Source: Holdemania massiliensis AP2 (GTDB lineage Bacteria > Bacillota_I > Bacilli_A > Erysipelotrichales > Erysipelotrichaceae). Taken from it: a stretch of 64,000 nucleotides of DNA. The position numbers and the translations under genes were made by a program. Below, in pieces: positions 1-64,000 of this stretch; the first letter of the stretch is position 1, and each line of letters opens with the position of its first letter. The notes below the pieces were generated by a model. It was not told where the DNA came from, searched no databases, and was given only the letters and a program-made list of their open reading frames with translations. The DNA is taken from the NCBI RefSeq assembly GCF_000327285.1, contig NZ_HE998567.1:245136-309135 (forward strand), read 5' to 3'.

Positions 1-102
1 GCGAAGAAGAAGCCGGCGCCGCAGCCGGAACCTGTGGCGGTAACCCCAGCGGAAAGCGAAGAACCCAAAACTCAGAGTGAAGGAGGAACAGAACATGAGT
101 GA
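1..102 (+). CDS. C-terminal end of an unidentified protein (partial)
   Basis: An open frame runs from the window edge to a TGA at 100-102. It encodes a lysine-, proline-, alanine- and glutamate-rich hydrophilic tail of 33 residues. Its stop overlaps the start of the next gene by 8 bp, so the two are probably translationally coupled. In Bacillus the genes just upstream of ccpA encode small YtxG/YtxH-type proteins, which makes a YtxH-like identity plausible, but no diagnostic part of the protein is in the window. Confidence 0.6.
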   Translation, partial: AKKKPAPQPEPVAVTPAESEEPKTQSEGGTEHE

Positions 103-790
103 TGAAAACAAAAGAGTGGACGAAGAAGTTGAAAAAACGGTGGAAGATCTGAAAAAACAGATCGAAGAGATCAACCGCGAGGCTGAAGATGCTGGATGCG
201 AACAGTCGTCGGAGGTGAAGGAAAAGATTGAAGCGGCCGCGAAAAAAGCGATTGAAATTCTGAATCAGGGCATCGATCAGCTGAAATTGTTGACAGCTCA
301 GGTTCAGGATAGCGACTCATATCGGAAAACGATGAGTCAGGTAAAGACCATGACGGATAAAGCGGTTGCGGAATCTCAGCGAATGTTTAACGAGATCAAG
401 ACGGATCCGAAGCTGAACAAGGCCGTAGAGGACATTAAAAAATCCGTCAGCGACGTCAGTGAGAAAGTATCCGATTGTGTTAAAAGCGGATTGGATGAGC
501 TGAAAAGCAATGAAGACCTGATGGAAAAGGTGGATCAGATTAAAGAAGGAACCGCTTCTTTGGTAGAGAAGGGTCAGCGTGCTGTAAAGGACTTTACAAG
601 CAAGCCGGAAGTCCACCAGAATATTGAAAAAGCCAAGGATGTGACGATCGACGTTGCGGAAAAGACGGTCGACGCGCTGAAAAACTGGTTAAGACCACAG
701 CCGGCAGCGGAAGCAGAACCAGAAGCCGCACCGGAAAACAAGGAAGAAAAGGAGAACAGTGCAGAGCATGAAGAGAGTAACAATCTATGA
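95..790 (+). CDS. Hydrophilic coiled-coil protein of unknown function
   Basis: A 231-residue protein starting at the ATG at 95, chosen because AGGAGG lies at 81-86, 8 nt upstream; a GTG at 77 would overlap that ribosome site. The sequence is nearly all charged helix with repeated 'sv(s/d)xvsekv' and 'LKxxxdLMEKVxxI' heptad-like segments, so a long coiled coil or amphipathic helix bundle is expected. The last 30 residues are Pro/Ala/Glu-rich and disordered. There is no signal peptide or membrane segment. It overlaps the partial gene upstream and the ccpA-like gene downstream, suggesting one transcript. YtxG/YtxH-like stress proteins occupy this position in Bacillus, but I cannot assign this protein to that family from sequence alone. 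Confidence 0.75.
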   Translation: MSDENKRVDEEVEKTVEDLKKQIEEINREAEDAGCEQSSEVKEKIEAAAKKAIEILNQGIDQLKLLTAQVQDSDSYRKTMSQVKTMTDKAVAESQRMFNEIKTDPKLNKAVEDIKKSVSDVSEKVSDCVKSGLDELKSNEDLMEKVDQIKEGTASLVEKGQRAVKDFTSKPEVHQNIEKAKDVTIDVAEKTVDALKNWLRPQPAAEAEPEAAPENKEEKENSAEHEESNNL

Positions 791-1760
791 TGTAGCCAAT
801 GAAGCCGGCGTTTCCCTGGCAACCGTATCCCGTGTTATTAACGGAAGCAACGTGGTAAAAGGCGGAACCAAGCAAAAGGTCGAGGAAGCCATTGAGAAAC
901 TCGGCTATAAACCGAATGCGATAGCACAGGGGCTGGCTCTGCAGAAAACGACGACGATTGCACTGGTCATCCCGGAAGCCAGCTTTACCTATACCGGACA
1001 GATTATCAACGGTCTGCTTGATGTGGCGAAGATTTATAAGTACAACATCATGCTTCACACGACGACCGAAGGCATCAACGAGATCAACGATATCATTGAG
1101 AATATTATTAAGTCCCGCGTCGATGGGGTTGTGATTTACAATGATAAGCTGATGCGGGAAGAATTGAATACCCTGACCAAATACAACGTACCGATCGTCA
1201 TTATCGGCAACAAGGTATCCGATTCCAAGATCAGCTCAGTCTATGTTGACATTGAAAATGCTGTGTATGAGCTGGTGATGAAATACTTAGAGGGCGGCAA
1301 GCGCGATATCGCGATTATTCAGGATAGGAAGAACGGTTATTCCATTGATCAGATGATCAATGGGGCAAAGAAAGCCTATGCGACCAAAGGCCTGGAATTC
1401 AACGGATATCTGGAGATTCCAGGACAATACCGCACATCCTATGATTTCATGAAGGATTATCTGCAGGATCATAAGCATGATCTGATTATCGCGAACCGGG
1501 ATTCCCAAGCGATTGCGGTTGTCAATGCGGCTAAGGAAAACGGCATCGACATTCCGAAGGAAATGGAAATTGTCTGTGTCATCGATACGAAGTACAATTC
1601 GATGATGCGGCCGCAGATCTCCAGCTTTGCGATTCCGTCCTATGACCTAGGTGCGGTTTCAATGCGTGTGATGACGAAGATGCTGCAGGAAAATACCGAC
1701 GATATTGATAAAGAAATTGAATTGAGCTATCTGTTTACACCGCGGCAGTCGACTTTGTGA
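768..1760 (+). CDS. ccpA: LacI-family transcriptional regulator, CcpA-like
   Basis: A 330-residue LacI/GalR regulator. The N-terminal helix-turn-helix (about residues 3-25, IYDVANEAGVSLATVSRVIN) and hinge helix (KPNAIAQGL, about 50-58) are intact. They are followed by a periplasmic-binding-type effector domain (TTIALVIPE onward). The start is the ATG at 768, which gives the family's usual MKRVTIYDVA beginning; a GTG at 759 would be too close to the GGAG at 751-754. CcpA binds cre sites with HPr-Ser-P and controls carbon catabolite repression. Its position just before tyrS matches the Bacillus ccpA neighbourhood, which is the main reason for CcpA over another LacI paralogue. The HPr-contact residues were not checked. 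Confidence 0.75.
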   Translation: MKRVTIYDVANEAGVSLATVSRVINGSNVVKGGTKQKVEEAIEKLGYKPNAIAQGLALQKTTTIALVIPEASFTYTGQIINGLLDVAKIYKYNIMLHTTTEGINEINDIIENIIKSRVDGVVIYNDKLMREELNTLTKYNVPIVIIGNKVSDSKISSVYVDIENAVYELVMKYLEGGKRDIAIIQDRKNGYSIDQMINGAKKAYATKGLEFNGYLEIPGQYRTSYDFMKDYLQDHKHDLIIANRDSQAIAVVNAAKENGIDIPKEMEIVCVIDTKYNSMMRPQISSFAIPSYDLGAVSMRVMTKMLQENTDDIDKEIELSYLFTPRQSTL

Positions 1761-1790
1761 TTGACATCTTCACTGGTCTGCGGCTATAAT
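1761..1790 (+). promoter_or_regulatory. Sigma-A promoter of the tyrS T-box transcript
   Basis: TTGACA at 1761-1766 and TATAAT at 1785-1790 with an 18-nt spacer match the consensus hexamers exactly. It begins 1 nt after the stop of the LacI gene and lies directly before the T-box leader. Confidence 0.85.
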
Positions 1791-1796
1791 AGCTCT

Positions 1797-2015
1797 GACA
1801 GGCTGGGAAGAGAAAGAGTAGCCTTGGAATGCTGAAAGAGAGCCTTTGGTGGGTGTGAAAAGGCAGCAGGAAAAGGGGAATACACCTCGGAGCCTCCTAT
1901 GGTAAAGATAGGACGCGGACTTCGGCGTTATGAAGAAGAGCATATCCTATGAAATAGGGGATATGAATTAAGGTGGTACCGCGCAAAGACGTCCTTGACT
2001 GGGCGTCTTTTTTAT
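1797..2015 (+). promoter_or_regulatory. T-box leader (tyrosine-specific) with terminator
   Basis: A roughly 220-nt untranslated leader before tyrS carries the T-box sequence AGGTGGTACCGCG at 1971-1983. A G+C-rich hairpin (GACGTCC...GGGCGTC, about 1989-2007) and a run of T follow. A TAC triplet at 1881-1883, on the 3' side of stem I and followed by a purine, is a good tyrosine specifier codon. Uncharged tRNA-Tyr should stabilise the antiterminator and allow tyrS transcription. The specifier call rests on position and identity, not on a folded model. Confidence 0.9.
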
Positions 2016-2035
2016 TTTGAAGGAGGAAAAATCAA

Positions 2036-3262
2036 ATGGGTATCTATGAAGAACTGGAATGGCGGGGATTGATCAAAGACATCAGCTCGCCGGAATTGCG
2101 GGAAAAGCTGAACGCGGGAGGCATGACGTTTTATATCGGCACGGATCCGACGGGCGATAGTCTGCATATCGGACACTTCTCGTCCTTTCTCATCAGCAAG
2201 CGTTTAAAGGACGCTGGACACAATCCGATTCTGTTGGTCGGCGGGGGCACCGGACTGATCGGCGATCCCAAGCCGGACAGCGAACGGCCGATGGTAACAA
2301 AAGAAGAAGTTCAGCATAACTTTGACTGCTTGAAAAAGCAGGCACAGAAATTGTTCGGCTTTGAGGTTGTCAACAACTACGATTGGTACAAGGACATCAA
2401 CTTCATTGATTTCCTGCGGGATTACGGTAAATACTTCAACATTAATTACATGCTGAACAAGGACATCGTGCGCCGCCGTCTGGACGCCGGCATTACCTAT
2501 ACGGAATTTTCATACATGCTGATGCAGGCGATGGATTTCTGGTGGTTGCATGAAAACAAGGACTGCACACTGCAGGTTGCGGGCCAGGATCAGTGGGGCA
2601 ACATCACGGCTGGAATTGAGCTGATCCGTAAGAAGACGGGCCAGGAAGCGTATGGCTTCACAATGCCGCTTTTGACAAAATCAGACGGCACGAAGTTTGG
2701 TAAAACCAACGGGCATGCGATTTGGCTCGATATCAACAAGACGTCGGCCTATGAGATGTACCAGTTCTTCATCAACTCAGAGGACAGCAAGGTCATCGAT
2801 TACCTGAAATTCCTGACATTCTTAAGCCGTGAGGAAATTGAGGCGCTGGAAGAAAAGAACCGCACAGAACCGCATCTGCGCGAAGCGCATAAAGCGCTGG
2901 CTAAAGCGGTCATCACGTTCATTCATGGCGAAGAAGCCTACAACACTGCCGTGAAGATCGCGCAAACGCTGTTCGGCGGCAATCTGAAGGATCTGACTGT
3001 GGATGAATTGAAACAGGGCATTGCGGATATGCCGCGCTTTACCGTGACGGATGAGCAGCCGTTGATGGAGGTCTTAGTCACGACGGGCATTGCCAAAAGC
3101 AAACGCGAAAGCCGGGAATGGATCAGCGGCGGCTCCATCATGGTTAATGGTGAGAAAATTACCGATCCGATGACGCCGATCAGCCGCAGCCAAGCGTTTA
3201 ATCAGGAATTCACGATTCTGCGCAAGGGCAAGAAGAATTATTTCGTCTGCGATTTCCAATAA
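2036..3262 (+). CDS. tyrS: Tyrosine--tRNA ligase
   Basis: A 408-residue class I aminoacyl-tRNA synthetase that charges tRNA-Tyr. The HIGH signature is HIGH at residues 44-47, the tyrosine-pocket segment QVAGQDQWGN is present, and the KMSKS loop is KFGKT near residue 230. An S4 RNA-binding domain occupies the C-terminus (SKRESREWISGGSIMVNG onward). The start at ATG 2036 follows AAGGAGG at 2020-2026. Length and domain order are normal for bacterial TyrS. Expression is controlled by the T-box directly upstream, and a strong terminator follows. Confidence 0.97.
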   Translation: MGIYEELEWRGLIKDISSPELREKLNAGGMTFYIGTDPTGDSLHIGHFSSFLISKRLKDAGHNPILLVGGGTGLIGDPKPDSERPMVTKEEVQHNFDCLKKQAQKLFGFEVVNNYDWYKDINFIDFLRDYGKYFNINYMLNKDIVRRRLDAGITYTEFSYMLMQAMDFWWLHENKDCTLQVAGQDQWGNITAGIELIRKKTGQEAYGFTMPLLTKSDGTKFGKTNGHAIWLDINKTSAYEMYQFFINSEDSKVIDYLKFLTFLSREEIEALEEKNRTEPHLREAHKALAKAVITFIHGEEAYNTAVKIAQTLFGGNLKDLTVDELKQGIADMPRFTVTDEQPLMEVLVTTGIAKSKRESREWISGGSIMVNGEKITDPMTPISRSQAFNQEFTILRKGKKNYFVCDFQ

Positions 3263-3300
3263 TCAGGATTGATTTCGCATCGAAAGCAAGAGAAAGAAAC

Positions 3301-3356
3301 AAGAAGGGTCTGTTTCCCGGCGTTAGCCGAAGGATCAGGAACCCTTCTTTTTTTTT
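3301..3356 (+). terminator. Rho-independent terminator of tyrS
   Basis: AGAAGGGT (3302-3309) pairs with ACCCTTCT (3341-3348), followed by nine T. The 3' arm also contains the AC of a proposed sigma-K -35 element for the next operon. Confidence 0.85.
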
Positions 3357-3366
3357 GTCATAGAAT
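3341..3366 (+). promoter_or_regulatory. Candidate sigma-K (or sigma-E) promoter of the dpaAB-dapA operon
   Basis: CATAGAAT at 3359-3366 fits the mother-cell sigma-factor -10 (CATANNNT). An ACC at 3341-3343 sits where sigma-K expects its -35 'AC', with 16 nt between AC and CATA. In Bacillus the equivalent spoVF operon is sigma-K dependent. The predicted start would give a leader of only about 16 nt before dpaA. No sigma-A promoter is seen in the gap. Confidence 0.55.
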
Positions 3367-3389
3367 GGGATACAAGAGGAGGTGCATCC

Positions 3390-4193
3390 ATGAAAGCGGT
3401 CGTGTTTGTGAATGACCAGCGTATGGAAATTATCATTCAACGTTTACGGTCGGCAGGGATTCAGGTCCAGGAAGGCCGATGTGAAAAAGACATGGAACAG
3501 ATCGAACGGATGGCAGGCAGAATCGATCTGGTTATTTTGCCGATTCAGGGCGTCAGTGACGATGGGTTTATCGAATTGAAAAAAAGGGGCTACTGCATGA
3601 AGGCTTTTTTTGCGGCGCTGCGCAAAGAAACCTTAATTTTTACAGGGGTGATTACACCGTATATAAAAAAACTGCCGCAGACGGTGATATCGCTGCTGGC
3701 GCGGGAAGAAGTCATCTCGGCCAATGCTGCCTTAACGGCTGAAGGCATTTTGGCCATGATCATTCAAAACACACCGCGTTCCCTGGTGGAATATCGCTAT
3801 GATGTGATCGGTTTTGGGCATTGCGGACGAGCCATCGCCCAGTTGCTTGATTGTCTGAAGCTCAAAGTGAGAATTGTTTCAGCGCACTCTCATCCCGAGT
3901 GTGCGGATCTGCCTTATGACTTCATCAGTCTGCCGCAGTGGCAGTTTCAGCAGCCCTGGCCGGTCGTCATCAATACTGCGCCGGTGGAGGTAATCAACGA
4001 TGCTATGGTAGCCCTCTGGCAGGACAAGCCGTTGATCATTGATATTGCCTCTCGCGCCGCAGGGGTCAATGAACGTGTTTATAAGCGCAAAGATACACAG
4101 GTGATCGCGGCTCCGCCGCTGCCGGGACTTGTGGCGTGGCAGAGCGCCGGTGAAATCTTGGCGGATGTGATTTTGAAAGAGGTGAAACGATGA
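3390..4193 (+). CDS. dpaA: Dipicolinate synthase subunit A
   Basis: A 267-residue protein matching the DpaA/SpoVFA family. It has an N-terminal domain with a catalytic-domain fold and a Rossmann dinucleotide-binding domain with the glycine motif VIGFGHCGRAI at about residues 139-149. With DpaB it oxidises the DapA product to dipicolinic acid, which is loaded with calcium into the spore core. Length is slightly under the roughly 290-300 residues of Bacillus SpoVFA. The start at ATG 3390 has GAGGAGGTG 6 nt upstream. It overlaps dpaB by 4 bp (ATGA). Its presence is good evidence that the organism forms heat-resistant spores. Confidence 0.88.
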   Translation: MKAVVFVNDQRMEIIIQRLRSAGIQVQEGRCEKDMEQIERMAGRIDLVILPIQGVSDDGFIELKKRGYCMKAFFAALRKETLIFTGVITPYIKKLPQTVISLLAREEVISANAALTAEGILAMIIQNTPRSLVEYRYDVIGFGHCGRAIAQLLDCLKLKVRIVSAHSHPECADLPYDFISLPQWQFQQPWPVVINTAPVEVINDAMVALWQDKPLIIDIASRAAGVNERVYKRKDTQVIAAPPLPGLVAWQSAGEILADVILKEVKR

Positions 4194-4768
4194 AATTGTT
4201 ATGGGGAATGTGCGGCTCTTTCTGCAATCATGCCGCCGTGATTGAACAGCTGCGGGATATGGTCCAGCGCTGGCCGATCACGATGATCGTCAGTGAAAAC
4301 ACAGCCCAACTCGATACCCGCTTTGGACCCGCCTGCGAACGTATGGAGCTGCTGGAAACACTGAGCACCCGTCCGGTAATGACGACTTTGCAGGAAGCAG
4401 AGCGGACCGGCCCGATTGATCATTTTGACGCGATGATCATTGCACCGATCACGGCAACCGAGCTGAACAAGCTGACGTTGGGAATTTATGACACGCCGAT
4501 TACACTGGCCGCCAAGGCACTGCTGCGCAATCAGAAGCCATTGGTGCTGGGGATTGCTTCCAACGATTTTCTGGGGCTTTCCGGCGTGAATCTTCTGCGT
4601 TTAAAACAGCTTCGACATATCTTTTTCGTGCCGTTTGGACAAGATGATTATGTCCATAAGCCAAACAGTCTGGTCAGCGACTGGAAGCAGATCGAAGCCG
4701 CATTGTGCGCGGCGCTGGAAGACCGGCAGCTTCAGCCGTTATTATTGGAAGGGAAGGGATCACAATGA
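4190..4768 (+). CDS. dpaB: Dipicolinate synthase subunit B (flavoprotein family)
   Basis: A 192-residue flavoprotein-family protein like DpaB/SpoVFB. The N-terminal strand MKLLWGMCGSFCNHAAVI, the central IIAPITATELNKLTLGI segment and the PLVLGIASNDFLG segment are typical of this group. It is the partner subunit of DpaA in mother-cell dipicolinate synthesis. The gene starts inside the dpaA stop (ATGA) and ends inside the dapA start (ATGA), so the three subunits should be translated in coupled fashion. Confidence 0.88.
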   Translation: MKLLWGMCGSFCNHAAVIEQLRDMVQRWPITMIVSENTAQLDTRFGPACERMELLETLSTRPVMTTLQEAERTGPIDHFDAMIIAPITATELNKLTLGIYDTPITLAAKALLRNQKPLVLGIASNDFLGLSGVNLLRLKQLRHIFFVPFGQDDYVHKPNSLVSDWKQIEAALCAALEDRQLQPLLLEGKGSQ

Positions 4769-5637
4769 GATTGGGCCATTGCATGACGGCGTTGATCACG
4801 CCGATGAAAGAAACGGGACAGATAGATAAGCTGGCATTAAGGAATCTTGTCGAGAAACTGATTGCGGAAGGCTGCGATGGATTTGTTGTATGCGGGACGA
4901 CCGCTGAAGCCAGTGCTTTAAGTCTGGAAGAAAAAAAGCAGGTGCTGCACTGCGTGATTGAACAGAGTGACCAGCGGGTTTGTGTCTGGATGGGCTGCGG
5001 ATCCAACAATACTGCCGAAACACTGAACATGATCCGCTGGGCCAACACAGAACCGATCGACGGGATCATGCTTGTTTGTCCCTATTATGTCCGGCCTTCA
5101 CAACAGGGACTGTACGCGCATTTTGCGGCTTGCGCCCGAATTAGTGAAAAACCAGTGATGCTTTATAACGTGCCGAAACGAACCGGCGTAGCGCTGAGCG
5201 CTCAGACTGTGCTCCAGCTGGCCCAGGATTTTCCCAATATTCGAGCGTTAAAACAGGCGTGTCATGATATGGAAATGGTCAGAGCCATCCTTACGGAAAA
5301 TGATCAGGTTCAAATTCTCAGCGGTGAAGATGGCTATTTTCTTGAGGGCCTGCGCGAGGGAATCAGCGGAATTGTTTCGGTTGCCGGTCATTGTGTGATG
5401 CCCATAATCGTTAAAATCTGGGAAGATTATCAATATGGTCTTGAAAATACGGAACTGGATCAGTTGCTGAAACAGGTCAGCAATCAGATCTTTCAAGTTT
5501 CCTCACCGTCCGATATTAAAGCCATGCTTGCTTTGCAGGGATGGTGTGAAGATGGGGTGAGGCTGCCTTTAGTACCGCTCTCACCGCAGGAAAAACAAGC
5601 GCTGCAGGAGTTTATGCAGCAGCATAGCTTGCTTTAG
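4765..5637 (+). CDS. dapA: 4-hydroxy-tetrahydrodipicolinate synthase
   Basis: A 290-residue (beta/alpha)8 aldolase that condenses pyruvate with aspartate semialdehyde. The GTTAEAS loop is at residues 44-50, the proton-relay tyrosine is Tyr134 (YNVPKRTG) and the Schiff-base lysine is Lys163 (IRALKQ). The start is the ATG at 4765, overlapping the dpaB stop; upstream in-frame starts would run through dpaB. Placement directly after dpaAB suggests that this copy supplies the substrate for dipicolinate during sporulation rather than, or as well as, lysine for growth. In Bacillus the spoVF operon also continues into dapA. Confidence 0.93.
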   Translation: MRLGHCMTALITPMKETGQIDKLALRNLVEKLIAEGCDGFVVCGTTAEASALSLEEKKQVLHCVIEQSDQRVCVWMGCGSNNTAETLNMIRWANTEPIDGIMLVCPYYVRPSQQGLYAHFAACARISEKPVMLYNVPKRTGVALSAQTVLQLAQDFPNIRALKQACHDMEMVRAILTENDQVQILSGEDGYFLEGLREGISGIVSVAGHCVMPIIVKIWEDYQYGLENTELDQLLKQVSNQIFQVSSPSDIKAMLALQGWCEDGVRLPLVPLSPQEKQALQEFMQQHSLL

Positions 5638-5642
5638 ACAAA

Positions 5643-5681
5643 TTTCACCCGTTTAAACCGGTATGCTGAAACAGGGTGAAA
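5643..5681 (+). promoter_or_regulatory. Long hairpin that hides the cse60-like ribosome site
   Basis: TTTCACCCGTTT (5643-5654) pairs with AAAC-A-GGGTGAAA (5669-5681), giving 12 base pairs with one bulged A. The 3' arm contains the AGGGTGA ribosome site of the next gene. No T run follows, so it is not an intrinsic terminator. It probably limits translation or marks an mRNA processing or stability point after dapA. Confidence 0.6.
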
Positions 5682-5684
5682 ATC

Positions 5685-5912
5685 ATGATTCAGGTGAAAG
5701 TGTTCGATGAGCAGCATGAAGACGATCTGACCGACAGTCTGAACGAATTTCTGGCGGAATTGGACGAACGCGACGTCTTATCAGTCCAGCTGGCAACCTC
5801 GCATTTTTCAGTCATTCCCGAACAGCTGTACAGTTTCAGCGGAATGATCGTCTATCGGATAAAATCCGAAAAGACGGGAAGCCTAAATGCGGGAGGCGAT
5901 GACGATGAATAA
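5685..5912 (+). CDS. Cse60-like sporulation protein
   Basis: A 75-residue acidic protein beginning MIQVKVFDEQHEDDLTDSLN and ending after a FSGMIVYRI segment. Both match the small Cse60 family, whose Bacillus member is made in the mother cell under sigma-E; the molecular function is unknown. The start is the ATG at 5685, 6 nt after AGGGTGA; a GTG at 5676 lies inside that ribosome site. It overlaps the next small gene by 8 bp. The C-terminal dozen residues (Gly/Asp/Glu) extend past the usual family end. Confidence 0.75.
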   Translation: MIQVKVFDEQHEDDLTDSLNEFLAELDERDVLSVQLATSHFSVIPEQLYSFSGMIVYRIKSEKTGSLNAGGDDDE

Positions 5913-6066
5913 GAACCGGATCGGCTGCAATGTCAAGACCTGTGTTTACAACACGCAATGCGAATGCACCGCAGAGAAGATCGAAGTTGGCTGTGACGAA
6001 TGTGTTCAGCCATGCTGCGACCATGAAACACTGTGCCGGACCTTTAAGAAAAAGGCCGAACACTAA
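5905..6066 (+). CDS. DUF1540 cysteine-rich small protein
   Basis: A 53-residue protein with nine cysteines, arranged CNVxxCxYN, CECTAxxIxVGC, DEC, CC and TLCxTF. This is the pattern of the DUF1540 family, common in spore-forming Bacillota and probably metal-binding. It starts at the ATG at 5905 with GGGAGG 8 nt upstream and overlaps the Cse60-like gene. It is the last gene of the sporulation cluster and is followed by a strong terminator. Function is not established. Confidence 0.8.
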   Translation: MNKNRIGCNVKTCVYNTQCECTAEKIEVGCDECVQPCCDHETLCRTFKKKAEH

Positions 6067-6131
6067 AGAAAAAGGAACTGATGGCTTCGGCGGGATGAAA
6101 CCGGCTGAAAGATCGTCAGTTTCTTTTTCTT
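6067..6131 (+). terminator. Terminator of the dpaA-DUF1540 cluster
   Basis: AGAAAAAGGAACTGA (6067-6081) pairs with TCAGTTTCTTTTTCT (6116-6130) over 15 positions with one G-U pair; the 3' arm itself is T-rich. It begins directly after the DUF1540 stop. Confidence 0.8.
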
Positions 6132-6224
6132 ACGCATGTTTATGTTCATGCAGTAAGACCCCTTCTGAAAAGTCTGCACGCACGATTTTTATCAGCTCAG
6201 GGACAAAAGCCGGAATTAATTCTT

Positions 6225-6252
6225 TTGTAAGCTTAATGTCTTATGTTATAAT
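6225..6252 (+). promoter_or_regulatory. Likely promoter of the lipoprotein-murJ-rsuA operon
   Basis: TTGTAA (6225-6230) and TATAAT (6247-6252) are separated by 16 nt. The start of transcription would fall almost on the ribosome site GGAGGTG (6258-6264), giving a very short leader. Confidence 0.5.
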
Positions 6253-6270
6253 ACTCTGGAGGTGTTGTTT

Positions 6271-6867
6271 ATGCGCAGACAGATACTTTGCCTGATGGCT
6301 GCTGCTTTGTTGTTGATCAGCGGCTGTTCCAAAAAGGATCCGAATCAAATCAGTACAGAGAAAATGCAGCTGTATACTGCTTACTATAAATCCATTATGG
6401 ATATGGACCGATTTCAGGAAAAATCGGATTTTTATGATATCGAAGTCGTCATGAATCAGCTTCCTGACGGCACCTATCGGTATTATGTGATTTTGGATAA
6501 TCCGCAGGTGGCGATGGTGGATGTTGAAATGCTGGTTGTCGATGCAGCGGTGGATTACCTGCAGACATCGGTCATTGCGCCTTCAGTCGGCCTGCTAGAA
6601 AACGAAGATTACTCGCTGATTCCCAACCAGGTCTATCCGGAACTGGGGTATGTTAAAGGCTTGATGGCCAGCGGTGAAACCTCTTCTCCAACAATTTCAT
6701 TAAACGTTATGGTGCTGTGGAAGGATTATGCCAAATTAAAGGAAACCCGCGAATATCTTCAGCTGATAGGAGACTTTGTAAATCAGTCAGCGACCCCGGA
6801 AGCGGAGCCTCAGACAGAAGGCGCCCATGATGATCTTCCGATTGAGGATGAGGATGACAGTGAGTAA
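6271..6867 (+). CDS. Putative lipoprotein of unknown function
   Basis: A 198-residue protein with a lipoprotein signal peptide (MRRQILCLMAAALLLISGC), so Cys19 should be lipidated and the protein anchored outside the membrane. The start is the ATG at 6271 after GGAGGTG. The mature part is mixed alpha/beta with no recognised motif; the last 30 residues are acidic and disordered. It is 2 nt from the flippase gene and probably in the same operon. No function can be assigned. Confidence 0.8.
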   Translation: MRRQILCLMAAALLLISGCSKKDPNQISTEKMQLYTAYYKSIMDMDRFQEKSDFYDIEVVMNQLPDGTYRYYVILDNPQVAMVDVEMLVVDAAVDYLQTSVIAPSVGLLENEDYSLIPNQVYPELGYVKGLMASGETSSPTISLNVMVLWKDYAKLKETREYLQLIGDFVNQSATPEAEPQTEGAHDDLPIEDEDDSE

Positions 6868-6869
6868 TC

Positions 6870-8507
6870 ATGACCAAGGGTAAGAAACAGTCTTTGATCG
6901 CTGGGGCGTTAACCAGCTCGGCCGGGATCTTTATATCCAAAGCTTTGGGACTTCTTTATGTTGTCCCTTTTACTGCGATTGCTGGAGAAGCCAATATGTC
7001 GTTTTACAGCGTTGCTTATACCTATTATGATATCCTGCTGAGTATTTGTTCAGCTGGCATTCCGTTTGCGGTAGCGGCAATGGTCGCAAAGTATTCCAAC
7101 AATGAAGATTATAAAACAGTCATTTTGGTACGCCGGCTGTCGATGGCTTTGATGCTTTTGAGCGGCTTTGTCATGGCGGTGCTGTTTATCATGGTATCGG
7201 GTCCATTGGCGTCCTCGGTGCTGGGAGCTAAGAAAACGCCGGAGGATGTTGCGATTCTGCGCAATGTTTTCATGATCCTTTCGCTTGCGGTTGTCTGCGT
7301 GCCGTTTCTCAGTTCGTTCCGCGGATTTTATCAGGGCTTGAAGGATTTGAAGTCCTATGCGTTTTCTCAGGTTCTGGAACAGCTGACCCGAGTTATTTCC
7401 TTGTTGGCGCTGGGTGCTTTTTTTGTTTACATTCTGGATATGAACAATATTTTTGCGGTTTATATGGCGGTCTTATCGACTTCGCTGGCCGCTATCGCCG
7501 CTATCGCTTATTATCTGATTTATGACCGTAAGCATTATCAGCCGATTAAGGATTTGGCCCGGCATCAGACAACTCGGCCGAAAGAGGTCGGTGAGCTGTT
7601 TCAGGAGCTGCTGCTGTTCGGTCTGCCGTATTTGATCACCGCTTTATTGGGCAACAGTATGAACATTGTGAATAACAACTTTTTCATCAATACTGCGACA
7701 TCGGCCGGAAGCAGCTATGAGGATGCCAAGCTGGCGTTAGGCATCATCCAGGTGCAGTGCAACAAGCTGACGTCCATTCCGCAGGTACTGGCACTGGGCT
7801 TCTCGACCGGAATTGTTCCGTATGTTACAATTTCTCTGGAAAACCGCAACTTTAAAGAACTGCGTCGGAATGTTCTGGATTGTCTGGATACGGTTTTGTA
7901 TATTGGTGCGCCGCTGTGCTTCTGTCTGTTCGCGCTGGCTTCGCCGATTTATTACATCATGTATGGCAAAGGGAATCTCAGCCTGGGCAGTGAAATGCTG
8001 GCATGGAGTTCCTTGCTGGCGTTAACCGGTACGCTTTCACCGATCTGCAGCTCACTGATGATGTCGCTGCGGTTTCGGCGTCAGAGTATTCTGTATCTGA
8101 TCATCGGTTTTGGCGTGAAGCTGGCAACCTTTTTCCCTTTGGTTAAATATACAGGATTCAGCGGGGCGATTACTTCCAGTGTGGCAACATCGCTGGTCAT
8201 TATCTTTCTGAATCTGAATTTGATCAAGCAGAAATATAAAGTACAGTATGCCCGGGTCTGGCGGCGGTTAGGTGTGATTGTAATCGGTTTGATTGCGATG
8301 AACGGCTGCTTTGTTTTGCTGCGCTGGGCAGGACTGACTGTAGTCAACGCTTCGCGGCTGATCGGTGTTCTGCAGTTGGCGGCCTATGGTATTTTGGGTA
8401 TGATAACCTACTTTATCACGACCGCGTTTTTCCGGCTTCCGCAGCATTTATTCCACATGAGTCTGCCGGCGATGGTTCGTCGCATGACGCGAAAGGTGAT
8501 CCGATGA
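6870..8507 (+). CDS. murJ: MOP-superfamily flippase, MurJ/YtgP type
   Basis: A 545-residue integral membrane protein with about 14 hydrophobic segments. It shows the MATE/MOP N-terminal pattern (GALTSSAGIFISKALGLLYV, then FYSVAYTYYDILLSICSAGIP). It belongs to the polysaccharide flippase group that includes SpoVB and YtgP/MurJ, which moves lipid II across the membrane for peptidoglycan synthesis. The partner gene, an RsuA-type pseudouridine synthase, is also the neighbour of ytgP in Bacillus, so MurJ is favoured over SpoVB. No strong ribosome site precedes ATG 6870, so it is likely coupled to the lipoprotein gene. Confidence 0.75.
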   Translation: MTKGKKQSLIAGALTSSAGIFISKALGLLYVVPFTAIAGEANMSFYSVAYTYYDILLSICSAGIPFAVAAMVAKYSNNEDYKTVILVRRLSMALMLLSGFVMAVLFIMVSGPLASSVLGAKKTPEDVAILRNVFMILSLAVVCVPFLSSFRGFYQGLKDLKSYAFSQVLEQLTRVISLLALGAFFVYILDMNNIFAVYMAVLSTSLAAIAAIAYYLIYDRKHYQPIKDLARHQTTRPKEVGELFQELLLFGLPYLITALLGNSMNIVNNNFFINTATSAGSSYEDAKLALGIIQVQCNKLTSIPQVLALGFSTGIVPYVTISLENRNFKELRRNVLDCLDTVLYIGAPLCFCLFALASPIYYIMYGKGNLSLGSEMLAWSSLLALTGTLSPICSSLMMSLRFRRQSILYLIIGFGVKLATFFPLVKYTGFSGAITSSVATSLVIIFLNLNLIKQKYKVQYARVWRRLGVIVIGLIAMNGCFVLLRWAGLTVVNASRLIGVLQLAAYGILGMITYFITTAFFRLPQHLFHMSLPAMVRRMTRKVIR

Positions 8508-9208
8508 TGCGGCTGGATAAATTTCTGGCGCACGCCGGATTGGGGACACGGAAGGAAGTCAAAGAGCTGGTTCGCAAAGGCCGGGTGGAGATCAACGGAC
8601 AGCGTGTTAAAAAGGATGATCTGAAGATTGATGAACAAACGGATCAGGTGTGTGTGAACGGCGAAATCATTGCTTATGAATCTGTGGTTTATATTATGTT
8701 GAACAAGCCTCAGGGAGTGGTCAGTGCGACTGAGGACAGCCGCTATTCTACAGTACTGGATTGTCTGGAAAGCAGCCGCAATGATTTGTTCCCGGTGGGT
8801 AGGCTGGATATTGATACTGAAGGTCTGCTTTTGATCACTAATGACGGAGCCTTGGCTCACGATCTGCTTTCACCGAAAAAGCATGTCGATAAAACGTATG
8901 AAGTCCATTTGGAAAAAGCTTGGGATCCTCAGTATGAGCCAGCGATTCACGAGGGAATTCAAATTAGCGATGAAGAAATCTGCCAGCCGGCAGTGCTGAA
9001 ACAAATTGACGATCAGGTGATTCTGCTGACGATTCAGGAAGGAAAATTTCATCAGGTCAAGCGGATGATGCATGCCTGTGATAATGAAGTCACTTACTTA
9101 AAGCGTTTGACAATGGGGCCGCTGACTTTGGATGAAGCGTTGGAGCCAGGCCAGTGGCGAGCCTGTACCGAAGAGGAAATCACGGCTTTAAAAAAACATA
9201 AAAAATAG
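8504..9208 (+). CDS. rsuA: Pseudouridine synthase, RsuA family
   Basis: A 234-residue protein with an N-terminal S4 RNA-binding domain (RLDKFLAHAGLGTRKEVKEL) and the RsuA/RluB catalytic motif GRLDIDTEGLLL, with catalytic Asp102. RsuA makes pseudouridine 516 in 16S rRNA; the related RluB acts on 23S rRNA, and the two cannot be told apart firmly here. It overlaps the flippase gene by 4 bp (ATGA). A second in-frame ATG at 8507 is also possible. A terminator follows. Confidence 0.88.
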   Translation: MMRLDKFLAHAGLGTRKEVKELVRKGRVEINGQRVKKDDLKIDEQTDQVCVNGEIIAYESVVYIMLNKPQGVVSATEDSRYSTVLDCLESSRNDLFPVGRLDIDTEGLLLITNDGALAHDLLSPKKHVDKTYEVHLEKAWDPQYEPAIHEGIQISDEEICQPAVLKQIDDQVILLTIQEGKFHQVKRMMHACDNEVTYLKRLTMGPLTLDEALEPGQWRACTEEEITALKKHKK

Positions 9209-9216
9209 ATTCAGGA

Positions 9217-9249
9217 AGGGATTGGCGAATTCGCTAATCCTTTATTTTT
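9217..9249 (+). terminator. Terminator after rsuA
   Basis: GGATTGGCG (9219-9227) pairs with CGCTAATCC (9232-9240) and is followed by TTTATTTTTA. One G-U pair is present. Confidence 0.8.
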
Positions 9250-9380
9250 AGCTGTTTTCCTGTTGCCCTGTGGGAATGCAGAATTTTGAACAGTTAACTT
9301 ATGAATAAATAAAGTTTGCTTTAAATCTTACAAATTCATGAAACCTGTCTTTTATACCGTTTTCTTTTGAAGACTTTCGA

Positions 9381-9386
9381 TATAAT
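9381..9386 (+). promoter_or_regulatory. Probable -10 box of the WG-repeat lipoprotein gene
   Basis: TATAAT in the context GATATAATGAAA, a context seen again before the genes at 31662 and 49519. No good -35 is visible 16-18 nt upstream. The 175 bp before it (from 9250) hold nothing else I recognise. Confidence 0.4.
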
Positions 9387-9425
9387 GAAAGAAAGAAGCG
9401 TAAGCAGGGAAAGAAGGGAAAAAGA

Positions 9426-10655
9426 ATGCGACGTTTTCCAATCCTAATTTTAATCTTATTTTTAATCAGCGGCTGCGGAAAGAACGATGAACCCAAGATG
9501 ACGGCCACTCCCAATCCGACGCCGATCTCAACGCAGATTAAACCGACGCCAACTCCCAAGCCGACATCGACGCCAGTCATTGAAGGGGAGATTGAAGTGG
9601 TTTTAGAATGTGTCTGGACAGGTCGGATGATTGAGGGTGACAATCAATATCTTGTCACTGTTGGCGATAAACGAATGAAGTCAGGGAACTTTGTAAAACT
9701 AAAAGATTGTGTCGGGAGTGAATATGCCAGCTTAAAAGTAAATTATCATTCTGCCTATCGCGATGAATGGGATACATGGATCATTGAAGACTATGAGATG
9801 GAGATCCTGGATAATACAGTGCCGGGATTGCCTTCGGTATGGGAGACTGACTTCGATCATGTTTATCCATTAGTTAATCGTTTCCCAGAACACGCTGCCG
9901 AGTTGGAACTGGTCGAAGGAATGGTTGTGCTGGAAAAGAACGGACGCTATGGTGTAGCCGGACGGAATCAGGAAGTTGTGGTGGAAATTCTGGGGAGTGC
10001 TTATCCAATTTTGGATTCCTTGGAGCTGCATTGCGATGCACGTGCCTATGACTTCAAGTATGTTTCAGGGACACCCTACTTTTTGTGTTCTGGTGAACAT
10101 GGTCTTAGTGCTAAAGCCTTTTATGCTGATATGGATACACAGAAGATCTATACGGTCTTTTCTGGCGATGATGGTCCTGGCTCATTTTATTCCCTAGACG
10201 GCTCACGCATGAAGGGCGAGCTGGGGTTATATCATGCGATCAGCGGATATTCTAAAAGCCAGGAAGGGATCCCCGAATATGAATGGCTGAATCGTGTGGG
10301 AGTTTTTAATCGTCAGGGAGAGCTTGTGACAGACGCTATTTATGAAGATGGTCTAGCGGTCACTGGCGATCTGATACCGGTCGCTCGGGATGGACTATGG
10401 GGCTATGTCAACGCGGCTGGAGAAGAGATTATTCCTTGTCAATACCGGGCGTTGCTGTTAGTAGATCCGGATCATGATCGCTGGACGGCTTATCCGCCAG
10501 ATCATGGCCGCATTGTCGCCCAGGATCAGGCTGGCTACTATGGTGTATTGGGGATGGATGGAACGATCTTAGTCCCTTTTGAATATAATTATGCCGCACC
10601 GTTTTATGATGGTCAGATTTTATTAGAAAAGGATGGCGTTCGAAGTTTTGTTTAA
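9426..10655 (+). CDS. Lipoprotein with WG repeats
   Basis: A 409-residue secreted lipoprotein. The signal peptide ends in the lipobox LISGC (Cys17) and is followed by a Pro/Thr-rich spacer (about residues 28-52). The mid region has two beta-rich segments. The C-terminal third has WG-like repeats (GLWGYVNAAGEEIIPCQYR and GYYGVLGMDGTILVPFEY). WG repeats usually form beta-propeller-like or solenoid ligand-binding surfaces; the ligand is unknown. It stands alone between a promoter and a terminator. Confidence 0.8.
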   Translation: MRRFPILILILFLISGCGKNDEPKMTATPNPTPISTQIKPTPTPKPTSTPVIEGEIEVVLECVWTGRMIEGDNQYLVTVGDKRMKSGNFVKLKDCVGSEYASLKVNYHSAYRDEWDTWIIEDYEMEILDNTVPGLPSVWETDFDHVYPLVNRFPEHAAELELVEGMVVLEKNGRYGVAGRNQEVVVEILGSAYPILDSLELHCDARAYDFKYVSGTPYFLCSGEHGLSAKAFYADMDTQKIYTVFSGDDGPGSFYSLDGSRMKGELGLYHAISGYSKSQEGIPEYEWLNRVGVFNRQGELVTDAIYEDGLAVTGDLIPVARDGLWGYVNAAGEEIIPCQYRALLLVDPDHDRWTAYPPDHGRIVAQDQAGYYGVLGMDGTILVPFEYNYAAPFYDGQILLEKDGVRSFV

Positions 10656-10686
10656 GGCGCTGTGTTGATTGGAATATTATAAAATG

Positions 10687-10713
10687 AAGCTCTTTGCCAG
10701 AGCTTTGTTTTTA
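10687..10713 (+). terminator. Terminator of the WG-repeat lipoprotein gene
   Basis: AAGCTCT (10687-10693) pairs with AGAGCTT (10699-10705), then TGTTTTTAT. Confidence 0.75.
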
Positions 10714-10776
10714 TAGATCAGTTTTTGTTTTTATTTTCCGTCAAGAAAAAAACTGTTCTATATGGTTTCTGTCACT

Positions 10777-11109
10777 TTAAAATGGGAAGCCACCCGAGAG
10801 AACCAGAACTATAAGCAGAATCGCACTCACAGCGATAAAACCTAATGAAATCCCGGCTTTCTGTTTGTAGGATGTCATCATTTGGCACTGCGCTGAAGTC
10901 ATTGTGATCGGGTATTTGCGACGGCCAATCAGATAAAGAAGCAAGCCTCCTGAGCCATTGTTCCCACTTAATGAAAACAGACCCCAGAACTTCGGATGCT
11001 TTAAATTGCGGCAGCTGGCATCCAGTTCAGTGAGCTGATAAATCTGAAACGCCAAGGAAGCCGCCCCTAATAAAACGGCAAAAACAAGAATAATCAATAA
11101 AGCAGTCAT
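10777..11109 (-). CDS. Small two-segment membrane protein of unknown function
   Basis: A 110-residue protein with hydrophobic segments at about residues 4-24 and 88-107 and a polar middle containing a GSGG(L)LLYLIGRRKYP stretch. The start follows AGGAGG, which overlaps the stop of the XRE regulator upstream, so the two are cotranscribed and probably act together. Small membrane proteins paired with XRE regulators often sense or relay cell-envelope signals, but that is only context here. Confidence 0.65.
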   Translation of the reverse strand: MTALLIILVFAVLLGAASLAFQIYQLTELDASCRNLKHPKFWGLFSLSGNNGSGGLLLYLIGRRKYPITMTSAQCQMMTSYKQKAGISLGFIAVSAILLIVLVLSGGFPF

Positions 11110-11120
11110 CTTTTTTCCTC

Positions 11121-11528
11121 CTAAAATTTCTTGATGATCTGATAAAACAGAACGCCGGTACTCAGAATTCCAATCACAGCGCTGATGCCGATCAACAGGC
11201 GGTTATTGGAAATCAGACCGTTGAAGGTCACCAGAATGATCATGAGTGCGACATTGACAATGACGGCCGCGATCAGCCGGCGATTGCTGCTGACGACATC
11301 GGTGCTTTCTTCAAGGTGTTCAATCATCTTTTTATCTCCTTTCAACAGCTCGTCCAGCGATATTGCATAGAGATCGCTGAGTTTGATTACGCTGAGGATA
11401 TCCGGATAGAATTTTCCCGTTTCCCAATTGGAGATCGTCTGCCGCGATACCTGAATCGCTTCTGCGACTTCTTCCTGAGTCAATCCGGCATGGGATCGCG
11501 CTTCCTTAAGTTTGGTATTCAGTTCCAT
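11121..11528 (-). CDS. XRE-family transcriptional regulator with membrane segments
   Basis: A 135-residue protein. Residues 1-60 form a Cro/C1-type helix-turn-helix (LTQEEVAEAIQVSRQTISNWETG). After a charged linker the C-terminal half has two hydrophobic helices (RLIAAVIVNVALMIILVTF and LIGISAVIGILSTGVLFYQI), so the repressor is probably membrane-tethered. The start at 11528 is chosen because GGGAGAA lies 5-9 nt upstream; a start at 11555 would lie upstream of that site. It leads a two-gene unit with the small membrane protein. Confidence 0.85.
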   Translation of the reverse strand: MELNTKLKEARSHAGLTQEEVAEAIQVSRQTISNWETGKFYPDILSVIKLSDLYAISLDELLKGDKKMIEHLEESTDVVSSNRRLIAAVIVNVALMIILVTFNGLISNNRLLIGISAVIGILSTGVLFYQIIKKF

Positions 11529-11588
11529 GAGATGTTCTCCCTTCGGTTTAAGCATGCCATTTTGCGTTGAGGTTGTCTATCAAAAGTC

Positions 11589-11615
11589 TTTGACATCGGC
11601 TTAAATTTGGTCAAA
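11589..11615 (-). promoter_or_regulatory. Dyad upstream of the XRE gene, possible operator
   Basis: TTTGAC (11589-11594) and GTCAAA (11610-11615) form a 6-bp dyad with a 15-nt spacer, about 60 bp upstream of the XRE start. An autoregulatory operator is possible; no clear -10 box accompanies it. Confidence 0.3.
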
Positions 11616-11656
11616 AACAAGAGATTTTAGAAGAAAATTCATACCTTGATAATAAG

Positions 11657-11698
11657 AAAAAGCAAGATCATCAGAAAGACTTGATGAGCTTGCTTTTT
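11657..11698 (-). terminator. Terminator of ispH
   Basis: AAAAGCAAG (11657-11665) and CTTGCTTTT (11689-11697) pair, with further inner pairing (CATCA/TGATG). Read on the minus strand it ends in TTTTTCTTATTAT; it could also work in the other direction. Confidence 0.7.
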
Positions 11699-11806
11699 GA
11701 GAAGGATTAATAAAACCCATGAAAGCGGGAAAACTGTCAAATACCTGAATGATATGTCTTATTGTCAAGTAAAAAAATCACCAGGTTTAAATTGCGAATT
11801 TGCTTT

Positions 11807-12718
11807 CTATAACAGCTTATCCAATTCAATTTGCGGCATTTCCGGCGTGTTGCCGCGGGCAACTTCGTTCAGATAGCCGATAACCTGCTGAGTTAGATAG
11901 GTCGGTGTTGATGCCCCGCTGGTCACGGCAATCCGGCCGCGGTTTTGGTAATTTTCAGGTTTTAGCTGCTGGACGGTTTCGATCAGCAGAACTTCCGGGA
12001 TTCCGCTTTGGATCGCGATGTCTTTGAGCTTGTTGGAATTGTTGGATTGGGGATCACCGACGACAATCAACAGATCAATATCCTTCAATTTCTGGATCGC
12101 TTCCTGTCGAATCCGTGTGGCGTTGCAGATTTCTTTTTCAAATTGAGCATGCGGGTAGCGCAGCCGGATCTGTTCCATGAGACGGCCGATTTCCAGAATG
12201 CTCATTGTGGTTTGATTGGTGACCAGGATCTTTTCATTATCCAGGGATAAAGCAGCCAACGAGTCCAGATCATAGATGGGATGGACACGCGGACTGATCG
12301 CCAGCACCGCTTCAGCTTCGGGATGATGACGCTTGCCAATATACAGCACATCGGCTCCCTCACAGATTGCCTGCCGGACTAACCGCTGGGTTTCTTTGAC
12401 ATCCGTACAGGAAGCGTCAACACAGGTTAATCCTTTCTGCCAGGCTTTTTGAGCGACTTCCTCACTGATGCCGTGCGCAGTAAATATGACGATGCCTTCG
12501 TTGATTTCATCTAATAACTCTAACCGTGTTTTGCCGGCCTGTTCAATACAGCGAATATGATCGAGTTTCAGGGCGTCAACAACATACCGGTTATGTACGA
12601 TCATACCGAGCATTGTAATCGGGACGCCGGGATTTTCGCGGGCTGTTTTGCGCGCTAGGGCAATGGCCTGGGTAACCCCTTTGCAGTAACCGCGGGGAAT
12701 GACGGGGATGATTTCCAT
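11807..12718 (-). CDS. ispH: 4-hydroxy-3-methylbut-2-enyl diphosphate reductase
   Basis: A 303-residue IspH/LytB, the last enzyme of the MEP pathway. It reduces HMBPP to IPP and DMAPP with a [4Fe-4S] cluster. The three ligand cysteines are Cys12 (PRGYCKGV), Cys104 (DASCTD) and Cys198 (EICNAT); the substrate histidines in VHN and AHG are kept. The start ATG at 12718 has AAAGGAG 9 nt upstream. With ispG at 18.6 kb it shows that isoprenoids are made by the MEP route. It is divergent from cshB, as part of an ispH-cshB-nfo neighbourhood shared with Bacillus. Confidence 0.95.
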   Translation of the reverse strand: MEIIPVIPRGYCKGVTQAIALARKTARENPGVPITMLGMIVHNRYVVDALKLDHIRCIEQAGKTRLELLDEINEGIVIFTAHGISEEVAQKAWQKGLTCVDASCTDVKETQRLVRQAICEGADVLYIGKRHHPEAEAVLAISPRVHPIYDLDSLAALSLDNEKILVTNQTTMSILEIGRLMEQIRLRYPHAQFEKEICNATRIRQEAIQKLKDIDLLIVVGDPQSNNSNKLKDIAIQSGIPEVLLIETVQQLKPENYQNRGRIAVTSGASTPTYLTQQVIGYLNEVARGNTPEMPQIELDKLL

Positions 12719-12745
12719 AAATGAAACACTCCTTTTTCTTCAATC

Positions 12746-12775
12746 ATTATAGCCTGAACGTTAATTTGGGTGCAA
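12746..12775 (-). promoter_or_regulatory. Promoter of ispH
   Basis: On the minus strand, TTGCAC (12770-12775) and TATAAT (12746-12751) are 18 nt apart, about 28 nt upstream of the start codon. Confidence 0.6.
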
Positions 12776-12913
12776 GTGAAATAAAATCCAGGAAAATGGA
12801 ATATATAAACGCTGATTCAGGTCAGTCTTTCGTCGTGAATAGAAAAAAGCATCTCAAAGCCGATAAAAAACTAAGAAAAAGGGGCAAAAGATTGAGGAAA
12901 ATCAGCGTGACAA

Positions 12914-12942
12914 TTGCACAAATGGCTTAAAATCTGTATAAT
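12914..12942 (+). promoter_or_regulatory. Promoter of cshB-nfo
   Basis: TTGCAC (12914-12919), 17-nt spacer, TATAAT (12937-12942). The -35 is the same as in the divergent ispH promoter. The gap 12719-13022 otherwise holds only an A-rich stretch with no convincing gene. Confidence 0.65.
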
Positions 12943-13022
12943 TGATGGGCAAAGTGAGAAGTTTAACGATCGGAATAAAGTCGACAATAAACAAGTTTTC
13001 ACCCCTTTAAAGGAGGAAGAGT

Positions 13023-14393
13023 ATGACACAATTCAACGATTTTCATCTGCGGGAAAGTGCGCAGAAATTAATTGAGCTGGAAGGCTTCACTGAGCCGACA
13101 GCGATTCAGGCAGCGGTGATTCCCGCGGCGTTAAAAGGTCGGGATATCATTGGAATCTCAGAAACCGGCACCGGCAAAACCCACGCTTTTTTAATTCCGT
13201 TAATGGAAAAAATAAAACCGGAGCTGCCGCAGGTTCAGGCGGTGATCACCGCTCCAACCCGCGAGCTGGCGATGCAGATTTACAACCGCGCTAAGAAAAT
13301 GATGCAGGCGGATTCCCGACTGAGAGTGCGGTTAATTACCGGCGGGCTGGATCGGGAAAAGATGGCGGATTCGATTAAAACGCAGCCGCATCTGGTTATC
13401 GGAACCCCTGGCCGGATCAAAGATTTATTTATAGATCAGGAAGTGCTGCGGGTAGACACTGCTTCCATTCTGATCGTCGATGAAGCGGATATGACGCTGG
13501 AATTTGGCTTTCTGGAGGACATCGATGCGATTGCCTCCCGCATGGGCAGTCATTTACAGATGATGGCGTTCAGCGCAACGATTCCTCAAGGCTTAAAGCC
13601 TTTCCTAAAAAAATACATGCAGGCACCACAGACGATTAAAATTGACCAGGAAACGAAAATGGACCCTAAGATTGAGCATATTCTTGTTCCCTGCAAGCAC
13701 CGCAGTTACGCAGAAACGCTTCTGCAGATCTTGCCGGGATTCATGCCTTATGTCTGCCTGATCTTCGCCAATACCCGTGAAGAAGCGGCGGCTACGGCTA
13801 ACGCTCTTCGCGATGCGAATGTCCCGGTGATTGAAATCCATGGCGGACTGCAGCCACGTCAGCGTCGGCAGGCGATGAAGCAGCTGGAACATGCAGATCA
13901 CAGCTACATTGTGGCCACGGATATTGCGGCGCGAGGAATTGATATTGACGGGATTACGCATGTTGTTTCATTGGGCTTCCCGAATGAACTGGATTTCTAT
14001 ATTCACCGCGCTGGTCGAACAGGCCGGGCGGGCCGTGAAGGAACCTGCTTCGCACTCTATCAGGAACAGGATGAGCGGGCAATCCGGCTGTTGAAAGAAC
14101 GCGGCGTGCATTTTGAAGTGCGCTCCTTTAAAAATGGACAGTGGCAGGCGCAGCGGCAGACAGATCGCCGCAAAATGTCGCCGAGTCAGCAGCGTGAAAA
14201 GGAAATCGCGCGCTCACTGAACAGGAAGAAGGAAAAGGTCAAACCGGGATACAAGAAGAAAAAAGCTGAGCTGGTCAAGCAGATTCAGCGTAAGGAACGC
14301 CGGGCGATGATCCAGAGCGAGATCCGCGCGCAGCGTAAAGAACGCTATAAAGCCCAGCAGAGGCAGAAGCGTGAGGAGGGCAATGATGAATAA
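13023..14393 (+). CDS. cshB: DEAD-box ATP-dependent RNA helicase, CshB-like
   Basis: A 456-residue DEAD-box helicase. Visible motifs are the Q motif region (FTEPTAIQAAVIPA), motif I SETGTGKT, PTRELA, TPGR, DEAD (VDEADM), SAT, and motif VI HRAGRTGRAGREG. The last 75 residues are very basic, typical of an RNA-binding tail. It unwinds structured RNA, with roles in ribosome assembly or cold growth. The name CshB (YqfR) rests on the conserved order ispH-cshB-nfo. AAAGGAGG precedes ATG 13023. It overlaps nfo by 8 bp. Confidence 0.88.
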   Translation: MTQFNDFHLRESAQKLIELEGFTEPTAIQAAVIPAALKGRDIIGISETGTGKTHAFLIPLMEKIKPELPQVQAVITAPTRELAMQIYNRAKKMMQADSRLRVRLITGGLDREKMADSIKTQPHLVIGTPGRIKDLFIDQEVLRVDTASILIVDEADMTLEFGFLEDIDAIASRMGSHLQMMAFSATIPQGLKPFLKKYMQAPQTIKIDQETKMDPKIEHILVPCKHRSYAETLLQILPGFMPYVCLIFANTREEAAATANALRDANVPVIEIHGGLQPRQRRQAMKQLEHADHSYIVATDIAARGIDIDGITHVVSLGFPNELDFYIHRAGRTGRAGREGTCFALYQEQDERAIRLLKERGVHFEVRSFKNGQWQAQRQTDRRKMSPSQQREKEIARSLNRKKEKVKPGYKKKKAELVKQIQRKERRAMIQSEIRAQRKERYKAQQRQKREEGNDE

Positions 14394-15273
14394 GATCGGC
14401 TGTCATGTTTCGATGAAAGCACCGGAATATTTCGTCGGTGCCGTGAAAGAAGCGTTGTCCTATAACGCCAATGCCTTGATGATTTATACCGGGCCGCCGC
14501 AGAATACGCTGCGCAAACCGGTCGATCAGCTGCGGATTGAGGAAGCGCAGACTCTGTTAAAGGAACATGGAATTCCTTTAGAAAATGTGATTGTGCATGC
14601 CCCGTATATTATCAACTTAGGCAATGTCCAAAACCCGGATACGTTTGAGCTGGGAGTACGGTTTCTAAAGCAGGAGTTGGCACGCACTGCCGCGATGGGT
14701 GCGCGTTATTTAGTGCTGCACCCAGGCTCCAGCGTCAAAGCGAGCGCAGAAGATGGGCTTGCTAAGATCATAGAAGGATTGAATCAGGCTTTGGATCAGG
14801 ATGAGCATAATGTATTCATTTGCTTGGAAACGATGGCCGGCAAGGGCAGTGAGCTAGGCTGGAATTTTGAACAGCTGCGGCAGCTGCGCGAAGGGGTTGT
14901 CAAGAAGGAACGGATTGCATTCTGTTTGGATACCTGTCATATTCATGACGCAGGATACCCAGTGGCCGAACTGGATACTGTACTGAAACAATGGGATGAA
15001 GTCATCGGACTGTCGCTGCTGAAGGTAATTCATCTCAATGATTCCAAAAATACCCGCGGTGCCCGTAAGGATCGCCACGCGAATCTGGGACAGGGTGAAA
15101 TTGGTTTTGACGCATTGCATCAGGTGTTTGCGGATCCGCGATTGGACGGCGTTGTCAAAATTTTGGAAACTCCGTATGTCGATGATCATGCACCTTATGG
15201 TCTCGAAATTGAAATGCTGCGGGACGGTGTGTTTGATCCGCACAAGTTAGATTGTTTGAAAGCTGAAAAATAG
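14386..15273 (+). CDS. nfo: Endonuclease IV (AP endonuclease)
   Basis: A 295-residue TIM-barrel AP endonuclease that cuts abasic sites with three zinc ions. Family signatures are GCHVSMKAPEYF near the N-terminus, VHAPYIINLGN, ETMAGKG, CLDTCHIHDAGY, HLNDSKNTRGARKDRHANLG and a C-terminal ETPYVDD. These carry the zinc-ligand His, Asp and Glu residues. The start is the ATG at 14386, 6 nt after GAGGAGG; the ATG at 14383 is an alternative. It is cotranscribed with cshB. Confidence 0.94.
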   Translation: MNKIGCHVSMKAPEYFVGAVKEALSYNANALMIYTGPPQNTLRKPVDQLRIEEAQTLLKEHGIPLENVIVHAPYIINLGNVQNPDTFELGVRFLKQELARTAAMGARYLVLHPGSSVKASAEDGLAKIIEGLNQALDQDEHNVFICLETMAGKGSELGWNFEQLRQLREGVVKKERIAFCLDTCHIHDAGYPVAELDTVLKQWDEVIGLSLLKVIHLNDSKNTRGARKDRHANLGQGEIGFDALHQVFADPRLDGVVKILETPYVDDHAPYGLEIEMLRDGVFDPHKLDCLKAEK

Positions 15274-15349
15274 TGCGGAAACGTCACGGTTTTCTCAGCA
15301 AGAAATTGCACAGAACTGATGATTTCATGGCAATAGAAAGCTTAACGAT

Positions 15350-15378
15350 GGCGTGTTTTTCACAGAACACGCCTTTCT
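15350..15378 (+). terminator. Terminator after nfo
   Basis: GGCGTGTT (15350-15357) pairs with AACACGCC (15366-15373), loop of 8 nt, followed by TTTCTT. Confidence 0.65.
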
Positions 15379-15437
15379 TGCGCAGGAAGAACTCAATCAT
15401 ATGCAGATTTGAAAAGGTCTTGTTTTTTTCGTAATTT

Positions 15438-15454
15438 AATGATACTGTATCATT
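15438..15454 (+). promoter_or_regulatory. Perfect palindrome, likely operator
   Basis: AATGATACTGTATCATT has perfect 8-bp arms around a single T. It lies about 49 bp upstream of the transglutaminase-like lipoprotein start, where it would overlap promoter elements. The cognate regulator is unknown. Confidence 0.5.
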
Positions 15455-15502
15455 GTGAATAGTACAGAATGTTTTGGTTACGAATGAGTGGAGGGAAAAA
15501 CA

Positions 15503-16642
15503 ATGCCAAAAAGAATCATCATGATGATCGGATTGATTTGTCTGTTGATCAGCGGATGCACAGTAAGAACCAATCCATCCGTTTCGCTGGAATCACTGCC
15601 GATTGGCTATTATGAAGGTACAGGATATATTGGCAATCATGATCAGCGACTGCTTCTAATGAACACCGGCTATGGCTGGTTGGGGAAGATTGGACGCTAT
15701 GGAACGATTCAACAGTTGCAGGAACAGGAAGGAACATTAACGTTCGTATTTAGAGACGAAGAGTTTACTTTGGAGTTGCAAAAACAAGGCGACAGTTACC
15801 AAGGAGCGCTGCAGTCGCAAGACCAGCAGTTAACAGTGGACTTAACGTGGATTGAGCCGGATACCCAAGCTTTGTTGAATTTCAGCGTCCTTGCACCGCT
15901 GGAGGAAAAATCTGCGCTGTTAGCGAACTATCAGCAGTTTCCTGCCGATGGTCAGGTGCCGCCGTATCAATTTGAACTGGGAAAGGATTCGGAAGCGTCA
16001 GCATGGCTTGATCGGCATCAGCTGGATACGATTCTCGGGGATAAGACCGATACGGATCTGATGAAAGCGGCCTTATTTTGGGTTTGCGAACAATATGATC
16101 ATGTTTCAAATTCACAGTACCGAGGTGAATCTCAATTTGACAATGTCGGTAATTTTGCGGACGATGGAAATGGCTTAAACTGCAACAATCTTTCCGTGCT
16201 CTTAAGCGGAATCCTGCGCAGCTACGGTGTTAAAGCCGTACCGATTTGGTGTCTGTCAGCGAGTGAGTGGGATAGTGATTGTCATGTCATCGTTCAGGCG
16301 TACAGTGAATCGTTGGATCAATGGGTTTTTCTGGATCCAACTTACAATTTAATGCTCAGCGATGATCAGGGAAACTATATTAATGTGGAGGCGCTGCGCT
16401 CGATTTTGATTGAAGGACAGCCGCTGAATGCCAATCCGGAAGCTAATTATAATGGAAAACCCTTTGATTTGGAGAATTATCGGAATTATATGACAAAGAA
16501 TACGTTTCGATTTGAACGGCCGGCCTTTTGCGGACGATTTATTAGTGAAAAGGTAATGTTGGTACCGGAGGGGACAAATTATTCCAAAAACACGATGACG
16601 ACGACGGATTGGGAAGCCTTCTGGGCGTTGCCGGAAAGATAA
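15503..16642 (+). CDS. Lipoprotein with transglutaminase-like domain
   Basis: A 379-residue lipoprotein (lipobox LISGC, Cys19). The C-terminal half has a transglutaminase-like fold with a probable Cys-His-Asp triad: Cys in LNCNNLSVLLSGILRSYG, His in CHVIVQAY and Asp in LDPTYN. This superfamily includes peptidases and cross-linking enzymes that act on the cell surface; which one this is cannot be told. The start ATG 15503 has GGAGGG 7 nt upstream; a GTG at 15488 lies before it. It is transcribed alone behind a palindromic site. Confidence 0.8.
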   Translation: MPKRIIMMIGLICLLISGCTVRTNPSVSLESLPIGYYEGTGYIGNHDQRLLLMNTGYGWLGKIGRYGTIQQLQEQEGTLTFVFRDEEFTLELQKQGDSYQGALQSQDQQLTVDLTWIEPDTQALLNFSVLAPLEEKSALLANYQQFPADGQVPPYQFELGKDSEASAWLDRHQLDTILGDKTDTDLMKAALFWVCEQYDHVSNSQYRGESQFDNVGNFADDGNGLNCNNLSVLLSGILRSYGVKAVPIWCLSASEWDSDCHVIVQAYSESLDQWVFLDPTYNLMLSDDQGNYINVEALRSILIEGQPLNANPEANYNGKPFDLENYRNYMTKNTFRFERPAFCGRFISEKVMLVPEGTNYSKNTMTTTDWEAFWALPER

Positions 16643-16702
16643 GAAGTAATGGATTCAGCAGGAAAAAAACGAACGAAAGGGTAAGGAGAATAAAAGCGTT
16701 TA

Positions 16703-16711
16703 TGCTACAAT
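16703..16711 (+). promoter_or_regulatory. Extended -10 promoter of the methyltransferase gene
   Basis: TGCTACAAT, an extended -10 element (TGN plus TACAAT), 25 nt before the start codon. No good -35. Confidence 0.45.
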
Positions 16712-16736
16712 AAAGGCATAAAGGGGGAATTGAGGA

Positions 16737-17507
16737 ATGGAGCTGCGATTAAAATTCGATGAGGATGAGCTGAATTATGAACGCTATCGGCCGCAATATC
16801 CTGAGGTACTGATGAAAGAGGTGCTGCAAAGTTTTCATCTTGGCCCGCACAGCCAGGCTCTGGAAATCGGGATTGGAACGGGACAGGCAACCCAGCCGAT
16901 TTTAGATACAGGCTGTTCGCTGACCGCTGTGGAACTTGGCAGAAAGCTGGCTGCGTTTGCGGAGAAAAAGTTTCAGAAGGCACCGAACTTTCAGGTGATT
17001 CAAGGTGATTTTATGGATTTAGAGCTCAGGGAAAACAGTTGGGATGCGCTGTATTCGGCTACGGCCTTCCATTGGCTGCCACAACCGCAGGCTTTGGAAA
17101 AAGTAAGGCGTTTGCTTAAACCCCAGGGATGTTTGGCTTTGTTTTGGAATCATCCCTATCCCAATCGCTTCGATGATTGTTCCAATCAGATTAATCGCCA
17201 GGTTTATCAACAATTTTGTCCGTCTGATCAGGAATTGAAGGAATTTGATGAGTCTGATTTAAAGCCTTGGACGGATCGTTTGATCAAAGCTGGTTTTGAT
17301 TCCGTGCAGGCGCATCTCTACCATCGCGTCAGAACTCTGGATATTCAGGACTATATAGGCTTACTGAACACGTATTCCGATCACCGGGCATTGCCGGAAG
17401 CAACACGTCTGGCTTTTGAACAGGCGATGGCAAAGGGGCTGCAGTCAGTCGGCGGACAGATCCGAATCTACGACACACTGGATCTGTATCTTGCCAGAAA
17501 ACTTTGA
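16737..17507 (+). CDS. Class I SAM-dependent methyltransferase
   Basis: A 256-residue methyltransferase with motif I ALEIGIGTGQAT (about residues 40-51), an acidic residue after the next strand (LTAVELG), and a motif IV region ALYSATAFHWLP. The N-terminal FDEDELNYERYRPQYPEVL segment is typical of the YcgJ/ubiE-like small-molecule methyltransferases. The substrate is unknown. GGGGGAATTGAGG precedes ATG 16737. It is a single-gene unit ended by a bidirectional terminator. Confidence 0.82.
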   Translation: MELRLKFDEDELNYERYRPQYPEVLMKEVLQSFHLGPHSQALEIGIGTGQATQPILDTGCSLTAVELGRKLAAFAEKKFQKAPNFQVIQGDFMDLELRENSWDALYSATAFHWLPQPQALEKVRRLLKPQGCLALFWNHPYPNRFDDCSNQINRQVYQQFCPSDQELKEFDESDLKPWTDRLIKAGFDSVQAHLYHRVRTLDIQDYIGLLNTYSDHRALPEATRLAFEQAMAKGLQSVGGQIRIYDTLDLYLARKL

Positions 17508-17522
17508 CGGATTGATCTAAAT

Positions 17523-17580
17523 AAAAAAAACAGGAAATTCATGCAGCAAGTCACCATGCCGATGAGATTCCTGTTTTTTT
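17523..17580. terminator. Bidirectional terminator between convergent genes
   Basis: AAAAAAACAGGAA (about 17524-17536) and TTCCTGTTTTTTT (17568-17580) form a stem flanked by A and T runs, which serves both the methyltransferase (+) and the PfkB kinase (-). Confidence 0.8.
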
Positions 17581-17646
17581 AATCTTTAACGTGGAAAGGG
17601 TTTGTTCTTAGTCTTATTAGAATTTGGAGAAGGATTGGATAAGACG

Positions 17647-18525
17647 TCAGATCAGCGGCCAGGGCAGCGTGCTTTTGTTCAATGGAACGGTGTTGGCGCC
17701 GATCCATTGAACGGTCTGCGCTCCGCACCAGCAGCCATTATCCAAGGCTTGAGGGAAAGACAGTCCCGCTGCGCGGCTGGCGATAAAGCCGGCGCAGAAG
17801 CTGTCCCCAGCTCCGGTTGTATCGATCACCTTTGCAGGATAGCCATCACAGCTCCACTTTTGGGTTTCCTGATAAACCGCCGCACCTGCCGCACCCATTT
17901 TTAAAACCACAGTCGGACAGCCATAGTGAAGCAGTTCTTCCGCCATCTCATCGGGCTGAGAGCGGGAGCACAACGGCCGGATTTCCTCGAATGACGGCAT
18001 GAAAACATCAATGAGAGGAAGCAGGTGTGCAACGCCGGCCAGTCCTTTGTGGTGCCGATCACGGGTTGTATCGCTGTATATCGTTAAACCGTGCGCATGA
18101 GCCTGTTGAAAGATGGAAAGCAGACCGGAGGTTTCTAGTTCATGCAGGGTAAATAAGGAACCTAGGGATAAAATTTTGAAAACCGGCAAAGCCCTGAATG
18201 GAAAGTCAGCCAGGGTGAAATGGCGGTGAGCTTCCCCGGTCACGGTAAACTGCCGCTCCCCATTTTCATCCAGCTGAATGAACGAATGTGTCGTTATCTG
18301 ATCCGGTCGTTGGGACAGCCAACGAATATCGACGCCCTGCGCTTTCAGCTGACTGCGGATCAGGTCTGCTTCTTCGTCCTGCCCTAGCAGCGCGCAGCAA
18401 GCTGCAGACAGGCCTAATTTCGTCAAAAGGATGGCTTGGTTGGCAGCATCGCCCCCGACCGTCGGTTTTCGATCCTGAGCATAAAGATCCAGTACGCAGC
18501 TGCCCAGGCATAAAACGTCGCTCAT
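17647..18525 (-). CDS. PfkB-family carbohydrate kinase
   Basis: A 292-residue ribokinase-like kinase. It has the N-terminal VGGDAANQAILLTKLG sugar-binding motif and the C-terminal DTTGAGDSFCAGF motif with the catalytic Asp and anion hole. It phosphorylates a sugar, nucleoside or related alcohol with ATP; the substrate cannot be read from sequence. It starts at 18525 with AAGGAGGG upstream. It follows ispG on the same strand, but a strong terminator hairpin fills the 53-bp gap. Confidence 0.85.
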   Translation of the reverse strand: MSDVLCLGSCVLDLYAQDRKPTVGGDAANQAILLTKLGLSAACCALLGQDEEADLIRSQLKAQGVDIRWLSQRPDQITTHSFIQLDENGERQFTVTGEAHRHFTLADFPFRALPVFKILSLGSLFTLHELETSGLLSIFQQAHAHGLTIYSDTTRDRHHKGLAGVAHLLPLIDVFMPSFEEIRPLCSRSQPDEMAEELLHYGCPTVVLKMGAAGAAVYQETQKWSCDGYPAKVIDTTGAGDSFCAGFIASRAAGLSFPQALDNGCWCGAQTVQWIGANTVPLNKSTLPWPLI

Positions 18526-18545
18526 TTCATATCCCTCCTTAAAAA

Positions 18546-18571
18546 ATGCCGCAATTCAGTTTCATTGCGGC
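18546..18571 (-). terminator. Terminator between ispG and the PfkB kinase gene
   Basis: ATGCCGCAAT (18546-18555) and ATTGCGGCAT (18562-18571) form a perfect 10-bp stem; the minus strand continues into six T. The next gene starts only 20 bp further on. Confidence 0.85.
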
Positions 18572-18578
18572 ATAACAG

Positions 18579-19637
18579 CTATTGGATCATGGCTAAAATT
18601 TCTTCCTTCAGGACTTCAACAATTTGATCCTGCGGAATTTTGCGGATGAGCTGTCCTTTCTTAAACAACAGGCCTTCCTCTTTCCCTCCGGCAATGCCGA
18701 TATCAGCCCGGCTGGCTTCCTGCGGCCCATTGACAGCGCAACCCATAACCGCCACGGTGATATCAGCGTTAATCGTTGCCAAGAACCGTTCGACTTCCTC
18801 GGCGATAGGAATCATGTTGTACTGAATCCGGCCGCAGGTTGGGCAGCTGACTAAATTCGGGACTCGATCAATTAGATTGAAGCAGCGCAGTAACTGCTTG
18901 CAGATGCGCAGTTCCTCAACCGGATCTGCACTGACGGATACCCGAATTGTATCGCCGATTCCATCCATAAGCAAAGCACCCAAGGCTGCACTGGATTTGA
19001 TCGCACTGGAAGTAAAGGTACCAGCTTCCGTAACCCCTAAGTGCAGCGGATAAGGGAAGACTTCAGCGGCCAGTCGATAGGCTTCAATCGTCAACATAAC
19101 GTCGCTGGATTTAAAGGATAAGCAGATATCATGGAAGTCCAGCTCTTCCAGGATTTCGACATGTTTGCGGGCACTTTCAATCATTGCTTCAGCGCATGGC
19201 CGGCCATATTTTTCAAGCACTGCTTTTTCCAGAGAACCGCTGTTGATGCCGATGCGGATAGGGACATGATGCTGCTTGCAGGCTTCCACTACCGCCGCAA
19301 CGTTTTCCCGCGCCCCGATGTTGCCGGGATTGATGCGGATCTTATCGACGCCCGATTCAATCGCGGTTAAAGCTAATTTATAATCAAAATGAATATCGGC
19401 CACCAGTGGAACATCAACCTGAGCTTTGATCTGTTTGATCGCCCGGGCATCCTCCTGGTCGTAGACTGCCATGCGTATGATCTGGCATCCCGCTTCACAC
19501 AGCTGTTGGATTTGCCGAACTGTCGCTTCTACATTTTTCGTCTTTGTATTGGTCATTGACTGAATGATCACTTGATTTTGACCGCCGATCTGCAGATTTC
19601 CTACCTGAATAGGGCGGGTTTCCGTTCTTTTTTTCAT
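18579..19637 (-). CDS. ispG: 4-hydroxy-3-methylbut-2-en-1-yl diphosphate synthase
   Basis: A 352-residue IspG/GcpE of the MEP pathway, converting MEcPP to HMBPP. It has an N-terminal TIM barrel ([38 protein letters not shown]) and a C-terminal [4Fe-4S] domain with ligand cysteines in LVSCPTCGR and VMGCAVNGP. The start ATG 19637 is chosen because GAGGTG lies 5 nt upstream; the GTG nine bases earlier is part of that site. Its product feeds IspH, encoded at 11.8 kb. Confidence 0.95.
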
Positions 19638-19655
19638 GAAATTCACCTCGTTTCT

Positions 19656-19664
19656 ATTATAGCA
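19656..19664 (-). promoter_or_regulatory. Extended -10 promoter of ispG
   Basis: Minus-strand TGCTATAAT, a complete extended -10, 18 nt upstream of the start codon. The -35 region is not recognisable. Confidence 0.55.
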
Positions 19665-19751
19665 TAAATTTGAAATCGGACACGAAGGAGAAAGAAAAGG
19701 AAAAGATGGGGAAGAGATGTCGGGTGTAGCGATCCCATGGGAAATTGAATA

Positions 19752-19760
19752 TGGTATAAT
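19752..19760 (+). promoter_or_regulatory. Extended -10 promoter of the antiporter gene
   Basis: TGGTATAAT (TG at 19752-19753, TATAAT at 19755-19760). The leader to the proposed AUC start would be about 63 nt. Confidence 0.6.
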
Positions 19761-19829
19761 ATTAAAAAGGCTTTGACGAATCAGGATATCTGCTTGCTTT
19801 CGGATCGATGCTAAAGAGGAGGGAAAGTT

Positions 19830-21455
19830 ATCGACTTCAATCTTTTATTAATCTTGTGCGGCGGGGTGCTGATGATCTGCATCCTCTGCAATAAGCTTTC
19901 ATTACGGCTGGGAGTGCCGAGTCTGCTCCTGTTTATTTTGTTGGGAATGGTTTTCGGCAGCGACGGATTATTCCGCATTCCCTTTGAAAATTATGCGTTT
20001 GCGGAGAAGCTGTGTACTGCAGCTTTGATTTATATTATGTTCTACGGCGGCTTTGGAACACGCTGGAAACAGGCGCGGCCAGTCGCTAAGGGAGCGCTGT
20101 TATTATCGTCGCTGGGTGTTTTTCTGACAGCGGCATTGACCGGTGTGTTCTGCCATTGGGGATTAGGAATGGAATGGCAGGAAAGTTTTTTGATCGGAGC
20201 GGTGATCAGCTCCACGGATGCGGCCTCGATGTTCTCAATTCTGCGAAGCAAGAAGCTGGCCTTAAAAGAGAATACCGACTCCCTTTTGGAATTGGAAAGT
20301 GGAAGCAATGATCCATTTTCTTATATGCTGACAGTGATGCTTTTAACGATGATGGCGGGACAGGGCAGCCCGGAAACTTTCGCCTGGATGCTTGTCAAGC
20401 AGCTGATGATCGGCGGTTTAAGCGGCTGGTTATGCGCAAAAGTTGGGATTGCTTGTCTGAATCGCTTTGATTTTGCGACCGAAGGGTTTGATTCCATCTT
20501 TGTCGTCGGTTTGGTTTTGCTGACCTATGCGCTGTGCAGTTATGGCGGAGGAAATGGATATCTTTGCGTCTATCTGGCTGGAATACTGATGGGCAATGCA
20601 TCCCTTCGCAATAAACGGTCGCTTGTCCATTTCTTTGACGGCGTGACAGGGTTGATGCAGATCGTGATTTTCTTTCTGTTAGGTCTGTTGGCATTTCCAT
20701 CGCAGCTGCCATCCGTGATCCTTCCCGCTTTATTGATCATGGCATTTCTGACGCTGGTTGCCCGCCCGGTTGCCGTGTGCTTGTTGTTGAAACCGTTTGC
20801 GGGTTCGTGGCGGCAGATGGTCTTAGTCAGTGCTGCGGGTCTGCGCGGGGCATCTTCGATTGTTTTTGCAATCATGGTGACAGTGAGTCCGGCGTATACA
20901 CGTTATGATGTCTTCCATGTTGTATTTTGTCTGGTCTTGCTTTCAATCAGTCTGCAGGGGACGCTGCTGCCCTGGATTGCGCGCAAATTAGAGATGATTG
21001 ATACCGGTGCTGATGTATTGAAAACCTTTAATGACTACAAAGATGACCCAGCGATTGAGATGATTCAGTTGGATATCCGTTCAGGCCATGCCTGGATTGG
21101 ACAGTCGGTGCAGTCGCTGAAGCTGCCTGGGGATGTTCTGCTGGCCATGATCCGCCGGCAAAACGAGAATTTAGTCCCGCATGGACAGACGATCATTAAA
21201 CAGGGTGATGTTGTCATTGCTATTGCCCCGGCAGTCACAGAACCGGCACAGCTGGAATTGACGGAGATGCTGATTGAGGAAGAACATTCCTGGCAGGGAC
21301 GCAGGATCAAAGATCTAAAGCTGCCGCCTGCGCTTTTGATCATGATGATTCTGCGGGATGAAACGCTGATGGTTCCAGATGGCAATACGCAGATCGCTGC
21401 CGAGGATGTGCTGATCATTCATCAGCCTTCCAATACCAAAAAACGAATAAAATAG
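19830..21455 (+). CDS. Potassium (or sodium)/proton antiporter, CPA1 family with RCK-C domain
   Basis: A roughly 541-residue antiporter. It has about 12 membrane helices (for example [21 protein letters not shown]-like start, then [16 protein letters not shown] with the conserved Asp, and [11 protein letters not shown]). A C-terminal TrkA-C/RCK-C ligand-binding domain follows ([17 protein letters not shown] onward). This is the NhaP2/CvrA arrangement. No ATG, GTG or TTG lies at the expected start; AGGAGGG at 19816-19822 is followed 7 nt later by ATC at 19830, in frame and matching the family N-terminus. The first canonical option, TTG at 19854, lacks a ribosome site and cuts into helix 1. Confidence 0.85.
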
Positions 21456-21646
21456 ATCGTTGGAATCTGTCGGGACGCAGGCAAAAGCATCCTTGTTGGC
21501 TGAGAAAGTAAATTGAGAGCGTAGAAATGAGAGTCAGCAGCTTTCTGTGTTCTTTAAGGCAAGAAAAGTTAAGGCATAGAAGCAGGGCGTGAACAGGATT
21601 TCATCCTTGCCGTGCAAATTTTCATTTCACGCAGAAAAAAATAAGG

Positions 21647-21652
21647 TATAAT
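21647..21652 (+). promoter_or_regulatory. Probable -10 box for the PBP gene
   Basis: TATAAT in AAGGTATAATAAGG, 23 nt before the start codon; only a weak -35 (TTTCAC, 21625-21630). The rest of the gap 21456-21646 shows nothing recognisable. Confidence 0.45.
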
Positions 21653-21674
21653 AAGGCATACGAGGAGATCGTGC

Positions 21675-23903
21675 ATGACAAATAAACCATTACTTGGACC
21701 AAGAAAAACCAAAGATGATAAAAAACTGCACTGGGAAGGCAGCAGCGAACACCTGCGGAAAGCGCTGGATTTAAGCAAGATTGTTACCCGGCGTTTTCAG
21801 TTGGTTGCCTTGGCGGTGTGCGTGGGCATGGCCGCTATCGTTGTGCGCCTGTATTCCATTCAAATGCTGAAAACAGAGGATTACGCGCAGAAGCTCGCCA
21901 CCTATACCCGTCGTTATCAAACGGTCACGACGCCGCGGGGAGAAATGCTGGACCGCAACGGACAGGTGCTGGTTGGCAATAAACAACGCCTGAATATCAC
22001 TTATTTCCCGCCGCAGGGGATTAAAGATGAAAAAGAATGGGAACTGGCCCGGCGCTTTTCAAATGATTTTGAAGTCGATGAAACGCAGCTGGGAACACGG
22101 GATTTAAAGGATTTGTATTTGAGTCTGCATAAAAAGGAAATTGATGCCGAGCGGATCACCGAAGAAGAAATGGCGGCGTATTACAAAGGGGATCTGAATG
22201 ACAATGATATCTATTATCTGGAACTGGCCCGGATTACGGAGGAAGATTTAGCGACGCTGGACACGGATCTGCGTCGAGCCTATGTCGTCAAACAGGCCAT
22301 GGATATGCCTTCCAGCGGACAGACCAAGATTATTAAAAGTGATGTTACTGTTGAAGAAGCGGCATTTTTGATTGAACACATGGAAGATTATCAGGGCTTC
22401 AACGTGGATTTTGACTGGGATCGGGAATATCCGTTCGGATCTATGCTGAAGTCAGTGCTGGGGACTGTAACGACTTCCAAACAGGGATTGCCGTCGGAAG
22501 ATCTGGATTATTATCTGGCTCTGGATTATTCTCGGAATGAGAAGGTAGGCCGGTCTGGCTTGGAGAAACAATATGAAGGATTGCTCAGCGGCAAGCGTTC
22601 GGTATATGATCTGGCGTATGATGAAAACGGAACAGGTTATCTGAGCGAGGTCAATGAAGGCTCGAAGGGGTATGATCTGGAATTATCGATCGACGCACGC
22701 CTGCAGCAGAAACTGGATGAGATTTTGTCCCAGGTGCTGCTTGAATATCAGAATGATCCGCTGCGTCCGTACATGGATCGGATCATGTATGTTCTGCAGG
22801 ATCCGAATACCGGAGATATCCTGGCCATGTCCTGTATGATCCGCAATGCCGATGGTACGATCAGCTCCAGTCCGACGAGTATTTATGCGGATGCTTATGC
22901 CCCGGGTTCCGTGGTGAAAGGGGCTACGGTCTATATGGGGCTGGATCAGGGGGTAATTCAGCCCGGCGAAAAGATTTTGGATAACTATATTAAAATTAAG
23001 GATACGCCGATTAAGAAATCCTGGAAAACGCTGGGATGGGTGGATGATGTCCAGGCCTTGGCTCAGTCCTCCAACGTATTTATGTTTAATGTCGCAATCC
23101 GTTTGGGCGGCGGCACTTATGTTGAAAACAATCCGCTGAAAATCAATGCTGACACGTATTTGTTAATGCGCAGCTATTACAGTCAGTTTGGCTTGGGCGT
23201 ATTGACTGGAATTGATGTGCCGAACGAAGCCATTGGTTATATTCCAGGTAAGCTTACCAATGCCGGCAATACCCTGGACTTTGCGATTGGACAGCTGGAT
23301 AACTATACGACGATTGAACTGGCGCAGTATGTTTCTACGATTGCCAACGGCGGGAAAAAGATTCAGCCACGCTTGGTTCGCCGGGCGTTTGATCCGGGAA
23401 CTCAGAATGTAGTTTACGAAAATTATGTCAATGTGCAGTCAACCCTTGAAAATACAGGAGCTTTGGAACGGGTTCGCCAAGGGTTTAACGCCTGCGTTTA
23501 CGGCGGGATTTGTTATGGTTTGACTGATTTGCCGGTAACGATATCGGCAAAGACCGGAACTGCTGAATCGTTTATCAATATTACCGGCGAAGATGGGGTA
23601 AAAACTACGGTTGACACAACCAACAACAGTCTGGTTGCTTATGCTCCGGCAGAAAATCCGCAGTATTCAATGGCCTGCATGATTCCGAATGCCTGGGTTA
23701 CCGGCGGAGGTTCGCAAAGCAATCTCTGCCTGCGGATTACTAATGAATTGACCAAAGCGATTTATAACCCGGATGATGTGGCGGAAAATGACAGTCCATC
23801 TACAGATGAAGATACGAATCTCAACGTGCCGGATGAAAACCAGGCACTGCCGCCAACCCAGGATCCCAATGATCCGCAGGGAAACGGCAATCCGGTACAA
23901 TAA
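21675..23903 (+). CDS. Class B penicillin-binding protein (transpeptidase)
   Basis: A 742-residue PBP of the PBP2/MrdA-FtsI class. A cytoplasmic N-terminus precedes one membrane helix (about residues 40-60), then a dimerisation domain ([14 protein letters not shown]) and a transpeptidase domain. The serine active site is Ser412-x-x-Lys415 ([10 protein letters not shown]), the SxN motif is SSN at 465-467 and KTG is at 626-628. The C-terminus is Asp/Pro/Asn-rich and disordered. It cross-links peptidoglycan, probably in cell elongation or division; which of the two cannot be decided. GAGGAG precedes ATG 21675. Confidence 0.92.
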
Positions 23904-23962
23904 CCGTTAAAAACCCAAGAATTAACAGGTTTTTGAAAAAAGATAGTAATTTAAAAAAACTA

Positions 23963-23971
23963 TGTTATACT
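23963..23971 (+). promoter_or_regulatory. Extended -10 promoter of rpmG
   Basis: TGTTATACT (TG 23963-23964, TATACT 23966-23971), 28 nt before the start codon. Confidence 0.5.
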
Positions 23972-23998
23972 TGTTTAGCATTATTAGGAGGAATATTC

Positions 23999-24148
23999 AT
24001 GAGAGACGCAATTACTTTCAAATGTTCTGAATGCGGCGAAGAAAATTACATTGGGACAAGAAACAAGAGAAAACACCCTGAAAAGATGGAAATCAAGAAA
24101 TACTGCCCACGCTGCAATAAGAAAACGACTCACAAGGAGAAAAAATAA
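23999..24148 (+). CDS. rpmG: 50S ribosomal protein L33, zinc-binding form
   Basis: A 49-residue L33 with two CxxC pairs (CSEC and CPRC), the zinc-containing C+ form. The [20 protein letters not shown] segment is typical. The start ATG 23999 has TAGGAGG 7 nt upstream. Bacteria that hold a C+ L33 often have a second C- copy used in zinc starvation; none is in this window. It has its own promoter and terminator. Confidence 0.95.
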
Positions 24149-24151
24149 AAG

Positions 24152-24173
24152 AAGCCGGTTTCTGGCTTTTTTT
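24152..24173 (+). terminator. Terminator of rpmG
   Basis: AAGCC and GGCTT (about 24152-24168) form a short stem followed by TTTTT. A 140-bp gap to the next gene holds nothing else recognised. Confidence 0.7.
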
Positions 24174-24312
24174 ATTTCTCTTAATTTATGAAGGAAATAG
24201 CAGGTTTAATCAGATAATTCAGCTGCAAGTTACAGCTTTTTCTAATAAAGTGGGTGAATTTGAGCTCGGATTTGAAGATCAGAAGCAAGAAAGGTGAAAG
24301 AAGGAATATAGG

Positions 24313-24921
24313 ATGAAAATAGAAACCATTCCCTCCGGTGCATTTGCGACCAACTGTTACATTCTGGAAGATCAGGGTACCGTGCTGGTCATGGATCCGA
24401 CAGGCAAAGCCCAGCGAATCCTGGATCGTCTGCAGGGGCGTGTACCGTTGGCAATTATTTTGACGCACGGCCATTTTGACCATATTGGAGCCGTCGATGA
24501 ACTGGTTCGGCAGTTTCATTGTCCGGTATATGTGCATCCTGAGGATCAAATTCTGCTGGAAGATGAAACACTTAACAGTATGGCGCAAATGACGGCTCAT
24601 GTCCGCAGTCAGACCAGACCTTTGATTGAGGGCACAATGAAATTAGGAACAATCGAATTCCAGGTGATTGAAGCGCCGGGACATACGCCGGGCAGTGTGC
24701 TGATCGTGATCGGTCAGGATTGCTTTTGTGGTGATGTCATTTTTGAAGGCAGCATTGGACGGACAGACTTGCCGTTGGGCAATGATTCTCAGATGCGGCA
24801 GACGCTGAAAATGATTCGTACCCTGAATCCGCAGCTGAGGCTTTATCCGGGGCATGGCGCAGCTACGGTGTTGGAAAAAGAACTGATGAATAATCCGTTT
24901 CTGCGGACACATCGATCATGA
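24313..24921 (+). CDS. Metallo-beta-lactamase-fold hydrolase, glyoxalase II-like
   Basis: A 202-residue MBL-fold protein with the full metal motif THGHFDHIG (about residues 51-59), a later histidine in EAPGHTPGS, an Asp in CFCGDVIF and the C-terminal YPGHG histidine. This is the YcbL/glyoxalase II-like group of small hydrolases. The substrate is likely a thioester such as S-lactoylglutathione analogues, but the true substrate is unknown. A start at ATG 24313 has GAAGGAATATAGG upstream. It is a single gene with a terminator. Confidence 0.88.
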   Translation: MKIETIPSGAFATNCYILEDQGTVLVMDPTGKAQRILDRLQGRVPLAIILTHGHFDHIGAVDELVRQFHCPVYVHPEDQILLEDETLNSMAQMTAHVRSQTRPLIEGTMKLGTIEFQVIEAPGHTPGSVLIVIGQDCFCGDVIFEGSIGRTDLPLGNDSQMRQTLKMIRTLNPQLRLYPGHGAATVLEKELMNNPFLRTHRS

Positions 24922-24929
24922 TTACACAG

Positions 24930-24960
24930 AAAGCATCGCTTTGAGGGTGATGCTTTTTGT
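24930..24960 (+). terminator. Terminator after the MBL hydrolase
   Basis: AAAGCATC (24930-24937) pairs with GATGCTTT (24949-24956), followed by TTTGTTTTG. Confidence 0.8.
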
Positions 24961-25033
24961 TTTGCGAAGGGGATATGGCAAACCAAATTAGTCGATTTCT
25001 TTGAAGAAAGTTAGGGCGTTTTTACTTTTGCTG

Positions 25034-25082
25034 TAGATATATTAAATATTATCTATATAAAAAGTAGATGTTGTTGTATAAT
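25034..25082 (+). promoter_or_regulatory. Promoter region of the DUF2087 gene with an AT-rich dyad
   Basis: TATAAT at 25077-25082 is a good -10 box. Upstream, TAGATA (25034-25039) and TATCTA (25050-25055) form a dyad that would sit on the -35 region, a possible autoregulatory site. Confidence 0.4.
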
Positions 25083-25110
25083 GTTTGCATAAAATATAGA
25101 AGGAAGTGAA

Positions 25111-25872
25111 ATGATGGAAAAACAAGAACTTTGGGATGCTTCTGCAGAAGAGATGCGCCGTGGTTATCGAATTGTGGAAGACGAGGCAGAATGCTTATTC
25201 TGCGGACAGCGGTATTATACGCAGGAAATTTACGCACAGGATGAACGTTGGGTCTTAGGCGAACGAAAGATGAAATCGCATGTAAAAAATGTGCACGGTT
25301 CGCCATTGGCTATGTTATTGAAGTTAGGGCCCGAGGCGTTAGGCATCAGTGCGATGCAGCTGGAAATGCTGCAGGCTTTTGCCTGCGGACAAAGTGATCA
25401 GCAGATTGCCAAAGAGAAGGGTGTTACCTTGTCAACAATCCGCAATTATCGGTTTAAGCTGCGGGAAAAACAAAAACAGGCGCAGCTGTTTGTCATGATG
25501 ATGACCCTGCTGAATGAGAACAGCGGCCATTCGATCCAGCAGCTCAGTGATACAGCGCTGATCGACGCCCATGCGGCTGCCGTGATGCGGGATGAACGTT
25601 ATGAATTGACGGAAAAGGAGAAAGAAACAATTTTAAAAACGTATTTTGACCCGCAGGGGGCATTAAAGGAAATGCCGGCGAAGGCAAAGCGCAAGCTTGC
25701 GGTTTTGGCGCAAATTGCGGAGAATTTCAAACCGGAAGTCCGCTATACTGAAAAACAGATCAATACGCTGCTCCAGCGGATCTGGCCGGATCATGTCTAT
25801 TTACGCCGGGCTTTGATCGAATATGGATTTTTGGAACGGACGGCCGATGGCAGCGCTTATTGGCGGAAATGA
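25111..25872 (+). CDS. DUF2087 transcriptional regulator with zinc-finger-like N-terminus
   Basis: A 253-residue protein in three parts. Residues 28-62 have Cys28-x2-Cys31 and His57-x4-His62, which could bind zinc. Residues 82-122 form a LuxR-like helix-turn-helix (CGQSDQQIAKEKGVTLSTIRNYRFKLREK). Residues 180-253 match DUF2087 (AKRKLAVLAQIAENF...YTEKQINTLLQRIWPDHVYLRRALIEYGFLER), itself a winged-helix-like module. It is probably a DNA-binding regulator; the signal and targets are unknown. The start is ATG 25111 or 25114 after GGAAGTG. Confidence 0.8.
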   Translation: MMEKQELWDASAEEMRRGYRIVEDEAECLFCGQRYYTQEIYAQDERWVLGERKMKSHVKNVHGSPLAMLLKLGPEALGISAMQLEMLQAFACGQSDQQIAKEKGVTLSTIRNYRFKLREKQKQAQLFVMMMTLLNENSGHSIQQLSDTALIDAHAAAVMRDERYELTEKEKETILKTYFDPQGALKEMPAKAKRKLAVLAQIAENFKPEVRYTEKQINTLLQRIWPDHVYLRRALIEYGFLERTADGSAYWRK

Positions 25873-25877
25873 GTAAG

Positions 25878-25904
25878 AAGCTGATGAAAATTCAGCTTTT
25901 TTTA
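25878..25904 (+). terminator. Terminator before the comG operon
   Basis: AAGCTGA (25878-25884) pairs with TCAGCTT (25892-25898), followed by TTTTTATTTTTT. Confidence 0.8.
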
Positions 25905-25963
25905 TTTTTTGTGGGGCTTTTTTGAAAAATGCGCAATATTGAAGATGTAGGGGGTGAGAGAAT

Positions 25964-26938
25964 ATGGAAGAACGATTACTTGCTTTGCTGCGGATGGCAA
26001 TAAACCAGCACGCCACCGATCTGCATTTTTCCATCCGCAATGAAACAGTAACGCTGCAAATGCGCTGCGGTATTCAGATCAAGGATATCGAAAACGAGCC
26101 GCAGGACTTAAAACTGTTCCGCTATCTTCAATACCGGGCTAATCTGGAGCTGAGTGACCGCAGCCGGCCGCAGACTGGACGGTTTGAAATGGAGGTTGAC
26201 GGCAAGATGCTGGCACTGCGGTTTGCGGTCATGCACAGTCTGATGCTGACCAGCGGGGTACTGCGGATTCTTAACGGTACACTGGATTGGACATTGGCTG
26301 AGTGCTGTTCCGACAAAAAGCAGACCGATCTGCTTAAAAAGGGACTGAAACGCCGCAGCGGCTTATTCCTCGTCAGCGGCCCTACCGGCAGCGGCAAGAC
26401 GACCACGCTGTATGCCATGCTCAACGAATTAAGTCCAGCCAAGATCTTCACGCTGGAAGATCCGATTGAAATCTATTCGGAACGCTTCGTGCAGATTCAG
26501 ATCAATGAACGTCAGCATCTGGGCTATGATGAGGGGATCAGCCAACTGCTGCGGCACGATCCCGACGTCATCATGATCGGTGAAATTCGGGAGCCGGTGG
26601 CCGCGGCGATGGCACTGCGCTGCGCACTGACCGGACATCTGGTTTTGACCAGCATTCATGCTTCCTCAGCCCATTCAGCGATCACACGGATGATCGAACT
26701 GGGAGTCAGTGAAACTCAGCTGATGGAAATGCTTGTCGGAGTCAGCTGTCAGCGGTTGGTGTCCTTAAAAAATCAAAAGGGAAGGATGTGTATCTATGAA
26801 GTGCTTCTGCCCGAGCAGCTGGCACAGCTTCGTCAAGGTCAGATGCCGGATCATTTTATCCCGCTGCAGCAGCGTCTGGACGATCTGCTGCTCAAGAATC
26901 GCATCACTCACAAACAATGGGACGCTGTCGGTCTCTGA
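25964..26938 (+). CDS. comGA: Competence pilus assembly ATPase ComGA
   Basis: A 324-residue secretion ATPase of the GspE/PilB family, short form without the N-terminal MshE-type domain, as usual for ComGA. It has Walker A GPTGSGKTTT (about residues 140-149), an Asp box around TLEDPIE, Walker B VIMIGEIRE and the His box LTSIHASSA. It powers assembly of the competence pseudopilus at the inner membrane. GGGGGTGAG precedes ATG 25964. It is the first of eight tightly packed genes. No ComK, SigX or other competence promoter motif could be recognised upstream. Confidence 0.94.
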   Translation: MEERLLALLRMAINQHATDLHFSIRNETVTLQMRCGIQIKDIENEPQDLKLFRYLQYRANLELSDRSRPQTGRFEMEVDGKMLALRFAVMHSLMLTSGVLRILNGTLDWTLAECCSDKKQTDLLKKGLKRRSGLFLVSGPTGSGKTTTLYAMLNELSPAKIFTLEDPIEIYSERFVQIQINERQHLGYDEGISQLLRHDPDVIMIGEIREPVAAAMALRCALTGHLVLTSIHASSAHSAITRMIELGVSETQLMEMLVGVSCQRLVSLKNQKGRMCIYEVLLPEQLAQLRQGQMPDHFIPLQQRLDDLLLKNRITHKQWDAVGL

Positions 26939-27896
26939 ATGTCAGCAGCTGGCGATTCTTTTAGGCAGTGCAATGAGCTGGCAGACAAGCCTGACCTTTA
27001 TCGAAACACCGAAGAATCATCCGGTGATCGCCGCGCTTCGCCAGCGGATGCTGGAAGGCGAAGGCTTTGTGGCTTTGTTGGCTCCAGCGCTGCCGCCAGG
27101 AATTGCAGCCGATTTTGAAACGATGGCGCAGGTCATGCCGCCCCATCGGGCTCTGACTTTATCCCTGCGGCTGCATCAGCTGTATATAGAAAACCGCTCT
27201 CAGCTTCGCCGGCTGCTGGGATATCCGCTGGTGTTGGCGGCAGGCAGTCTGGTCGGGCTTGCCCTATTCAATCATCTTTGCTTTCCGGTATTGATCAGCT
27301 TGATTCAATCCTTTGAGCGGGATGCCGGCGGTATGCTTTTTCTGCATCATGGACTTTACGGCCTGTTTATTCTGCTGATGCTGCTGCTGATGCTGGGGGT
27401 GCTGATTGGTTTCTGGCTGCGCCGGCCGACAGCCCGACTGAGCGCGTATGTACTGTTAATTAAGCTGCGCCGCGGCCGGTTTTTAAGAAGGTGGCTGGGC
27501 TTGGATTTTTCCCGTTATTTTTCCTGCTGCCTCAGCGAAGGCTGTCCGACCCAGACCACACTGACCGTGCTGCAGAAACTGCCGAAAAAGCCTTTCCTAA
27601 AACTAATGAGCTGGCATGTCGAGCAGGCGCTTTTGGCAGGAGAAAGTCTGGAAACAGCCTTGGGTACGGAATATCTGGATCCCTCTTTAATGCAGTTAAT
27701 GCGCACGACTTCCCGCAGCGGACAGGTGCAGCCGCTTCTGGAAGGCTATGTTGAAGTTCGCCAGGGTCAGCTGCTGAGCCAGCTGCGCTTCATGGCCCGA
27801 GGACTGCAGCTGTTTGCATACATAACGATTGCCGGGATGATTTTGATCGTTTATCAGATCCTGCTTCTGCCGCTTTCCATCATGAGTCAGATGTAG
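26925..27896 (+). CDS. comGB: Competence pilus membrane platform protein ComGB
   Basis: A roughly 323-residue type II secretion F family protein with three to four membrane helices (PLVLAAGSLVGLALFNHL, LYGLFILLMLLLMLGVLIGF, and the C-terminal LFAYITIAGMILIVYQILLL). It anchors the pilus machine. The T2SF domain begins at about SECQQLAILLG, which lies upstream of the first nearby ATG (26973). Between there and comGA there is no ATG, GTG or TTG; CTG at 26925 is the closest candidate and overlaps comGA by 14 bp. The only in-frame ATG upstream (26796) would add 43 atypical residues. The start is therefore uncertain. Confidence 0.85.
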   Translation: MSVSECQQLAILLGSAMSWQTSLTFIETPKNHPVIAALRQRMLEGEGFVALLAPALPPGIAADFETMAQVMPPHRALTLSLRLHQLYIENRSQLRRLLGYPLVLAAGSLVGLALFNHLCFPVLISLIQSFERDAGGMLFLHHGLYGLFILLMLLLMLGVLIGFWLRRPTARLSAYVLLIKLRRGRFLRRWLGLDFSRYFSCCLSEGCPTQTTLTVLQKLPKKPFLKLMSWHVEQALLAGESLETALGTEYLDPSLMQLMRTTSRSGQVQPLLEGYVEVRQGQLLSQLRFMARGLQLFAYITIAGMILIVYQILLLPLSIMSQM

Positions 27897-27917
27897 CACT
27901 GGGAAAGGAGAATTAAG

Positions 27918-28211
27918 ATGAAACGAGGATTTACATTGTTGGAGATGATTATTGTTGTCAGTGTATTGGCGATCTTGTTTTTATTGTCTGTCCCGAATAT
28001 TCAGCGGGTGATGAAAATTGTGGATGAAAAGGGCTGTGCTGCGCAGCTGAAAGTGATCGATTCGGCAATCCTGCAGTACAAGCTGGATACTGGTCAGCTG
28101 CCGCTGAGAATAAACGATCTGGTTTCAGCCGGTCTGTTAACAAAGCAGCAGACGGAATGCTCCGGCGGCGAACAGCTGGAGATTCGCGAGGGTCAGGCCT
28201 ATGTCCGCTAA
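27918..28211 (+). CDS. comGC: Major competence pseudopilin ComGC
   Basis: A 97-residue type IV pilin-like protein. The leader is MKRG, with cleavage before Phe5 (G|FTLLEM), Glu at mature position 5 and a 20-residue hydrophobic helix (IIVVSVLAILFLLSVPN). It forms the shaft of the pseudopilus after processing by a prepilin peptidase not encoded here. AAAGGAG precedes ATG 27918. It overlaps comGD by 11 bp. Confidence 0.93.
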   Translation: MKRGFTLLEMIIVVSVLAILFLLSVPNIQRVMKIVDEKGCAAQLKVIDSAILQYKLDTGQLPLRINDLVSAGLLTKQQTECSGGEQLEIREGQAYVR

Positions 28212-28518
28212 AGCTGGGATGACGTTCGTCGAAATGTTGTTGGCACTGGCGGTTCTGTCGGTTTGCGAGCTGTTAACTATACCGTTGATCAGAGAGCCGG
28301 ACTTAAGTCCGGGCCAGTTTATCGCTGAGGTTTTGCCGTACCAAGCCCAGGCGATCCGTGAAAACCGGGAACTGAATGCCCAAATTAGTGCGGACCCCCT
28401 TGTGCCGGTTCGCATACACTACAATGCGAAGGGGCGGATTGATCAGGCTCGAACGCTGTGTTTCAGCCGGCGTTGTCTTGTGATGGAGCTGGCGGGAGGG
28501 CGAATCGTTGGAAAATAA
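28201..28518 (+). CDS. comGD: Competence pseudopilin ComGD
   Basis: A 105-residue minor pseudopilin with a short leader ending AG|MTFVEM, Glu5 present, followed by a hydrophobic helix (LLALAVLSVCELLTI). The rest has two cysteines (CFSRRC) that may form a disulfide. It overlaps comGC and comGE, as in other comG operons. Confidence 0.85.
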   Translation: MSAKAGMTFVEMLLALAVLSVCELLTIPLIREPDLSPGQFIAEVLPYQAQAIRENRELNAQISADPLVPVRIHYNAKGRIDQARTLCFSRRCLVMELAGGRIVGK

Positions 28519-28759
28519 ACATGGTTTTCTTTTAAGCGATGCGCTGATCGCCATTGCGTTGTGTACAGCCTGCCTGCTTTTAGTTGGCGGCTTGCTGAGC
28601 AGCCGGTATCATCTGGATGAAATTGTCAGGCGGCAGCGTCAGGAAAGCAATCAACGTTTAGCTGAGGCACTGCAGGCAAAGGGGGAATGTCCAAGATGCA
28701 CGCCGCTTCCAGTCGAAACGCTCGATCCGCTAGTTCCATCCGAGCCGGAAGCATCCTGA
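28508..28759 (+). CDS. comGE: Competence pseudopilin ComGE-like protein
   Basis: An 83-residue protein starting at TTG 28508 after GGGAGGG. The N-terminus MENKHGFLLSDALIAIALC looks like a prepilin leader (HG|FLLSD) with Asp instead of Glu at mature position 5. A hydrophobic helix and a short charged domain follow. Identity as ComGE comes from position between comGD and comGF. It overlaps comGF by about 64 bp. Confidence 0.7.
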   Translation: MENKHGFLLSDALIAIALCTACLLLVGGLLSSRYHLDEIVRRQRQESNQRLAEALQAKGECPRCTPLPVETLDPLVPSEPEAS

Positions 28760-29127
28760 TCGATCTGCTTCTCAGTCTGTGGATCATTGCGTTGTTTTTG
28801 CCGTTGATTCCTGTGATCGTTAATTTGTTGAGCAGGCAGGATTGGTTGATGCGTTCAGCCCAGGATCAGATTCAGCTGCAGCAGCTGCGCCGGCTGTTGT
28901 TAGGCAGCGAACAAATCGAAGTCAGCCATGATCAGCTCGCATTCTATGCCGAAGGTCAGAACCGACGGTTAGTCCAGAGCGGAAACTGGCTGCTGGTGCA
29001 GCCGGGAACCTGGATTTTTTTCGATCAGGTCATCTCGGTTCAGTTTGAACAGCGGCAGGATCAGATCTGGATGCGGTTAGTAAGCGAAACGGGTGAGTGG
29101 GAGGCGATCATCGGTGATGCTCAATAA
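28696..29127 (+). CDS. comGF: Competence protein ComGF
   Basis: A 143-residue protein with an N-terminal hydrophobic segment (SILIDLLLSLWIIALFLPLIPVIVNLL) and a C-terminal beta-rich domain (LAFYAEGQNRRLVQSGNWLLVQPGTWIFFDQVISVQF) of the ComGF family. Start ATG 28696 is favoured because AAGGGGG at 28679-28685 is then 10 nt upstream; ATG 28687 is only 1 nt away from it. It is a minor component of the pseudopilus. Confidence 0.82.
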   Translation: MHAASSRNARSASSIRAGSILIDLLLSLWIIALFLPLIPVIVNLLSRQDWLMRSAQDQIQLQQLRRLLLGSEQIEVSHDQLAFYAEGQNRRLVQSGNWLLVQPGTWIFFDQVISVQFEQRQDQIWMRLVSETGEWEAIIGDAQ

Positions 29128-29458
29128 ACGGGGATTTGTCAGTCTGTTCTTCTTATCCTGGTTTCTGATCATCAGTGCCTGGGTGTCGCTGGGCTATCTT
29201 CAGCTCCGGGCGGAAATGGATGTCGCGCAGCAGCTGCAACTGAGCGAGCAGCAGGATCTACGCTTGATTCCGATCTTCCGCTGGGTTCGCTGTCAGCTGC
29301 AGCAACAATACCGCTGCGATGGCTGGCGGCCGGAAATTCAAGCGGATGTAGCGTGGTCACAGGGTGCAGTTGAAATCCGAACAGAATTTGAAAAAATTGT
29401 GCTCAGATTGGATGAAACTGACAGGAAAGTGACAAACTATGAGATAGAGATGAGGTGA
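29117..29458 (+). CDS. comGG: Competence protein ComGG-like
   Basis: A 113-residue protein with a prepilin-like beginning (MLNKRGFVSLFFLSWFLIISAW) and a helical, glutamine-rich remainder. Position after comGF and topology fit ComGG, though the sequence is poorly conserved in this family. ATG 29117 is chosen (GGGAGG at 29098-29103); GTG 29114 is possible. It overlaps comGF by 11 bp. Confidence 0.7.
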   Translation: MLNKRGFVSLFFLSWFLIISAWVSLGYLQLRAEMDVAQQLQLSEQQDLRLIPIFRWVRCQLQQQYRCDGWRPEIQADVAWSQGAVEIRTEFEKIVLRLDETDRKVTNYEIEMR

Positions 29459-29459
29459 A

Positions 29460-29831
29460 ATGATGAAACAATTCATTGACAGTCTGATCGCATCGGTGTT
29501 TTTTCTGATTCTGATGCTGCTGGGGGAAACGCTGCAGTTTCTGCCTTCAGGAAGTTCCGCTTTTCTGACCTGTGTGTACGGTGCTGAGCTGTTCTTTGTT
29601 TCCTGGGTTTTGATGTATCGATCTAAAAATACAGTGGAACTGCTTGATTTCTTTGTCAGTGCTGTGATCCTGGGAGTACAATTTCTGATTCTGGGAGGAC
29701 GCCTGGATTTTGATCAATGGTGTTATCTGAGCTTTGCAACGATCGCTTCTACGATCAGTTTTGGATGCAACCGCCGCTTCGGCAATCGCATCCATCTGGA
29801 AAATCGTCGCCCGCAGCCGGGAAATCATTGA
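29460..29831 (+). CDS. Four-helix membrane protein at the end of the comG operon
   Basis: A 123-residue, very hydrophobic protein with about four membrane helices, then a basic tail (CNRRFGNRIHLENRRPQ). It starts at ATG 29460 or 29463, 1-4 nt after comGG, so it belongs to the operon. I do not recognise the family; it is not a prepilin peptidase, as it lacks the aspartate GxGD motif. Confidence 0.7.
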   Translation: MMKQFIDSLIASVFFLILMLLGETLQFLPSGSSAFLTCVYGAELFFVSWVLMYRSKNTVELLDFFVSAVILGVQFLILGGRLDFDQWCYLSFATIASTISFGCNRRFGNRIHLENRRPQPGNH

Positions 29832-29855
29832 CAAAATCGGCTATTCCTATAAAAT
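29828..29855 (+). promoter_or_regulatory. Promoter of efp
   Basis: TTGACA (29828-29833), 16-nt spacer, TAAAAT (29850-29855). The -35 overlaps the stop codon of the last comG operon gene. Confidence 0.65.
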
Positions 29856-29880
29856 ATACTAGGTAGGATGGTGAATAGTA

Positions 29881-30438
29881 ATGATTATTGTCAATGATTT
29901 AAAACCAGGAACAACATTTGAAAATGAAGGTAATATTTTTGTCGTTCTGGATATTCAGCACAACAAAACTGCGATGCGTCAGATGATCGTTAAGGTCAAG
30001 GTTAAAAATCTGCGTACCGGAGTCATCAACGAAATTTCCTTTACCGGCGGCGATAAGGTTGAACAGGCTCATATCGACAAGCGGGAAATGCAGTATCTGT
30101 ATGATACCGACGATGCGTTGGTCTTTATGGACAATGAAACCTATGATCAGATTGAAATCCAGAAGGATCATTTGGAATGGGAAATGAAGTTCATGAAACC
30201 GAACGATAACGTAACCATCTCGATGTATGAAGGCGAAATTCTGGGAATTATTCTGCCGGATAAAGTCGAGCTGCAGATCGTTGAATGCGAACCAGCTGTT
30301 AAGGGTGATACAGCGACATCCGCTTCAAAAATGGCGAAGCTGGAAACGGGCTTGGAAATTCGTGTTCCGCTGTTTATTGAACAGGATGAAATGGTCGTCA
30401 TCAACACGGCGGACGGCAAATATTCCGGACGCGCTTAA
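29881..30438 (+). CDS. efp: Elongation factor P
   Basis: A 185-residue EF-P with three beta-barrel domains (KOW-like N-terminal VNDLKPGTTFENEGNIFVV, EF-P central, C-terminal OB with GLEIRVPLFIEQDEMVVINT). It relieves ribosome stalling at proline runs. At the tip of domain I, where most EF-Ps have PGK with a modifiable lysine, this protein reads HNKTAMRQM: Met32-Arg33 replace the usual Gly-Lys region. The classic lysine modification can therefore not occur at the usual place. Length and start are normal. Confidence 0.93.
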   Translation: MIIVNDLKPGTTFENEGNIFVVLDIQHNKTAMRQMIVKVKVKNLRTGVINEISFTGGDKVEQAHIDKREMQYLYDTDDALVFMDNETYDQIEIQKDHLEWEMKFMKPNDNVTISMYEGEILGIILPDKVELQIVECEPAVKGDTATSASKMAKLETGLEIRVPLFIEQDEMVVINTADGKYSGRA

Positions 30439-30448
30439 GCAGTCATGA

Positions 30449-30482
30449 AAGGTTTGGTCAGAGAGTGATCAAATCTTTTTTC
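30449..30482 (+). terminator. Terminator of efp
   Basis: AGGTTTGGTCA (30450-30460) pairs with TGATCAAATCT (30466-30476) through two G-U pairs, followed by TTTTT. Confidence 0.75.
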
Positions 30483-30512
30483 ATTTTCCGCTGCTTTTTT
30501 TTGTGGAATGTC

Positions 30513-30541
30513 TTTACAAATAGACTTGTGAAGGTTATGAT
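30513..30541 (+). promoter_or_regulatory. Promoter of the FMN riboswitch-ribU unit
   Basis: TTTACA (30513-30518), 17-nt spacer, TATGAT (30536-30541), ending about 15 nt before the riboswitch. Confidence 0.65.
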
Positions 30542-30555
30542 AAAGACGATGAAAA

Positions 30556-30660
30556 CTTCAGGGCAGGGTGCAATTCCCGACCGGCGGTAAACCCCGCGAG
30601 CCAAATTTGGCTGAACTGGTGAAATTCCAGTGGCGACAGTACAGTCTGGATGAAAGAATG
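30556..30660 (+). promoter_or_regulatory. FMN riboswitch (RFN element)
   Basis: The conserved RFN blocks appear in order: CTTCAGGGCAGGGTG, AATTCCCGACCGGCGGT, AGCCAAATTTGGC, GGTGAAATTCCAG and a closing CAGTCTGGATG-AAAGAA. Bound FMN should favour the terminator hairpin 30 nt downstream and shut off ribU. Confidence 0.96.
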
Positions 30661-30690
30661 TTTTTTTCTTTTTCATAGAGTGATTCCCCG

Positions 30691-30714
30691 AAGGTTTTGT
30701 TGAAACCTTTTTTT
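30691..30714 (+). terminator. Riboswitch-controlled terminator before ribU
   Basis: AAGGTTT (30691-30697) pairs with AAACCTT (30703-30709), then TTTTT. It is the expression platform of the FMN riboswitch. Confidence 0.85.
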
Positions 30715-30763
30715 GTCGCTTCGGCATAAAAAGTGAAAGTTGTCAGAAATAGGAGGAAAAACG

Positions 30764-31366
30764 ATGACAAACAGAAAATTTTTCAACATTAAAACCATGG
30801 CTAAGGTCAGCATCTTGGCAGCGATTGCCTTTATCCTGATGGAATTTGATTTTCCGATTCCATTTATTGCCCCGCCGTTTTATAAGCTGGATTTCAGCGA
30901 AGTTGCGGTTTTGATCGGCGGTTTTGCGATGGGGCCGCTGGCCGGGGTTGCGATTGAGGCGATGAAGGTCTTCCTAAGCTGTCTGTTCTTTGGTTCCGGT
31001 ACGGCTTATGTCGGGGAATTGGCGAATTTTGTGATGGGCTGCGCGTTTATTCTGCCGGCCGCCTGGTTCTACCGCCGGCATAAAAATCTGAAAAGCGCGC
31101 TGATCGGCATGATCTTCGGAACACTGTCGCTGATGCTGGTCGGCGGTCTGACGAATTATTTTGTTATGCTGCCGGCGTATTCGTTCTTCTTTCATATGCC
31201 GCTGGAAGCGATCATTTCCATGGGGGCCGAGGTTGTTCCGTTTGTCAACAATGCGTTTACGCTGGTGCTGTTCTGCACGACACCGTTTAACTTGATTAAG
31301 GGCATTGTGACATCGCTGATGGTCTTCTTACTGTATAAGCATATTTCACCGATCCTGCACCGCTAA
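30764..31366 (+). CDS. ribU: Riboflavin transporter, ECF S-component
   Basis: A 200-residue membrane protein with about six helices. The family signature is the N-terminal AKVSILAAIAFILMEFDFPIPF, then APPFYKLDFSEVAVLIGGFAMGP and the AYVGELANFVMGCAF segment. RibU binds riboflavin outside the cell and works with the shared ECF energising module, not encoded here. Start ATG 30764 has AGGAGG 7 nt upstream; a TTG at 30740 would precede that site. FMN riboswitch control directly upstream confirms the substrate. Confidence 0.93.
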   Translation: MTNRKFFNIKTMAKVSILAAIAFILMEFDFPIPFIAPPFYKLDFSEVAVLIGGFAMGPLAGVAIEAMKVFLSCLFFGSGTAYVGELANFVMGCAFILPAAWFYRRHKNLKSALIGMIFGTLSLMLVGGLTNYFVMLPAYSFFFHMPLEAIISMGAEVVPFVNNAFTLVLFCTTPFNLIKGIVTSLMVFLLYKHISPILHR

Positions 31367-31447
31367 GATACGGACAGGCGTGGGGACGGAGGCTGAATCA
31401 GCGGGAAACCGAAAAGGGCTGTGTCAGCGTTTGTTGTAATAAGCATG

Positions 31448-31475
31448 AAGCCGGGAACGCTCCGGCTTTTTCTTT
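31448..31475 (+). terminator. Terminator of ribU
   Basis: AAGCCGG (31448-31454) pairs with CCGGCTT (31462-31468), followed by TTTCTTTCTTT. The remaining 31476-31630 gap shows no gene. Confidence 0.75.
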
Positions 31476-31631
31476 CTTTGCTGTATAGGTTTGTTGGGTG
31501 GACCGCATCTGATTTGAAAAAACGGCATGATGAATAGGCTTGAAGGAACATTCCTGTTCATTCGGCAGGCGCTTTCAAAAAAGAATCCGGGCAAACCGTC
31601 AGTTTTCTTCGCAACTGAGGTCAATTTTTGA

Positions 31632-31637
31632 TATAAT
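31632..31637 (+). promoter_or_regulatory. Probable -10 box of the acidic membrane protein operon
   Basis: TATAAT in TTGATATAATGAAAA, 24 nt before the start. The -35 is weak (TTCGCA, 31608-31613). Confidence 0.45.
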
Positions 31638-31661
31638 GAAAAAGATTAGGAGGCACTGTGT

Positions 31662-32705
31662 ATGCAGAATATGTCGCGTAAGGCTAAATATGAAAAACTG
31701 AGGCAGGAATTGCAGAACGATGCGGAATCGCAGATCAGTACAAAGGGGATTTCCGCTTATGCTGAACGGTTAAGCCGTTTGGATACCACTGCAACCCAAC
31801 AGCTGGAAGTGAAGGAAGAAGAAAACCATGATCCGATCCATCTGCGCCGCGAAGCTTATTTTGCGGATGAAACGCAGAAAGAGAAGGCAGGGACGGCAAC
31901 CTCTTCTTTTAATAATGAATATCTTGACGAATACATCAGCGAAGTAAAGGAGTACAACAAGCAGCGCGGACTGCTGGCCAGCGAAGATACGCAGGTCAAT
32001 ATTTTGAAGCAGCTGCGTGAGCAGAGCTCAATCCGTCCGTTTGAGGAAAAAATGGTTAGCACCAGTAAGGATAATCTGCTGGATGATATGGATATTCCTT
32101 CTTTTGTGCTGCCGGAAGATGATACGCTGCGCAACACGATTTCATTGGAGGTCAAACAGCTGCTGGATCAGAGCGGCAACAGCCAAGAAATGCTGAAAAC
32201 GTTGGAACCGGCGCCGGAAATCAAAAAGCCGCGGCGCATGAAACCGCCGGTCGAGGAGGAAGAATTTACAGACAGTCAGCCGATCCTTGAGGAGGATGAC
32301 GAGGAAGAAGACGACGAATGGGATGACGAAGACGAGGAAGAAACGAAGAAGCCGCGTTGGAAGCTGTTCGGCCGTCGTCATGATGACGAAGACGACGAGG
32401 AGGATGAAACTCAGGAGGACGATGAGGATTGGGAGGATGATGATGAAACCCAGCCGCACCGCTTCTTCGGCAAACTGCGTTCGCATATGCAGGAGGAAAA
32501 AGAACTGCGCGAAAAGCTGATGAGTGAAACTGTTCAGCTGCGGGCGCAGATGGATGACTATGAAGATGAGCTGAACGATATGAACGATTCAGTTTCCTAT
32601 ACCAATCGTCTGCTGAACTTTATTTTGGTCCTGCTGATCCTGGCGCTGCTTGTGGTTTTAGGCATCGTCGTATACTGGATCCTGCTTCAGAAAGGAATTA
32701 TTTAA
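31662..32705 (+). CDS. Acidic single-pass membrane protein of unknown function
   Basis: A 347-residue protein. Residues 1-200 are charged and mostly helical or disordered. Residues about 200-265 are a very acidic low-complexity stretch (Asp/Glu runs broken by basic KKPRWKLFGRRH and TQPHRFFGKL). Residues about 270-315 are a likely coiled coil. Residues about 320-343 form one membrane helix (FILVLLILALLVVLGIVVYWI) near the C-terminus, so nearly all of the protein is cytoplasmic. It shares one nucleotide with the cmk start and heads the cmk-der-gpsA operon. No known family recognised. Confidence 0.75.
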   Translation: MQNMSRKAKYEKLRQELQNDAESQISTKGISAYAERLSRLDTTATQQLEVKEEENHDPIHLRREAYFADETQKEKAGTATSSFNNEYLDEYISEVKEYNKQRGLLASEDTQVNILKQLREQSSIRPFEEKMVSTSKDNLLDDMDIPSFVLPEDDTLRNTISLEVKQLLDQSGNSQEMLKTLEPAPEIKKPRRMKPPVEEEEFTDSQPILEEDDEEEDDEWDDEDEEETKKPRWKLFGRRHDDEDDEEDETQEDDEDWEDDDETQPHRFFGKLRSHMQEEKELREKLMSETVQLRAQMDDYEDELNDMNDSVSYTNRLLNFILVLLILALLVVLGIVVYWILLQKGII

Positions 32706-33379
32706 TGAAATTGAACATTGCGATCGACGGGCCCAGTGCCGCCGGAAAAAGTACGATTGCCCGGCGATTGGCCCGCGAGTGTGACTATATCCATCTGGAT
32801 ACCGGGGCGATGTACCGCTGCATCGCTTACAAAGCTTTAAATCAGGGCGTCGCATTGGACGATGAAGCGGCGCTGGGAAGTTTGATCGATCAGACGGAAA
32901 TTCGCTTAACCCCGCAGGGACAGGTGTTCCTTGACGGTGAGGAAATGAAGGATAAAATCCGTTCGGACGCGGTTTCAATGGCCGCCTCCCAGGTTTCCTC
33001 ATGGAAGATAGTCCGTCAGAAATTAGTGGAGCGGCAGCAGAAAATGGCGCGCGATAAAGGAGTCGTTATGGACGGCCGGGATATTGGCACTGTCGTACTG
33101 CCGGATGCGGAAATTAAGATCTTCCTGACTGCTTCGCCCCAGGCGCGGGCCCAGCGGCGATTCTTGGAGAATCAGCAGAAGGGAATCAGCTCAGACTATC
33201 AACAGCTGGTCGCGGAGATCGCTCAGCGGGATAAACAGGACACGGAACGTGTGAATTCTCCGCTGCGCCAGGCTGAGGATGCCGTGGGCATCGATACCTC
33301 AGAGATGACCATTGATGAAGTTGTAGCAGCAATCCAGCGGTTAGTTGAGGAAAAAATGAAGGAGGGAAGCCATGATTAA
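32705..33379 (+). CDS. cmk: Cytidylate kinase
   Basis: A 224-residue P-loop kinase ([19 protein letters not shown], residues 5-23) with the CMP-binding segment [17 protein letters not shown] and [16 protein letters not shown]. It phosphorylates CMP and dCMP. It overlaps the upstream gene by one base (TAATG) and der by 8 bp. Order cmk-der-gpsA is widely conserved in Bacillota. Confidence 0.96.
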
Positions 33380-34676
33380 AGGCGTGGTTGCCATCGTTGG
33401 CCGTCCGAATGTCGGAAAGTCAACGATTTTTAATCGAATTCTGGGCGAACGTGTTTCAATCGTCGAGGATACGCCGGGCGTAACCCGGGATCGGATTTAT
33501 GGAAAAGGAACGTGGCTGACCCAGGATTTCCGCATTATTGATACCGGCGGAATTCAGCTGGAAAATCAGCCGTTTCAGGAAGAAATAAAAGCTCAGGTTG
33601 AAATTGCGATCGAGGAAGCCGACGTCATTTTATTCATCGTCAACGGCCGCGATGGTGTAACCGGGGACGACGAATTCATCGCCCGTATGTTAAGACGCAG
33701 CGGCAAGCCTGTGGTTCTGGCTGTGAACAAGATTGACGACGCGACGCTGCAGGGCAATATTTATGAATTTTATGCGCTGGGTTTATCCGAGCCGATTGCG
33801 GTCAGCGGATCGCACGGCATCGGCATCGGCGATGTGATGGATGCCTTGATTGAAGCCTTTCCCGAGAAGCAGCAGCCGGAGCTGGAAGGCATTCGCTTTG
33901 CGGTGATCGGCCGTCCAAATGTCGGAAAGTCAAGCTTAGTCAATGCCCTGTTAAAGGAAGAACGGGTTATTGTATCGGATATTGAAGGTACGACCCGCGA
34001 TGCCATTGATACGCCGTTTGAACAGGATGGCAAGCATTATGTCGTCGTGGATACGGCGGGCATCCGCAAGCGCGGCAAAGTGTATGAGAACATTGAAAAG
34101 TATTCGGTGCTAAGAGCGATGAGCGCGATTGAACGATGCGATGTCGTCTTGTTTGTCATTGATGGCGAAAGCGGTATCCGCGAACAGGATAAGCATGTTG
34201 CCGGTTATGCTCATGAAGCAGGCAAGCCGATCATCATTGTTTACAACAAGTGGGATGCGGTGGAAAAAGACGAAAAAACGATGAATCGGGTAACGGAACA
34301 GATCCGCACCCAGTTTGTCTATCTGAGCTATGCGCCGATTCTGTTTGTTTCCGCGAAAACCCATCAGCGCGTCAATACTCTGCTGCCGATGATTGAGGAT
34401 GTTTATCACTATTCGCAGCTGCGGATTGCGACCAACGTCTTAAATGAAGTTGTTATGGACGCTCAGCTGACAACGCCGGCACCGACGCATAACGGACAGC
34501 GGTTAAAGATTTTGTATGCATCGCAGGTGGCGGTGGCTCCGCCGACCTTCGTCTTGTTTGTCAACGATCCGCAGCTGCTGCACTTCTCTTACCGACGCTA
34601 TATTGAGAATCGGCTGCGGGAAGCGTTTGGCTTTGACGGATCACCGATTCGGATCATCGCCCGCAGTAAGGACTAA
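33372..34676 (+). CDS. der: Ribosome biogenesis GTPase Der
   Basis: A 434-residue protein with two tandem GTPase domains, each with a GRPNVGKS P-loop (residues about 10-17 and 180-187), [15 protein letters not shown]3 motifs and NKID/NKWD G4 motifs. The C-terminal KH-like domain follows ([19 protein letters not shown] onward). Der is essential for 50S subunit assembly. GGAGGGAAG precedes ATG 33372. Confidence 0.97.
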
Positions 34677-34688
34677 AGGAGGCGCAGT

Positions 34689-35678
34689 ATGAAAATTTGC
34701 GTATTGGGCAGCGGAAGCTGGGGCACAGCGCTGGCACAGGTGCTGGCGGACAATCATCATGACGTGGTTGTCTGGGGCAAAAGCCCGGAGGAAATCGCGG
34801 ATCTCAAGCTTCACCGGAACACCAAGTATTTTCCCGAGGTTCTGGTCAATCCGGCAATTGAAGCGACGCTGGATTTCGCTGTCGTTGCGTCCGCGGACAT
34901 TCTGCTTTTAGCGGTGCCGACCGGTGCGGTTGAAGAAGTCAGCCGGCAGGCCGCCGCGGTGCTGGATCATCCGGTCATCGTAATCAATGTCGCTAAGGGC
35001 TTTCATCCGACAACCCATAAGCGGCTCAGTGAAGTGATTAAAGAATGCTTTACGCCGCAAACGTTGACCGACGTCGTATCGCTGATCGGACCTTCGCATG
35101 CCGAAGAGGTCATTCTGCGCAAGCTGACGTCTGTCAATGCAGTGTGTGAAAACGAAGCCTCCGCTCGCCAGATTCAGGAGCTGTTCTCCAATGAATATTT
35201 CCGCGTTTACCGCGGGACGGATGTGATCGGCTCGGAAACCGGCGTGGCGATCAAAAATATCATGGCAATTGCCAGCGGCATTATTACCGGCTTAGGTGAA
35301 GGCGACAACGCCCGGGCGGCGCTGATGACGCGCGGCCTGGCGGAAATGTCGCGTTATGGAATTGCCCAGGGCGGACGGGCCGAAACCTATTTGGGATTAA
35401 CCGGGGTCGGAGATTTGATTGTCACCTGTACCTCCCAGCATTCCCGCAATTTCCAAGCCGGCGTGCAGATCGGCCGGCAGGACAGTGCGGAGATCTTCTG
35501 GAAAACCAATAAAAAGACGGTTGAGGGCGTGAAAGCGGCCAAGGTCATCTATGAGGAATCCATAAAAAAACACATCAGCATGCCGATCACCGAACAGGTC
35601 TACCGCGTTCTCTATGAAGGCGAAAAGCCGTCAAAGGCGATTAAGCTGCTGATGGCCCGGGAACTGAAGTCTGAATAA
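34689..35678 (+). CDS. gpsA: Glycerol-3-phosphate dehydrogenase [NAD(P)+]
   Basis: A 329-residue dehydrogenase that makes sn-glycerol 3-phosphate for phospholipids. The Rossmann motif is VLGSGSWGTALAQVL (residues 4-18), the catalytic lysine is in GVAIKNIMAIASG and the phosphate site is in LIGPSHAEEV. AAAGGAGG precedes ATG 34689. Last gene of the operon, followed by a terminator. Confidence 0.96.
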   Translation: MKICVLGSGSWGTALAQVLADNHHDVVVWGKSPEEIADLKLHRNTKYFPEVLVNPAIEATLDFAVVASADILLLAVPTGAVEEVSRQAAAVLDHPVIVINVAKGFHPTTHKRLSEVIKECFTPQTLTDVVSLIGPSHAEEVILRKLTSVNAVCENEASARQIQELFSNEYFRVYRGTDVIGSETGVAIKNIMAIASGIITGLGEGDNARAALMTRGLAEMSRYGIAQGGRAETYLGLTGVGDLIVTCTSQHSRNFQAGVQIGRQDSAEIFWKTNKKTVEGVKAAKVIYEESIKKHISMPITEQVYRVLYEGEKPSKAIKLLMARELKSE

Positions 35679-35700
35679 AAGCCCGTTGCGGGGCTTTTTC
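35679..35700 (+). terminator. Terminator of the cmk-der-gpsA operon
   Basis: AAGCCC and GGGCTT (35680-35696) flank a short loop; TTTTT follows. It starts at the first base after the gpsA stop. Confidence 0.85.
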
Positions 35701-35730
35701 TGATGGAATGAGAAGGAGGTGCTGAGGCGT

Positions 35731-38700
35731 ATGATTTTGGATGAAACTCAGCTCAGTCAATATTTTGATGAGCGAACGTGGAATCTGGCCCGCCGTTATC
35801 ATCAGGAACGTTCGATTATCCAGTCACTGTCCGCGGTAGAATACCGCACGCTGCAGCTGATTGAAGTTGAAGCGGTTGTCTATCCGTATCTGCAGCACAT
35901 CAAACTGTCGCTTCATTGGCAAACCGGTGAATTGCTGCGCTTCAGCTGCGAATGTCCGTATTGTGTTCAGGACGAAAAAGCCTGTGCGCACATCGGGGCA
36001 GTTTTGATGTTTTTAAAGGAGCGAACCATTGATCATTTTCCCTACTATTACCGTGAGAATGCCGCGGATTATATCCAGCAGCTGCGCCGTCGGCAGATGT
36101 TTTCGCAGAGCGAACAGCTGATCGAAACGTATGTCAATGCGGCGGTGCTGGATGATCCGACCCTCTTGCAGAGTGATCCGGTCGGATTACTTCCGGAGGT
36201 CATCTTTTCCAATTCAGAACTGCTGGTCAGCTTTCGGATCGGCCGCAAGAAAAAATACATTCTGAAAAATCTCGGTGAGTTTCTGGCGCGGATGAATGAA
36301 GCGGCGATTGTCAGCTATGGCAAGGAGCTGCAGTTTCTGCATGTTCCGGAATCGTTTGACGAAGGTTCGCAGCGAATCCTGCGGTTTATCCGCCGCAATT
36401 ATGATCCGCAGAAAAGTTTCGGAACGAGTCCGCGCTATGTGAATCTGGTCGGCGGCAGCGTCGATGATTTTTATGAGCTGTTTTTAAATCATCCAGTGAT
36501 GATGGCAGATGGCCGGCCGATGGTAATGATTGAGGAGAATCCGCAGTTCACGCTGCAGGTAGAAAGCCAGAACCAGGACTATCAGCTGCAAATCACACCC
36601 CACGAATACCGGTATCTTGCAAGCAATGAAGCGGACTACGTGTATGTCGGCGGAACGCTGATTCGGCTTCTGCCGCGTTATCGAATCCTGTGCGGACCGC
36701 TGCTGAAACGGCTGCAGCAGGGCGGCAAGCTGCTGATCAGTCATGAACAGATCAAGAATTTCTATTACAATGTTCTGCAGCCGATCAGTGAATTGATTCC
36801 GGTTTTGGGCATGGAAGATCTGCCGGTTCGCCTGGATCCGTTAGTCACACGGGTGTATATTGACGAACCGACGCCGCACACGATCATGATTACGATCCGT
36901 TTCTGTTACGGCAATAACGAATACATCGGCTTCGATACGCTGACCAATCGGGATAACCGCAATCTACGTAAAGAACAAAAGGTGCGGGCGATTATCCGGC
37001 AGTATGTAACCCGGATTGATACGCTGACCCAGATCGCCTGGATTGAGAAAAACGAAACCAAGGAATTCAGCTTCCTGGCGGAAGGGGTGGGTAAGCTGAT
37101 GGATCTGGCCGAGGTGTATATCTGTGAATCGCTGAAAAACGTCCAGATTCGCTCACACGCCTCGTTCTCCGTTGGAGTTCGGCTGACTTCCGGACTGCTG
37201 GAGCTGCAGCTGGACAGCCCGCAGCTGTCGTCTGAGGAGCTGGAAGAAATTTTCCGCGGCTATCAGCAGAAGAAAAAATATGTTCGGTTAAAAAATGGCG
37301 ATTACTTTGCGATCGGCGAGGGAGAGACCGAAGAGGTGCTGGCGATGCTGGATGCGCTGCAGGTCGATCCAAAGCAGCTTGTGCAAGGTTCGCTGACGTT
37401 GGAAAATTATCGGGCGCTGGCGCTGAATGAACGTTTGATGAGTACGCCGGAAATCAAGGTGGAACGCGATCAGGAATTTAAGACGATGATTCGTGATTTC
37501 AAAAATATCGAAGAGAGTAAATTTGACGTACCGCCGTCAATGCGGAAGATCCTGCGGACCTATCAGAAGGAAGGCTTCCGCTGGCTGAAAACGATTGCGC
37601 ATTATGGCTTCGGCGGAATTTTGGCGGACGATATGGGAATCGGCAAGACGCTGCAGATGATCGCGGTGCTCCTGGATGCTCAGCTGCACAACGAAGCCGG
37701 CTGCAGTCTGGTCGTTACTCCAGCTTCGCTGATCCTCAACTGGCAGGCGGAAATCCGGCGGTTTGCGCCCCAGTTAAAATGCGCCTGTGTTCATGGAACA
37801 TTAAAAGAGCGTCAGGATCAGTGGGCACTGGCCGATCAGGTCGATGTTCTGATCACCTCTTACGATTATGTCAAGCGCGATGAAGCGGTGCTTAAACCGC
37901 TGCAATTTCAGTATTTGGTACTGGATGAAGCGCAGGCGATCAAAAACCAGCGCACCAAGAGCGCCCAGGCAGTAAAACAGATCCAGGCTCGCCATCGGTT
38001 CGCCTTAACTGGAACGCCGATTGAAAATTCACTGGCAGAACTGTGGTCGATCTTTGATTTTCTGATGCCGGGGTATCTGTTCAGCTACGCTCAGTTTAAG
38101 GAAAATTATGAACTGCCGATTGTGCGCTATCAGGATGAAGAACGCCTGACGCTGTTAAAGAAACTGGTTTCGCCGTTTATTCTGCGGCGAGTCAAACAGG
38201 ATGTTTTAAAGGAGCTGCCTGAGAAAACGGAATCCGTGCTGCAAATCGAATTCAGTGAAGCGGAAAAGAAGCTGTATCAGGCTTCTTTGCAGCAGATTCA
38301 GACGCAGCTGGCGCAGACGCTAGACCAACCGGCCAACGTCGGCAGTTCCAAGATCATGATCCTGGCGATGCTGACGCGGCTGCGGCAGATCTGTTGTGAT
38401 CCGGGGCTGGTATTTGAGGGATACGGGGGCGAGCGAAGCAAGCTGGCAGCCTGTATGGAACTGATTGAAAATGCGGTGGATTCCGGCAAGAAAATTTTGG
38501 TGTTTTCCCAGTTTACAACGATTCTGGACAAACTGCGTCAGGAATGCGAAAAGCGGCAGATCGCCACTTATCTGTTAACCGGCTCAACGCCGAAGCAGCA
38601 GCGTTTTGATTTGATGGAAAGCTTTAATCGGGATAAAACACCGGTCTTTCTGATTTCATTAAAGGCCGGCGGGACCGGGCTGAATCTGACGGGGGCAGAG

Positions 38701-38952
38701 ATTGTCATTCACTATGATCCATGGTGGAACTTGTCGGCTGAAAACCAGGCCACCGACCGTGCTTACCGAATCGGTCAGACGCGCAATGTGCAGGTTGTCA
38801 AGCTGATTGTCGAGGGAACGGTGGAAGAGAAAATCAGCAAGCTTCAGCAGCAGAAGCAGCAGCTGTCGCAATCGGTTATCGAAGGCTCTGACGGATCGAT
38901 TGCCGCAATGAGCCGCGAGGAAATTCTCGAACTGTTTGAAAACGAGTTCTAA
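35731..38952 (+). CDS. SWIM zinc-finger SNF2-family helicase
   Basis: A 1073-residue Swi2/Snf2 ATPase. Residues 73-87 form a SWIM-type zinc motif (Cys73-x-Cys75, Cys85-x-His87). The middle holds the bacterial SNF2-associated domain. The C-terminal half is the helicase core with motif I DDMGIGKTLQ (about 637), DEAQ box (about 731-734), LTGTPIENS, and the motif V-VI region KAGGTGLNLTGAE...ATDRAYRIGQ. Such proteins move or remodel DNA-protein complexes; the bacterial targets are unknown. Start ATG 35731 follows AGGAGGTG; a GTG at 35719 overlaps that site. Confidence 0.93.
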   Translation: MILDETQLSQYFDERTWNLARRYHQERSIIQSLSAVEYRTLQLIEVEAVVYPYLQHIKLSLHWQTGELLRFSCECPYCVQDEKACAHIGAVLMFLKERTIDHFPYYYRENAADYIQQLRRRQMFSQSEQLIETYVNAAVLDDPTLLQSDPVGLLPEVIFSNSELLVSFRIGRKKKYILKNLGEFLARMNEAAIVSYGKELQFLHVPESFDEGSQRILRFIRRNYDPQKSFGTSPRYVNLVGGSVDDFYELFLNHPVMMADGRPMVMIEENPQFTLQVESQNQDYQLQITPHEYRYLASNEADYVYVGGTLIRLLPRYRILCGPLLKRLQQGGKLLISHEQIKNFYYNVLQPISELIPVLGMEDLPVRLDPLVTRVYIDEPTPHTIMITIRFCYGNNEYIGFDTLTNRDNRNLRKEQKVRAIIRQYVTRIDTLTQIAWIEKNETKEFSFLAEGVGKLMDLAEVYICESLKNVQIRSHASFSVGVRLTSGLLELQLDSPQLSSEELEEIFRGYQQKKKYVRLKNGDYFAIGEGETEEVLAMLDALQVDPKQLVQGSLTLENYRALALNERLMSTPEIKVERDQEFKTMIRDFKNIEESKFDVPPSMRKILRTYQKEGFRWLKTIAHYGFGGILADDMGIGKTLQMIAVLLDAQLHNEAGCSLVVTPASLILNWQAEIRRFAPQLKCACVHGTLKERQDQWALADQVDVLITSYDYVKRDEAVLKPLQFQYLVLDEAQAIKNQRTKSAQAVKQIQARHRFALTGTPIENSLAELWSIFDFLMPGYLFSYAQFKENYELPIVRYQDEERLTLLKKLVSPFILRRVKQDVLKELPEKTESVLQIEFSEAEKKLYQASLQQIQTQLAQTLDQPANVGSSKIMILAMLTRLRQICCDPGLVFEGYGGERSKLAACMELIENAVDSGKKILVFSQFTTILDKLRQECEKRQIATYLLTGSTPKQQRFDLMESFNRDKTPVFLISLKAGGTGLNLTGAEIVIHYDPWWNLSAENQATDRAYRIGQTRNVQVVKLIVEGTVEEKISKLQQQKQQLSQSVIEGSDGSIAAMSREEILELFENEF

Positions 38953-38957
38953 ATGAT

Positions 38958-38999
38958 ACGGCTTTCATTCAAATAATTGTTTGAAATGCCGTTTTTATT
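38958..38999 (+). terminator. Terminator of the SNF2 gene
   Basis: ACGGC-TTTCATTCAAA and TTTGAAATGCCGT (38958-38993) pair with small mismatches, followed by TTTTATTTT. Confidence 0.75.
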
Positions 39000-39012
39000 T
39001 TGTGAAAAGGGG

Positions 39013-39041
39013 TTGTCAAGGCGGATATACGCTGTTATAAT
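39013..39041 (+). promoter_or_regulatory. Promoter of the first degV gene
   Basis: TTGTCA (39013-39018), 17-nt spacer, TATAAT (39036-39041) with an extended TG at 39033-39034. A strong promoter. Confidence 0.8.
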
Positions 39042-39092
39042 GGGTTAGATTTTTATGTTGATATTCAAACTATCTCAAGGAGGAGAACCGAT

Positions 39093-39935
39093 ATGACAGT
39101 TCGTATTATTACTGATTCCACCACCGACGTCACACCCGCGGCAGCTCGGCAGCTCAACTTAGGCGTTGTACCGCTTAAGGTGCTGTTTGGTCAGGAGGAA
39201 TACCGTGATGGAATCGATTTAACGATGGAGGAATTCTATACCAAGCTGACCAGCAATGATCAGCTGCCAACCACTTCGCAGCCTTCACCGAATGATTTTC
39301 TGACCGAATTTGAAAAGGCCAAAGCAGCCGGTGAAGAAATCGTTGTGCTGACGTTGTCCAGTCAGCTCAGCGGCACGTATCAATCCGCCCAGCTGGCCAA
39401 GGATTATTGTGAATATGAACCGATTTACATCGTCGACAGTTTATCGGCGACGATCGGAACACAGCTGCTTTTGCGCGAGGCGATCAGGCTGCGGGATGCG
39501 GGTCAGCCGGCATCGCAGATTGCCCAGCAGCTGGAACAGCTCAAGGAACGCGTTACAATTCTGGCGGCGGTGGATACGCTGGAATATCTGGTTAAAGGCG
39601 GACGGCTGTCCAAGGCCGCAGGCTTTGCCGGGTCTTTGCTTGGAATTCATCCGATGATCACGCTGGCGGAAGGCAAAATCAGCGTTTTGGGCAAGGCCCG
39701 CGGCAAGAAAGCGACGCTGCAGCTGTTCTGGCAGCAGATGGAAAAACTGGGAATGCCGGATCTTACTTTTGAGCCAATCTTTGGTTATACCGGAAATCGG
39801 GAAGCGGTTGAAGATCTGATCACCTTCATGGATGAAAAAGCGATTGTCAGTCCGCAGGTATGCGGCGTCGGCAGCGTAATCGGAACCCATACCGGACCGG
39901 GTGTCAGTGCGATTGCCTATATCCGTCAGGCATAA
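39093..39935 (+). CDS. DegV family fatty-acid-binding protein
   Basis: A 280-residue DegV protein (MTVRIITDSTTDVTPAAA; PTTSQPSPNDF; LSSQLSGTYQSA; IVDSLSATIGTQ). DegV proteins bind fatty acids and act as FakB-type carriers for the FakA kinase. In that role they feed exogenous fatty acids into phospholipid synthesis. The fatty-acid-contact segments TDSTTD, TSQPS and SSQLSGTYQ are all kept. It is a single gene; a second DegV lies at 58.8 kb. Confidence 0.9.
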   Translation: MTVRIITDSTTDVTPAAARQLNLGVVPLKVLFGQEEYRDGIDLTMEEFYTKLTSNDQLPTTSQPSPNDFLTEFEKAKAAGEEIVVLTLSSQLSGTYQSAQLAKDYCEYEPIYIVDSLSATIGTQLLLREAIRLRDAGQPASQIAQQLEQLKERVTILAAVDTLEYLVKGGRLSKAAGFAGSLLGIHPMITLAEGKISVLGKARGKKATLQLFWQQMEKLGMPDLTFEPIFGYTGNREAVEDLITFMDEKAIVSPQVCGVGSVIGTHTGPGVSAIAYIRQA

Positions 39936-39942
39936 ACGAAAT

Positions 39943-39983
39943 AACGTTGGAAACATAAAGCTTGTTTTCCAGCGTTTTTTTAT
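39943..39983 (+). terminator. Terminator of degV
   Basis: AACGTTGGAAAC (39943-39954) pairs with GTTTTCCAGCGTT (39964-39976) with one bulge; TTTTT follows. Confidence 0.75.
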
Positions 39984-40210
39984 TTGTCATTTTTGATTAC
40001 GGCTTTGCAGGAACCCGCGACAACGACAGGGACTTTCGGTATCATAGAAGACGTGATCGTGCTGATATTTCGGATGAGTCATCCTTTCTATTTATAGCTG
40101 AACAGAGTTTCGACACTCATCACACCGGGATCTGAAGTGTCAGATTTTCCCATATTTGAGCCGGCAGTGTTGAATCTTACTGGATCTAAAGATTTTTTGG
40201 GTGAATATCC

Positions 40211-40216
40211 TATAAT
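40211..40216 (+). promoter_or_regulatory. Probable -10 box of the PTS operon
   Basis: TATAAT, 34 nt before the LevR-like gene. No sigma-54 type -24/-12 element (TGGC-N-TTGC) is seen here or before the PTS genes. A short dyad GACACT/AGTGTC lies at 40113-40142; the rest of the gap 39984-40210 shows no gene. Confidence 0.4.
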
Positions 40217-40249
40217 GAAGCCATCAGCCGATCTGAATGAGGTGAGAGA

Positions 40250-43003
40250 ATGAATAAAACGAAAGAAGAGATTCTCATCTGGCTGAAAAACCAGACCCGG
40301 ATTTACGGACTGACCCAGCTGGAGCAACGAACGACGAAACAGATTGCCGAGCAATTGAATCTGTCGCGGACATTGACGAGTCAGTATCTGAACGAACTGT
40401 GCAAAGAGCATGTGTGCATTAAGATCAGCTCCCGTCCGGTGTATTATCTGGCTCGTGAAGAGCTGGAAACAAAGTATCAGGTTACGTTTATGGATGAAGA
40501 ATATTTCAATCTCGACGATCTGATGCAGGTGCTGAATCAGAAAACACCGCAGGGCCGGAATTTTGAAAAGGTGGTGGGTGCGGAAGGTTCATTGGCAGGT
40601 TGTATTGCCCAGCTGAAATCAGCGATGCAGTATCCCAGCGGTTTGACCGTAATTTTGGAAGGGGAGCGCGGCAGCGGAAAACGTTTTCTTGCCCAGTCGG
40701 CATTTGAATTTCTTGCCGATCAGCATGCAATTTCCTCTTCAGCGCGGTTTGTACGCCTGACGATCAGCCGGGAAATGTCCCAGCATCGTCAGCTGGTTGA
40801 GCTGTTTGGCGGGGAACTGGAAGGAAAACCTACAGAAGGGTTGATCGAAAAAGCGCAGGATGGGGTTGTCTATCTGGCCGAGGCCGATCAATTAAGTGCG
40901 GAGTGTCAGCTGAAGCTGGCTGAACTGATCCGCTCCGGCAGCTATACACGAGCGCATCAAACCCAGCCGGTTCTGAAAAATACCGCCCGTTTTATCCTTT
41001 CGCTGACCAGCCGTGCAGCACAAACACTGCAGCCGGAGCTTCTGCTGAACATTCCGGTGCATTGCCAGATTCCCGCCTTTTCCCGCCGGCCGGTGCAGGA
41101 GAGGGAAGAACTGGTCATCCAATTGCTGCTGAAGGAACAGCGAAAACTGGGACGCGAGATCCGCATGTCCGCCCGATTGTTCGGAGCGCTGAGCGCCGAT
41201 CTGCCGGAGCTGAATTTGGCTGAGCTGAACAATGGCTTAAAAACGATGTGCGCCGCGGCGTATTCCCAACAACCGCAGGCTTCCGTGCTGGTTTTAAAAG
41301 CCATGGATCTGCCGCCTGAGCTGTTTAGCCGATTGCCGTTAGGGCAAATGCTGAGACCGGCTGAATCAACGCCGCTGGCGATTGAACAGTTTCGCCGTCA
41401 GGATGGCAGCGATCAGATTTTAAAGCTGTTTGATCATCTGCTGGACAGCCATCGTGATTATTATAACAACCACCATGTGTTCGCTCAGTTTCTCGATCAG
41501 GGACTGGCGCGGATGCGGGAATATTACGATACGATTATCTTTGCGACAAAAGAAGAGGACAGCCGATTAGTCTGGATTGAAGCGCAGATCCGCCATGAGC
41601 TGGAGGCTCTGGATCTTGACCAGCGGCTGACATTGCCGCCTAACTGCAGCTTTGTGCTGGCCCGCATGACCTGTGCCTTAGCCCGAATTCATTCCAGTCT
41701 GGCTTTGTGGGAAAGTCAGCGGCGGGAAGCCATTCAGCTGTGCCTGAACACGTTGCGCCAACAGCTTCCGGAAGCGGCATCGCTGGCGGAGGCTTTGATC
41801 GAAAAGCTCTGCGCCGGCCTGGAAATGCAATCACAGCCGTTAAACACAATCTTTCTGACGCTGAATCTGAGGTTCTACAACCAGGAACCGCTGCGCCGGC
41901 AAAGCTGCGGCATCATCATCAGTCATGGCTACTCCACGGCTTCCAGCATTGCGGACGCGGCGAATCAGCTTTTAGGAAAACGGATATTTGATGCTTTGGA
42001 TATGCCGCTGGATACCGAGGTCAAAGCGATCGAAAAGAAACTGAACGATTTCATTCGATTTCATTCCTATCTGCGTTCGCTGATTCTGCTCGTTGACATG
42101 GGTTCGCTGGAAGGTCTTGCCGAACATCTGGACTGCATGATGGAAGTCGGCATCATCAACAACATTTCCACCGGTTTGGCGCTGGATATCGGAATGCGTT
42201 TAAGCCGCGGGGAAGAATTGGAAACGATTTTGAAATCAGCCTGTGAGAGCTATCAGTGCCGCTATCGGATTCTGATGCGGAAGCAGAAAGAAAAAGCGAT
42301 TGTGTTTACCAGCGATATTTCAATTAAGATCAGCGGCAAGCTGGCAGAGCTGTTTGCCCGCTCGCTCCCCCGGCCGCTCAACATCCGTTTTATTGAAGCT
42401 GATTATGCGACGCTGCAGTCTGCGGCACAGCGAGCATCGCTGTTTGATCGCTACGAGGTTCTGCTTTTAATCGGTCCGTTAGGCTTTCATCCGGAAAACG
42501 TCAACACGATGGCGTTAGAGGATATCGTCAGCTTCCGGACAATGGAACCGCTCAATGAAGCGCTGGATGGGGAACTGAATGAGGCGGAGCTGGAGTTGTT
42601 TCAGCAGCAGCTGTTAAAGAACTTCTCGCTACAAAGCTTAATGGAAAATCTGACGATTCTCAATCCGGCGCGGCTGTTGGACTGTGTCTATGAAGCGGTC
42701 AGTGAACTGCAGCGGCAGATGCAGCGGCGCTTTCAAAGCCGGACGTTAGTCGGCATTTATATTCACGTCAGCTTTCTGATCGAACGGCTGGTCACCCGCA
42801 CAGCGATTGAATCGCTGGCTGATTTGACGCCGTTTATCAGCGCGCACAGCGACTTCATCGACCAGGTCAACATCAGCTTTGCGCCGCTGTTGAAAAACTA
42901 CAACGTCACCGTTCCGATCGATGAGATTTCTTATCTTTACGATTATATCGAAAATGATCGGCAGGATTTGACGAGAGGCAACATGCAGGAGGAAGGATTA
43001 TGA
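40250..43003 (+). CDS. LevR-like PTS-regulated transcriptional regulator with degenerate AAA+ domain
   Basis: A 917-residue LevR/ManR-type activator. Order: N-terminal winged helix (KQIAEQLNLSRTLTSQYLNEL), AAA+ domain (about 105-340), PRD region, EIIA-Man-like domain with IIISHGYSTASSI (about 560-575) whose His can be phosphorylated, and a C-terminal PRD with YIHVSFLIERL. The AAA+ domain looks inactive: Walker A reads GERGSGKR (138-145; Ser/Thr replaced by Arg), the GAFTGA sigma-54 loop is replaced by a short EGKPTEG, and Walker B reads VVYLAEAD. It overlaps the EIIA gene by 4 bp and probably controls this operon in response to PTS flux. Confidence 0.85.
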   Translation: MNKTKEEILIWLKNQTRIYGLTQLEQRTTKQIAEQLNLSRTLTSQYLNELCKEHVCIKISSRPVYYLAREELETKYQVTFMDEEYFNLDDLMQVLNQKTPQGRNFEKVVGAEGSLAGCIAQLKSAMQYPSGLTVILEGERGSGKRFLAQSAFEFLADQHAISSSARFVRLTISREMSQHRQLVELFGGELEGKPTEGLIEKAQDGVVYLAEADQLSAECQLKLAELIRSGSYTRAHQTQPVLKNTARFILSLTSRAAQTLQPELLLNIPVHCQIPAFSRRPVQEREELVIQLLLKEQRKLGREIRMSARLFGALSADLPELNLAELNNGLKTMCAAAYSQQPQASVLVLKAMDLPPELFSRLPLGQMLRPAESTPLAIEQFRRQDGSDQILKLFDHLLDSHRDYYNNHHVFAQFLDQGLARMREYYDTIIFATKEEDSRLVWIEAQIRHELEALDLDQRLTLPPNCSFVLARMTCALARIHSSLALWESQRREAIQLCLNTLRQQLPEAASLAEALIEKLCAGLEMQSQPLNTIFLTLNLRFYNQEPLRRQSCGIIISHGYSTASSIADAANQLLGKRIFDALDMPLDTEVKAIEKKLNDFIRFHSYLRSLILLVDMGSLEGLAEHLDCMMEVGIINNISTGLALDIGMRLSRGEELETILKSACESYQCRYRILMRKQKEKAIVFTSDISIKISGKLAELFARSLPRPLNIRFIEADYATLQSAAQRASLFDRYEVLLLIGPLGFHPENVNTMALEDIVSFRTMEPLNEALDGELNEAELELFQQQLLKNFSLQSLMENLTILNPARLLDCVYEAVSELQRQMQRRFQSRTLVGIYIHVSFLIERLVTRTAIESLADLTPFISAHSDFIDQVNISFAPLLKNYNVTVPIDEISYLYDYIENDRQDLTRGNMQEEGL

Positions 43004-43413
43004 GAGAAATCATTCTAGCCTCCCACGGCGCTTTGGCGTCGGGGATGGCGGATACAGCCCAGATGATCATCGGCGATCAGCCGGGCTTAAGGGTATTGTC
43101 CCTGCAGCCGGGCAGTCATCCTGATGCTTTGAAGCGTCAGATTGAAAGCGGGCTGGCTGAAACATCGGCGGACGAGGTTCTGATTCTCACAGATTTGTGG
43201 GGCGGCAGCGTCAACAACGCCTTGTTAGGCCTGACGCAGGATCCGCGCGTGCATATCATTGCGGGTATGAATTTGAATCTGGTGCTGCAGCTGTGCCTGA
43301 GCCCAGAGCCGCTGGCGGAAGTGATCCCTGCGGCGCTGAAGGAGGCCCAGCAGGGCATGATCTACGGCAATGCCGTTCTGGCTTGTCCGCAAGCCGAAGA
43401 CGAATTGTTTTAA
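43000..43413 (+). CDS. PTS EIIA component, mannose family
   Basis: A 137-residue EIIA of the mannose/fructose/sorbose family. The phosphorylated histidine is His9 (ILASHGALASGM); LILTDLWGGSVNNALL follows. It accepts phosphate from HPr and passes it to EIIB. It starts within the stop of the LevR-like gene (ATGA). Confidence 0.92.
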   Translation: MREIILASHGALASGMADTAQMIIGDQPGLRVLSLQPGSHPDALKRQIESGLAETSADEVLILTDLWGGSVNNALLGLTQDPRVHIIAGMNLNLVLQLCLSPEPLAEVIPAALKEAQQGMIYGNAVLACPQAEDELF

Positions 43414-43478
43414 ACCGTTATGAAAATGGAATTCACCGGAATGATCCGGAGAAATCAAAAAAGAAAGGAGGAGTGAAA

Positions 43479-43979
43479 ATGATTAAGATGCTGCGAATTG
43501 ACGACCGGCTGCTGCATGGCCAGGTGGTGTTCATGTGGACGAAGCAGTTAAACATCAAAGGTATTATCGTGGCCAATGATGAACTAGTCAACGATCCGAT
43601 TCAGAGTCTGGCGATGAAGCTGGCGGTTCCGGAACATCTGAAGCTGCTGATCAAGACCATCGATGAAGCGGCCAAGCTGATCAATGATCCGCGGGCAACA
43701 GGCATGAATATTCTGGTCGTGATGAAAAATCCGATTGATGCGGCGCGTCTGCTGCACAAGATCGAAGACAAGGCTGTGATTGAGTGTGTCAATATCGGCA
43801 ACAGCGGCCGGATTGACAAAGGGGATCGGATGATGATGACCAAGGAAGTCTATGTTGACGCTGCAGACATTGCGGCGATCGAAGAAATTCTGGCAACCGG
43901 ACTGCCGTTTGAAATTCAGATGATTCCGACAAGCAACAAAGTTCAGGTCAAAGAGGCGTTGAAAAACGTCAGAAAATAG
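43479..43979 (+). CDS. PTS EIIB component, mannose family
   Basis: A 166-residue EIIB with the active histidine His13 in RIDDRLLHGQVVFMW. The start ATG 43479 follows AAAGGAGGAG; earlier in-frame starts would run through the EIIA gene. It transfers phosphate to the incoming sugar on EIIC/EIID. Confidence 0.93.
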   Translation: MIKMLRIDDRLLHGQVVFMWTKQLNIKGIIVANDELVNDPIQSLAMKLAVPEHLKLLIKTIDEAAKLINDPRATGMNILVVMKNPIDAARLLHKIEDKAVIECVNIGNSGRIDKGDRMMMTKEVYVDAADIAAIEEILATGLPFEIQMIPTSNKVQVKEALKNVRK

Positions 43980-43991
43980 GGAGGGCTGTTT

Positions 43992-44789
43992 ATGACTTTG
44001 ATTCAAGCACTTCTGATCGCTCTGGTAGCGGCACTGGGCCAGGCTGCCGGCGATATCGGCGGCAACGTGATGGTCAATCGGCCGATCGTTCTGGCGCCGA
44101 TTGTCGGTGCGATCTTAGGCGATTTACAACAAGGATTAATGATGGGGGCTGCACTGGAGTTAATCTTCTTAGGCGTCGTTTCGATCGGCGGCGCAACGCC
44201 GTCGGATGCCAACATGGGTTCAGTATTGGGAACGGCTTTTGCCATGAGCATGCATCAGGGCGTGGAGATCGCACTGGCGCTGGCAGTTCCGATCGGCATT
44301 CTCCAGCAGATGGTCAAGTATCTCGTTTATTTCTTCCGTGCAACAACGATGCACAAGGTCGAAGAATTTGCCGAGGCCGGCGATTTTGGAAAAATCACGC
44401 GCTTCCATTTCGGCCATTGCGCCCTGTATGCCGGCCTGTACGGTCTGATCGCTTTTGTTTCACTGCAGTTTGGCGCCAGTGCGATGCAGACATTGGTTGA
44501 GAAAATCCCGGCGATCATCATCACCGGGCTGGGCGCAGCCAGTCAGATGCTGCCGGCGGTCGGATTTGCACTGTTAATGAATATGCTTTGGGATAACCGG
44601 CTGTGCGTCTTCCTGTTTTTCGGATTCATCCTGTCCGTTTATCTGAATCTGCCGATCATCGCGATTGCCGGCATTGCCTTAACCATTGGAGTTATTATGA
44701 TCGTCCAGGATATCAGCGCCAATCGCGGCCAGCGTACTGCCGTGCCAATGGATGCCAAGAGTGAAGAGGAGGCGTTCTTCAATGAGTAA
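43992..44789 (+). CDS. PTS EIIC component, mannose/sorbose family
   Basis: A 265-residue membrane protein with about seven hydrophobic segments. The N-terminal QALLIALVAALGQAAGDIGG and the VNRPIVLAPIVGAILGDLQQGLMMGA signature are typical of EIIC-Man. GGGAGGG precedes ATG 43992. With EIID it forms the sugar channel. Confidence 0.93.
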   Translation: MTLIQALLIALVAALGQAAGDIGGNVMVNRPIVLAPIVGAILGDLQQGLMMGAALELIFLGVVSIGGATPSDANMGSVLGTAFAMSMHQGVEIALALAVPIGILQQMVKYLVYFFRATTMHKVEEFAEAGDFGKITRFHFGHCALYAGLYGLIAFVSLQFGASAMQTLVEKIPAIIITGLGAASQMLPAVGFALLMNMLWDNRLCVFLFFGFILSVYLNLPIIAIAGIALTIGVIMIVQDISANRGQRTAVPMDAKSEEEAFFNE

Positions 44790-45594
44790 TGAAATGAAGC
44801 ACGAAGAGAAAAAACTGATTCATCAGCTGTTCTGGCGTTCCTTTGCCCTGGAAGGCTCATTCAACTATGAAAAGATGCAGGCGCTTGGCTTTGCCTGGGC
44901 GATGTTCCCCGCGATCAAGCTGTACTGCAAGACGCCGCAGGAGCAGGTAGAGGCCTTAAAGCGGCACACCGCTTTCTTCAATATCACCCCGAATATCTGT
45001 ACGTTCTCCCTAGGCATGGCGGCTTCCATGGAAAAGGAATATGCGCAGAAAAAGGACATGGATCCAGCCACGATCAATGCTGTCAAGGTTTCACTGATGG
45101 GACCGCTGTCAGGAATCGGCGATTCCTTCTTCTGGGGGACCTTCCGCGTGATCGCTGCCGGCGTTGGAATTTCGCTGGCTCAGCAGGGAAGCATTCTCGG
45201 TCCGATTTTATTCCTGCTTCTGTTCAATGTTCCGCATCTGATCATCCGGTATTACTGTACGGTATGGGGATATCAGCTGGGAAGCAAGTTTATCCAGACT
45301 TCGTATGAAAACGGTCTGGTTTCGCACATGAGCAAGCTGGCCACGGTCATCGGCCTGACGACAGTCGGCGCCATGATCGCAACGATGGTTACCTTCAATG
45401 TCGGCTTTAGTGCGCAAATTGGGGAAACGACGCTGGTGCTGCAGGACGTGTTCGACCAGATTATGCCGAAAATCCTGCCGCTGTTATTGACTCTGGGTGC
45501 CTTTGGCGCGATTCGCAAGGGCGTCAAAGTCAATACGGTAATTTTAGCGATCTTTGCGTTCGGTCTGATCGGAACCTTGATCGGTCTGCTATAA
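44782..45594 (+). CDS. PTS EIID component, mannose family
   Basis: A 270-residue EIID (FWRSFALEGSFNYEKMQALGFAWAM; PNICTFSLGMAASMEKEYA; VSLMGPLSGIGDSFFWG). It belongs to the EIIC-EIID complex. Start ATG 44782 has GAGGAGG upstream and overlaps EIIC by 8 bp. Together with the two NagA-like deacetylases downstream, an N-acetylated amino sugar is the likely substrate; this is inferred from context. Confidence 0.93.
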   Translation: MSNEMKHEEKKLIHQLFWRSFALEGSFNYEKMQALGFAWAMFPAIKLYCKTPQEQVEALKRHTAFFNITPNICTFSLGMAASMEKEYAQKKDMDPATINAVKVSLMGPLSGIGDSFFWGTFRVIAAGVGISLAQQGSILGPILFLLLFNVPHLIIRYYCTVWGYQLGSKFIQTSYENGLVSHMSKLATVIGLTTVGAMIATMVTFNVGFSAQIGETTLVLQDVFDQIMPKILPLLLTLGAFGAIRKGVKVNTVILAIFAFGLIGTLIGLL

Positions 45595-45642
45595 TAATCT
45601 TAATCGACTGGCGGCTCGTTTTATCCGGGCCGCTTCTTCAAT

Positions 45643-45664
45643 AAGAATCAGTGAGGATTCTTTC
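45643..45664 (+). terminator. Hairpin between the PTS genes and the deacetylases
   Basis: AAGAATC (45643-45649) pairs with GATTCTT (45656-45662) and only one or two T follow. It may be a weak terminator that reduces read-through. The rest of the 241-bp gap has no gene. Confidence 0.4.
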
Positions 45665-45835
45665 ACCTCGATCGGTGGCAAGCGGAATTACGAAAAACAA
45701 AAGAACGGCAGCGGCGGGCAAAGAGAAATTGGCATCTCCCACTGCCATGAAGTCAATCCGCGCATCGATAGAGGGGTCGTCCTCGGTTCAAGGATCGAGC
45801 ACGGATTGAAACAACTGAGAAAGGAGTTGGAAATC

Positions 45836-47056
45836 TTGCATCAAGAAACAAGTTCATTTTACAGCCGTCATATCGTCACGGAACAGGGTACAGTGGAAGG
45901 CGTACTGCAGATTAGCGGAGGGAAGATGACCGAGCTGATTCTCCATCCGACTTCACAACAGATCGCTCAAGCGAAAGATTTTGGGGATGAGCGGATCTTT
46001 GCGGGAATCATCGACCTGCACAGCCACGGTTATCACAGCTGGTCAGCCAAGACGATTGATTCTGAGGAGATTCAGGGATTATCTAAAATTCTGCCTTCTA
46101 TCGGTGTTACCGCGACTCTGGCGACAACTACAGGCTGGAAGGAACATGAGATGGACATGTTAAGCGCGATTGCCGGGGCTTTGGAGCAGGGAGTATCCGG
46201 AACGAGGATTTTGGGAATTCATATGGAAGGCCCGTTTTTTAATCCGGATAAGCACAATGCGACGCCGCGCGGCGAGGTTATCCCGCCCAGTGTCCAAAAG
46301 TGCGAGGCTTATTGGCAGGCTGCGCGGGGAAAGATTCGCTATATGACGCTGGCGCCGGAAATTGAGGGTGTTGATGAAACGATCCGCTGGCTGCGTGATC
46401 ATAACATTGTTGCGGGTGCAGGACATACCCTCGCCAGTGATCAGCAGATGCAGAAAGCCATTGCCGAGGGCATTCAGGTCTCAATTCACACCGGCAATGC
46501 GATGCGTCAGATTGACCGCCGGGATATCGGAGCGCTGGGAGCGGCCTTACTGGATCCGGATGTTATCTGCGAGATCATCTGTGATTTCTATCATATCGCA
46601 CCGCGGATGCTTGAAATCATGTTCCGGGTTAAAAACAACTTTGACAAATTCATCATGATCTCCGATTCCGACACGCTTTCCGGTGTTGCGCCGGGCACGT
46701 ATTTCGCCTATGGCAAGCGCGTGAATGTGCATGCGGACGGCCGGATCCTTTTGGATGACGGAACGATTTCCGGCAGTTCCAAATTTGTTTTGTACGGGAT
46801 GGAAAATTTGATTGAAAAGCTGGGCATCCCAGCCCATATTGTCAGTCGGATGGCGTCGCTGAACCCAGCGAAGCTGTTGGGCATGGAGAATCAAAAAGGG
46901 TCGATCGCAGCCGGCAAAGACGCTGATTTCTTCATTGTCAACGATCGTTATGAGGTGCAGGAAACCTGGGTCGAGGGCCGCTTGGTCTATAAGAAAACCG
47001 ATATTATCGAAACGAATAAGCATTTTTCCCAGTTCTGCCGGAAACTGGATTCATGA
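45836..47056 (+). CDS. NagA-like N-acetyl-amino-sugar-6-phosphate deacetylase, copy 1
   Basis: A 406-residue amidohydrolase of the NagA/AgaA family. Metal and catalytic features: IDLHSHG after beta 1, HMEGPF (conserved Glu), GAGHT, SIHTGNAM and the catalytic Asp in MISDSD. It would deacetylate GlcNAc-6-P or GalNAc-6-P. Start: TTG 45836, 9 nt after AAAGGAG; the longer reading from TTG 45806 lies upstream of that site. About half of the residues match the next gene, so they are tandem paralogues. Confidence 0.85.
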   Translation: MHQETSSFYSRHIVTEQGTVEGVLQISGGKMTELILHPTSQQIAQAKDFGDERIFAGIIDLHSHGYHSWSAKTIDSEEIQGLSKILPSIGVTATLATTTGWKEHEMDMLSAIAGALEQGVSGTRILGIHMEGPFFNPDKHNATPRGEVIPPSVQKCEAYWQAARGKIRYMTLAPEIEGVDETIRWLRDHNIVAGAGHTLASDQQMQKAIAEGIQVSIHTGNAMRQIDRRDIGALGAALLDPDVICEIICDFYHIAPRMLEIMFRVKNNFDKFIMISDSDTLSGVAPGTYFAYGKRVNVHADGRILLDDGTISGSSKFVLYGMENLIEKLGIPAHIVSRMASLNPAKLLGMENQKGSIAAGKDADFFIVNDRYEVQETWVEGRLVYKKTDIIETNKHFSQFCRKLDS

Positions 47057-47071
47057 GAAGGAGGTCAGAGA

Positions 47072-48274
47072 ATGAAAATACGCTGCAATGAAATCGTAAC
47101 TCCTACCGGTGTAATCGACGGATTAGTCGTCATCGAAAATAAAAGGATCGTCCAAATCGTGCCTGCGGAACAAATCACGGATACGCAATGGGATCAAGAT
47201 TGGCAGGGGTATAAGCTGCTTCCGGGACTGATTGATATCCATACCCATGGGTATTACGGCTATTCTGCACTCTCCGTCAAGCGTGAGGATTTCCATGCGC
47301 TTTCGCATTTGATGGCTGCGATCGGCGTGACGAGTTATCTGGTGACGGCTGGGGATCATAACGCTGCGGAAATGGAAAATCTGAAAGCCATTGCTCAGGC
47401 GATTGAGGATCAGCGTCACGGCTTGAACCAAGAAGCCCGAATGCTGGGCATTCATATGGAAGGGCCGTTTCTGAATCCCAACCGCCGCGGAGCCTTTCAG
47501 CCAGAGGAACTGTTAGCGCCCTCCATCGCTAAAATGCAGGCTTATATGGAAGCCAGCCATGGACAAATTCGTTATATGACCCTGGCGCCGGAGCTGGATC
47601 CTCAAGGGGAACTGATCCGTTTCTGCCGCACTCAGAATGTTTTGCTCAGCGGGGGCCACACCGTTGCAACCTATGATGAATACAATCAGGCGATAGCGCA
47701 GGGATTATCCTGTTCCACCCATACCGGCAATGCGATGCGGCAGATGGATCGGCGCGAGCCGGGAGCGTATGGCGCAGCTCTACTTTCTGATAAAATTTAC
47801 AGCGAAGTGATCTGCGATCTGTTTCACATCAGTCTGCCGATGCTTGAAATCATGTTCCGGATTAAACCGATGTCGGGTTTTATCATGATTTCCGATTCCG
47901 GACCGATGAGCGGGATGCCGTCCGGCACATATACCATTCGTGGTCATCGCCGGACGATCAGCGAAGCGGGATTGGTGCTGCTAGAGGATAGAACGATTGC
48001 GGGCAGCTCTAAGAACATGCTTTACGGCGTAAAGAACCTGGCGGAAATCCTGAATAAGCCGATTACCGAGATTGTCAAAATGACCTCGGAAAACCCCGCC
48101 AGGCTATTCAAGCTTGAACACAAGGGTGCGATTGAAGTAGGCAAGGACGCCGATCTGATTGTCGTGGATCAGCAGTATCAGCTGATGAGCACATTTGTCG
48201 AAGGGGTTGAGGCCTATCGGCAGCATGATCCAATGACCGTGAATCCGGATTTTTTAAACCCGGATGCGGCGTAA
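47072..48274 (+). CDS. NagA-like N-acetyl-amino-sugar-6-phosphate deacetylase, copy 2
   Basis: A 400-residue paralogue of the preceding protein with the same motifs: IDIHTHG, HMEGPF, SGGHT, STHTGNAM and MISDSG. One difference is that the residue after the catalytic ISD is Ser-Gly instead of Ser-Asp. GAAGGAGG precedes ATG 47072. Two linked copies suggest two substrates (for example GlcNAc-6-P and GalNAc-6-P) or oxidised/other N-acetyl sugars. No nagB-type deaminase is present in the window. Confidence 0.85.
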   Translation: MKIRCNEIVTPTGVIDGLVVIENKRIVQIVPAEQITDTQWDQDWQGYKLLPGLIDIHTHGYYGYSALSVKREDFHALSHLMAAIGVTSYLVTAGDHNAAEMENLKAIAQAIEDQRHGLNQEARMLGIHMEGPFLNPNRRGAFQPEELLAPSIAKMQAYMEASHGQIRYMTLAPELDPQGELIRFCRTQNVLLSGGHTVATYDEYNQAIAQGLSCSTHTGNAMRQMDRREPGAYGAALLSDKIYSEVICDLFHISLPMLEIMFRIKPMSGFIMISDSGPMSGMPSGTYTIRGHRRTISEAGLVLLEDRTIAGSSKNMLYGVKNLAEILNKPITEIVKMTSENPARLFKLEHKGAIEVGKDADLIVVDQQYQLMSTFVEGVEAYRQHDPMTVNPDFLNPDAA

Positions 48275-48296
48275 CGAAACAAAGGAAAAGGAGAAA

Positions 48297-48332
48297 AAGA
48301 ACTGCGGTCATTGCTGATCACAGTTCTTTTTG
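48297..48332 (+). terminator. Terminator of the PTS-deacetylase operon
   Basis: AAGAACTG (48298-48304 region) pairs with CAGTTCTT (48321-48328), then TTTTG. It overlaps the last codons of the convergent DUF3021 gene. Confidence 0.75.
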
Positions 48333-48797
48333 ATTGGTGTTTCCGCGAACATTTAGTTGTTGATTGAGCTGACTGATTTTGCGCTTCATCGTGGTGAACT
48401 GCCAAAACCAAATCAGGGCATAAATAAGAAAGAACAGGCTGAAATAAAAGCCGATGCCAGGCAGGCTGTGCGGCATCCACCATAGGCAGTAAGCAATCGG
48501 CAGCGTCCCGAATGAACAGACCGCCAGATGCACCAGCGTCTGTTTTAGCAAACTCCAATTTTCGATTGTCCAGATCAGACTGGCTAACGCCCAGATCGCG
48601 CCGTAAAGCAAGGAACAGATTGTCTGCACAAGCATCGCGCTGACTTCGGTTTTGCAAAGTAAGATTAATTCTGGAACGACTGGATAATACTGTCCGTTGT
48701 TGTGCATTAACGAGATGCCAAGGGTGATCAGCGTAGAAAGGGCAACACCCGCTAACGCTCCCATTAGCGCAGTCATCATGATTTTCTTTTTCATCAT
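48318..48797 (-). CDS. DUF3021 family membrane protein
   Basis: A 159-residue protein with four membrane helices and a charged C-terminal coiled segment (TTMKRKISQLNQQLN), as in DUF3021. Members are nearly always paired with a LytTR DNA-binding protein and are thought to modulate it at the membrane. Here the LytTR gene is directly upstream with a 6-bp gap, confirming the pairing. Confidence 0.85.
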   Translation of the reverse strand: MMKKKIMMTALMGALAGVALSTLITLGISLMHNNGQYYPVVPELILLCKTEVSAMLVQTICSLLYGAIWALASLIWTIENWSLLKQTLVHLAVCSFGTLPIAYCLWWMPHSLPGIGFYFSLFFLIYALIWFWQFTTMKRKISQLNQQLNVRGNTNQKEL

Positions 48798-48803
48798 TTC
48801 ACC

Positions 48804-49244
48804 TCATATTCCGCATGTCTGCTTAATTTTTGAAACGTAACGCCGTGAAACAAAAGTTCTCTCACCATTGACCATTGTCACGCCGATGGTGCCGGAATAG
48901 CTTAAATCAAAATGTTTTACTTTGTCCAGATTGATCATTTCGGAATGGGATATCCGGACGAAACTGCCGGAAATCAGCCGTGTTTGAACTTCCTGCAGAG
49001 TGAGCCGGATAATACATCGGCCTTTTTCAGTTTCGGCTATAGTTTTCTTCTCCTCAGCATAAATCCGCAGGATATCGCGCGGATGAAGCAGAATAAGCTC
49101 CTCGTTCTGAAATCCGGGAAGATAGACGGCCGGTCCTTCCGATAACGACTGAATCAACATCTGAATCTCGTCGGTGAGCTGCCGGGCAACGAGGATGATT
49201 TTGCATTCGGTACAGGTTTCGTCAATCTGAATTTCAACTTTCAT
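48804..49244 (-). CDS. LytTR-domain DNA-binding regulator
   Basis: A 146-residue protein. The C-terminal half is a LytTR domain (about residues 55-143: ILLHPRDILRIYAEEKKTI, LQEVQTRLISGSFVRISHSEMINLDKVKHFD, TFVSRRYVSKIKQ). There is no receiver domain, as in the stand-alone LytTR/DUF3021 systems. Start chosen at 49244 because AAGGGAG is then 9-12 nt upstream. Targets unknown; self-regulation is common. Confidence 0.88.
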   Translation of the reverse strand: MKVEIQIDETCTECKIILVARQLTDEIQMLIQSLSEGPAVYLPGFQNEELILLHPRDILRIYAEEKKTIAETEKGRCIIRLTLQEVQTRLISGSFVRISHSEMINLDKVKHFDLSYSGTIGVTMVNGERTFVSRRYVSKIKQTCGI

Positions 49245-49282
49245 GTTCATCACTCCCTTAGGTTTGAGGTCTGGCTGTTCTC

Positions 49283-49288
49283 AGTATA
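49283..49288 (-). promoter_or_regulatory. Probable -10 box of the LytTR-DUF3021 unit
   Basis: Minus-strand TATACT, 39 nt before the start codon; weak -35. The rest of the 49289-49458 gap has no recognisable element. Confidence 0.4.
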
Positions 49289-49458
49289 TCGGATTTTACC
49301 CGTTTATTCATTGGATTTTGGATAAACGGTTGATTTCGCGGGACAGTCGGCTTGCTTACCGGATGAAGTAAACAAGTTCAGGTTAATCTGCGGAAAGTAA
49401 AACTGCAGGAAAAGCGCAGGGAAAGGAAAGCGGCCTAATCAAAAAAGCCAGTTTTTCA

Positions 49459-49487
49459 TTCAAATTTAACGCTGCTTTTGATATAAT
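49459..49487 (+). promoter_or_regulatory. Promoter of the NSS symporter gene
   Basis: TTCAAA (49459-49464), 17-nt spacer, TATAAT (49482-49487), in the same GATATAATGAAA context as two other promoters in the window. Confidence 0.55.
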
Positions 49488-49518
49488 GAAAAATAAGGTT
49501 TAAAAAGGGGAGCAGGAA

Positions 49519-50904
49519 ATGAATTCTAAACGAGGACAATGGGCCAGTAATCTGGGCTTTATTCTGGCCGCGGCAGGCAGTGCTGTCGGCTTAGGCAATA
49601 TCTGGAAGTTTCCAGGCAAAATCGCAGCTTACGGCGGCGGAGCGTTTTTGCTTTTGTATGTACTGATCGTCGCCTTGATCGGCTTGCCGGTCATGCTGGC
49701 GGAATTATCCATCGGGCGGGCAACGCAGAAAAATGTCGTCGGCGCATTTCACAGCTTGAACCGGCGCTGGACTTTCTGCGGCGCACTGGGTGTGATCACG
49801 TTGTTTGTTATTTTATCCTATTACTGTATTGTCGGCGGCTGGGTAATGAAATATGTTTTTGTATATTTAACCGGTGCGCACTTTCCGGCAACGGCAGCAC
49901 CGTTCCAGGATTTCTTCGTACAGTTTATTTCAGCACCGGTACAGCCTCTGCTGTGGGGAGCTTTGTTTTTAGGCGTATGCATTTTTGTTGTTGTGCGCGG
50001 AGTTTCCAGCGGAATTGAAAAGTTCAGTAAGTTTTTGATGCCGTGTTTGTTTCTGCTGCTGATTGCAATCATGCTTCGTGCAGTCACTTTGCCGAACGCT
50101 TGGGAAGGCGTTAAGTATCTGTTTGAAATCCGGCCGGAGGCGATCAATGGTGATACACTGGTCGCGGCTTTGGGACAGGCCTTTTTCTCTTTGTCAGTCG
50201 GAATGGGGATCATGGTAACCTATGGTTCGTATGTTCCCAAAAAAGAAAATCTTTTGCGCAGTGCGGTGATGATCTGTTTTTTGGATACGCTGGTTGCGAT
50301 TTTAGCCGGCTTGGCAATTGTCCCTGTGGTTTTTGCTACAATGGGGGCTGAAGGCCTGGGAATGGGCGGCGGCTTTGCTTTCATGGCGCTGCCGGAGGTT
50401 TTTGCGATGATGCCCGGCGGTGTGTTGTTTGGCTTAGCATTCTTTCTGTTATTGTTTCTGGCAGCCCTGACCAGCGCGATCAGCATTTTGGAAAGCTGTA
50501 CAGCATTCTTAAATGAAGAGCTGCACTGGAGCCGGCTGAAATCGACCTTGCTTTTGGCTGTGCCGATGAGTTTGTTCAGTATCGGCTATTCACTTTCTCA
50601 AAACGCGGATCGCGGGCTGAATCTGCCGTGGCTGGATTGGAAGCATGGACTGCAGTGGCTGCCGATGAACGCGGTCATGGAGAAATTTACAGATAATCTG
50701 ATGATTCCCTTAGGTGCACTGTTATTCTGTGTGTTTGTCGGCTGGATCTGGGGGGCCTCCAAGGCCGCGAAGGAAATCCGCGGCGAGGCGCAGAAACCAT
50801 TCAAACTGGAAAAATTCTGGAGTTTTATCGTCCGATATGTGGCGCCGGTTGTGATTTTAATTATTTTGTATTTTACCTTAATTCAAGGACAAGGTCTTTC
50901 TTAA
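49519..50904 (+). CDS. Neurotransmitter:sodium symporter family transporter
   Basis: A 461-residue NSS transporter with about 11-12 membrane helices. The family signature is WASNLGFILAAAGSAVGLGN and IWKFPGKIAAYGGGAFLLLYV, which form the sodium and substrate sites. LPVMLAELSIGR and the unwound-helix segment FFSLSVGMGIMVTYGSY follow. It imports an amino acid or related amine with sodium; the substrate cannot be told. AAAAGGGGAG precedes ATG 49519. No clear terminator follows. Confidence 0.92.
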   Translation: MNSKRGQWASNLGFILAAAGSAVGLGNIWKFPGKIAAYGGGAFLLLYVLIVALIGLPVMLAELSIGRATQKNVVGAFHSLNRRWTFCGALGVITLFVILSYYCIVGGWVMKYVFVYLTGAHFPATAAPFQDFFVQFISAPVQPLLWGALFLGVCIFVVVRGVSSGIEKFSKFLMPCLFLLLIAIMLRAVTLPNAWEGVKYLFEIRPEAINGDTLVAALGQAFFSLSVGMGIMVTYGSYVPKKENLLRSAVMICFLDTLVAILAGLAIVPVVFATMGAEGLGMGGGFAFMALPEVFAMMPGGVLFGLAFFLLLFLAALTSAISILESCTAFLNEELHWSRLKSTLLLAVPMSLFSIGYSLSQNADRGLNLPWLDWKHGLQWLPMNAVMEKFTDNLMIPLGALLFCVFVGWIWGASKAAKEIRGEAQKPFKLEKFWSFIVRYVAPVVILIILYFTLIQGQGLS

Positions 50905-50952
50905 CCGAAAAAATGGAAATGAAGCCTTTGTTATGGATGGGTCGGGATGAGA

Positions 50953-51639
50953 TCAAGCTCTCATCGCGGCCTTTTCTTCTTCCTGGATGATTTCCTGCAT
51001 GCGCAGATACCGCTTTTTAGCCAGTTCACGGATCAGCGGCTGATCACTGAGATAATCGAGAAAAATCTGCAGCTGAGCGAGCATCGGGTTTTGCCGCGTC
51101 AGCTGTCTGACAATCACGGACTGACTGTGCGGCCGGGCTTCTTTGATAAACCAGCGGTATTGTTCTTCGGCGGAAAGCGGCAGCTGAAAAGGATCATTGA
51201 CAGTCGGCAAAGGGATTGTTTTCAACTGAATTTTATCAGCGAGAGCAGAGCTTAATCCAAGCTCATTGGGCTGAATTGAACATAGCCTTTGAAGACCGGT
51301 TCGGGAAAGCGGAGCCTGAACATAAGTAATGACCATCAACGTATCGACAGCATTGCGCTTATCCGCATTCTGAAGCCGGATCAGTTCAAGCACAGCATCT
51401 TTGATTCGTTGAGAAAGAGAACGATAGGCGGTAATAATTTGAAGACTAGCTCCAATAGAATTGTTGAGGATTATGGGCAGCATAATCGATTTGGCGGATT
51501 TAAGCGTTTGGGAACTGACAGAAATCTGACATACTTCACCGGTTAACGGATCCTGCTGGGCCGTATAGCCGCTTAAAATCATTTTCAGAAGAAGGTCGTT
51601 GGTCAGGGTGAAATACTCATTCAGGGAAGGCTGAGACAT
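50953..51639 (-). CDS. Rpn/PD-(D/E)XK-like protein, paralogue 1
   Basis: A 228-residue protein. The N-terminal LNEYFTLTNDLLLKMIL resembles the TNDxxFKxxF opening of Rpn-type (PDDEXK_2, recombination-promoting nuclease) proteins. The central IITAYRSLSQRIKDAVLELI and a C-terminal charged helix (RYLRMQEIIQEEEKAAMRA) also fit. The expected catalytic D...E-x-Q/K is not evident, so the nuclease may be dead or the similarity remote. GAGGAA lies 8 nt before the start. It follows its paralogue with a 23-bp gap. Confidence 0.6.
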   Translation of the reverse strand: MSQPSLNEYFTLTNDLLLKMILSGYTAQQDPLTGEVCQISVSSQTLKSAKSIMLPIILNNSIGASLQIITAYRSLSQRIKDAVLELIRLQNADKRNAVDTLMVITYVQAPLSRTGLQRLCSIQPNELGLSSALADKIQLKTIPLPTVNDPFQLPLSAEEQYRWFIKEARPHSQSVIVRQLTRQNPMLAQLQIFLDYLSDQPLIRELAKKRYLRMQEIIQEEEKAAMRA

Positions 51640-51662
51640 AAATTAATTCCTCACTTTCTATT

Positions 51663-52358
51663 TCAGGCTCTCATCGCGGCCTTTTCTTCAACCTGCACGA
51701 TTTCCTGCATGCGCCGATACCGCCGTTCTGCTAAGTCACGGATTGCTTCCTGATCGCTGAGAAAATCCAGAGTCTGCTGAAGCACTTTGAAAATCGGATC
51801 CTGGCTGAATAAAGCTTTTATGATGGAAGAGAGGGTGTGCGGCCGGGCTTCTTTGATGAACCATCGCCATTGATCTTCTTGAGAAAGCGGAAGTTCAAAG
51901 TGTTCTTCTTCCGTGGGAAGCGGAATGATGACCATGGATATTTTATCTTCAAAGGGCGTGATGAAGCCGAAATCTGATAAATGCAGCGTGCGGGAAGTCA
52001 TTTTTTTCGAATAGCTCGTTTTGCTTTGAACAAAGGAAACAGCGACAATCGGAGAGAGGTCTTCGATATTTTTAACGGCAGGAGACTGGGCAGCCATTAA
52101 TTCACAGGCAAGATCTTTTGTCCGCAATGTGGCAGTCCGCCAGGCAGTGACGGGCTGAGCTCCAAGAAATAGGGAATCGTTAACCCGAAGACCGATTCCG
52201 ATCGAATCTTTGGATTCGAGAGTTTCCGAATCGATAGAAAAAACCAGGGCTGGACTTTCCGCTTTGCCCAGGGCATGGGGCAGGCTGGTCATAACCAGCT
52301 TAAAAACTAGATCATTTGTGAATGTAAAGTACTCGTTGAGCAGCAGTTGTTGCATCAT
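51663..52358 (-). CDS. Rpn/PD-(D/E)XK-like protein, paralogue 2
   Basis: A 231-residue paralogue of the next gene downstream, with the same LNEYFTFTNDLVFKLVM start, WFIKEARPH segment and C-terminal RYRRMQEIVQVEEKAAMRA. The two share blocks of near-identity at the C-terminus at DNA level too. The match to Rpn/TIGR01784-type nucleases is by pattern only. The 52359-52554 gap upstream is AT-rich with no clear promoter. Confidence 0.6.
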   Translation of the reverse strand: MMQQLLLNEYFTFTNDLVFKLVMTSLPHALGKAESPALVFSIDSETLESKDSIGIGLRVNDSLFLGAQPVTAWRTATLRTKDLACELMAAQSPAVKNIEDLSPIVAVSFVQSKTSYSKKMTSRTLHLSDFGFITPFEDKISMVIIPLPTEEEHFELPLSQEDQWRWFIKEARPHTLSSIIKALFSQDPIFKVLQQTLDFLSDQEAIRDLAERRYRRMQEIVQVEEKAAMRA

Positions 52359-52554
52359 TGTTCCTCGCTTTCTACTTTAATATTGCAAATTTTTCCAAAA
52401 AGCCCCGCGAAAAAACAAAAAAAGTTGAATTTCTTCCCCGAAAAAAGTGTTTGCCTCTGAAATATTTTACATTTTAGTGAGAAATTCAATGGATAATGAA
52501 TTATAAATATCGAACATAGATTGGTAAATCAGGGGTGAAAGAAGAGTTTCCATA

Positions 52555-52585
52555 TAAAAAAACCTTCCGCTATTAACGGAAGGCT
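52555..52585 (-). terminator. Terminator of htrA
   Basis: CCTTCCG (52563-52569) and CGGAAGG (52577-52583) pair; on the minus strand the hairpin runs into TTTTTTT. Confidence 0.85.
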
Positions 52586-52607
52586 GATTCAGCTGCAGAA
52601 ATTAATT

Positions 52608-53954
52608 TTAGTTTAACGGAACTTCCGGATTGGATTGTGTTGCGCCGTTTTGATTCTGCGGTACAGTCGTATTTTTCTTTTCCTGCAGTGTCAAAGAGAC
52701 AGTAACGGTGGAGCCATTGCGGCTGACCATAATGTCTACGGTATCTCCGACTGAGTAATTGTCCAGGGCCACGCTGAGGTCCGCAAAAGTCTCTACGACC
52801 TGATTGTTGAGGGAGATGATTCGATCACCGGCCTGCAAACCAGCTTTTTCTGCAGAGCTACCGCTCTCGACATCCGTGATGTAAACCCCCAGGCTGTTGA
52901 CTCCGTACTGCATTGCGGTCTGCGCATTTTCAATACTCAAGACCGTCACGCCCATCGCCGGCCGGCCTGTTACGTAACCGTTAGCAATCAGTTCCTGGGC
53001 GATCTTGCTGACAAGATTGGAAGGAATCGCAAAGCCTAAACCTTCGACGTCGCTGCCGCTGGATTTGGCTACAACCATGCCGATCAGTTCACCGCGGGAA
53101 TTGAACAGTCCGCCTCCGGAGTTGCCCGGATTGATCGCAGCATTGGTCTGCAATAACGTCATCTGCTGGTTATCTAAGGTAATCGAGCGGTCTTTGGCAC
53201 TGATGATGCCGTTGGTCACAGTGCCGCCCAATTCACCTAACGGATTGCCGATAGCGACAGCGGTTTCTCCGACATTCAGATTGTCGGAATCACCGAAGGT
53301 AACCGGCGTCAGGCCGCTGGCATTGATCTTCAGCACGGCAACATCGGTCTTGCTGTCCGTGCCGACTAAAACGGCATCATACGTTGTTCCATCACTGGTG
53401 CGAACCTGAATCGTTGAAGCACCGTCGATGACATGGTTGTTGGTGATCAGATAGCCGTCTTCGGAGATGATGACGCCGCTGCCGGCTCCGGTTTGAACAT
53501 ACTGCTGCAGAAAGCTGCTGTTGGTCACTTTTTCAGTTTTAATCTCAACAACGCTTTGCTGATTTAAAGCAGCTACCTGTTCCACGCTCATTTCACTGCC
53601 GGCGGCAACGGGCTGAACTTCAACTTTACTGCCGGTCGAACGGTACAACGTTGTGGAGGAATTGTTCATTTGATTGGCTAACAGTCCGCCGCCAAAACCA
53701 ATGCTGCCTGCCAACAGGCCGCAGCAGAGAAATCCGGTGACCATCGTTCGCTTCATGGATTTACGCTGTTTAGCCAGCTCTTTGAGCACAGGATCCGGTT
53801 CCGGCTGAACATGGACATGGGCGTAGCTTTCGTGTTCTTTGGTTTCAGCATGGGCATTGGCGCTTCTATTTTCCTGTGAGGCAGCGGTCATGCCGGCTTC
53901 ATGTTCACAGTGGTTTTCTTCTGGGATTGGATTTTCATGATTTTCATTCATCAT
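52608..53954 (-). CDS. htrA: HtrA/DegP-like membrane-anchored serine protease
   Basis: A 448-residue S1C protease. A 65-residue cytoplasmic tail rich in Glu/His precedes one membrane helix (about 70-93). The trypsin-like domain follows with the triad His174 (TNNHV), Asp204 (KTDVAV) and Ser279 (NPGNSGGG), then one PDZ domain (about 335-425) and a disordered Asn/Gln/Pro tail. It degrades or refolds misfolded proteins outside the membrane. The start is the ATG at 53954 (AGAGGTG just upstream). Confidence 0.94.
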   Translation of the reverse strand: MMNENHENPIPEENHCEHEAGMTAASQENRSANAHAETKEHESYAHVHVQPEPDPVLKELAKQRKSMKRTMVTGFLCCGLLAGSIGFGGGLLANQMNNSSTTLYRSTGSKVEVQPVAAGSEMSVEQVAALNQQSVVEIKTEKVTNSSFLQQYVQTGAGSGVIISEDGYLITNNHVIDGASTIQVRTSDGTTYDAVLVGTDSKTDVAVLKINASGLTPVTFGDSDNLNVGETAVAIGNPLGELGGTVTNGIISAKDRSITLDNQQMTLLQTNAAINPGNSGGGLFNSRGELIGMVVAKSSGSDVEGLGFAIPSNLVSKIAQELIANGYVTGRPAMGVTVLSIENAQTAMQYGVNSLGVYITDVESGSSAEKAGLQAGDRIISLNNQVVETFADLSVALDNYSVGDTVDIMVSRNGSTVTVSLTLQEKKNTTVPQNQNGATQSNPEVPLN

Positions 53955-53978
53955 TAACACACCTCTTTCTTTTTACGA

Positions 53979-54037
53979 GTCTTATTCTAAACTGGCGATG
54001 TGACTTCATATTGACTGAAACATGAAGGTTATGTGAA
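53979..54037 (-). promoter_or_regulatory. htrA promoter region with direct repeats
   Basis: On the minus strand TTCACA (54032-54037) and TTCATG (54021-54026) are spaced 11 bp apart, the spacing of an OmpR-type response-regulator site. A -10-like TAGAAT follows nearer the gene. HtrA in Bacillus is controlled by the CssRS two-component system, so such control is plausible here. Confidence 0.4.
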
Positions 54038-54125
54038 GGCTTGGGAAAACTGATGTTCACGCTGGCAGAAACTGGAGAATTCTGCTGCTCTGTGCATGGA
54101 TTCGAATTTAAAATTAGGCGATAAA

Positions 54126-54148
54126 GAAAAAGAAGTCCGGACTTTGAG
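54126..54148 (-). terminator. Weak terminator after the spoIVA remnant
   Basis: AAGTCCGGACTT (54133-54144) can form a small hairpin, followed on the minus strand by CTTTTTCTTT. It may be the original spoIVA terminator. Confidence 0.4.
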
Positions 54149-54373
54149 CTTCCTTTTTAACGAAGGGAAAATCAGAGAACAATGGCGATGACGTTGCCTT
54201 TGCCGCGGTTGATCAGCTTTGTCAGAATTCCCTGCAGCCGCACCCGTGCTGTTTCCGGAATCATGGACAGTTTAGAGTTTATGTCGTCCTTGATGATATT
54301 CGCCAGTTTGCGGCCGAAAATATCGGATTCCCAGATCTCCTGCGGAGCGCTTTCCTGAGCACGAAGCGGATAG
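54149..54373. repeat. Direct repeat copy A of the spoIVA 3' end
   Basis: About 225 bp that match 55705-55929 in the same orientation, with roughly 14 differences by hand alignment (about 94% identity). Homology starts at CTTCCTTTTTAACGAAGGGA and ends at about CACGAAGC. Confidence 0.9.
54172..54373 (-). pseudogene. Remnant of the spoIVA 3' end
   Basis: Encodes only the last 67 or so residues of SpoIVA (IWESDIFGRKLANIIKDD... to the same stop), with six or so amino-acid changes from the full gene at 55728. The reading frame is intact to the stop but has no start, N-terminal domain or ribosome site; upstream the sequence switches to unrelated AT-rich DNA. A 71-codon reading frame (54172-54387) covers it by chance. 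It is best read as the displaced original 3' end of spoIVA. Confidence 0.85.
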
Positions 54374-54454
54374 TTTGAAGTAGTCAAAGATAGAATGCTT
54401 TTATTTCACACAGAGGGGCAGAACAGAAAAGAAAAAACTTTTCAGGAAGAATTC

Positions 54455-54482
54455 TTGATAACTGATTTTAAATCTGTATAAT
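54455..54482 (+). promoter_or_regulatory. Promoter of the abiF-type RNA and gene
   Basis: TTGATA (54455-54460), 16-nt spacer, TATAAT (54477-54482). Transcription should start near 54489. Confidence 0.7.
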
Positions 54483-54488
54483 AAAAGT

Positions 54489-54540
54489 AACAGATCCCAC
54501 TACGCCTCTGGTCTTCATGCGCAACCCGGTGGGACTTTTT
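54489..54540 (+). ncRNA. Small structured RNA upstream of the Abi gene (abiF-motif-like)
   Basis: A roughly 50-nt RNA with an outer stem TCCCAC (54495-54500)/GTGGGA (54529-54534), an inner stem CGC (54503-54505)/GCG (54519-54521) and a possible pseudoknot GGT (54510-54512)/ACC (54524-54526). The outer stem is followed by CTTTTT, so it doubles as a terminator. A structured RNA motif called abiF is known upstream of genes for AbiF proteins; I match it from memory of arrangement, not by alignment. Confidence 0.65.
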
Positions 54541-54557
54541 CATTTATGGGAGGTTTT

Positions 54558-55466
54558 ATGTATCAATATCCGAAACAAATATTAACGATAACGCAGCAGG
54601 TACAATCATATATTAATGCTGGGATGACGATTACTTCTTATAAAGATGTTGAAGAAGCATTAAAGTCTATTGGGTTTTATCGTTTACGAGGGTATTCGTT
54701 TCACTTGTATGATAATTCTACGAAAAAGTATGTTCCTGGAACTAAGTTTGATGACATTCTAAAGTTGTATCAGTATGATCAAGAAATATCGATTTTGATT
54801 TTTTCGATGATTTCGAAGATTGAAGTTGCTTTGAGGGTACGGTTGGTTGAAGCCTTACTTGTGCATGGAGACGCATTGATTTTGCAGGATTCGTCGATCT
54901 TTAAAGAAAAAAAGATGTATTGGCAAAACATGTCTGCAATAGCGTCAGAGATTGCCCGGTCTAATGATGTATTCATTAGACATAATTTTGATAAACATGA
55001 AGGTGAGGTGCCTGTATGGGCAAGGGTAGAAGTTCTTTCATTTGGAACTTTATCGAAGATAATTAAGAACTTAAAAACAGGCCCAGGAAGTGTATATTCA
55101 ATATTAGCAGCTAATTACCAGTACATCTCAAAAAAAGGAAATGTGGTAACTCCCTCACAAAAAATGTTTGCTTCATGGGTACAGGGAGTCTCTGTATTAC
55201 GTAATATGTGTGCTCATAATTCCAGAATATATAATAGAACAATACATACTACGCCTGAAATTTTAGATGCAGATAAGATTACGCCACCGCCTTTGCATAA
55301 TGGATTGTATCAAATTTTATTGGCAATGAAATATCTGAGATCATCAAATAAAGAATGGACAGAATTTGCAGAAGAAGTTGATAAGCTGATTCAAAACAAT
55401 AACAGCGTAATTAATCTTGCAGCTATGAATCTGCCGATAGATTGGAAAGCCCATATGAGTGTTTAG
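54558..55466 (+). CDS. AbiF/AbiD-family abortive infection protein (Abi_2)
   Basis: A 302-residue protein of the Abi_2 (AbiD/AbiF) family: N-terminal KQILTITQQVQSYINAGMTI and LKSIGFYRLRGYSFHLYD, and a HEPN-type motif Arg215-x4-His220 (RNMCAHNSRIYN), usual for RNases. It should act as a phage-defence toxin or RNA-guided effector inside the cell. Start ATG 54558 has GGAGG at 54549-54553; ATG 54546 is upstream of that site. The DNA is clearly more AT-rich than its surroundings, a mark of transfer. The small RNA just upstream may restrain or guide it. Confidence 0.88.
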   Translation: MYQYPKQILTITQQVQSYINAGMTITSYKDVEEALKSIGFYRLRGYSFHLYDNSTKKYVPGTKFDDILKLYQYDQEISILIFSMISKIEVALRVRLVEALLVHGDALILQDSSIFKEKKMYWQNMSAIASEIARSNDVFIRHNFDKHEGEVPVWARVEVLSFGTLSKIIKNLKTGPGSVYSILAANYQYISKKGNVVTPSQKMFASWVQGVSVLRNMCAHNSRIYNRTIHTTPEILDADKITPPPLHNGLYQILLAMKYLRSSNKEWTEFAEEVDKLIQNNNSVINLAAMNLPIDWKAHMSV

Positions 55467-55498
55467 AATTCGTTATGATGCATAGACTATTTAAGTAG

Positions 55499-55532
55499 AC
55501 CTAATCAAGCATATTTGCTCAAATCGATTAGG
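55499..55532 (+). terminator. First hairpin after the Abi gene
   Basis: ACCTAATC... CCTAATC (55500-55506) pairs with GATTAGG (55526-55532); CTTTT follows. Weak terminator. Confidence 0.5.
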
Positions 55533-55538
55533 CTTTTG

Positions 55539-55572
55539 GCGAAGTGTTACGATATGCACTTCGTCATTTTTA
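55539..55572 (+). terminator. Second hairpin, likely main Abi terminator
   Basis: CGAAGTG (55540-55546) pairs with CACTTCG (55557-55563), then TCATTTTTATT. Confidence 0.65.
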
Positions 55573-55631
55573 TTATATCAGATAGCAGAAAGAGAATTAT
55601 TCTACGTTTGCTTTTCTTTCTCATTAGAAAA

Positions 55632-55688
55632 GATCCCTCCTTTCCATACAACGTTTTATTGATTCCCGTTGTCTATGAAAGAGGGATC
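55632..55688 (-). terminator. Large hairpin between the island and spoIVA
   Basis: GATCCCTC-c-TTTC (55632-55644) pairs with GAAA-GAGGGATC (55677-55688), and inside it ACAACG (55648-55653) pairs with CGTTGT (55667-55672). On the minus strand TTTTCT follows, so it can terminate spoIVA. It also marks the boundary of the insert. Confidence 0.6.
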
Positions 55689-55704
55689 ATATTCTTAGAT
55701 TAAA

Positions 55705-55929
55705 CTTCCTTTTTAACGAAGGGAAGATCAGAGAACGATGGCGATGACGTTGCCTTTACCGCGATTGATCAGCTTTGTCAGAATTCCCTGCAGCCGCACC
55801 CGTGCTGTTTCCGGAATCATGGACAGTTTAGAGTTCATGCCGTCCTTAATGATATCCGCCAGTTTGCGGCCGAAAATATCGGATTCCCAGATTGCCTGCG
55901 GATCGCTTTCCTGATCACGAAGCAGGTAG
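55705..55929. repeat. Direct repeat copy B of the spoIVA 3' end
   Basis: This copy completes the intact spoIVA gene. Copy A (54149-54373) lies about 1.56 kb away on the far side of the Abi gene, in the same orientation. Confidence 0.9.
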
Positions 55930-57206
55930 CTGACCAATTCCTCACTCTGTTCCTTTGAGCCGATAATCGGTTCAAACGTGCTTTCCACATCGACTTTAAT
56001 CATGTGAATGGAAGGGGCAACCGCTTTGATTCTTACGCCGTAGCGTCCGCCTTGCTTGACAATTTCCGGAGTGGAAAGCTGAATATCGTGAAGCGAAGCG
56101 GAGGCAAAACCATAGCCGGTCTGCTTGACCATCTTCAAGGCGCTGCTGATGGCGTCATATTCGCGCTTGGCCTCCGCAAATTCCTGCATCAGCTGCATCA
56201 GCTGAGCTTTATCTGTAATATCCTGTCCGATAATTTCCTTTAAGACCTGATTGTACAGACCGCTTTTGACTTCCAGATCAACGACAGCAACGCCTTTTCC
56301 GGTATCCACCGTCGCCAGATTGGCCTTTTCAACATATTCATTCTCATTGAGAATATCGACAATGCCTTCGACTTCACGCAGTTTGGTGATCGCCTTCATG
56401 CTTTCTTCGATCGAACTGTTGACGCTTTGTTTCAGCCAGTGTTCGTCGGTTAAGACGGAAACCCATTTCGGCATCTGAACGTTGATTTCAGAAACTGGGA
56501 ATTCATATAGCGCTTCCCGCAGCAGGACGTGAATATCGTTTTCATCCAGCCGGTTGACCGCCATCGCTAAAACGGGAACTGCGGTTTTTTCCTTTAATTT
56601 GTCGACGACGCTTCGGCATTGAATGGATGCCGGATCTTTTGAGTTGACAATAATGATAAACGGTTTGCCGATCTGTGTTAATTCCTCGATGACTTCCGTT
56701 TCTGCTTCGATATACGATTCGCGCGGCAGATCAGCGATTGAACCGTCGGTCGTGATGACAATACCGATCGTGGAATGATCCTGGATGACTTTCTGTGTAC
56801 CGGTTTTGGCTGCTTCATTAAAGGGGATCGCCTCATCATACCAAGGTGTCCGCACCATCCGCATGCCGTTTTCATCTTTATAGCCTTTGGCTTCCGGAAT
56901 GACAAAACCAACGCAGTCGACAAGCCGGACCTTGACCGTAAAGCCGTCGTCAAAAGCGATTGTCGCGGCGTTGTTCGGAACAAATTTTGGCTCGGTTGTC
57001 ATGATCGTCTTGCCTTCTCCAGACTGCGGGAGTTCATCAATCATCCGTCCTTTTTCGTATTCATCTTCGACATACGGAATGACGGCCTGTTCCATGAACT
57101 TTTTGATGAAAGTGGATTTGCCTACCCGTACTGGTCCGACAATGCCTAAATATATATCGCCGCCAGTTCTTTCACCGATGTTTTTCAAAATTTCTGTCGT
57201 TTCCAT
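55728..57206 (-). CDS. spoIVA: Stage IV sporulation protein A
   Basis: A 492-residue SpoIVA, the ATPase that polymerises on the forespore surface as the base of the spore coat. The Walker A motif is GPVRVGKST (residues 24-32), the switch region LVDCVGFVIPEAKGY is present and the C-terminal polymer-anchoring part (ESDIFGRKLADIIKDGMNSKL...GNVIAIVL) is complete. GGGAGG lies 7 nt before ATG 57206. A sigma-E-like promoter sits just upstream. Its last 67 codons lie in a direct repeat whose other copy is stranded beyond an Abi gene. Confidence 0.97.
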   Translation of the reverse strand: METTEILKNIGERTGGDIYLGIVGPVRVGKSTFIKKFMEQAVIPYVEDEYEKGRMIDELPQSGEGKTIMTTEPKFVPNNAATIAFDDGFTVKVRLVDCVGFVIPEAKGYKDENGMRMVRTPWYDEAIPFNEAAKTGTQKVIQDHSTIGIVITTDGSIADLPRESYIEAETEVIEELTQIGKPFIIIVNSKDPASIQCRSVVDKLKEKTAVPVLAMAVNRLDENDIHVLLREALYEFPVSEINVQMPKWVSVLTDEHWLKQSVNSSIEESMKAITKLREVEGIVDILNENEYVEKANLATVDTGKGVAVVDLEVKSGLYNQVLKEIIGQDITDKAQLMQLMQEFAEAKREYDAISSALKMVKQTGYGFASASLHDIQLSTPEIVKQGGRYGVRIKAVAPSIHMIKVDVESTFEPIIGSKEQSEELVSYLLRDQESDPQAIWESDIFGRKLADIIKDGMNSKLSMIPETARVRLQGILTKLINRGKGNVIAIVL

Positions 57207-57229
57207 AACTTCCTCCCTTAGCTATTTGA

Positions 57230-57256
57230 AGTGTATGAATTTGCCTGAGCCTCTAT
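57230..57256 (-). promoter_or_regulatory. Sigma-E-like promoter of spoIVA
   Basis: On the minus strand, CATACACT (57230-57237) matches the sigma-E -10 (CATACANT), and ATA (57254-57256) lies 16 nt upstream, where sigma-E expects its -35 core. The leader would be about 16 nt. SpoIVA is a classic sigma-E gene. Confidence 0.7.
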
Positions 57257-57386
57257 GCCAGCCCAAGGTGAAAAATAAGCAGAAATGCGTCTGTTGAGGG
57301 GGACAGAGATAAAAACTGAATGCTTGGAATCTGCCGCAAAGACAAAAGAAGTCCAAAAATAAAGGAAAGGTCAGCAGGAAAAAGAC

Positions 57387-57415
57387 AAAAAAAACAATCC
57401 GAAGAACTGCGGACT
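57387..57415 (-). terminator. Terminator of the marR operon
   Basis: AATCCG (57396-57401) and CGGACT (57410-57415) pair; the minus strand continues into eight T. No gene is supported in 57257-57386. Confidence 0.6.
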
Positions 57416-57468
57416 GTCTTTTTGTTTAAGCTTTGCTTTTTGTTTTATGCAGAAATGAAGCAGCGCTG

Positions 57469-57762
57469 TTATTTAATTTCGCGTTCCGTGTATTCCGCGT
57501 CGATCACATCTTTTTCATCAACATGCGGACGGCTTTGCGAGGTTTGCGAGTAGGCGGAATCCTGCTGCTGTTGCTGCTGATAGTAATCTTGTTGCTGCTG
57601 CTGGGCTTTGTAGAAAGCTTCACGCTGCTTTTTATTGCGGTAAATAAACCAAGCGATGATGCCGACCCATAACAGAAGTCCGACTAGGGGATAGGCATAA
57701 AGCAGCGGCGAAAGAAACTGCAGAATCATTAATAGAATGAAAAAGTATACAATTGATCCCAT
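57469..57762 (-). CDS. Small glutamine-rich membrane protein
   Basis: A 97-residue protein. Residues 1-41 hold two hydrophobic segments (IVYFFILLMILQFLSPLLYA and PLVGLLLWVGIIAWFIY). A cytoplasmic tail follows with two glutamine runs (QQQQQDYYQQQQQQ) and an acidic end. It lies 8 bp after the zinc-ribbon gene and is the last gene of the marR unit. The CAG/CAA repeat may vary in length between strains. Function unknown. Confidence 0.7.
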   Translation of the reverse strand: MGSIVYFFILLMILQFLSPLLYAYPLVGLLLWVGIIAWFIYRNKKQREAFYKAQQQQQDYYQQQQQQDSAYSQTSQSRPHVDEKDVIDAEYTEREIK

Positions 57763-57770
57763 ACTTTGCC

Positions 57771-58178
57771 CTACGACTTTCTCTCAAAGGTGCTCTTGCA
57801 GCGCGGACAGGTAATTTCAATCTTGCCGTGTCCCCGCGGCACGCGGACGGTCTGATGGCAATGCGGACAGCTGAAATATTTGTGCTCCTTATCACTGGCG
57901 TTTTTCTTGATCAGCGAGAAGCGGGAACGAACTGGCCGGGTCAGTTCCATGTATTTGATGTTTTCCTTCTGGCGTTTCCAGATGTTGCGGGAAAGGGTGC
58001 GGAACAGGGAGAGGAAAATCAAAGCATCGGCCAGCAAATTCACAAAGGGACTGCGCAGCGTCAGCATGTTGATCAGCATGACGGCGATCGCCGCGAACAA
58101 CAGAAAATTGTTCAGCGAATCTGTTCCATAACGTCCGGCCATAAACCGGTAAAGCGAGTTTTTGATCTTATCAAGCAT
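57771..58178 (-). CDS. Membrane protein with C-terminal zinc ribbon
   Basis: A 135-residue protein. Two hydrophobic segments (LNNFLLFAAIAVMLINML and FVNLLADALIFLSLFRTL) precede a linker and a zinc ribbon with FSCPHCHQTVRVPRG and ITCPRCKSTF. The start ATG 58178 follows AGGAGAATA, and it overlaps the marR stop by 8 bp. The ribbon suggests nucleic-acid or protein binding near the membrane. No known function. Confidence 0.8.
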   Translation of the reverse strand: MLDKIKNSLYRFMAGRYGTDSLNNFLLFAAIAVMLINMLTLRSPFVNLLADALIFLSLFRTLSRNIWKRQKENIKYMELTRPVRSRFSLIKKNASDKEHKYFSCPHCHQTVRVPRGHGKIEITCPRCKSTFERKS

Positions 58179-58626
58179 GGTTAGTATTCTCCTTATAATG
58201 AAGCTTGCGCATGATCTGCGTGATATCCTGAAAGCTGTGGTGCAGCGTAGCCAGCTCATCTTCGCTCAGCTGCGCGAAATACGGGGTCAAATGGCGAATC
58301 TGCTTCTCTTTATATTCCTGCAGAATCACGCTGCCTTGGGAACTGATTGAAATCAGAATGCTGCGGCGGTTGCTGGGATTGGGCTTGCGGGCTACGATCC
58401 CCCGTGTGACTAAACCGTCAATCAGCTTGGACAGCTGCTGTTTGGAAATCAGCGTCTGCCGGCAGCAGTCGGCGAGCGTCATTTCACCGCGGCACTGCAG
58501 GGTAAACAATACATATAATTGAACAGGGCTGAAATTCTCATTCTGCGCGATTCCCATGGAACGGTTGAGCATCAGCGGCTGCAGATCAAACAAATCTTCC
58601 AATACGATGCGAATAGCTTCTTCCAT
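58171..58626 (-). CDS. MarR-family transcriptional regulator
   Basis: A 151-residue MarR regulator with a winged helix (NFSPVQLYVLFTLQCRGEMTLADCCRQTLISKQQLSKLIDGL) and the wing segment VARKPNPSNRRSILISISSQG. Start ATG 58626 has GAGGTG 7 nt upstream. A perfect palindrome overlaps its promoter, so it is probably self-repressing and also controls the two membrane genes behind it. The inducing ligand is unknown. Confidence 0.9.
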   Translation of the reverse strand: MEEAIRIVLEDLFDLQPLMLNRSMGIAQNENFSPVQLYVLFTLQCRGEMTLADCCRQTLISKQQLSKLIDGLVTRGIVARKPNPSNRRSILISISSQGSVILQEYKEKQIRHLTPYFAQLSEDELATLHHSFQDITQIMRKLHYKENTNHA

Positions 58627-58647
58627 CTTTATCACCTCATGCAAACT

Positions 58648-58687
58648 ATTATACAGAATTTCGCAATCTTGTAAACACGTGTTTACA
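58648..58687 (-). promoter_or_regulatory. marR promoter with perfect palindromic operator
   Basis: Minus strand: TTTACA (58670-58675), 16-nt spacer, TATAAT (58648-58653). The 18-bp perfect palindrome TGTAAACACGTGTTTACA (58670-58687) covers the -35, so bound MarR would block the polymerase. Confidence 0.75.
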
Positions 58688-58690
58688 GAC

Positions 58691-58730
58691 TTCACATGAT
58701 TTCACATGAAATCTTCACAGGATCTTCACG
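58691..58730 (+). repeat. Four TTCAC-type repeats upstream of marR
   Basis: TTCACA at 58691, 58701 and 58714 and TTCACG at 58725, spaced 10-13 bp, so on one face of the DNA helix. The pattern resembles a tandem response-regulator site and the TTCACA/TTCATG pair before htrA. Confidence 0.45.
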
Positions 58731-58741
58731 TTAAGCCAACA

Positions 58742-58767
58742 GAAAAGCCGTCAAAGCTGGCGGCTAA
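58742..58767 (-). terminator. Terminator of the second degV gene
   Basis: AGCCG (58746-58750) and CGGCT (58761-58765) with partial inner pairing; minus strand ends in TTTTC. Overlaps the degV stop. Confidence 0.55.
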
Positions 58768-59615
58768 TCGAGCTTTCTGAAATACTGAATCGCCTGGGTA
58801 TTCAGCCCGGTGTGAACGGCGACGACATTGACAAGCTTAATGATCTGAACCTCTGACTTCGGGAAGGTTCGCCGCAGGATCGCAGCCAGCTGTTCGGCGG
58901 TCTGCGGAGCGTCGACATGCGCGACTGTAATGGAATAGTGCTCGTCGATGCTGTCTTCCTTCATGATCTGCACAGCCCGTTCAAGCGCGCGGGTATAGGT
59001 TCTGACTTTCTCTTTGACGTCAATCCGCCCCATCGTGCGCTGATTAATCTCCAGAATCGGCTTGATCTTTAATAATCCGGCCAAAGTTGCGGCCAGCGGC
59101 GTCAAGCGTCCGCCGCGTTTCAAATGCTGCATGTCGCTTGGCAGAATCAGCGTATTGGTCGTGTCGATCACTTGCTGGCAGGCTGCCTGAATGTCCTCCA
59201 TCGAAGCTCCCGCCTCCGCCATCTGCTTCGCTGTGCGGATCAGATATTCCTGAACTACGGCGGTGACATGCGTATCAATCGTGATGATCGGCAGGTCTAA
59301 CTGCGCTGCTGTAGTCTGCATTGCGCTGATTGTGCCGGACAGACCGCTACAGATCGGAACGGCAAAGATGAGCTCATAACCTTCCGCCTTTAGTTTTTCA
59401 AAACATTCCTGAATCCGCCCCAAAGCCGGCAGGGACGTTGCCATGGCTTTCTGCTGCTGAAGCAGGGTGATCAGCTGATCCTTGTCAATGTCTTCCATAT
59501 CCTGAAGACTGCGGCCGTCCACACTGATCTGAAGCGGCAGGCTGATGATATCGTCAGCCGCCATTTCGGCTGCGGTTTTTCCGATGCCGCTGTCGGTAAC
59601 AAAGGCTATTTTCAT
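58764..59615 (-). CDS. DegV family fatty-acid-binding protein (second copy)
   Basis: A 283-residue DegV/FakB-like protein (MKIAFVTDSGIGKTAAEMA; ATSLPALGRIQECFEKL; ICSGLSGTISAMQTTA; IDTHVTA). Compared with the copy at 39.1 kb the lipid-contact segments differ (TDSGIG against TDSTTD), so it may bind another chain type. TAAGGAGTGAAG precedes the start. Single gene with its own promoter and terminator. Confidence 0.88.
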   Translation of the reverse strand: MKIAFVTDSGIGKTAAEMAADDIISLPLQISVDGRSLQDMEDIDKDQLITLLQQQKAMATSLPALGRIQECFEKLKAEGYELIFAVPICSGLSGTISAMQTTAAQLDLPIITIDTHVTAVVQEYLIRTAKQMAEAGASMEDIQAACQQVIDTTNTLILPSDMQHLKRGGRLTPLAATLAGLLKIKPILEINQRTMGRIDVKEKVRTYTRALERAVQIMKEDSIDEHYSITVAHVDAPQTAEQLAAILRRTFPKSEVQIIKLVNVVAVHTGLNTQAIQYFRKLD

Positions 59616-59639
59616 AGTTCTTCACTCCTTATATCCTTA

Positions 59640-59668
59640 ATTTTAACGCGATCTGATTTAGAAGTAAA
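59640..59668 (-). promoter_or_regulatory. Promoter of the second degV gene
   Basis: Minus strand: TTTACT (59663-59668), 17-nt spacer, TAAAAT (59640-59645), 25 nt before the start codon. Confidence 0.6.
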
Positions 59669-59869
59669 CTAATATCCACAGACAGAAAAGGCGGTTTGTC
59701 GTACATTCAAAGAAGATCAAAGGTTAATAACAAAGAAGAAAAGGTAGAAATAGGGGAAGTCTGTCAGAAAAAGTAAATTTAAGAGAGCGTTTTTTTGATT
59801 ACAAGCTTTGTTATGGTAAAAAATTTAATTTCAGAAATGAGGGAACTAGAAAAAAATTCAATTCGAAAT

Positions 59870-59897
59870 TGACGTCAAACTCATTCTCTTTTATAAT
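59870..59897 (+). promoter_or_regulatory. Orphan sigma-A promoter
   Basis: TTGACG (59870-59875), 16-nt spacer, TATAAT (59892-59897). A transcript would begin just before the hairpin at 59913 and could run into dnaE, about 180 nt on. Confidence 0.6.
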
Positions 59898-59904
59898 TAT
59901 TTAA

Positions 59905-59943
59905 GCAGAAAACCCATAAGTCTTTAGCTTATGGGAGGTTCAC
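59905..59943 (+). mobile_element. Probable solo IS200/IS605-type right end
   Basis: CCCATAAG (59913-59920)-TCTTTAG-CTTATGGG (59928-59935) is a perfect 8-bp hairpin, followed by AGGTTCAC (59936-59943). A stem, a CTTTAG loop and a GTTCAC end is the usual right-end form of OrfB/TnpB-type IS605 elements. No tnpA or tnpB gene is present, so this is a remnant or a non-autonomous element; the left end was not identified. Confidence 0.5.
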
Positions 59944-60055
59944 AATTAACTCAAGAGAAAGAGCGACCAATAAAAAACGAAGTGGAATGATCCGGTGAAG
60001 ATACAGGCGGTCTGTCAGGCAAAAAGGGTAAGAGTGGCTGAGGCGGCCGCTTTAT

Positions 60056-60063
60056 GGTAAAAT
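60056..60063 (+). promoter_or_regulatory. Possible extended -10 box of dnaE
   Basis: TGGTAAAAT (60055-60063), 23 nt before the start; no -35. The gap 59669-59869 upstream is AT-rich and holds no gene. Confidence 0.35.
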
Positions 60064-60086
60064 AAACACAGAAGGGAGTGCTGAAT

Positions 60087-63000
60087 ATGAGCGTTCATCT
60101 GCATGCACGAAGTTGTTATACGTTATTAAACAGCACTCTGACCATACCGCAGTTGGTTTCTCAGGCTAAACAGGCAGGTTATGGTGCGATTGCCTGTACG
60201 GATGAGAAAGTCATGCACGGCGCGATGGAGTTTTGGAAGTGCTGTCAGAAAGAACAGATTAAACCACTTTTTGGCTTGGAAATCCAGGTGAAAATTGAAG
60301 AAGAAATTGTGGCGATGACGGTGCTGGCACGGGACAACGAAGGCTATGTCGGGCTGATGGAAGTATCGAGCCGCCTGTGCGAGGATAATGCGCAGCTGAC
60401 ACTGGATCAGATTCAGCCGCATCTGGATCACTGGGTGCTGATTGTTTATGGCGAGGGCGGCTTTGCTGAAAGCGAGCTGATTCAGGAAGATCGCCGTGGA
60501 TTGGGTGATAAGCTGGGATGGCTGAAAACGCAGCTTCCGCTGTTTTATATGGCGATTTCGTTCAATGATGCGTCATTCTGGAAATTAAAGAATATTTTAT
60601 TGAAGCAGGTGTGCGGCGCTCAGGATATCCCGACAGTGGCGCTGTCAAAAATTTATTATGGCAAGGCTGAGGATGCGCAGCTGTTTAAGATTGTCAATGG
60701 CATTCGGCTGTCCAAGACGATCAATGACAAAACGCTGCCGTCAGTCAATGGCCGTTATCTGCGCACGCCGGCGGAAATGGAACAGCTGTATGACGCTGAG
60801 GATCTGCAGGCGAGCGATCACATCGCCTCGATCTGCAACGTGACGATGGAACTGGCGAAGACGACGCTGCCGGCTTTTCCTTGTCCGCAAGGTGTATCTT
60901 CAAAGCAGTATTTAACCCAACTGTGCTTGGCAGGATTAAAAAAACGGCGGCAGGGACTGCCGGAGGATCCGGCTTACCGGCGGCGGTTAAAATATGAGCT
61001 AGACGTTATTTTGACGATGCACTTTGAAGACTATTTTTTAATCGTCTGGGATTTTATCCGGTTTGCCCGCAAAGCTGGAATTTATGTTGGCCCTGGACGG
61101 GGCAGTGCGGCGGGATCCTTGGTTGCCTATGTATTGGGGATTACGCATGTGGATCCGCTGCAGTATGGCTTGCTTTTTGAACGCTTTTTGAATCCGGAGC
61201 GCATTTCGATGCCGGATATTGATACGGATTTTCCGGATAATCGGCGCGATGAAGTGATTCGGTATGTCGCTGAAAAGTATGGCGAGAAGCATGTCGCACA
61301 TATCGCTACCTTTGGTACCTTGGGGGCAAAGCAGGTGCTGCGGGATGTCGGACGGGTGATGGAAATCCCGTTGAGGGAAGTGGATATGTTATGCAAAGCG
61401 GTGCCGTTTGGCATTAAGATGACGCTGCAGACCGCGATCCAGCAGAATCCGCGCTTTCATCAGATGGTCTATGCCGATCGGCGGTATCAGGAATTATTTG
61501 AAACCGCGCTGCGGATTGAGGGATTGCCCCGGCATGTATCGACTCACGCCGCTGGAATCGTGTTCTCACGCGCTGAACTGGATCAGATCTGCCCGACGAT
61601 CCGAATTGAAAATGATTTGCTTTCCACGCAGTACACGATGGAGCATCTGGAAGAACTGGGCTTAATTAAAATGGATTTTTTAGGACTAAGAAATCTGACG
61701 ATTATTGATGATATTGTCCAGCGTGTCAATCAGCGGCAGCCTTTGGATATCATGAAAATTCCGCTAGATGACGCTCGGACCTATGCGCTGCTGAAAAAAG
61801 TCGATACGGTTGGAATTTTCCAGCTGGAATCGGAGGGCATGAAGAATCTGATCCGCAAAATGCAGCCGGAATGCTTCGATGATATCGTCGCGACGATTGC
61901 GCTGTTCCGTCCCGGCCCGATGGAAAATATTCCGGAATATCTGCGCTGCCGGACCAGTCCGTCGGCGGTGCATTATCTGCATCCGGATCTTAAGCCAATT
62001 CTGGAAAGCACCTACGGCGTGATGATCTATCAGGAACAGATCATGCAGACAGCACAGAAGATGGCCGGGTTCTCATTGGGCCGGGCTGATGTGCTGCGGC
62101 GGGCGATGTCCAAGAAAAAGCTGAAGGAACTGCAGTCGCTGCAGAAGGAATTCATCGGCGGCTGTATTCAGCAGGGCTATGATGAAAAGCTGGCCAACGA
62201 GGTCTATGAATTAATCTTGAAATTTGCCAATTACGGCTTCAATAAATCACATTCCGTCGCGTATGGACTGCTGGCGTATCAGCTGAGCTATCTAAAAGCT
62301 AATTTCCCATTGGAATTCTATACTTCGCTGCTCAACAGTGTGATTGGGGCAGAAGGGAAAACGGCTGAGTATATCGACGAATGCCGGCGGCATCAGGTTC
62401 AGATCTTAGGGCCTTCGGTCAACGCCAGCGACGTACGCTATCTCATTGAAGGTAACGCGATCCGTTATCCGTTATTGGGAATTAAAAATATCGGCTCGGC
62501 CGCCTGTCTGCAGCTGTTGGCGGAACGGCAGGAAAAGGGGCCGTTTGCGGATTACTATGATTTCGTCACACGGATGCTGACGCGCCGGCTGAACCGCAAG
62601 ATGATCGAAGCGCTGATTGATGCCGGGGCGCTGGATGAGTTCCACGCCAACCGGCAGAGTCTGCGGCTGTCGCTGGAAGAAGCGATCAGTTACGGCGATT
62701 TGGTGCGGATTGAGGTCGGCGGGCAGGTACGGATCGATTTGGGATTGGTATCCAAACCGGTGATGGTCATGGCCAAGGAAGATCCGATTGAACGCAGCGA
62801 ACGGGAGCGGGAAGCGTTAGGCTTTTATCTCTGCTCGCATCCGATTCTGCAGATCAAAAAGAAATATCAGATTCAGACCGAACCGCTGATCCGGCTGCTG
62901 GCCAAAGGCGGTTATATTGAAGGTTTCGTTTATCTGCAGCGCGTCCGCCAGCACCGCACGAAAAAAGGCGATCTGATGGCGTTTGCCGTCGGTGTTGATG

Positions 63001-63170
63001 AAACGGCCCAGATCGATCTGGTCATCATGCCGAATATCTATGCCCGCAGCACGGCCTTTCTCAACAAAGGACAATACGTGTATTTCCAAGGCAAAATGGA
63101 TAAAGAAGACTCCTGTCTTGTCAATCGGCTGCAGCCGCTGAATCCGGATTTCACGCAGAATTCACAATAA
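60087..63170 (+). CDS. dnaE: DNA polymerase III subunit alpha, DnaE type
   Basis: A 1027-residue replicative polymerase. N-terminal PHP domain (SVHLHARSCYTLLNS), then the C-family polymerase core with GPGRGSAAGSLVAYVLGIT and the catalytic PDIDTDF aspartates (377, 379, 381). HVSTHAAGIVFS, helix-hairpin-helix (IKNIGSAACLQLL) and a C-terminal OB domain follow. Length around 1030 is typical for the shorter Bacillota DnaE, which extends primers on the lagging strand beside PolC. Start ATG 60087 has AAGGGAG 8 nt upstream. It lacks proofreading. Confidence 0.96.
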   Translation: MSVHLHARSCYTLLNSTLTIPQLVSQAKQAGYGAIACTDEKVMHGAMEFWKCCQKEQIKPLFGLEIQVKIEEEIVAMTVLARDNEGYVGLMEVSSRLCEDNAQLTLDQIQPHLDHWVLIVYGEGGFAESELIQEDRRGLGDKLGWLKTQLPLFYMAISFNDASFWKLKNILLKQVCGAQDIPTVALSKIYYGKAEDAQLFKIVNGIRLSKTINDKTLPSVNGRYLRTPAEMEQLYDAEDLQASDHIASICNVTMELAKTTLPAFPCPQGVSSKQYLTQLCLAGLKKRRQGLPEDPAYRRRLKYELDVILTMHFEDYFLIVWDFIRFARKAGIYVGPGRGSAAGSLVAYVLGITHVDPLQYGLLFERFLNPERISMPDIDTDFPDNRRDEVIRYVAEKYGEKHVAHIATFGTLGAKQVLRDVGRVMEIPLREVDMLCKAVPFGIKMTLQTAIQQNPRFHQMVYADRRYQELFETALRIEGLPRHVSTHAAGIVFSRAELDQICPTIRIENDLLSTQYTMEHLEELGLIKMDFLGLRNLTIIDDIVQRVNQRQPLDIMKIPLDDARTYALLKKVDTVGIFQLESEGMKNLIRKMQPECFDDIVATIALFRPGPMENIPEYLRCRTSPSAVHYLHPDLKPILESTYGVMIYQEQIMQTAQKMAGFSLGRADVLRRAMSKKKLKELQSLQKEFIGGCIQQGYDEKLANEVYELILKFANYGFNKSHSVAYGLLAYQLSYLKANFPLEFYTSLLNSVIGAEGKTAEYIDECRRHQVQILGPSVNASDVRYLIEGNAIRYPLLGIKNIGSAACLQLLAERQEKGPFADYYDFVTRMLTRRLNRKMIEALIDAGALDEFHANRQSLRLSLEEAISYGDLVRIEVGGQVRIDLGLVSKPVMVMAKEDPIERSEREREALGFYLCSHPILQIKKKYQIQTEPLIRLLAKGGYIEGFVYLQRVRQHRTKKGDLMAFAVGVDETAQIDLVIMPNIYARSTAFLNKGQYVYFQGKMDKEDSCLVNRLQPLNPDFTQNSQ

Positions 63171-63207
63171 AACGGTACACTGTTGACCATAAGGAAGGAT
63201 GAGGAAC

Positions 63208-63870
63208 ATGGCCAAAATACTTATAGTTGATGACGAACAGATGATCCGCGAGGTCGTTCGGGAATATGCCCTGATCAATGGTTATGAAGTTGCCGAAGCC
63301 AGCGACGGTTTGGAGGCGCTGGAATTAGTGGAAAAGGAAGATTTCGACTGCGTGATTCTGGATATCATGATGCCGAAGCTGGATGGTTTTTCCGCATGCA
63401 AGCAAATTAAGAAGATCAAGCCGATTCCGATCATCATGCTTTCCGCCCGGCAGGAAGAATACGACAAGCTGTTCGGTTTTGAGTTAGGCGTCGATGACTA
63501 TGTCGTCAAGCCGTTTTCACCGAAGGAACTGATGGCGCGCGTGAAAGTGATTCTGGAACGTTTCAAGACCAAGGACAGCGAAGTTCTGCGCTTTGAAGGC
63601 CTGCAGATCAACGTCGAAGGCCGTTCCGTAACGGTCGACGGTGAGAAAGCAAACCTGACGCCGAAGGAAATTGATCTTTTGTTATATATGGTCAAGAATA
63701 AAAATATCGCGCTGTCGCGGATGAAGCTGCTTGAGGAAGTCTGGGATTACGATTATTTCGGAGATGACCGGACGGTCGATACGCACATCAAAATGCTGCG
63801 GCACAATTTAAAAGACTACCGCAAGTTTATCGTGACTGTTCGCGGAATGGGGTATAAGTTTGAAGCTTGA
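63208..63870 (+). CDS. OmpR/PhoB-family response regulator
   Basis: A 220-residue response regulator: receiver with acidic pair Asp8-Asp9, phospho-acceptor Asp52 (ILDIMMPKLDG), Ser79 and Lys101 (VVKPFSP), then a winged-helix output domain (LTPKEIDLLLYMVKNKNIALSR...GDDRTVDTHIKMLRHNL...VRGMGYKFEA). Start ATG 63208 is used, as AAGGAAGG is 9 nt upstream; ATG 63199 lies against that site. It overlaps the sensor kinase by 11 bp. Targets are unknown; htrA and the TTCAC repeats are nearby candidates. Confidence 0.94.
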   Translation: MAKILIVDDEQMIREVVREYALINGYEVAEASDGLEALELVEKEDFDCVILDIMMPKLDGFSACKQIKKIKPIPIIMLSARQEEYDKLFGFELGVDDYVVKPFSPKELMARVKVILERFKTKDSEVLRFEGLQINVEGRSVTVDGEKANLTPKEIDLLLYMVKNKNIALSRMKLLEEVWDYDYFGDDRTVDTHIKMLRHNLKDYRKFIVTVRGMGYKFEA

Positions 63871-64000
63871 TTTTCATGGCATAAAGTTTAATATCTGGCT
63901 GTATTTCATGTTATTTGCAGCCGGACTTTTAGCTTTGGTCGGCGGCGCTCAGCTGCTTTTGATCAAACCGTATTACCGCAGCAACAAGATCTCGGCGATC
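63860..64000 (+). CDS. Sensor histidine kinase, N-terminus (partial)
   Basis: An open frame of 47 codons from TTG 63860 to the window edge. It begins MKLDFHGIKFNIWLYF and holds one membrane helix (MLFAAGLLALVGGAQLLLI), as in the first segment of a two-helix sensor kinase. GGGGT lies 7 nt before the TTG. Overlap with the response regulator supports the pairing; the sensor and catalytic parts lie beyond the window. Confidence 0.75.
   Translation, partial: MKLDFHGIKFNIWLYFMLFAAGLLALVGGAQLLLIKPYYRSNKISAI

Follow-up and report, generated by a model that had tools for sequence, protein, structure and literature searches.

A gene for an Abi-type toxin lies close behind a small RNA with its own promoter-like sequence in a 64,000-nucleotide stretch of the Holdemania massiliensis AP2 genome (the whole stretch analysed, hereafter the window), which raises the question of what this RNA does for or against its neighbour. 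We regard the locus, in the full form set out below, as a mobile AbiF-type module of RNA antitoxin and HEPN ribonuclease, with a probability of roughly 0.8. The assignment to the abiF type of RNA-antitoxin/HEPN-toxin modules follows from homology, conservation and strong covariation, the latter including the proven antitoxin RCd22.

The toxin gene and the RNA in front of it

The toxin gene (54558..55466, forward strand; abiF/abiD-like, 302 aa) was assigned to the Abi_2 HEPN family with Pfam, PADLOC and PDB comparisons: it matches Pfam PF07751 (Abi_2) at 6.8e-46 (157 bits, cut-off 25.6), the PADLOC AbiD model at 6.4e-86, and PDB entry 8vz6 over nearly its full length (phmmer, 4.2e-30). We place its start at the ATG at 54558, preceded by a ribosome-binding site read from the sequence (GGGAGG, 54548..54553, forward strand); the program-made list of open reading frames begins at the in-frame ATG at 54546. 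The catalytic-type motif RNMCAH (55200-55217) fits the HEPN signature R-x(4)-H, and the R, N and H of RN-x-x-x-H are invariant among diverse relatives of the toxin. The original prediction of a HEPN toxin gene beside the RNA agrees with this, the Abi_2 domain and the R-x(4)-H motif both being present.

The promoter-like site upstream (54455..54482, forward strand, sigma-70 type) consists of TTGATA (54455-54460) and TATAAT (54477-54482) separated by 16 nt, with 11 of 12 consensus matches, as originally predicted; 28 homologous loci retain both hexamers but differ in the spacer. It is followed by RNA1, a 5' abiF-type RNA of about 52 nt (54489..54540, forward strand), identified by Rfam RF03085, by our own model R1, by conservation and by covariation. 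Its stem P1 (CCCACU/GGUGGG) pairs 54496-54501 with 54528-54533, and P2 (CGC/GCG) pairs 54503-54505 with 54519-54521; a small P3 is also present before the sequence ACUUUUU. From sequence and conservation, the closing stem and this U run constitute the intrinsic terminator of RNA1, which ends 17 nt upstream of the toxin ATG with the Abi_2 gene directly downstream. The compact RNA of about 50 nt with a nested stem and a terminal U run ahead of the Abi ribosome site was accordingly well foreseen. A possible pseudoknot, also proposed at that stage and examined here as CAGA (54491-54494) with UCUG (54507-54510), is not supported: every pair can form in the close clade, yet covariation is nil, and the CAGA leader is kept even in RNAs that have no loop partner.

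RF03085 aligns to RNA1 end to end, with the same secondary structure, at 24.4 bits, which is under the gathering score of 37. The model check suggested with the original prediction, for which absence of a hit was to count against an abiF RNA, gave a full-length match of sub-threshold score, so that a hit is lacking in a formal sense only. In the same way, a standard Rfam scan of the window returns only a T-box leader (1796-1999) and an FMN riboswitch (30550-30665), both above their cut-offs, because RNA1 falls below the gathering score. The RNA1s of sister loci reach 32-34.5 bits among the matches listed, so that the window and listed sister RNAs together span 24-34.5 bits against the required 37; the C. 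difficile RNA RCd22 scores 37.6 bits. We built three models of our own, from the 5' RNAs only (R1), from the 3' RNAs described below only (R2), and from both (R3); R1 scores the RNA1 of the window at 76.6 bits.

The folding energy of RNA1 as a single sequence is not lower than that of its shuffles (z -0.2 to -0.3), and the structure is hence unproven by one sequence; despite this null value it is supported by comparison across homologues. A scan of the genomes of 84,980 species for relatives of the toxin yielded 30 loci. A near-identical RNA1 with its -35 and -10 hexamers occurs in 28 of the 28 homologous loci whose upstream side could be aligned, and model R1 detected it in a 29th (L020). Among the 20 full-length homologues, pairwise identity is 98-99% in the two halves of RNA1, 98% in the -10 and 94% in the -35 hexamer, against about 52% at the four-fold synonymous sites of the toxin gene, 65% in the promoter spacer and 38% in the 40 nt further upstream. 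When the RNAs of the window were aligned with divergent abiF RNAs, RCd22 included (14 sequences), 99% of the cells were paired and eight of the nine pairs showed two-sided changes, a level reached by none of 500 shuffles. The abiF hallmarks are all found: a 6-bp P1, a bulged A, a 3-bp P2, a 6-nt 3' bulge, and covariation with accepted members, and the original assignment of RNA1 to the abiF motif is well supported by homology, its sub-threshold Rfam score notwithstanding. That a chance hairpin without function happens to stand behind a promoter-like sequence, as the non-significant single-sequence folding and the expectation of about one random promoter-like match in a region of this size might suggest, is refuted by conservation far above that of four-fold sites and by the strong covariation; we give this notion practically no weight.

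More distant relatives of the toxin, with about 26-30% identity, also have upstream abiF motifs, some of them above the Rfam cut-off (phage phiC2, Cytobacillus, Alicyclobacillus and B. fragilis plasmids, and Picosynechococcus). In Listeria phage LMC no abiF RNA was detected by Rfam or by model R3. A strict-filter Rfam scan of the relatives missed RNA1 of the window itself, and its negatives were consequently not counted as evidence of absence.

The original prediction had offered RNA-guided defence as an alternative, in which AbiF would be guided to foreign RNA in the manner of Cas13 and its crRNA; AbiF has indeed been proposed as the ancestor of Cas13 (PMC12737573). This would call for a variable segment, and RNA1 has none: it is almost invariant across the 28 loci except that its short U-rich loop varies in length. 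With no CRISPR array either, and two abiF motifs in the genome, we consider a guide function very improbable.

The closest studied counterpart is RCd22-AbiFCd of phage phiC2/phi027. RCd22 is transcribed from a SigA promoter and mostly terminates before the toxin gene, read-through producing the toxin mRNA; it binds and neutralises AbiFCd, both in cis and in trans, and lowers abiF transcription in cis, while AbiFCd is bacteriostatic and requires R202 and H207 (PMC12373285). The two systems have in common a SigA promoter, an abiF RNA, a terminator and read-through into an Abi_2 HEPN toxin, as well as P1, the bulged A, P2, the 6-nt 3' bulge and the catalytic R and H, even though the toxins share only about 26-30% identity. 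They differ in that RCd22 has two tandem motifs upstream and a separate terminator, whereas the window has one motif before the gene, whose stem is the terminator, and a second motif after it. A second homologous toxin, PbAbiF, is known from its complex with the ncRNA AbiFr (8VZ6, Zilberzwige-Tal et al., via PMC12737573 and PMC12373285): each monomer of the dimer holds one RNA, and the active site is blocked by unpaired nucleotides of the bulge (PMC12737573). Unlike in the window, no 3' RNA is described for it in PMC12737573 or PMC12373285.

A further abiF-type RNA downstream of the toxin gene

The original prediction overlooked a second abiF-type RNA directly 3' of the toxin gene. RNA2 (55496..55571, forward strand) is supported by RF03085, model R2, folding energy and compensatory changes. 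Its abiF motif (55500-55532) comprises P1 (CCUAAUC/GAUUAGG), P2 (AGCA/UGCU) and the bulge CAAAUC, and a separate strong terminator hairpin follows at 55538-55571. RF03085 scores it at 21.0 bits, below 37, with the consensus bulge GCUCAAAUC present, and model R2 at 95.7 bits; the folding z of the region is -5.05 (range about -5.1 to -6.0). Across 24 loci, 98% of the cells are paired, and four pairs show two-sided changes (13 cells), more than in shuffles. The block of DNA common to most loci extends about 107 nt beyond the toxin stop codon and includes RNA2.

Both RNAs are recognised by each other's models. With R1, the 3' RNA is recovered from the majority of sister loci (E 1e-3 to 0.2); with R2, almost every locus yields its 5' RNA, RNA1 of the window at 5e-5, and R2 also finds the first motif of phiC2 at 1e-4 and detects RCd22. 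In the whole 3.8-Mb genome R3 has exactly two matches, RNA1 and RNA2, and in nine of the ten sister genomes checked such a pair likewise encloses the toxin, at a spacing of about 1 kb. RNA1 and RNA2 both preserve the bulge CAA and P2.

A promoter of its own for RNA2 is possible from a weak -10-like site at the end of the toxin gene (TAGACT, 55483..55488, forward strand), of which the T, A and final T are invariant in 24 loci. In sister loci this site reads TAnAAT and stands 7 nt upstream of the CAGA leader of RNA2 (8 nt for RNA1); in the window both have eroded, to TAGACT and TAGA. No clear -35 sequence was found upstream of the -10-like site, and the 3' end of the toxin gene shows no raised synonymous conservation of the kind an overlapping promoter would leave.

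RNA2 is degenerate in Holdemanella (L015) and so is not strictly essential. This degeneration, the erosion of the -10 site and leader in the window, and the terminator standing separately downstream would all suit a relic, a duplicated motif surviving merely as a piece of the terminator region, which is compatible with RNA1 being an antitoxin. Against it, the compensatory changes and the invariant bulge in 24 loci suggest selection for the abiF fold, as does the persistence of RNA2 in cousins at 58-62% identity; two bracketed cousins, L243 (62% toxin identity) and L244 (58%), have diverged in sequence with the same RNA fold. We think a relic unlikely. A bolder interpretation, to which we give somewhat less than even odds, is that RNA2 would serve as a functional second antitoxin at the far end of the toxin mRNA, perhaps with its own promoter. 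RNA1 with AbiF is of a known kind; the 3' RNA and the clade bracketed by two RNAs are, as far as checked, unreported, no earlier account having been found in a search that covered literature other than the primary abiF-motif and PbAbiF papers.

The bracketed layout and the probable transfer of the cassette

About 30 AbiF loci outside the clade, from phages, plasmids, viral contigs and genomes (an uneven sample with several copies of C. difficile prophages), have upstream motifs, singly or as a tandem pair, but lack any on the downstream side. The bracketed toxins cluster together in the protein tree with support 100/100, in a group that includes L015 and also L114, where the contig ends short of the 3' side of the toxin. 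The bracketed layout marks this single AbiF clade, a lineage that moves horizontally among gut bacteria, and is most simply explained by one gain and one decay. In one genome (L247, G876) two complete bracketed cassettes lie about 12 kb apart.

RNA1 is present at every full-length toxin found with the toxin peptides, and in four loci (L027, L029, L245, L246) most of the toxin is gone but both abiF RNAs remain; toxin-less loci with both RNAs, and no toxin without RNA1, fit an RNA that outlives its toxin and not the reverse, albeit on small counts. Orphan abiF RNAs also occur in Lachnospiraceae (L222, L229, L231-L236, L238, L239, L241, L242), many with a promoter-like -10 and an ACAGA leader, and one of them (L238) in tandem; they adjoin unrelated genes, and no Abi_2 homologue was detected within about 1.5 kb. 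A solo RNA1-like abiF RNA (L209) is located some 4 kb away from the L015 cassette of Holdemanella biformis, in a place where nearby DNA is masked and could hide a toxin.

These loci bear on whether RNA1 is mainly a cis-acting leader or attenuator and RNA2 mainly an mRNA terminator, with no need for binding to the toxin. Such a scheme would account for RNA1 ending in its own stem and U run ahead of the ribosome-binding site, for the terminator that comes after RNA2, and for the cut in abiF transcription that RCd22 exerts in cis. It leaves RNA2 superfluous, a covarying abiF motif besides a separate terminator; nor does it explain the bulge CAA and P2 conserved in both RNAs or the retention of RNAs at orphan and toxin-deleted loci, and RCd22 acts in trans too, by binding the protein. 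We judge this scheme distinctly unlikely.

The cassette lies between two direct-repeat copies of spoIVA sequence, both on the reverse strand and 93% identical over 230 nt. Copy A (54144..54373) is a fragment of the spoIVA 3' end adjoining the native downstream region; copy B (55700..55929) is the 3' end that completes the intact spoIVA gene. Copy A is decaying, with extra non-synonymous changes, and copy B is conserved. Two genus relatives have a single spoIVA copy with no cassette, i.e. an empty site, and the toxin is absent from all three genus relatives. The interval between the two copies shows no integrase or transposase, and insertion via a homologous arm is our guess. Duplicated DNA also flanks the cassettes in L010 (the start of a glycosyltransferase gene), L012 (a 251-bp repeat, 98% identical) and L015 (the first part of a phosphatase-like gene, the copies being just 74% alike), which suggests that these cassettes were inserted in a common way. 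The toxin of the window clusters with those of Lachnospiraceae and not with that of Holdemanella, and since its host belongs to the Erysipelotrichaceae, this placement in the protein tree makes horizontal acquisition most likely.

A putative mechanism and its implications

By analogy with its relatives, the module would work as follows. RNA1 would be constantly transcribed from its own promoter, most transcripts stopping at the closing stem and U run; because this stem with its U run is the terminator, RNA1 would be antitoxin and attenuator at once. The released RNA of about 52 nt would bind the AbiF dimer and block its ribonuclease site. Occasional read-through past the terminator would give the toxin mRNA, which would end in RNA2 and its strong terminator, so that each toxin message would finish with an antitoxin motif; RNA2 might also be transcribed separately, from the possible weak promoter where the gene ends. 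Having two motifs, each unit would provide one for either RNA site of the AbiF dimer, much as RCd22 does with its tandem motifs, and in our preferred interpretation RNA2 would supply the second RNA site as well as feedback on the toxin message. Upon loss or titration of the RNA, for example during phage infection, free AbiF would presumably cut RNA and arrest growth.

The RNA-antitoxin reading of type III-like character in the original prediction gains good support, by homology and by analogy with the work on RCd22 and AbiFCd (PMC12373285). As in the type III systems ToxIN and AbiQ, an RNA antitoxin and a toxin would share one transcription unit with an attenuating terminator, and the RNA gene and the toxin gene are parted by an intrinsic terminator. 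The window differs from these systems in that its toxin is a HEPN protein and not of the ToxN fold, and in that it has no upstream tandem repeat array: one motif stands before the toxin and one behind it.

If RNA2 is a second antitoxin, complete toxin mRNAs would carry an inhibitor at both ends. A feedback tethered to the mRNA would arise, AbiF binding or cutting the message that encodes it, and the antitoxin supply would outlast deletion of the toxin gene. This would be an undescribed, bracketed layout of an RNA toxin-antitoxin system that defines a mobile clade, and a solution other than the tandem motifs of RCd22 to the provision of two RNA sites per dimer. The RNAs of this clade scored so far fall below the Rfam cut-off, and routine annotation would overlook such RNAs. 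As Cas13 and its crRNA have been proposed to descend from AbiF and its RNA, the way in which the motif is copied, arranged and separated from the toxin may inform the origin of guide RNAs.
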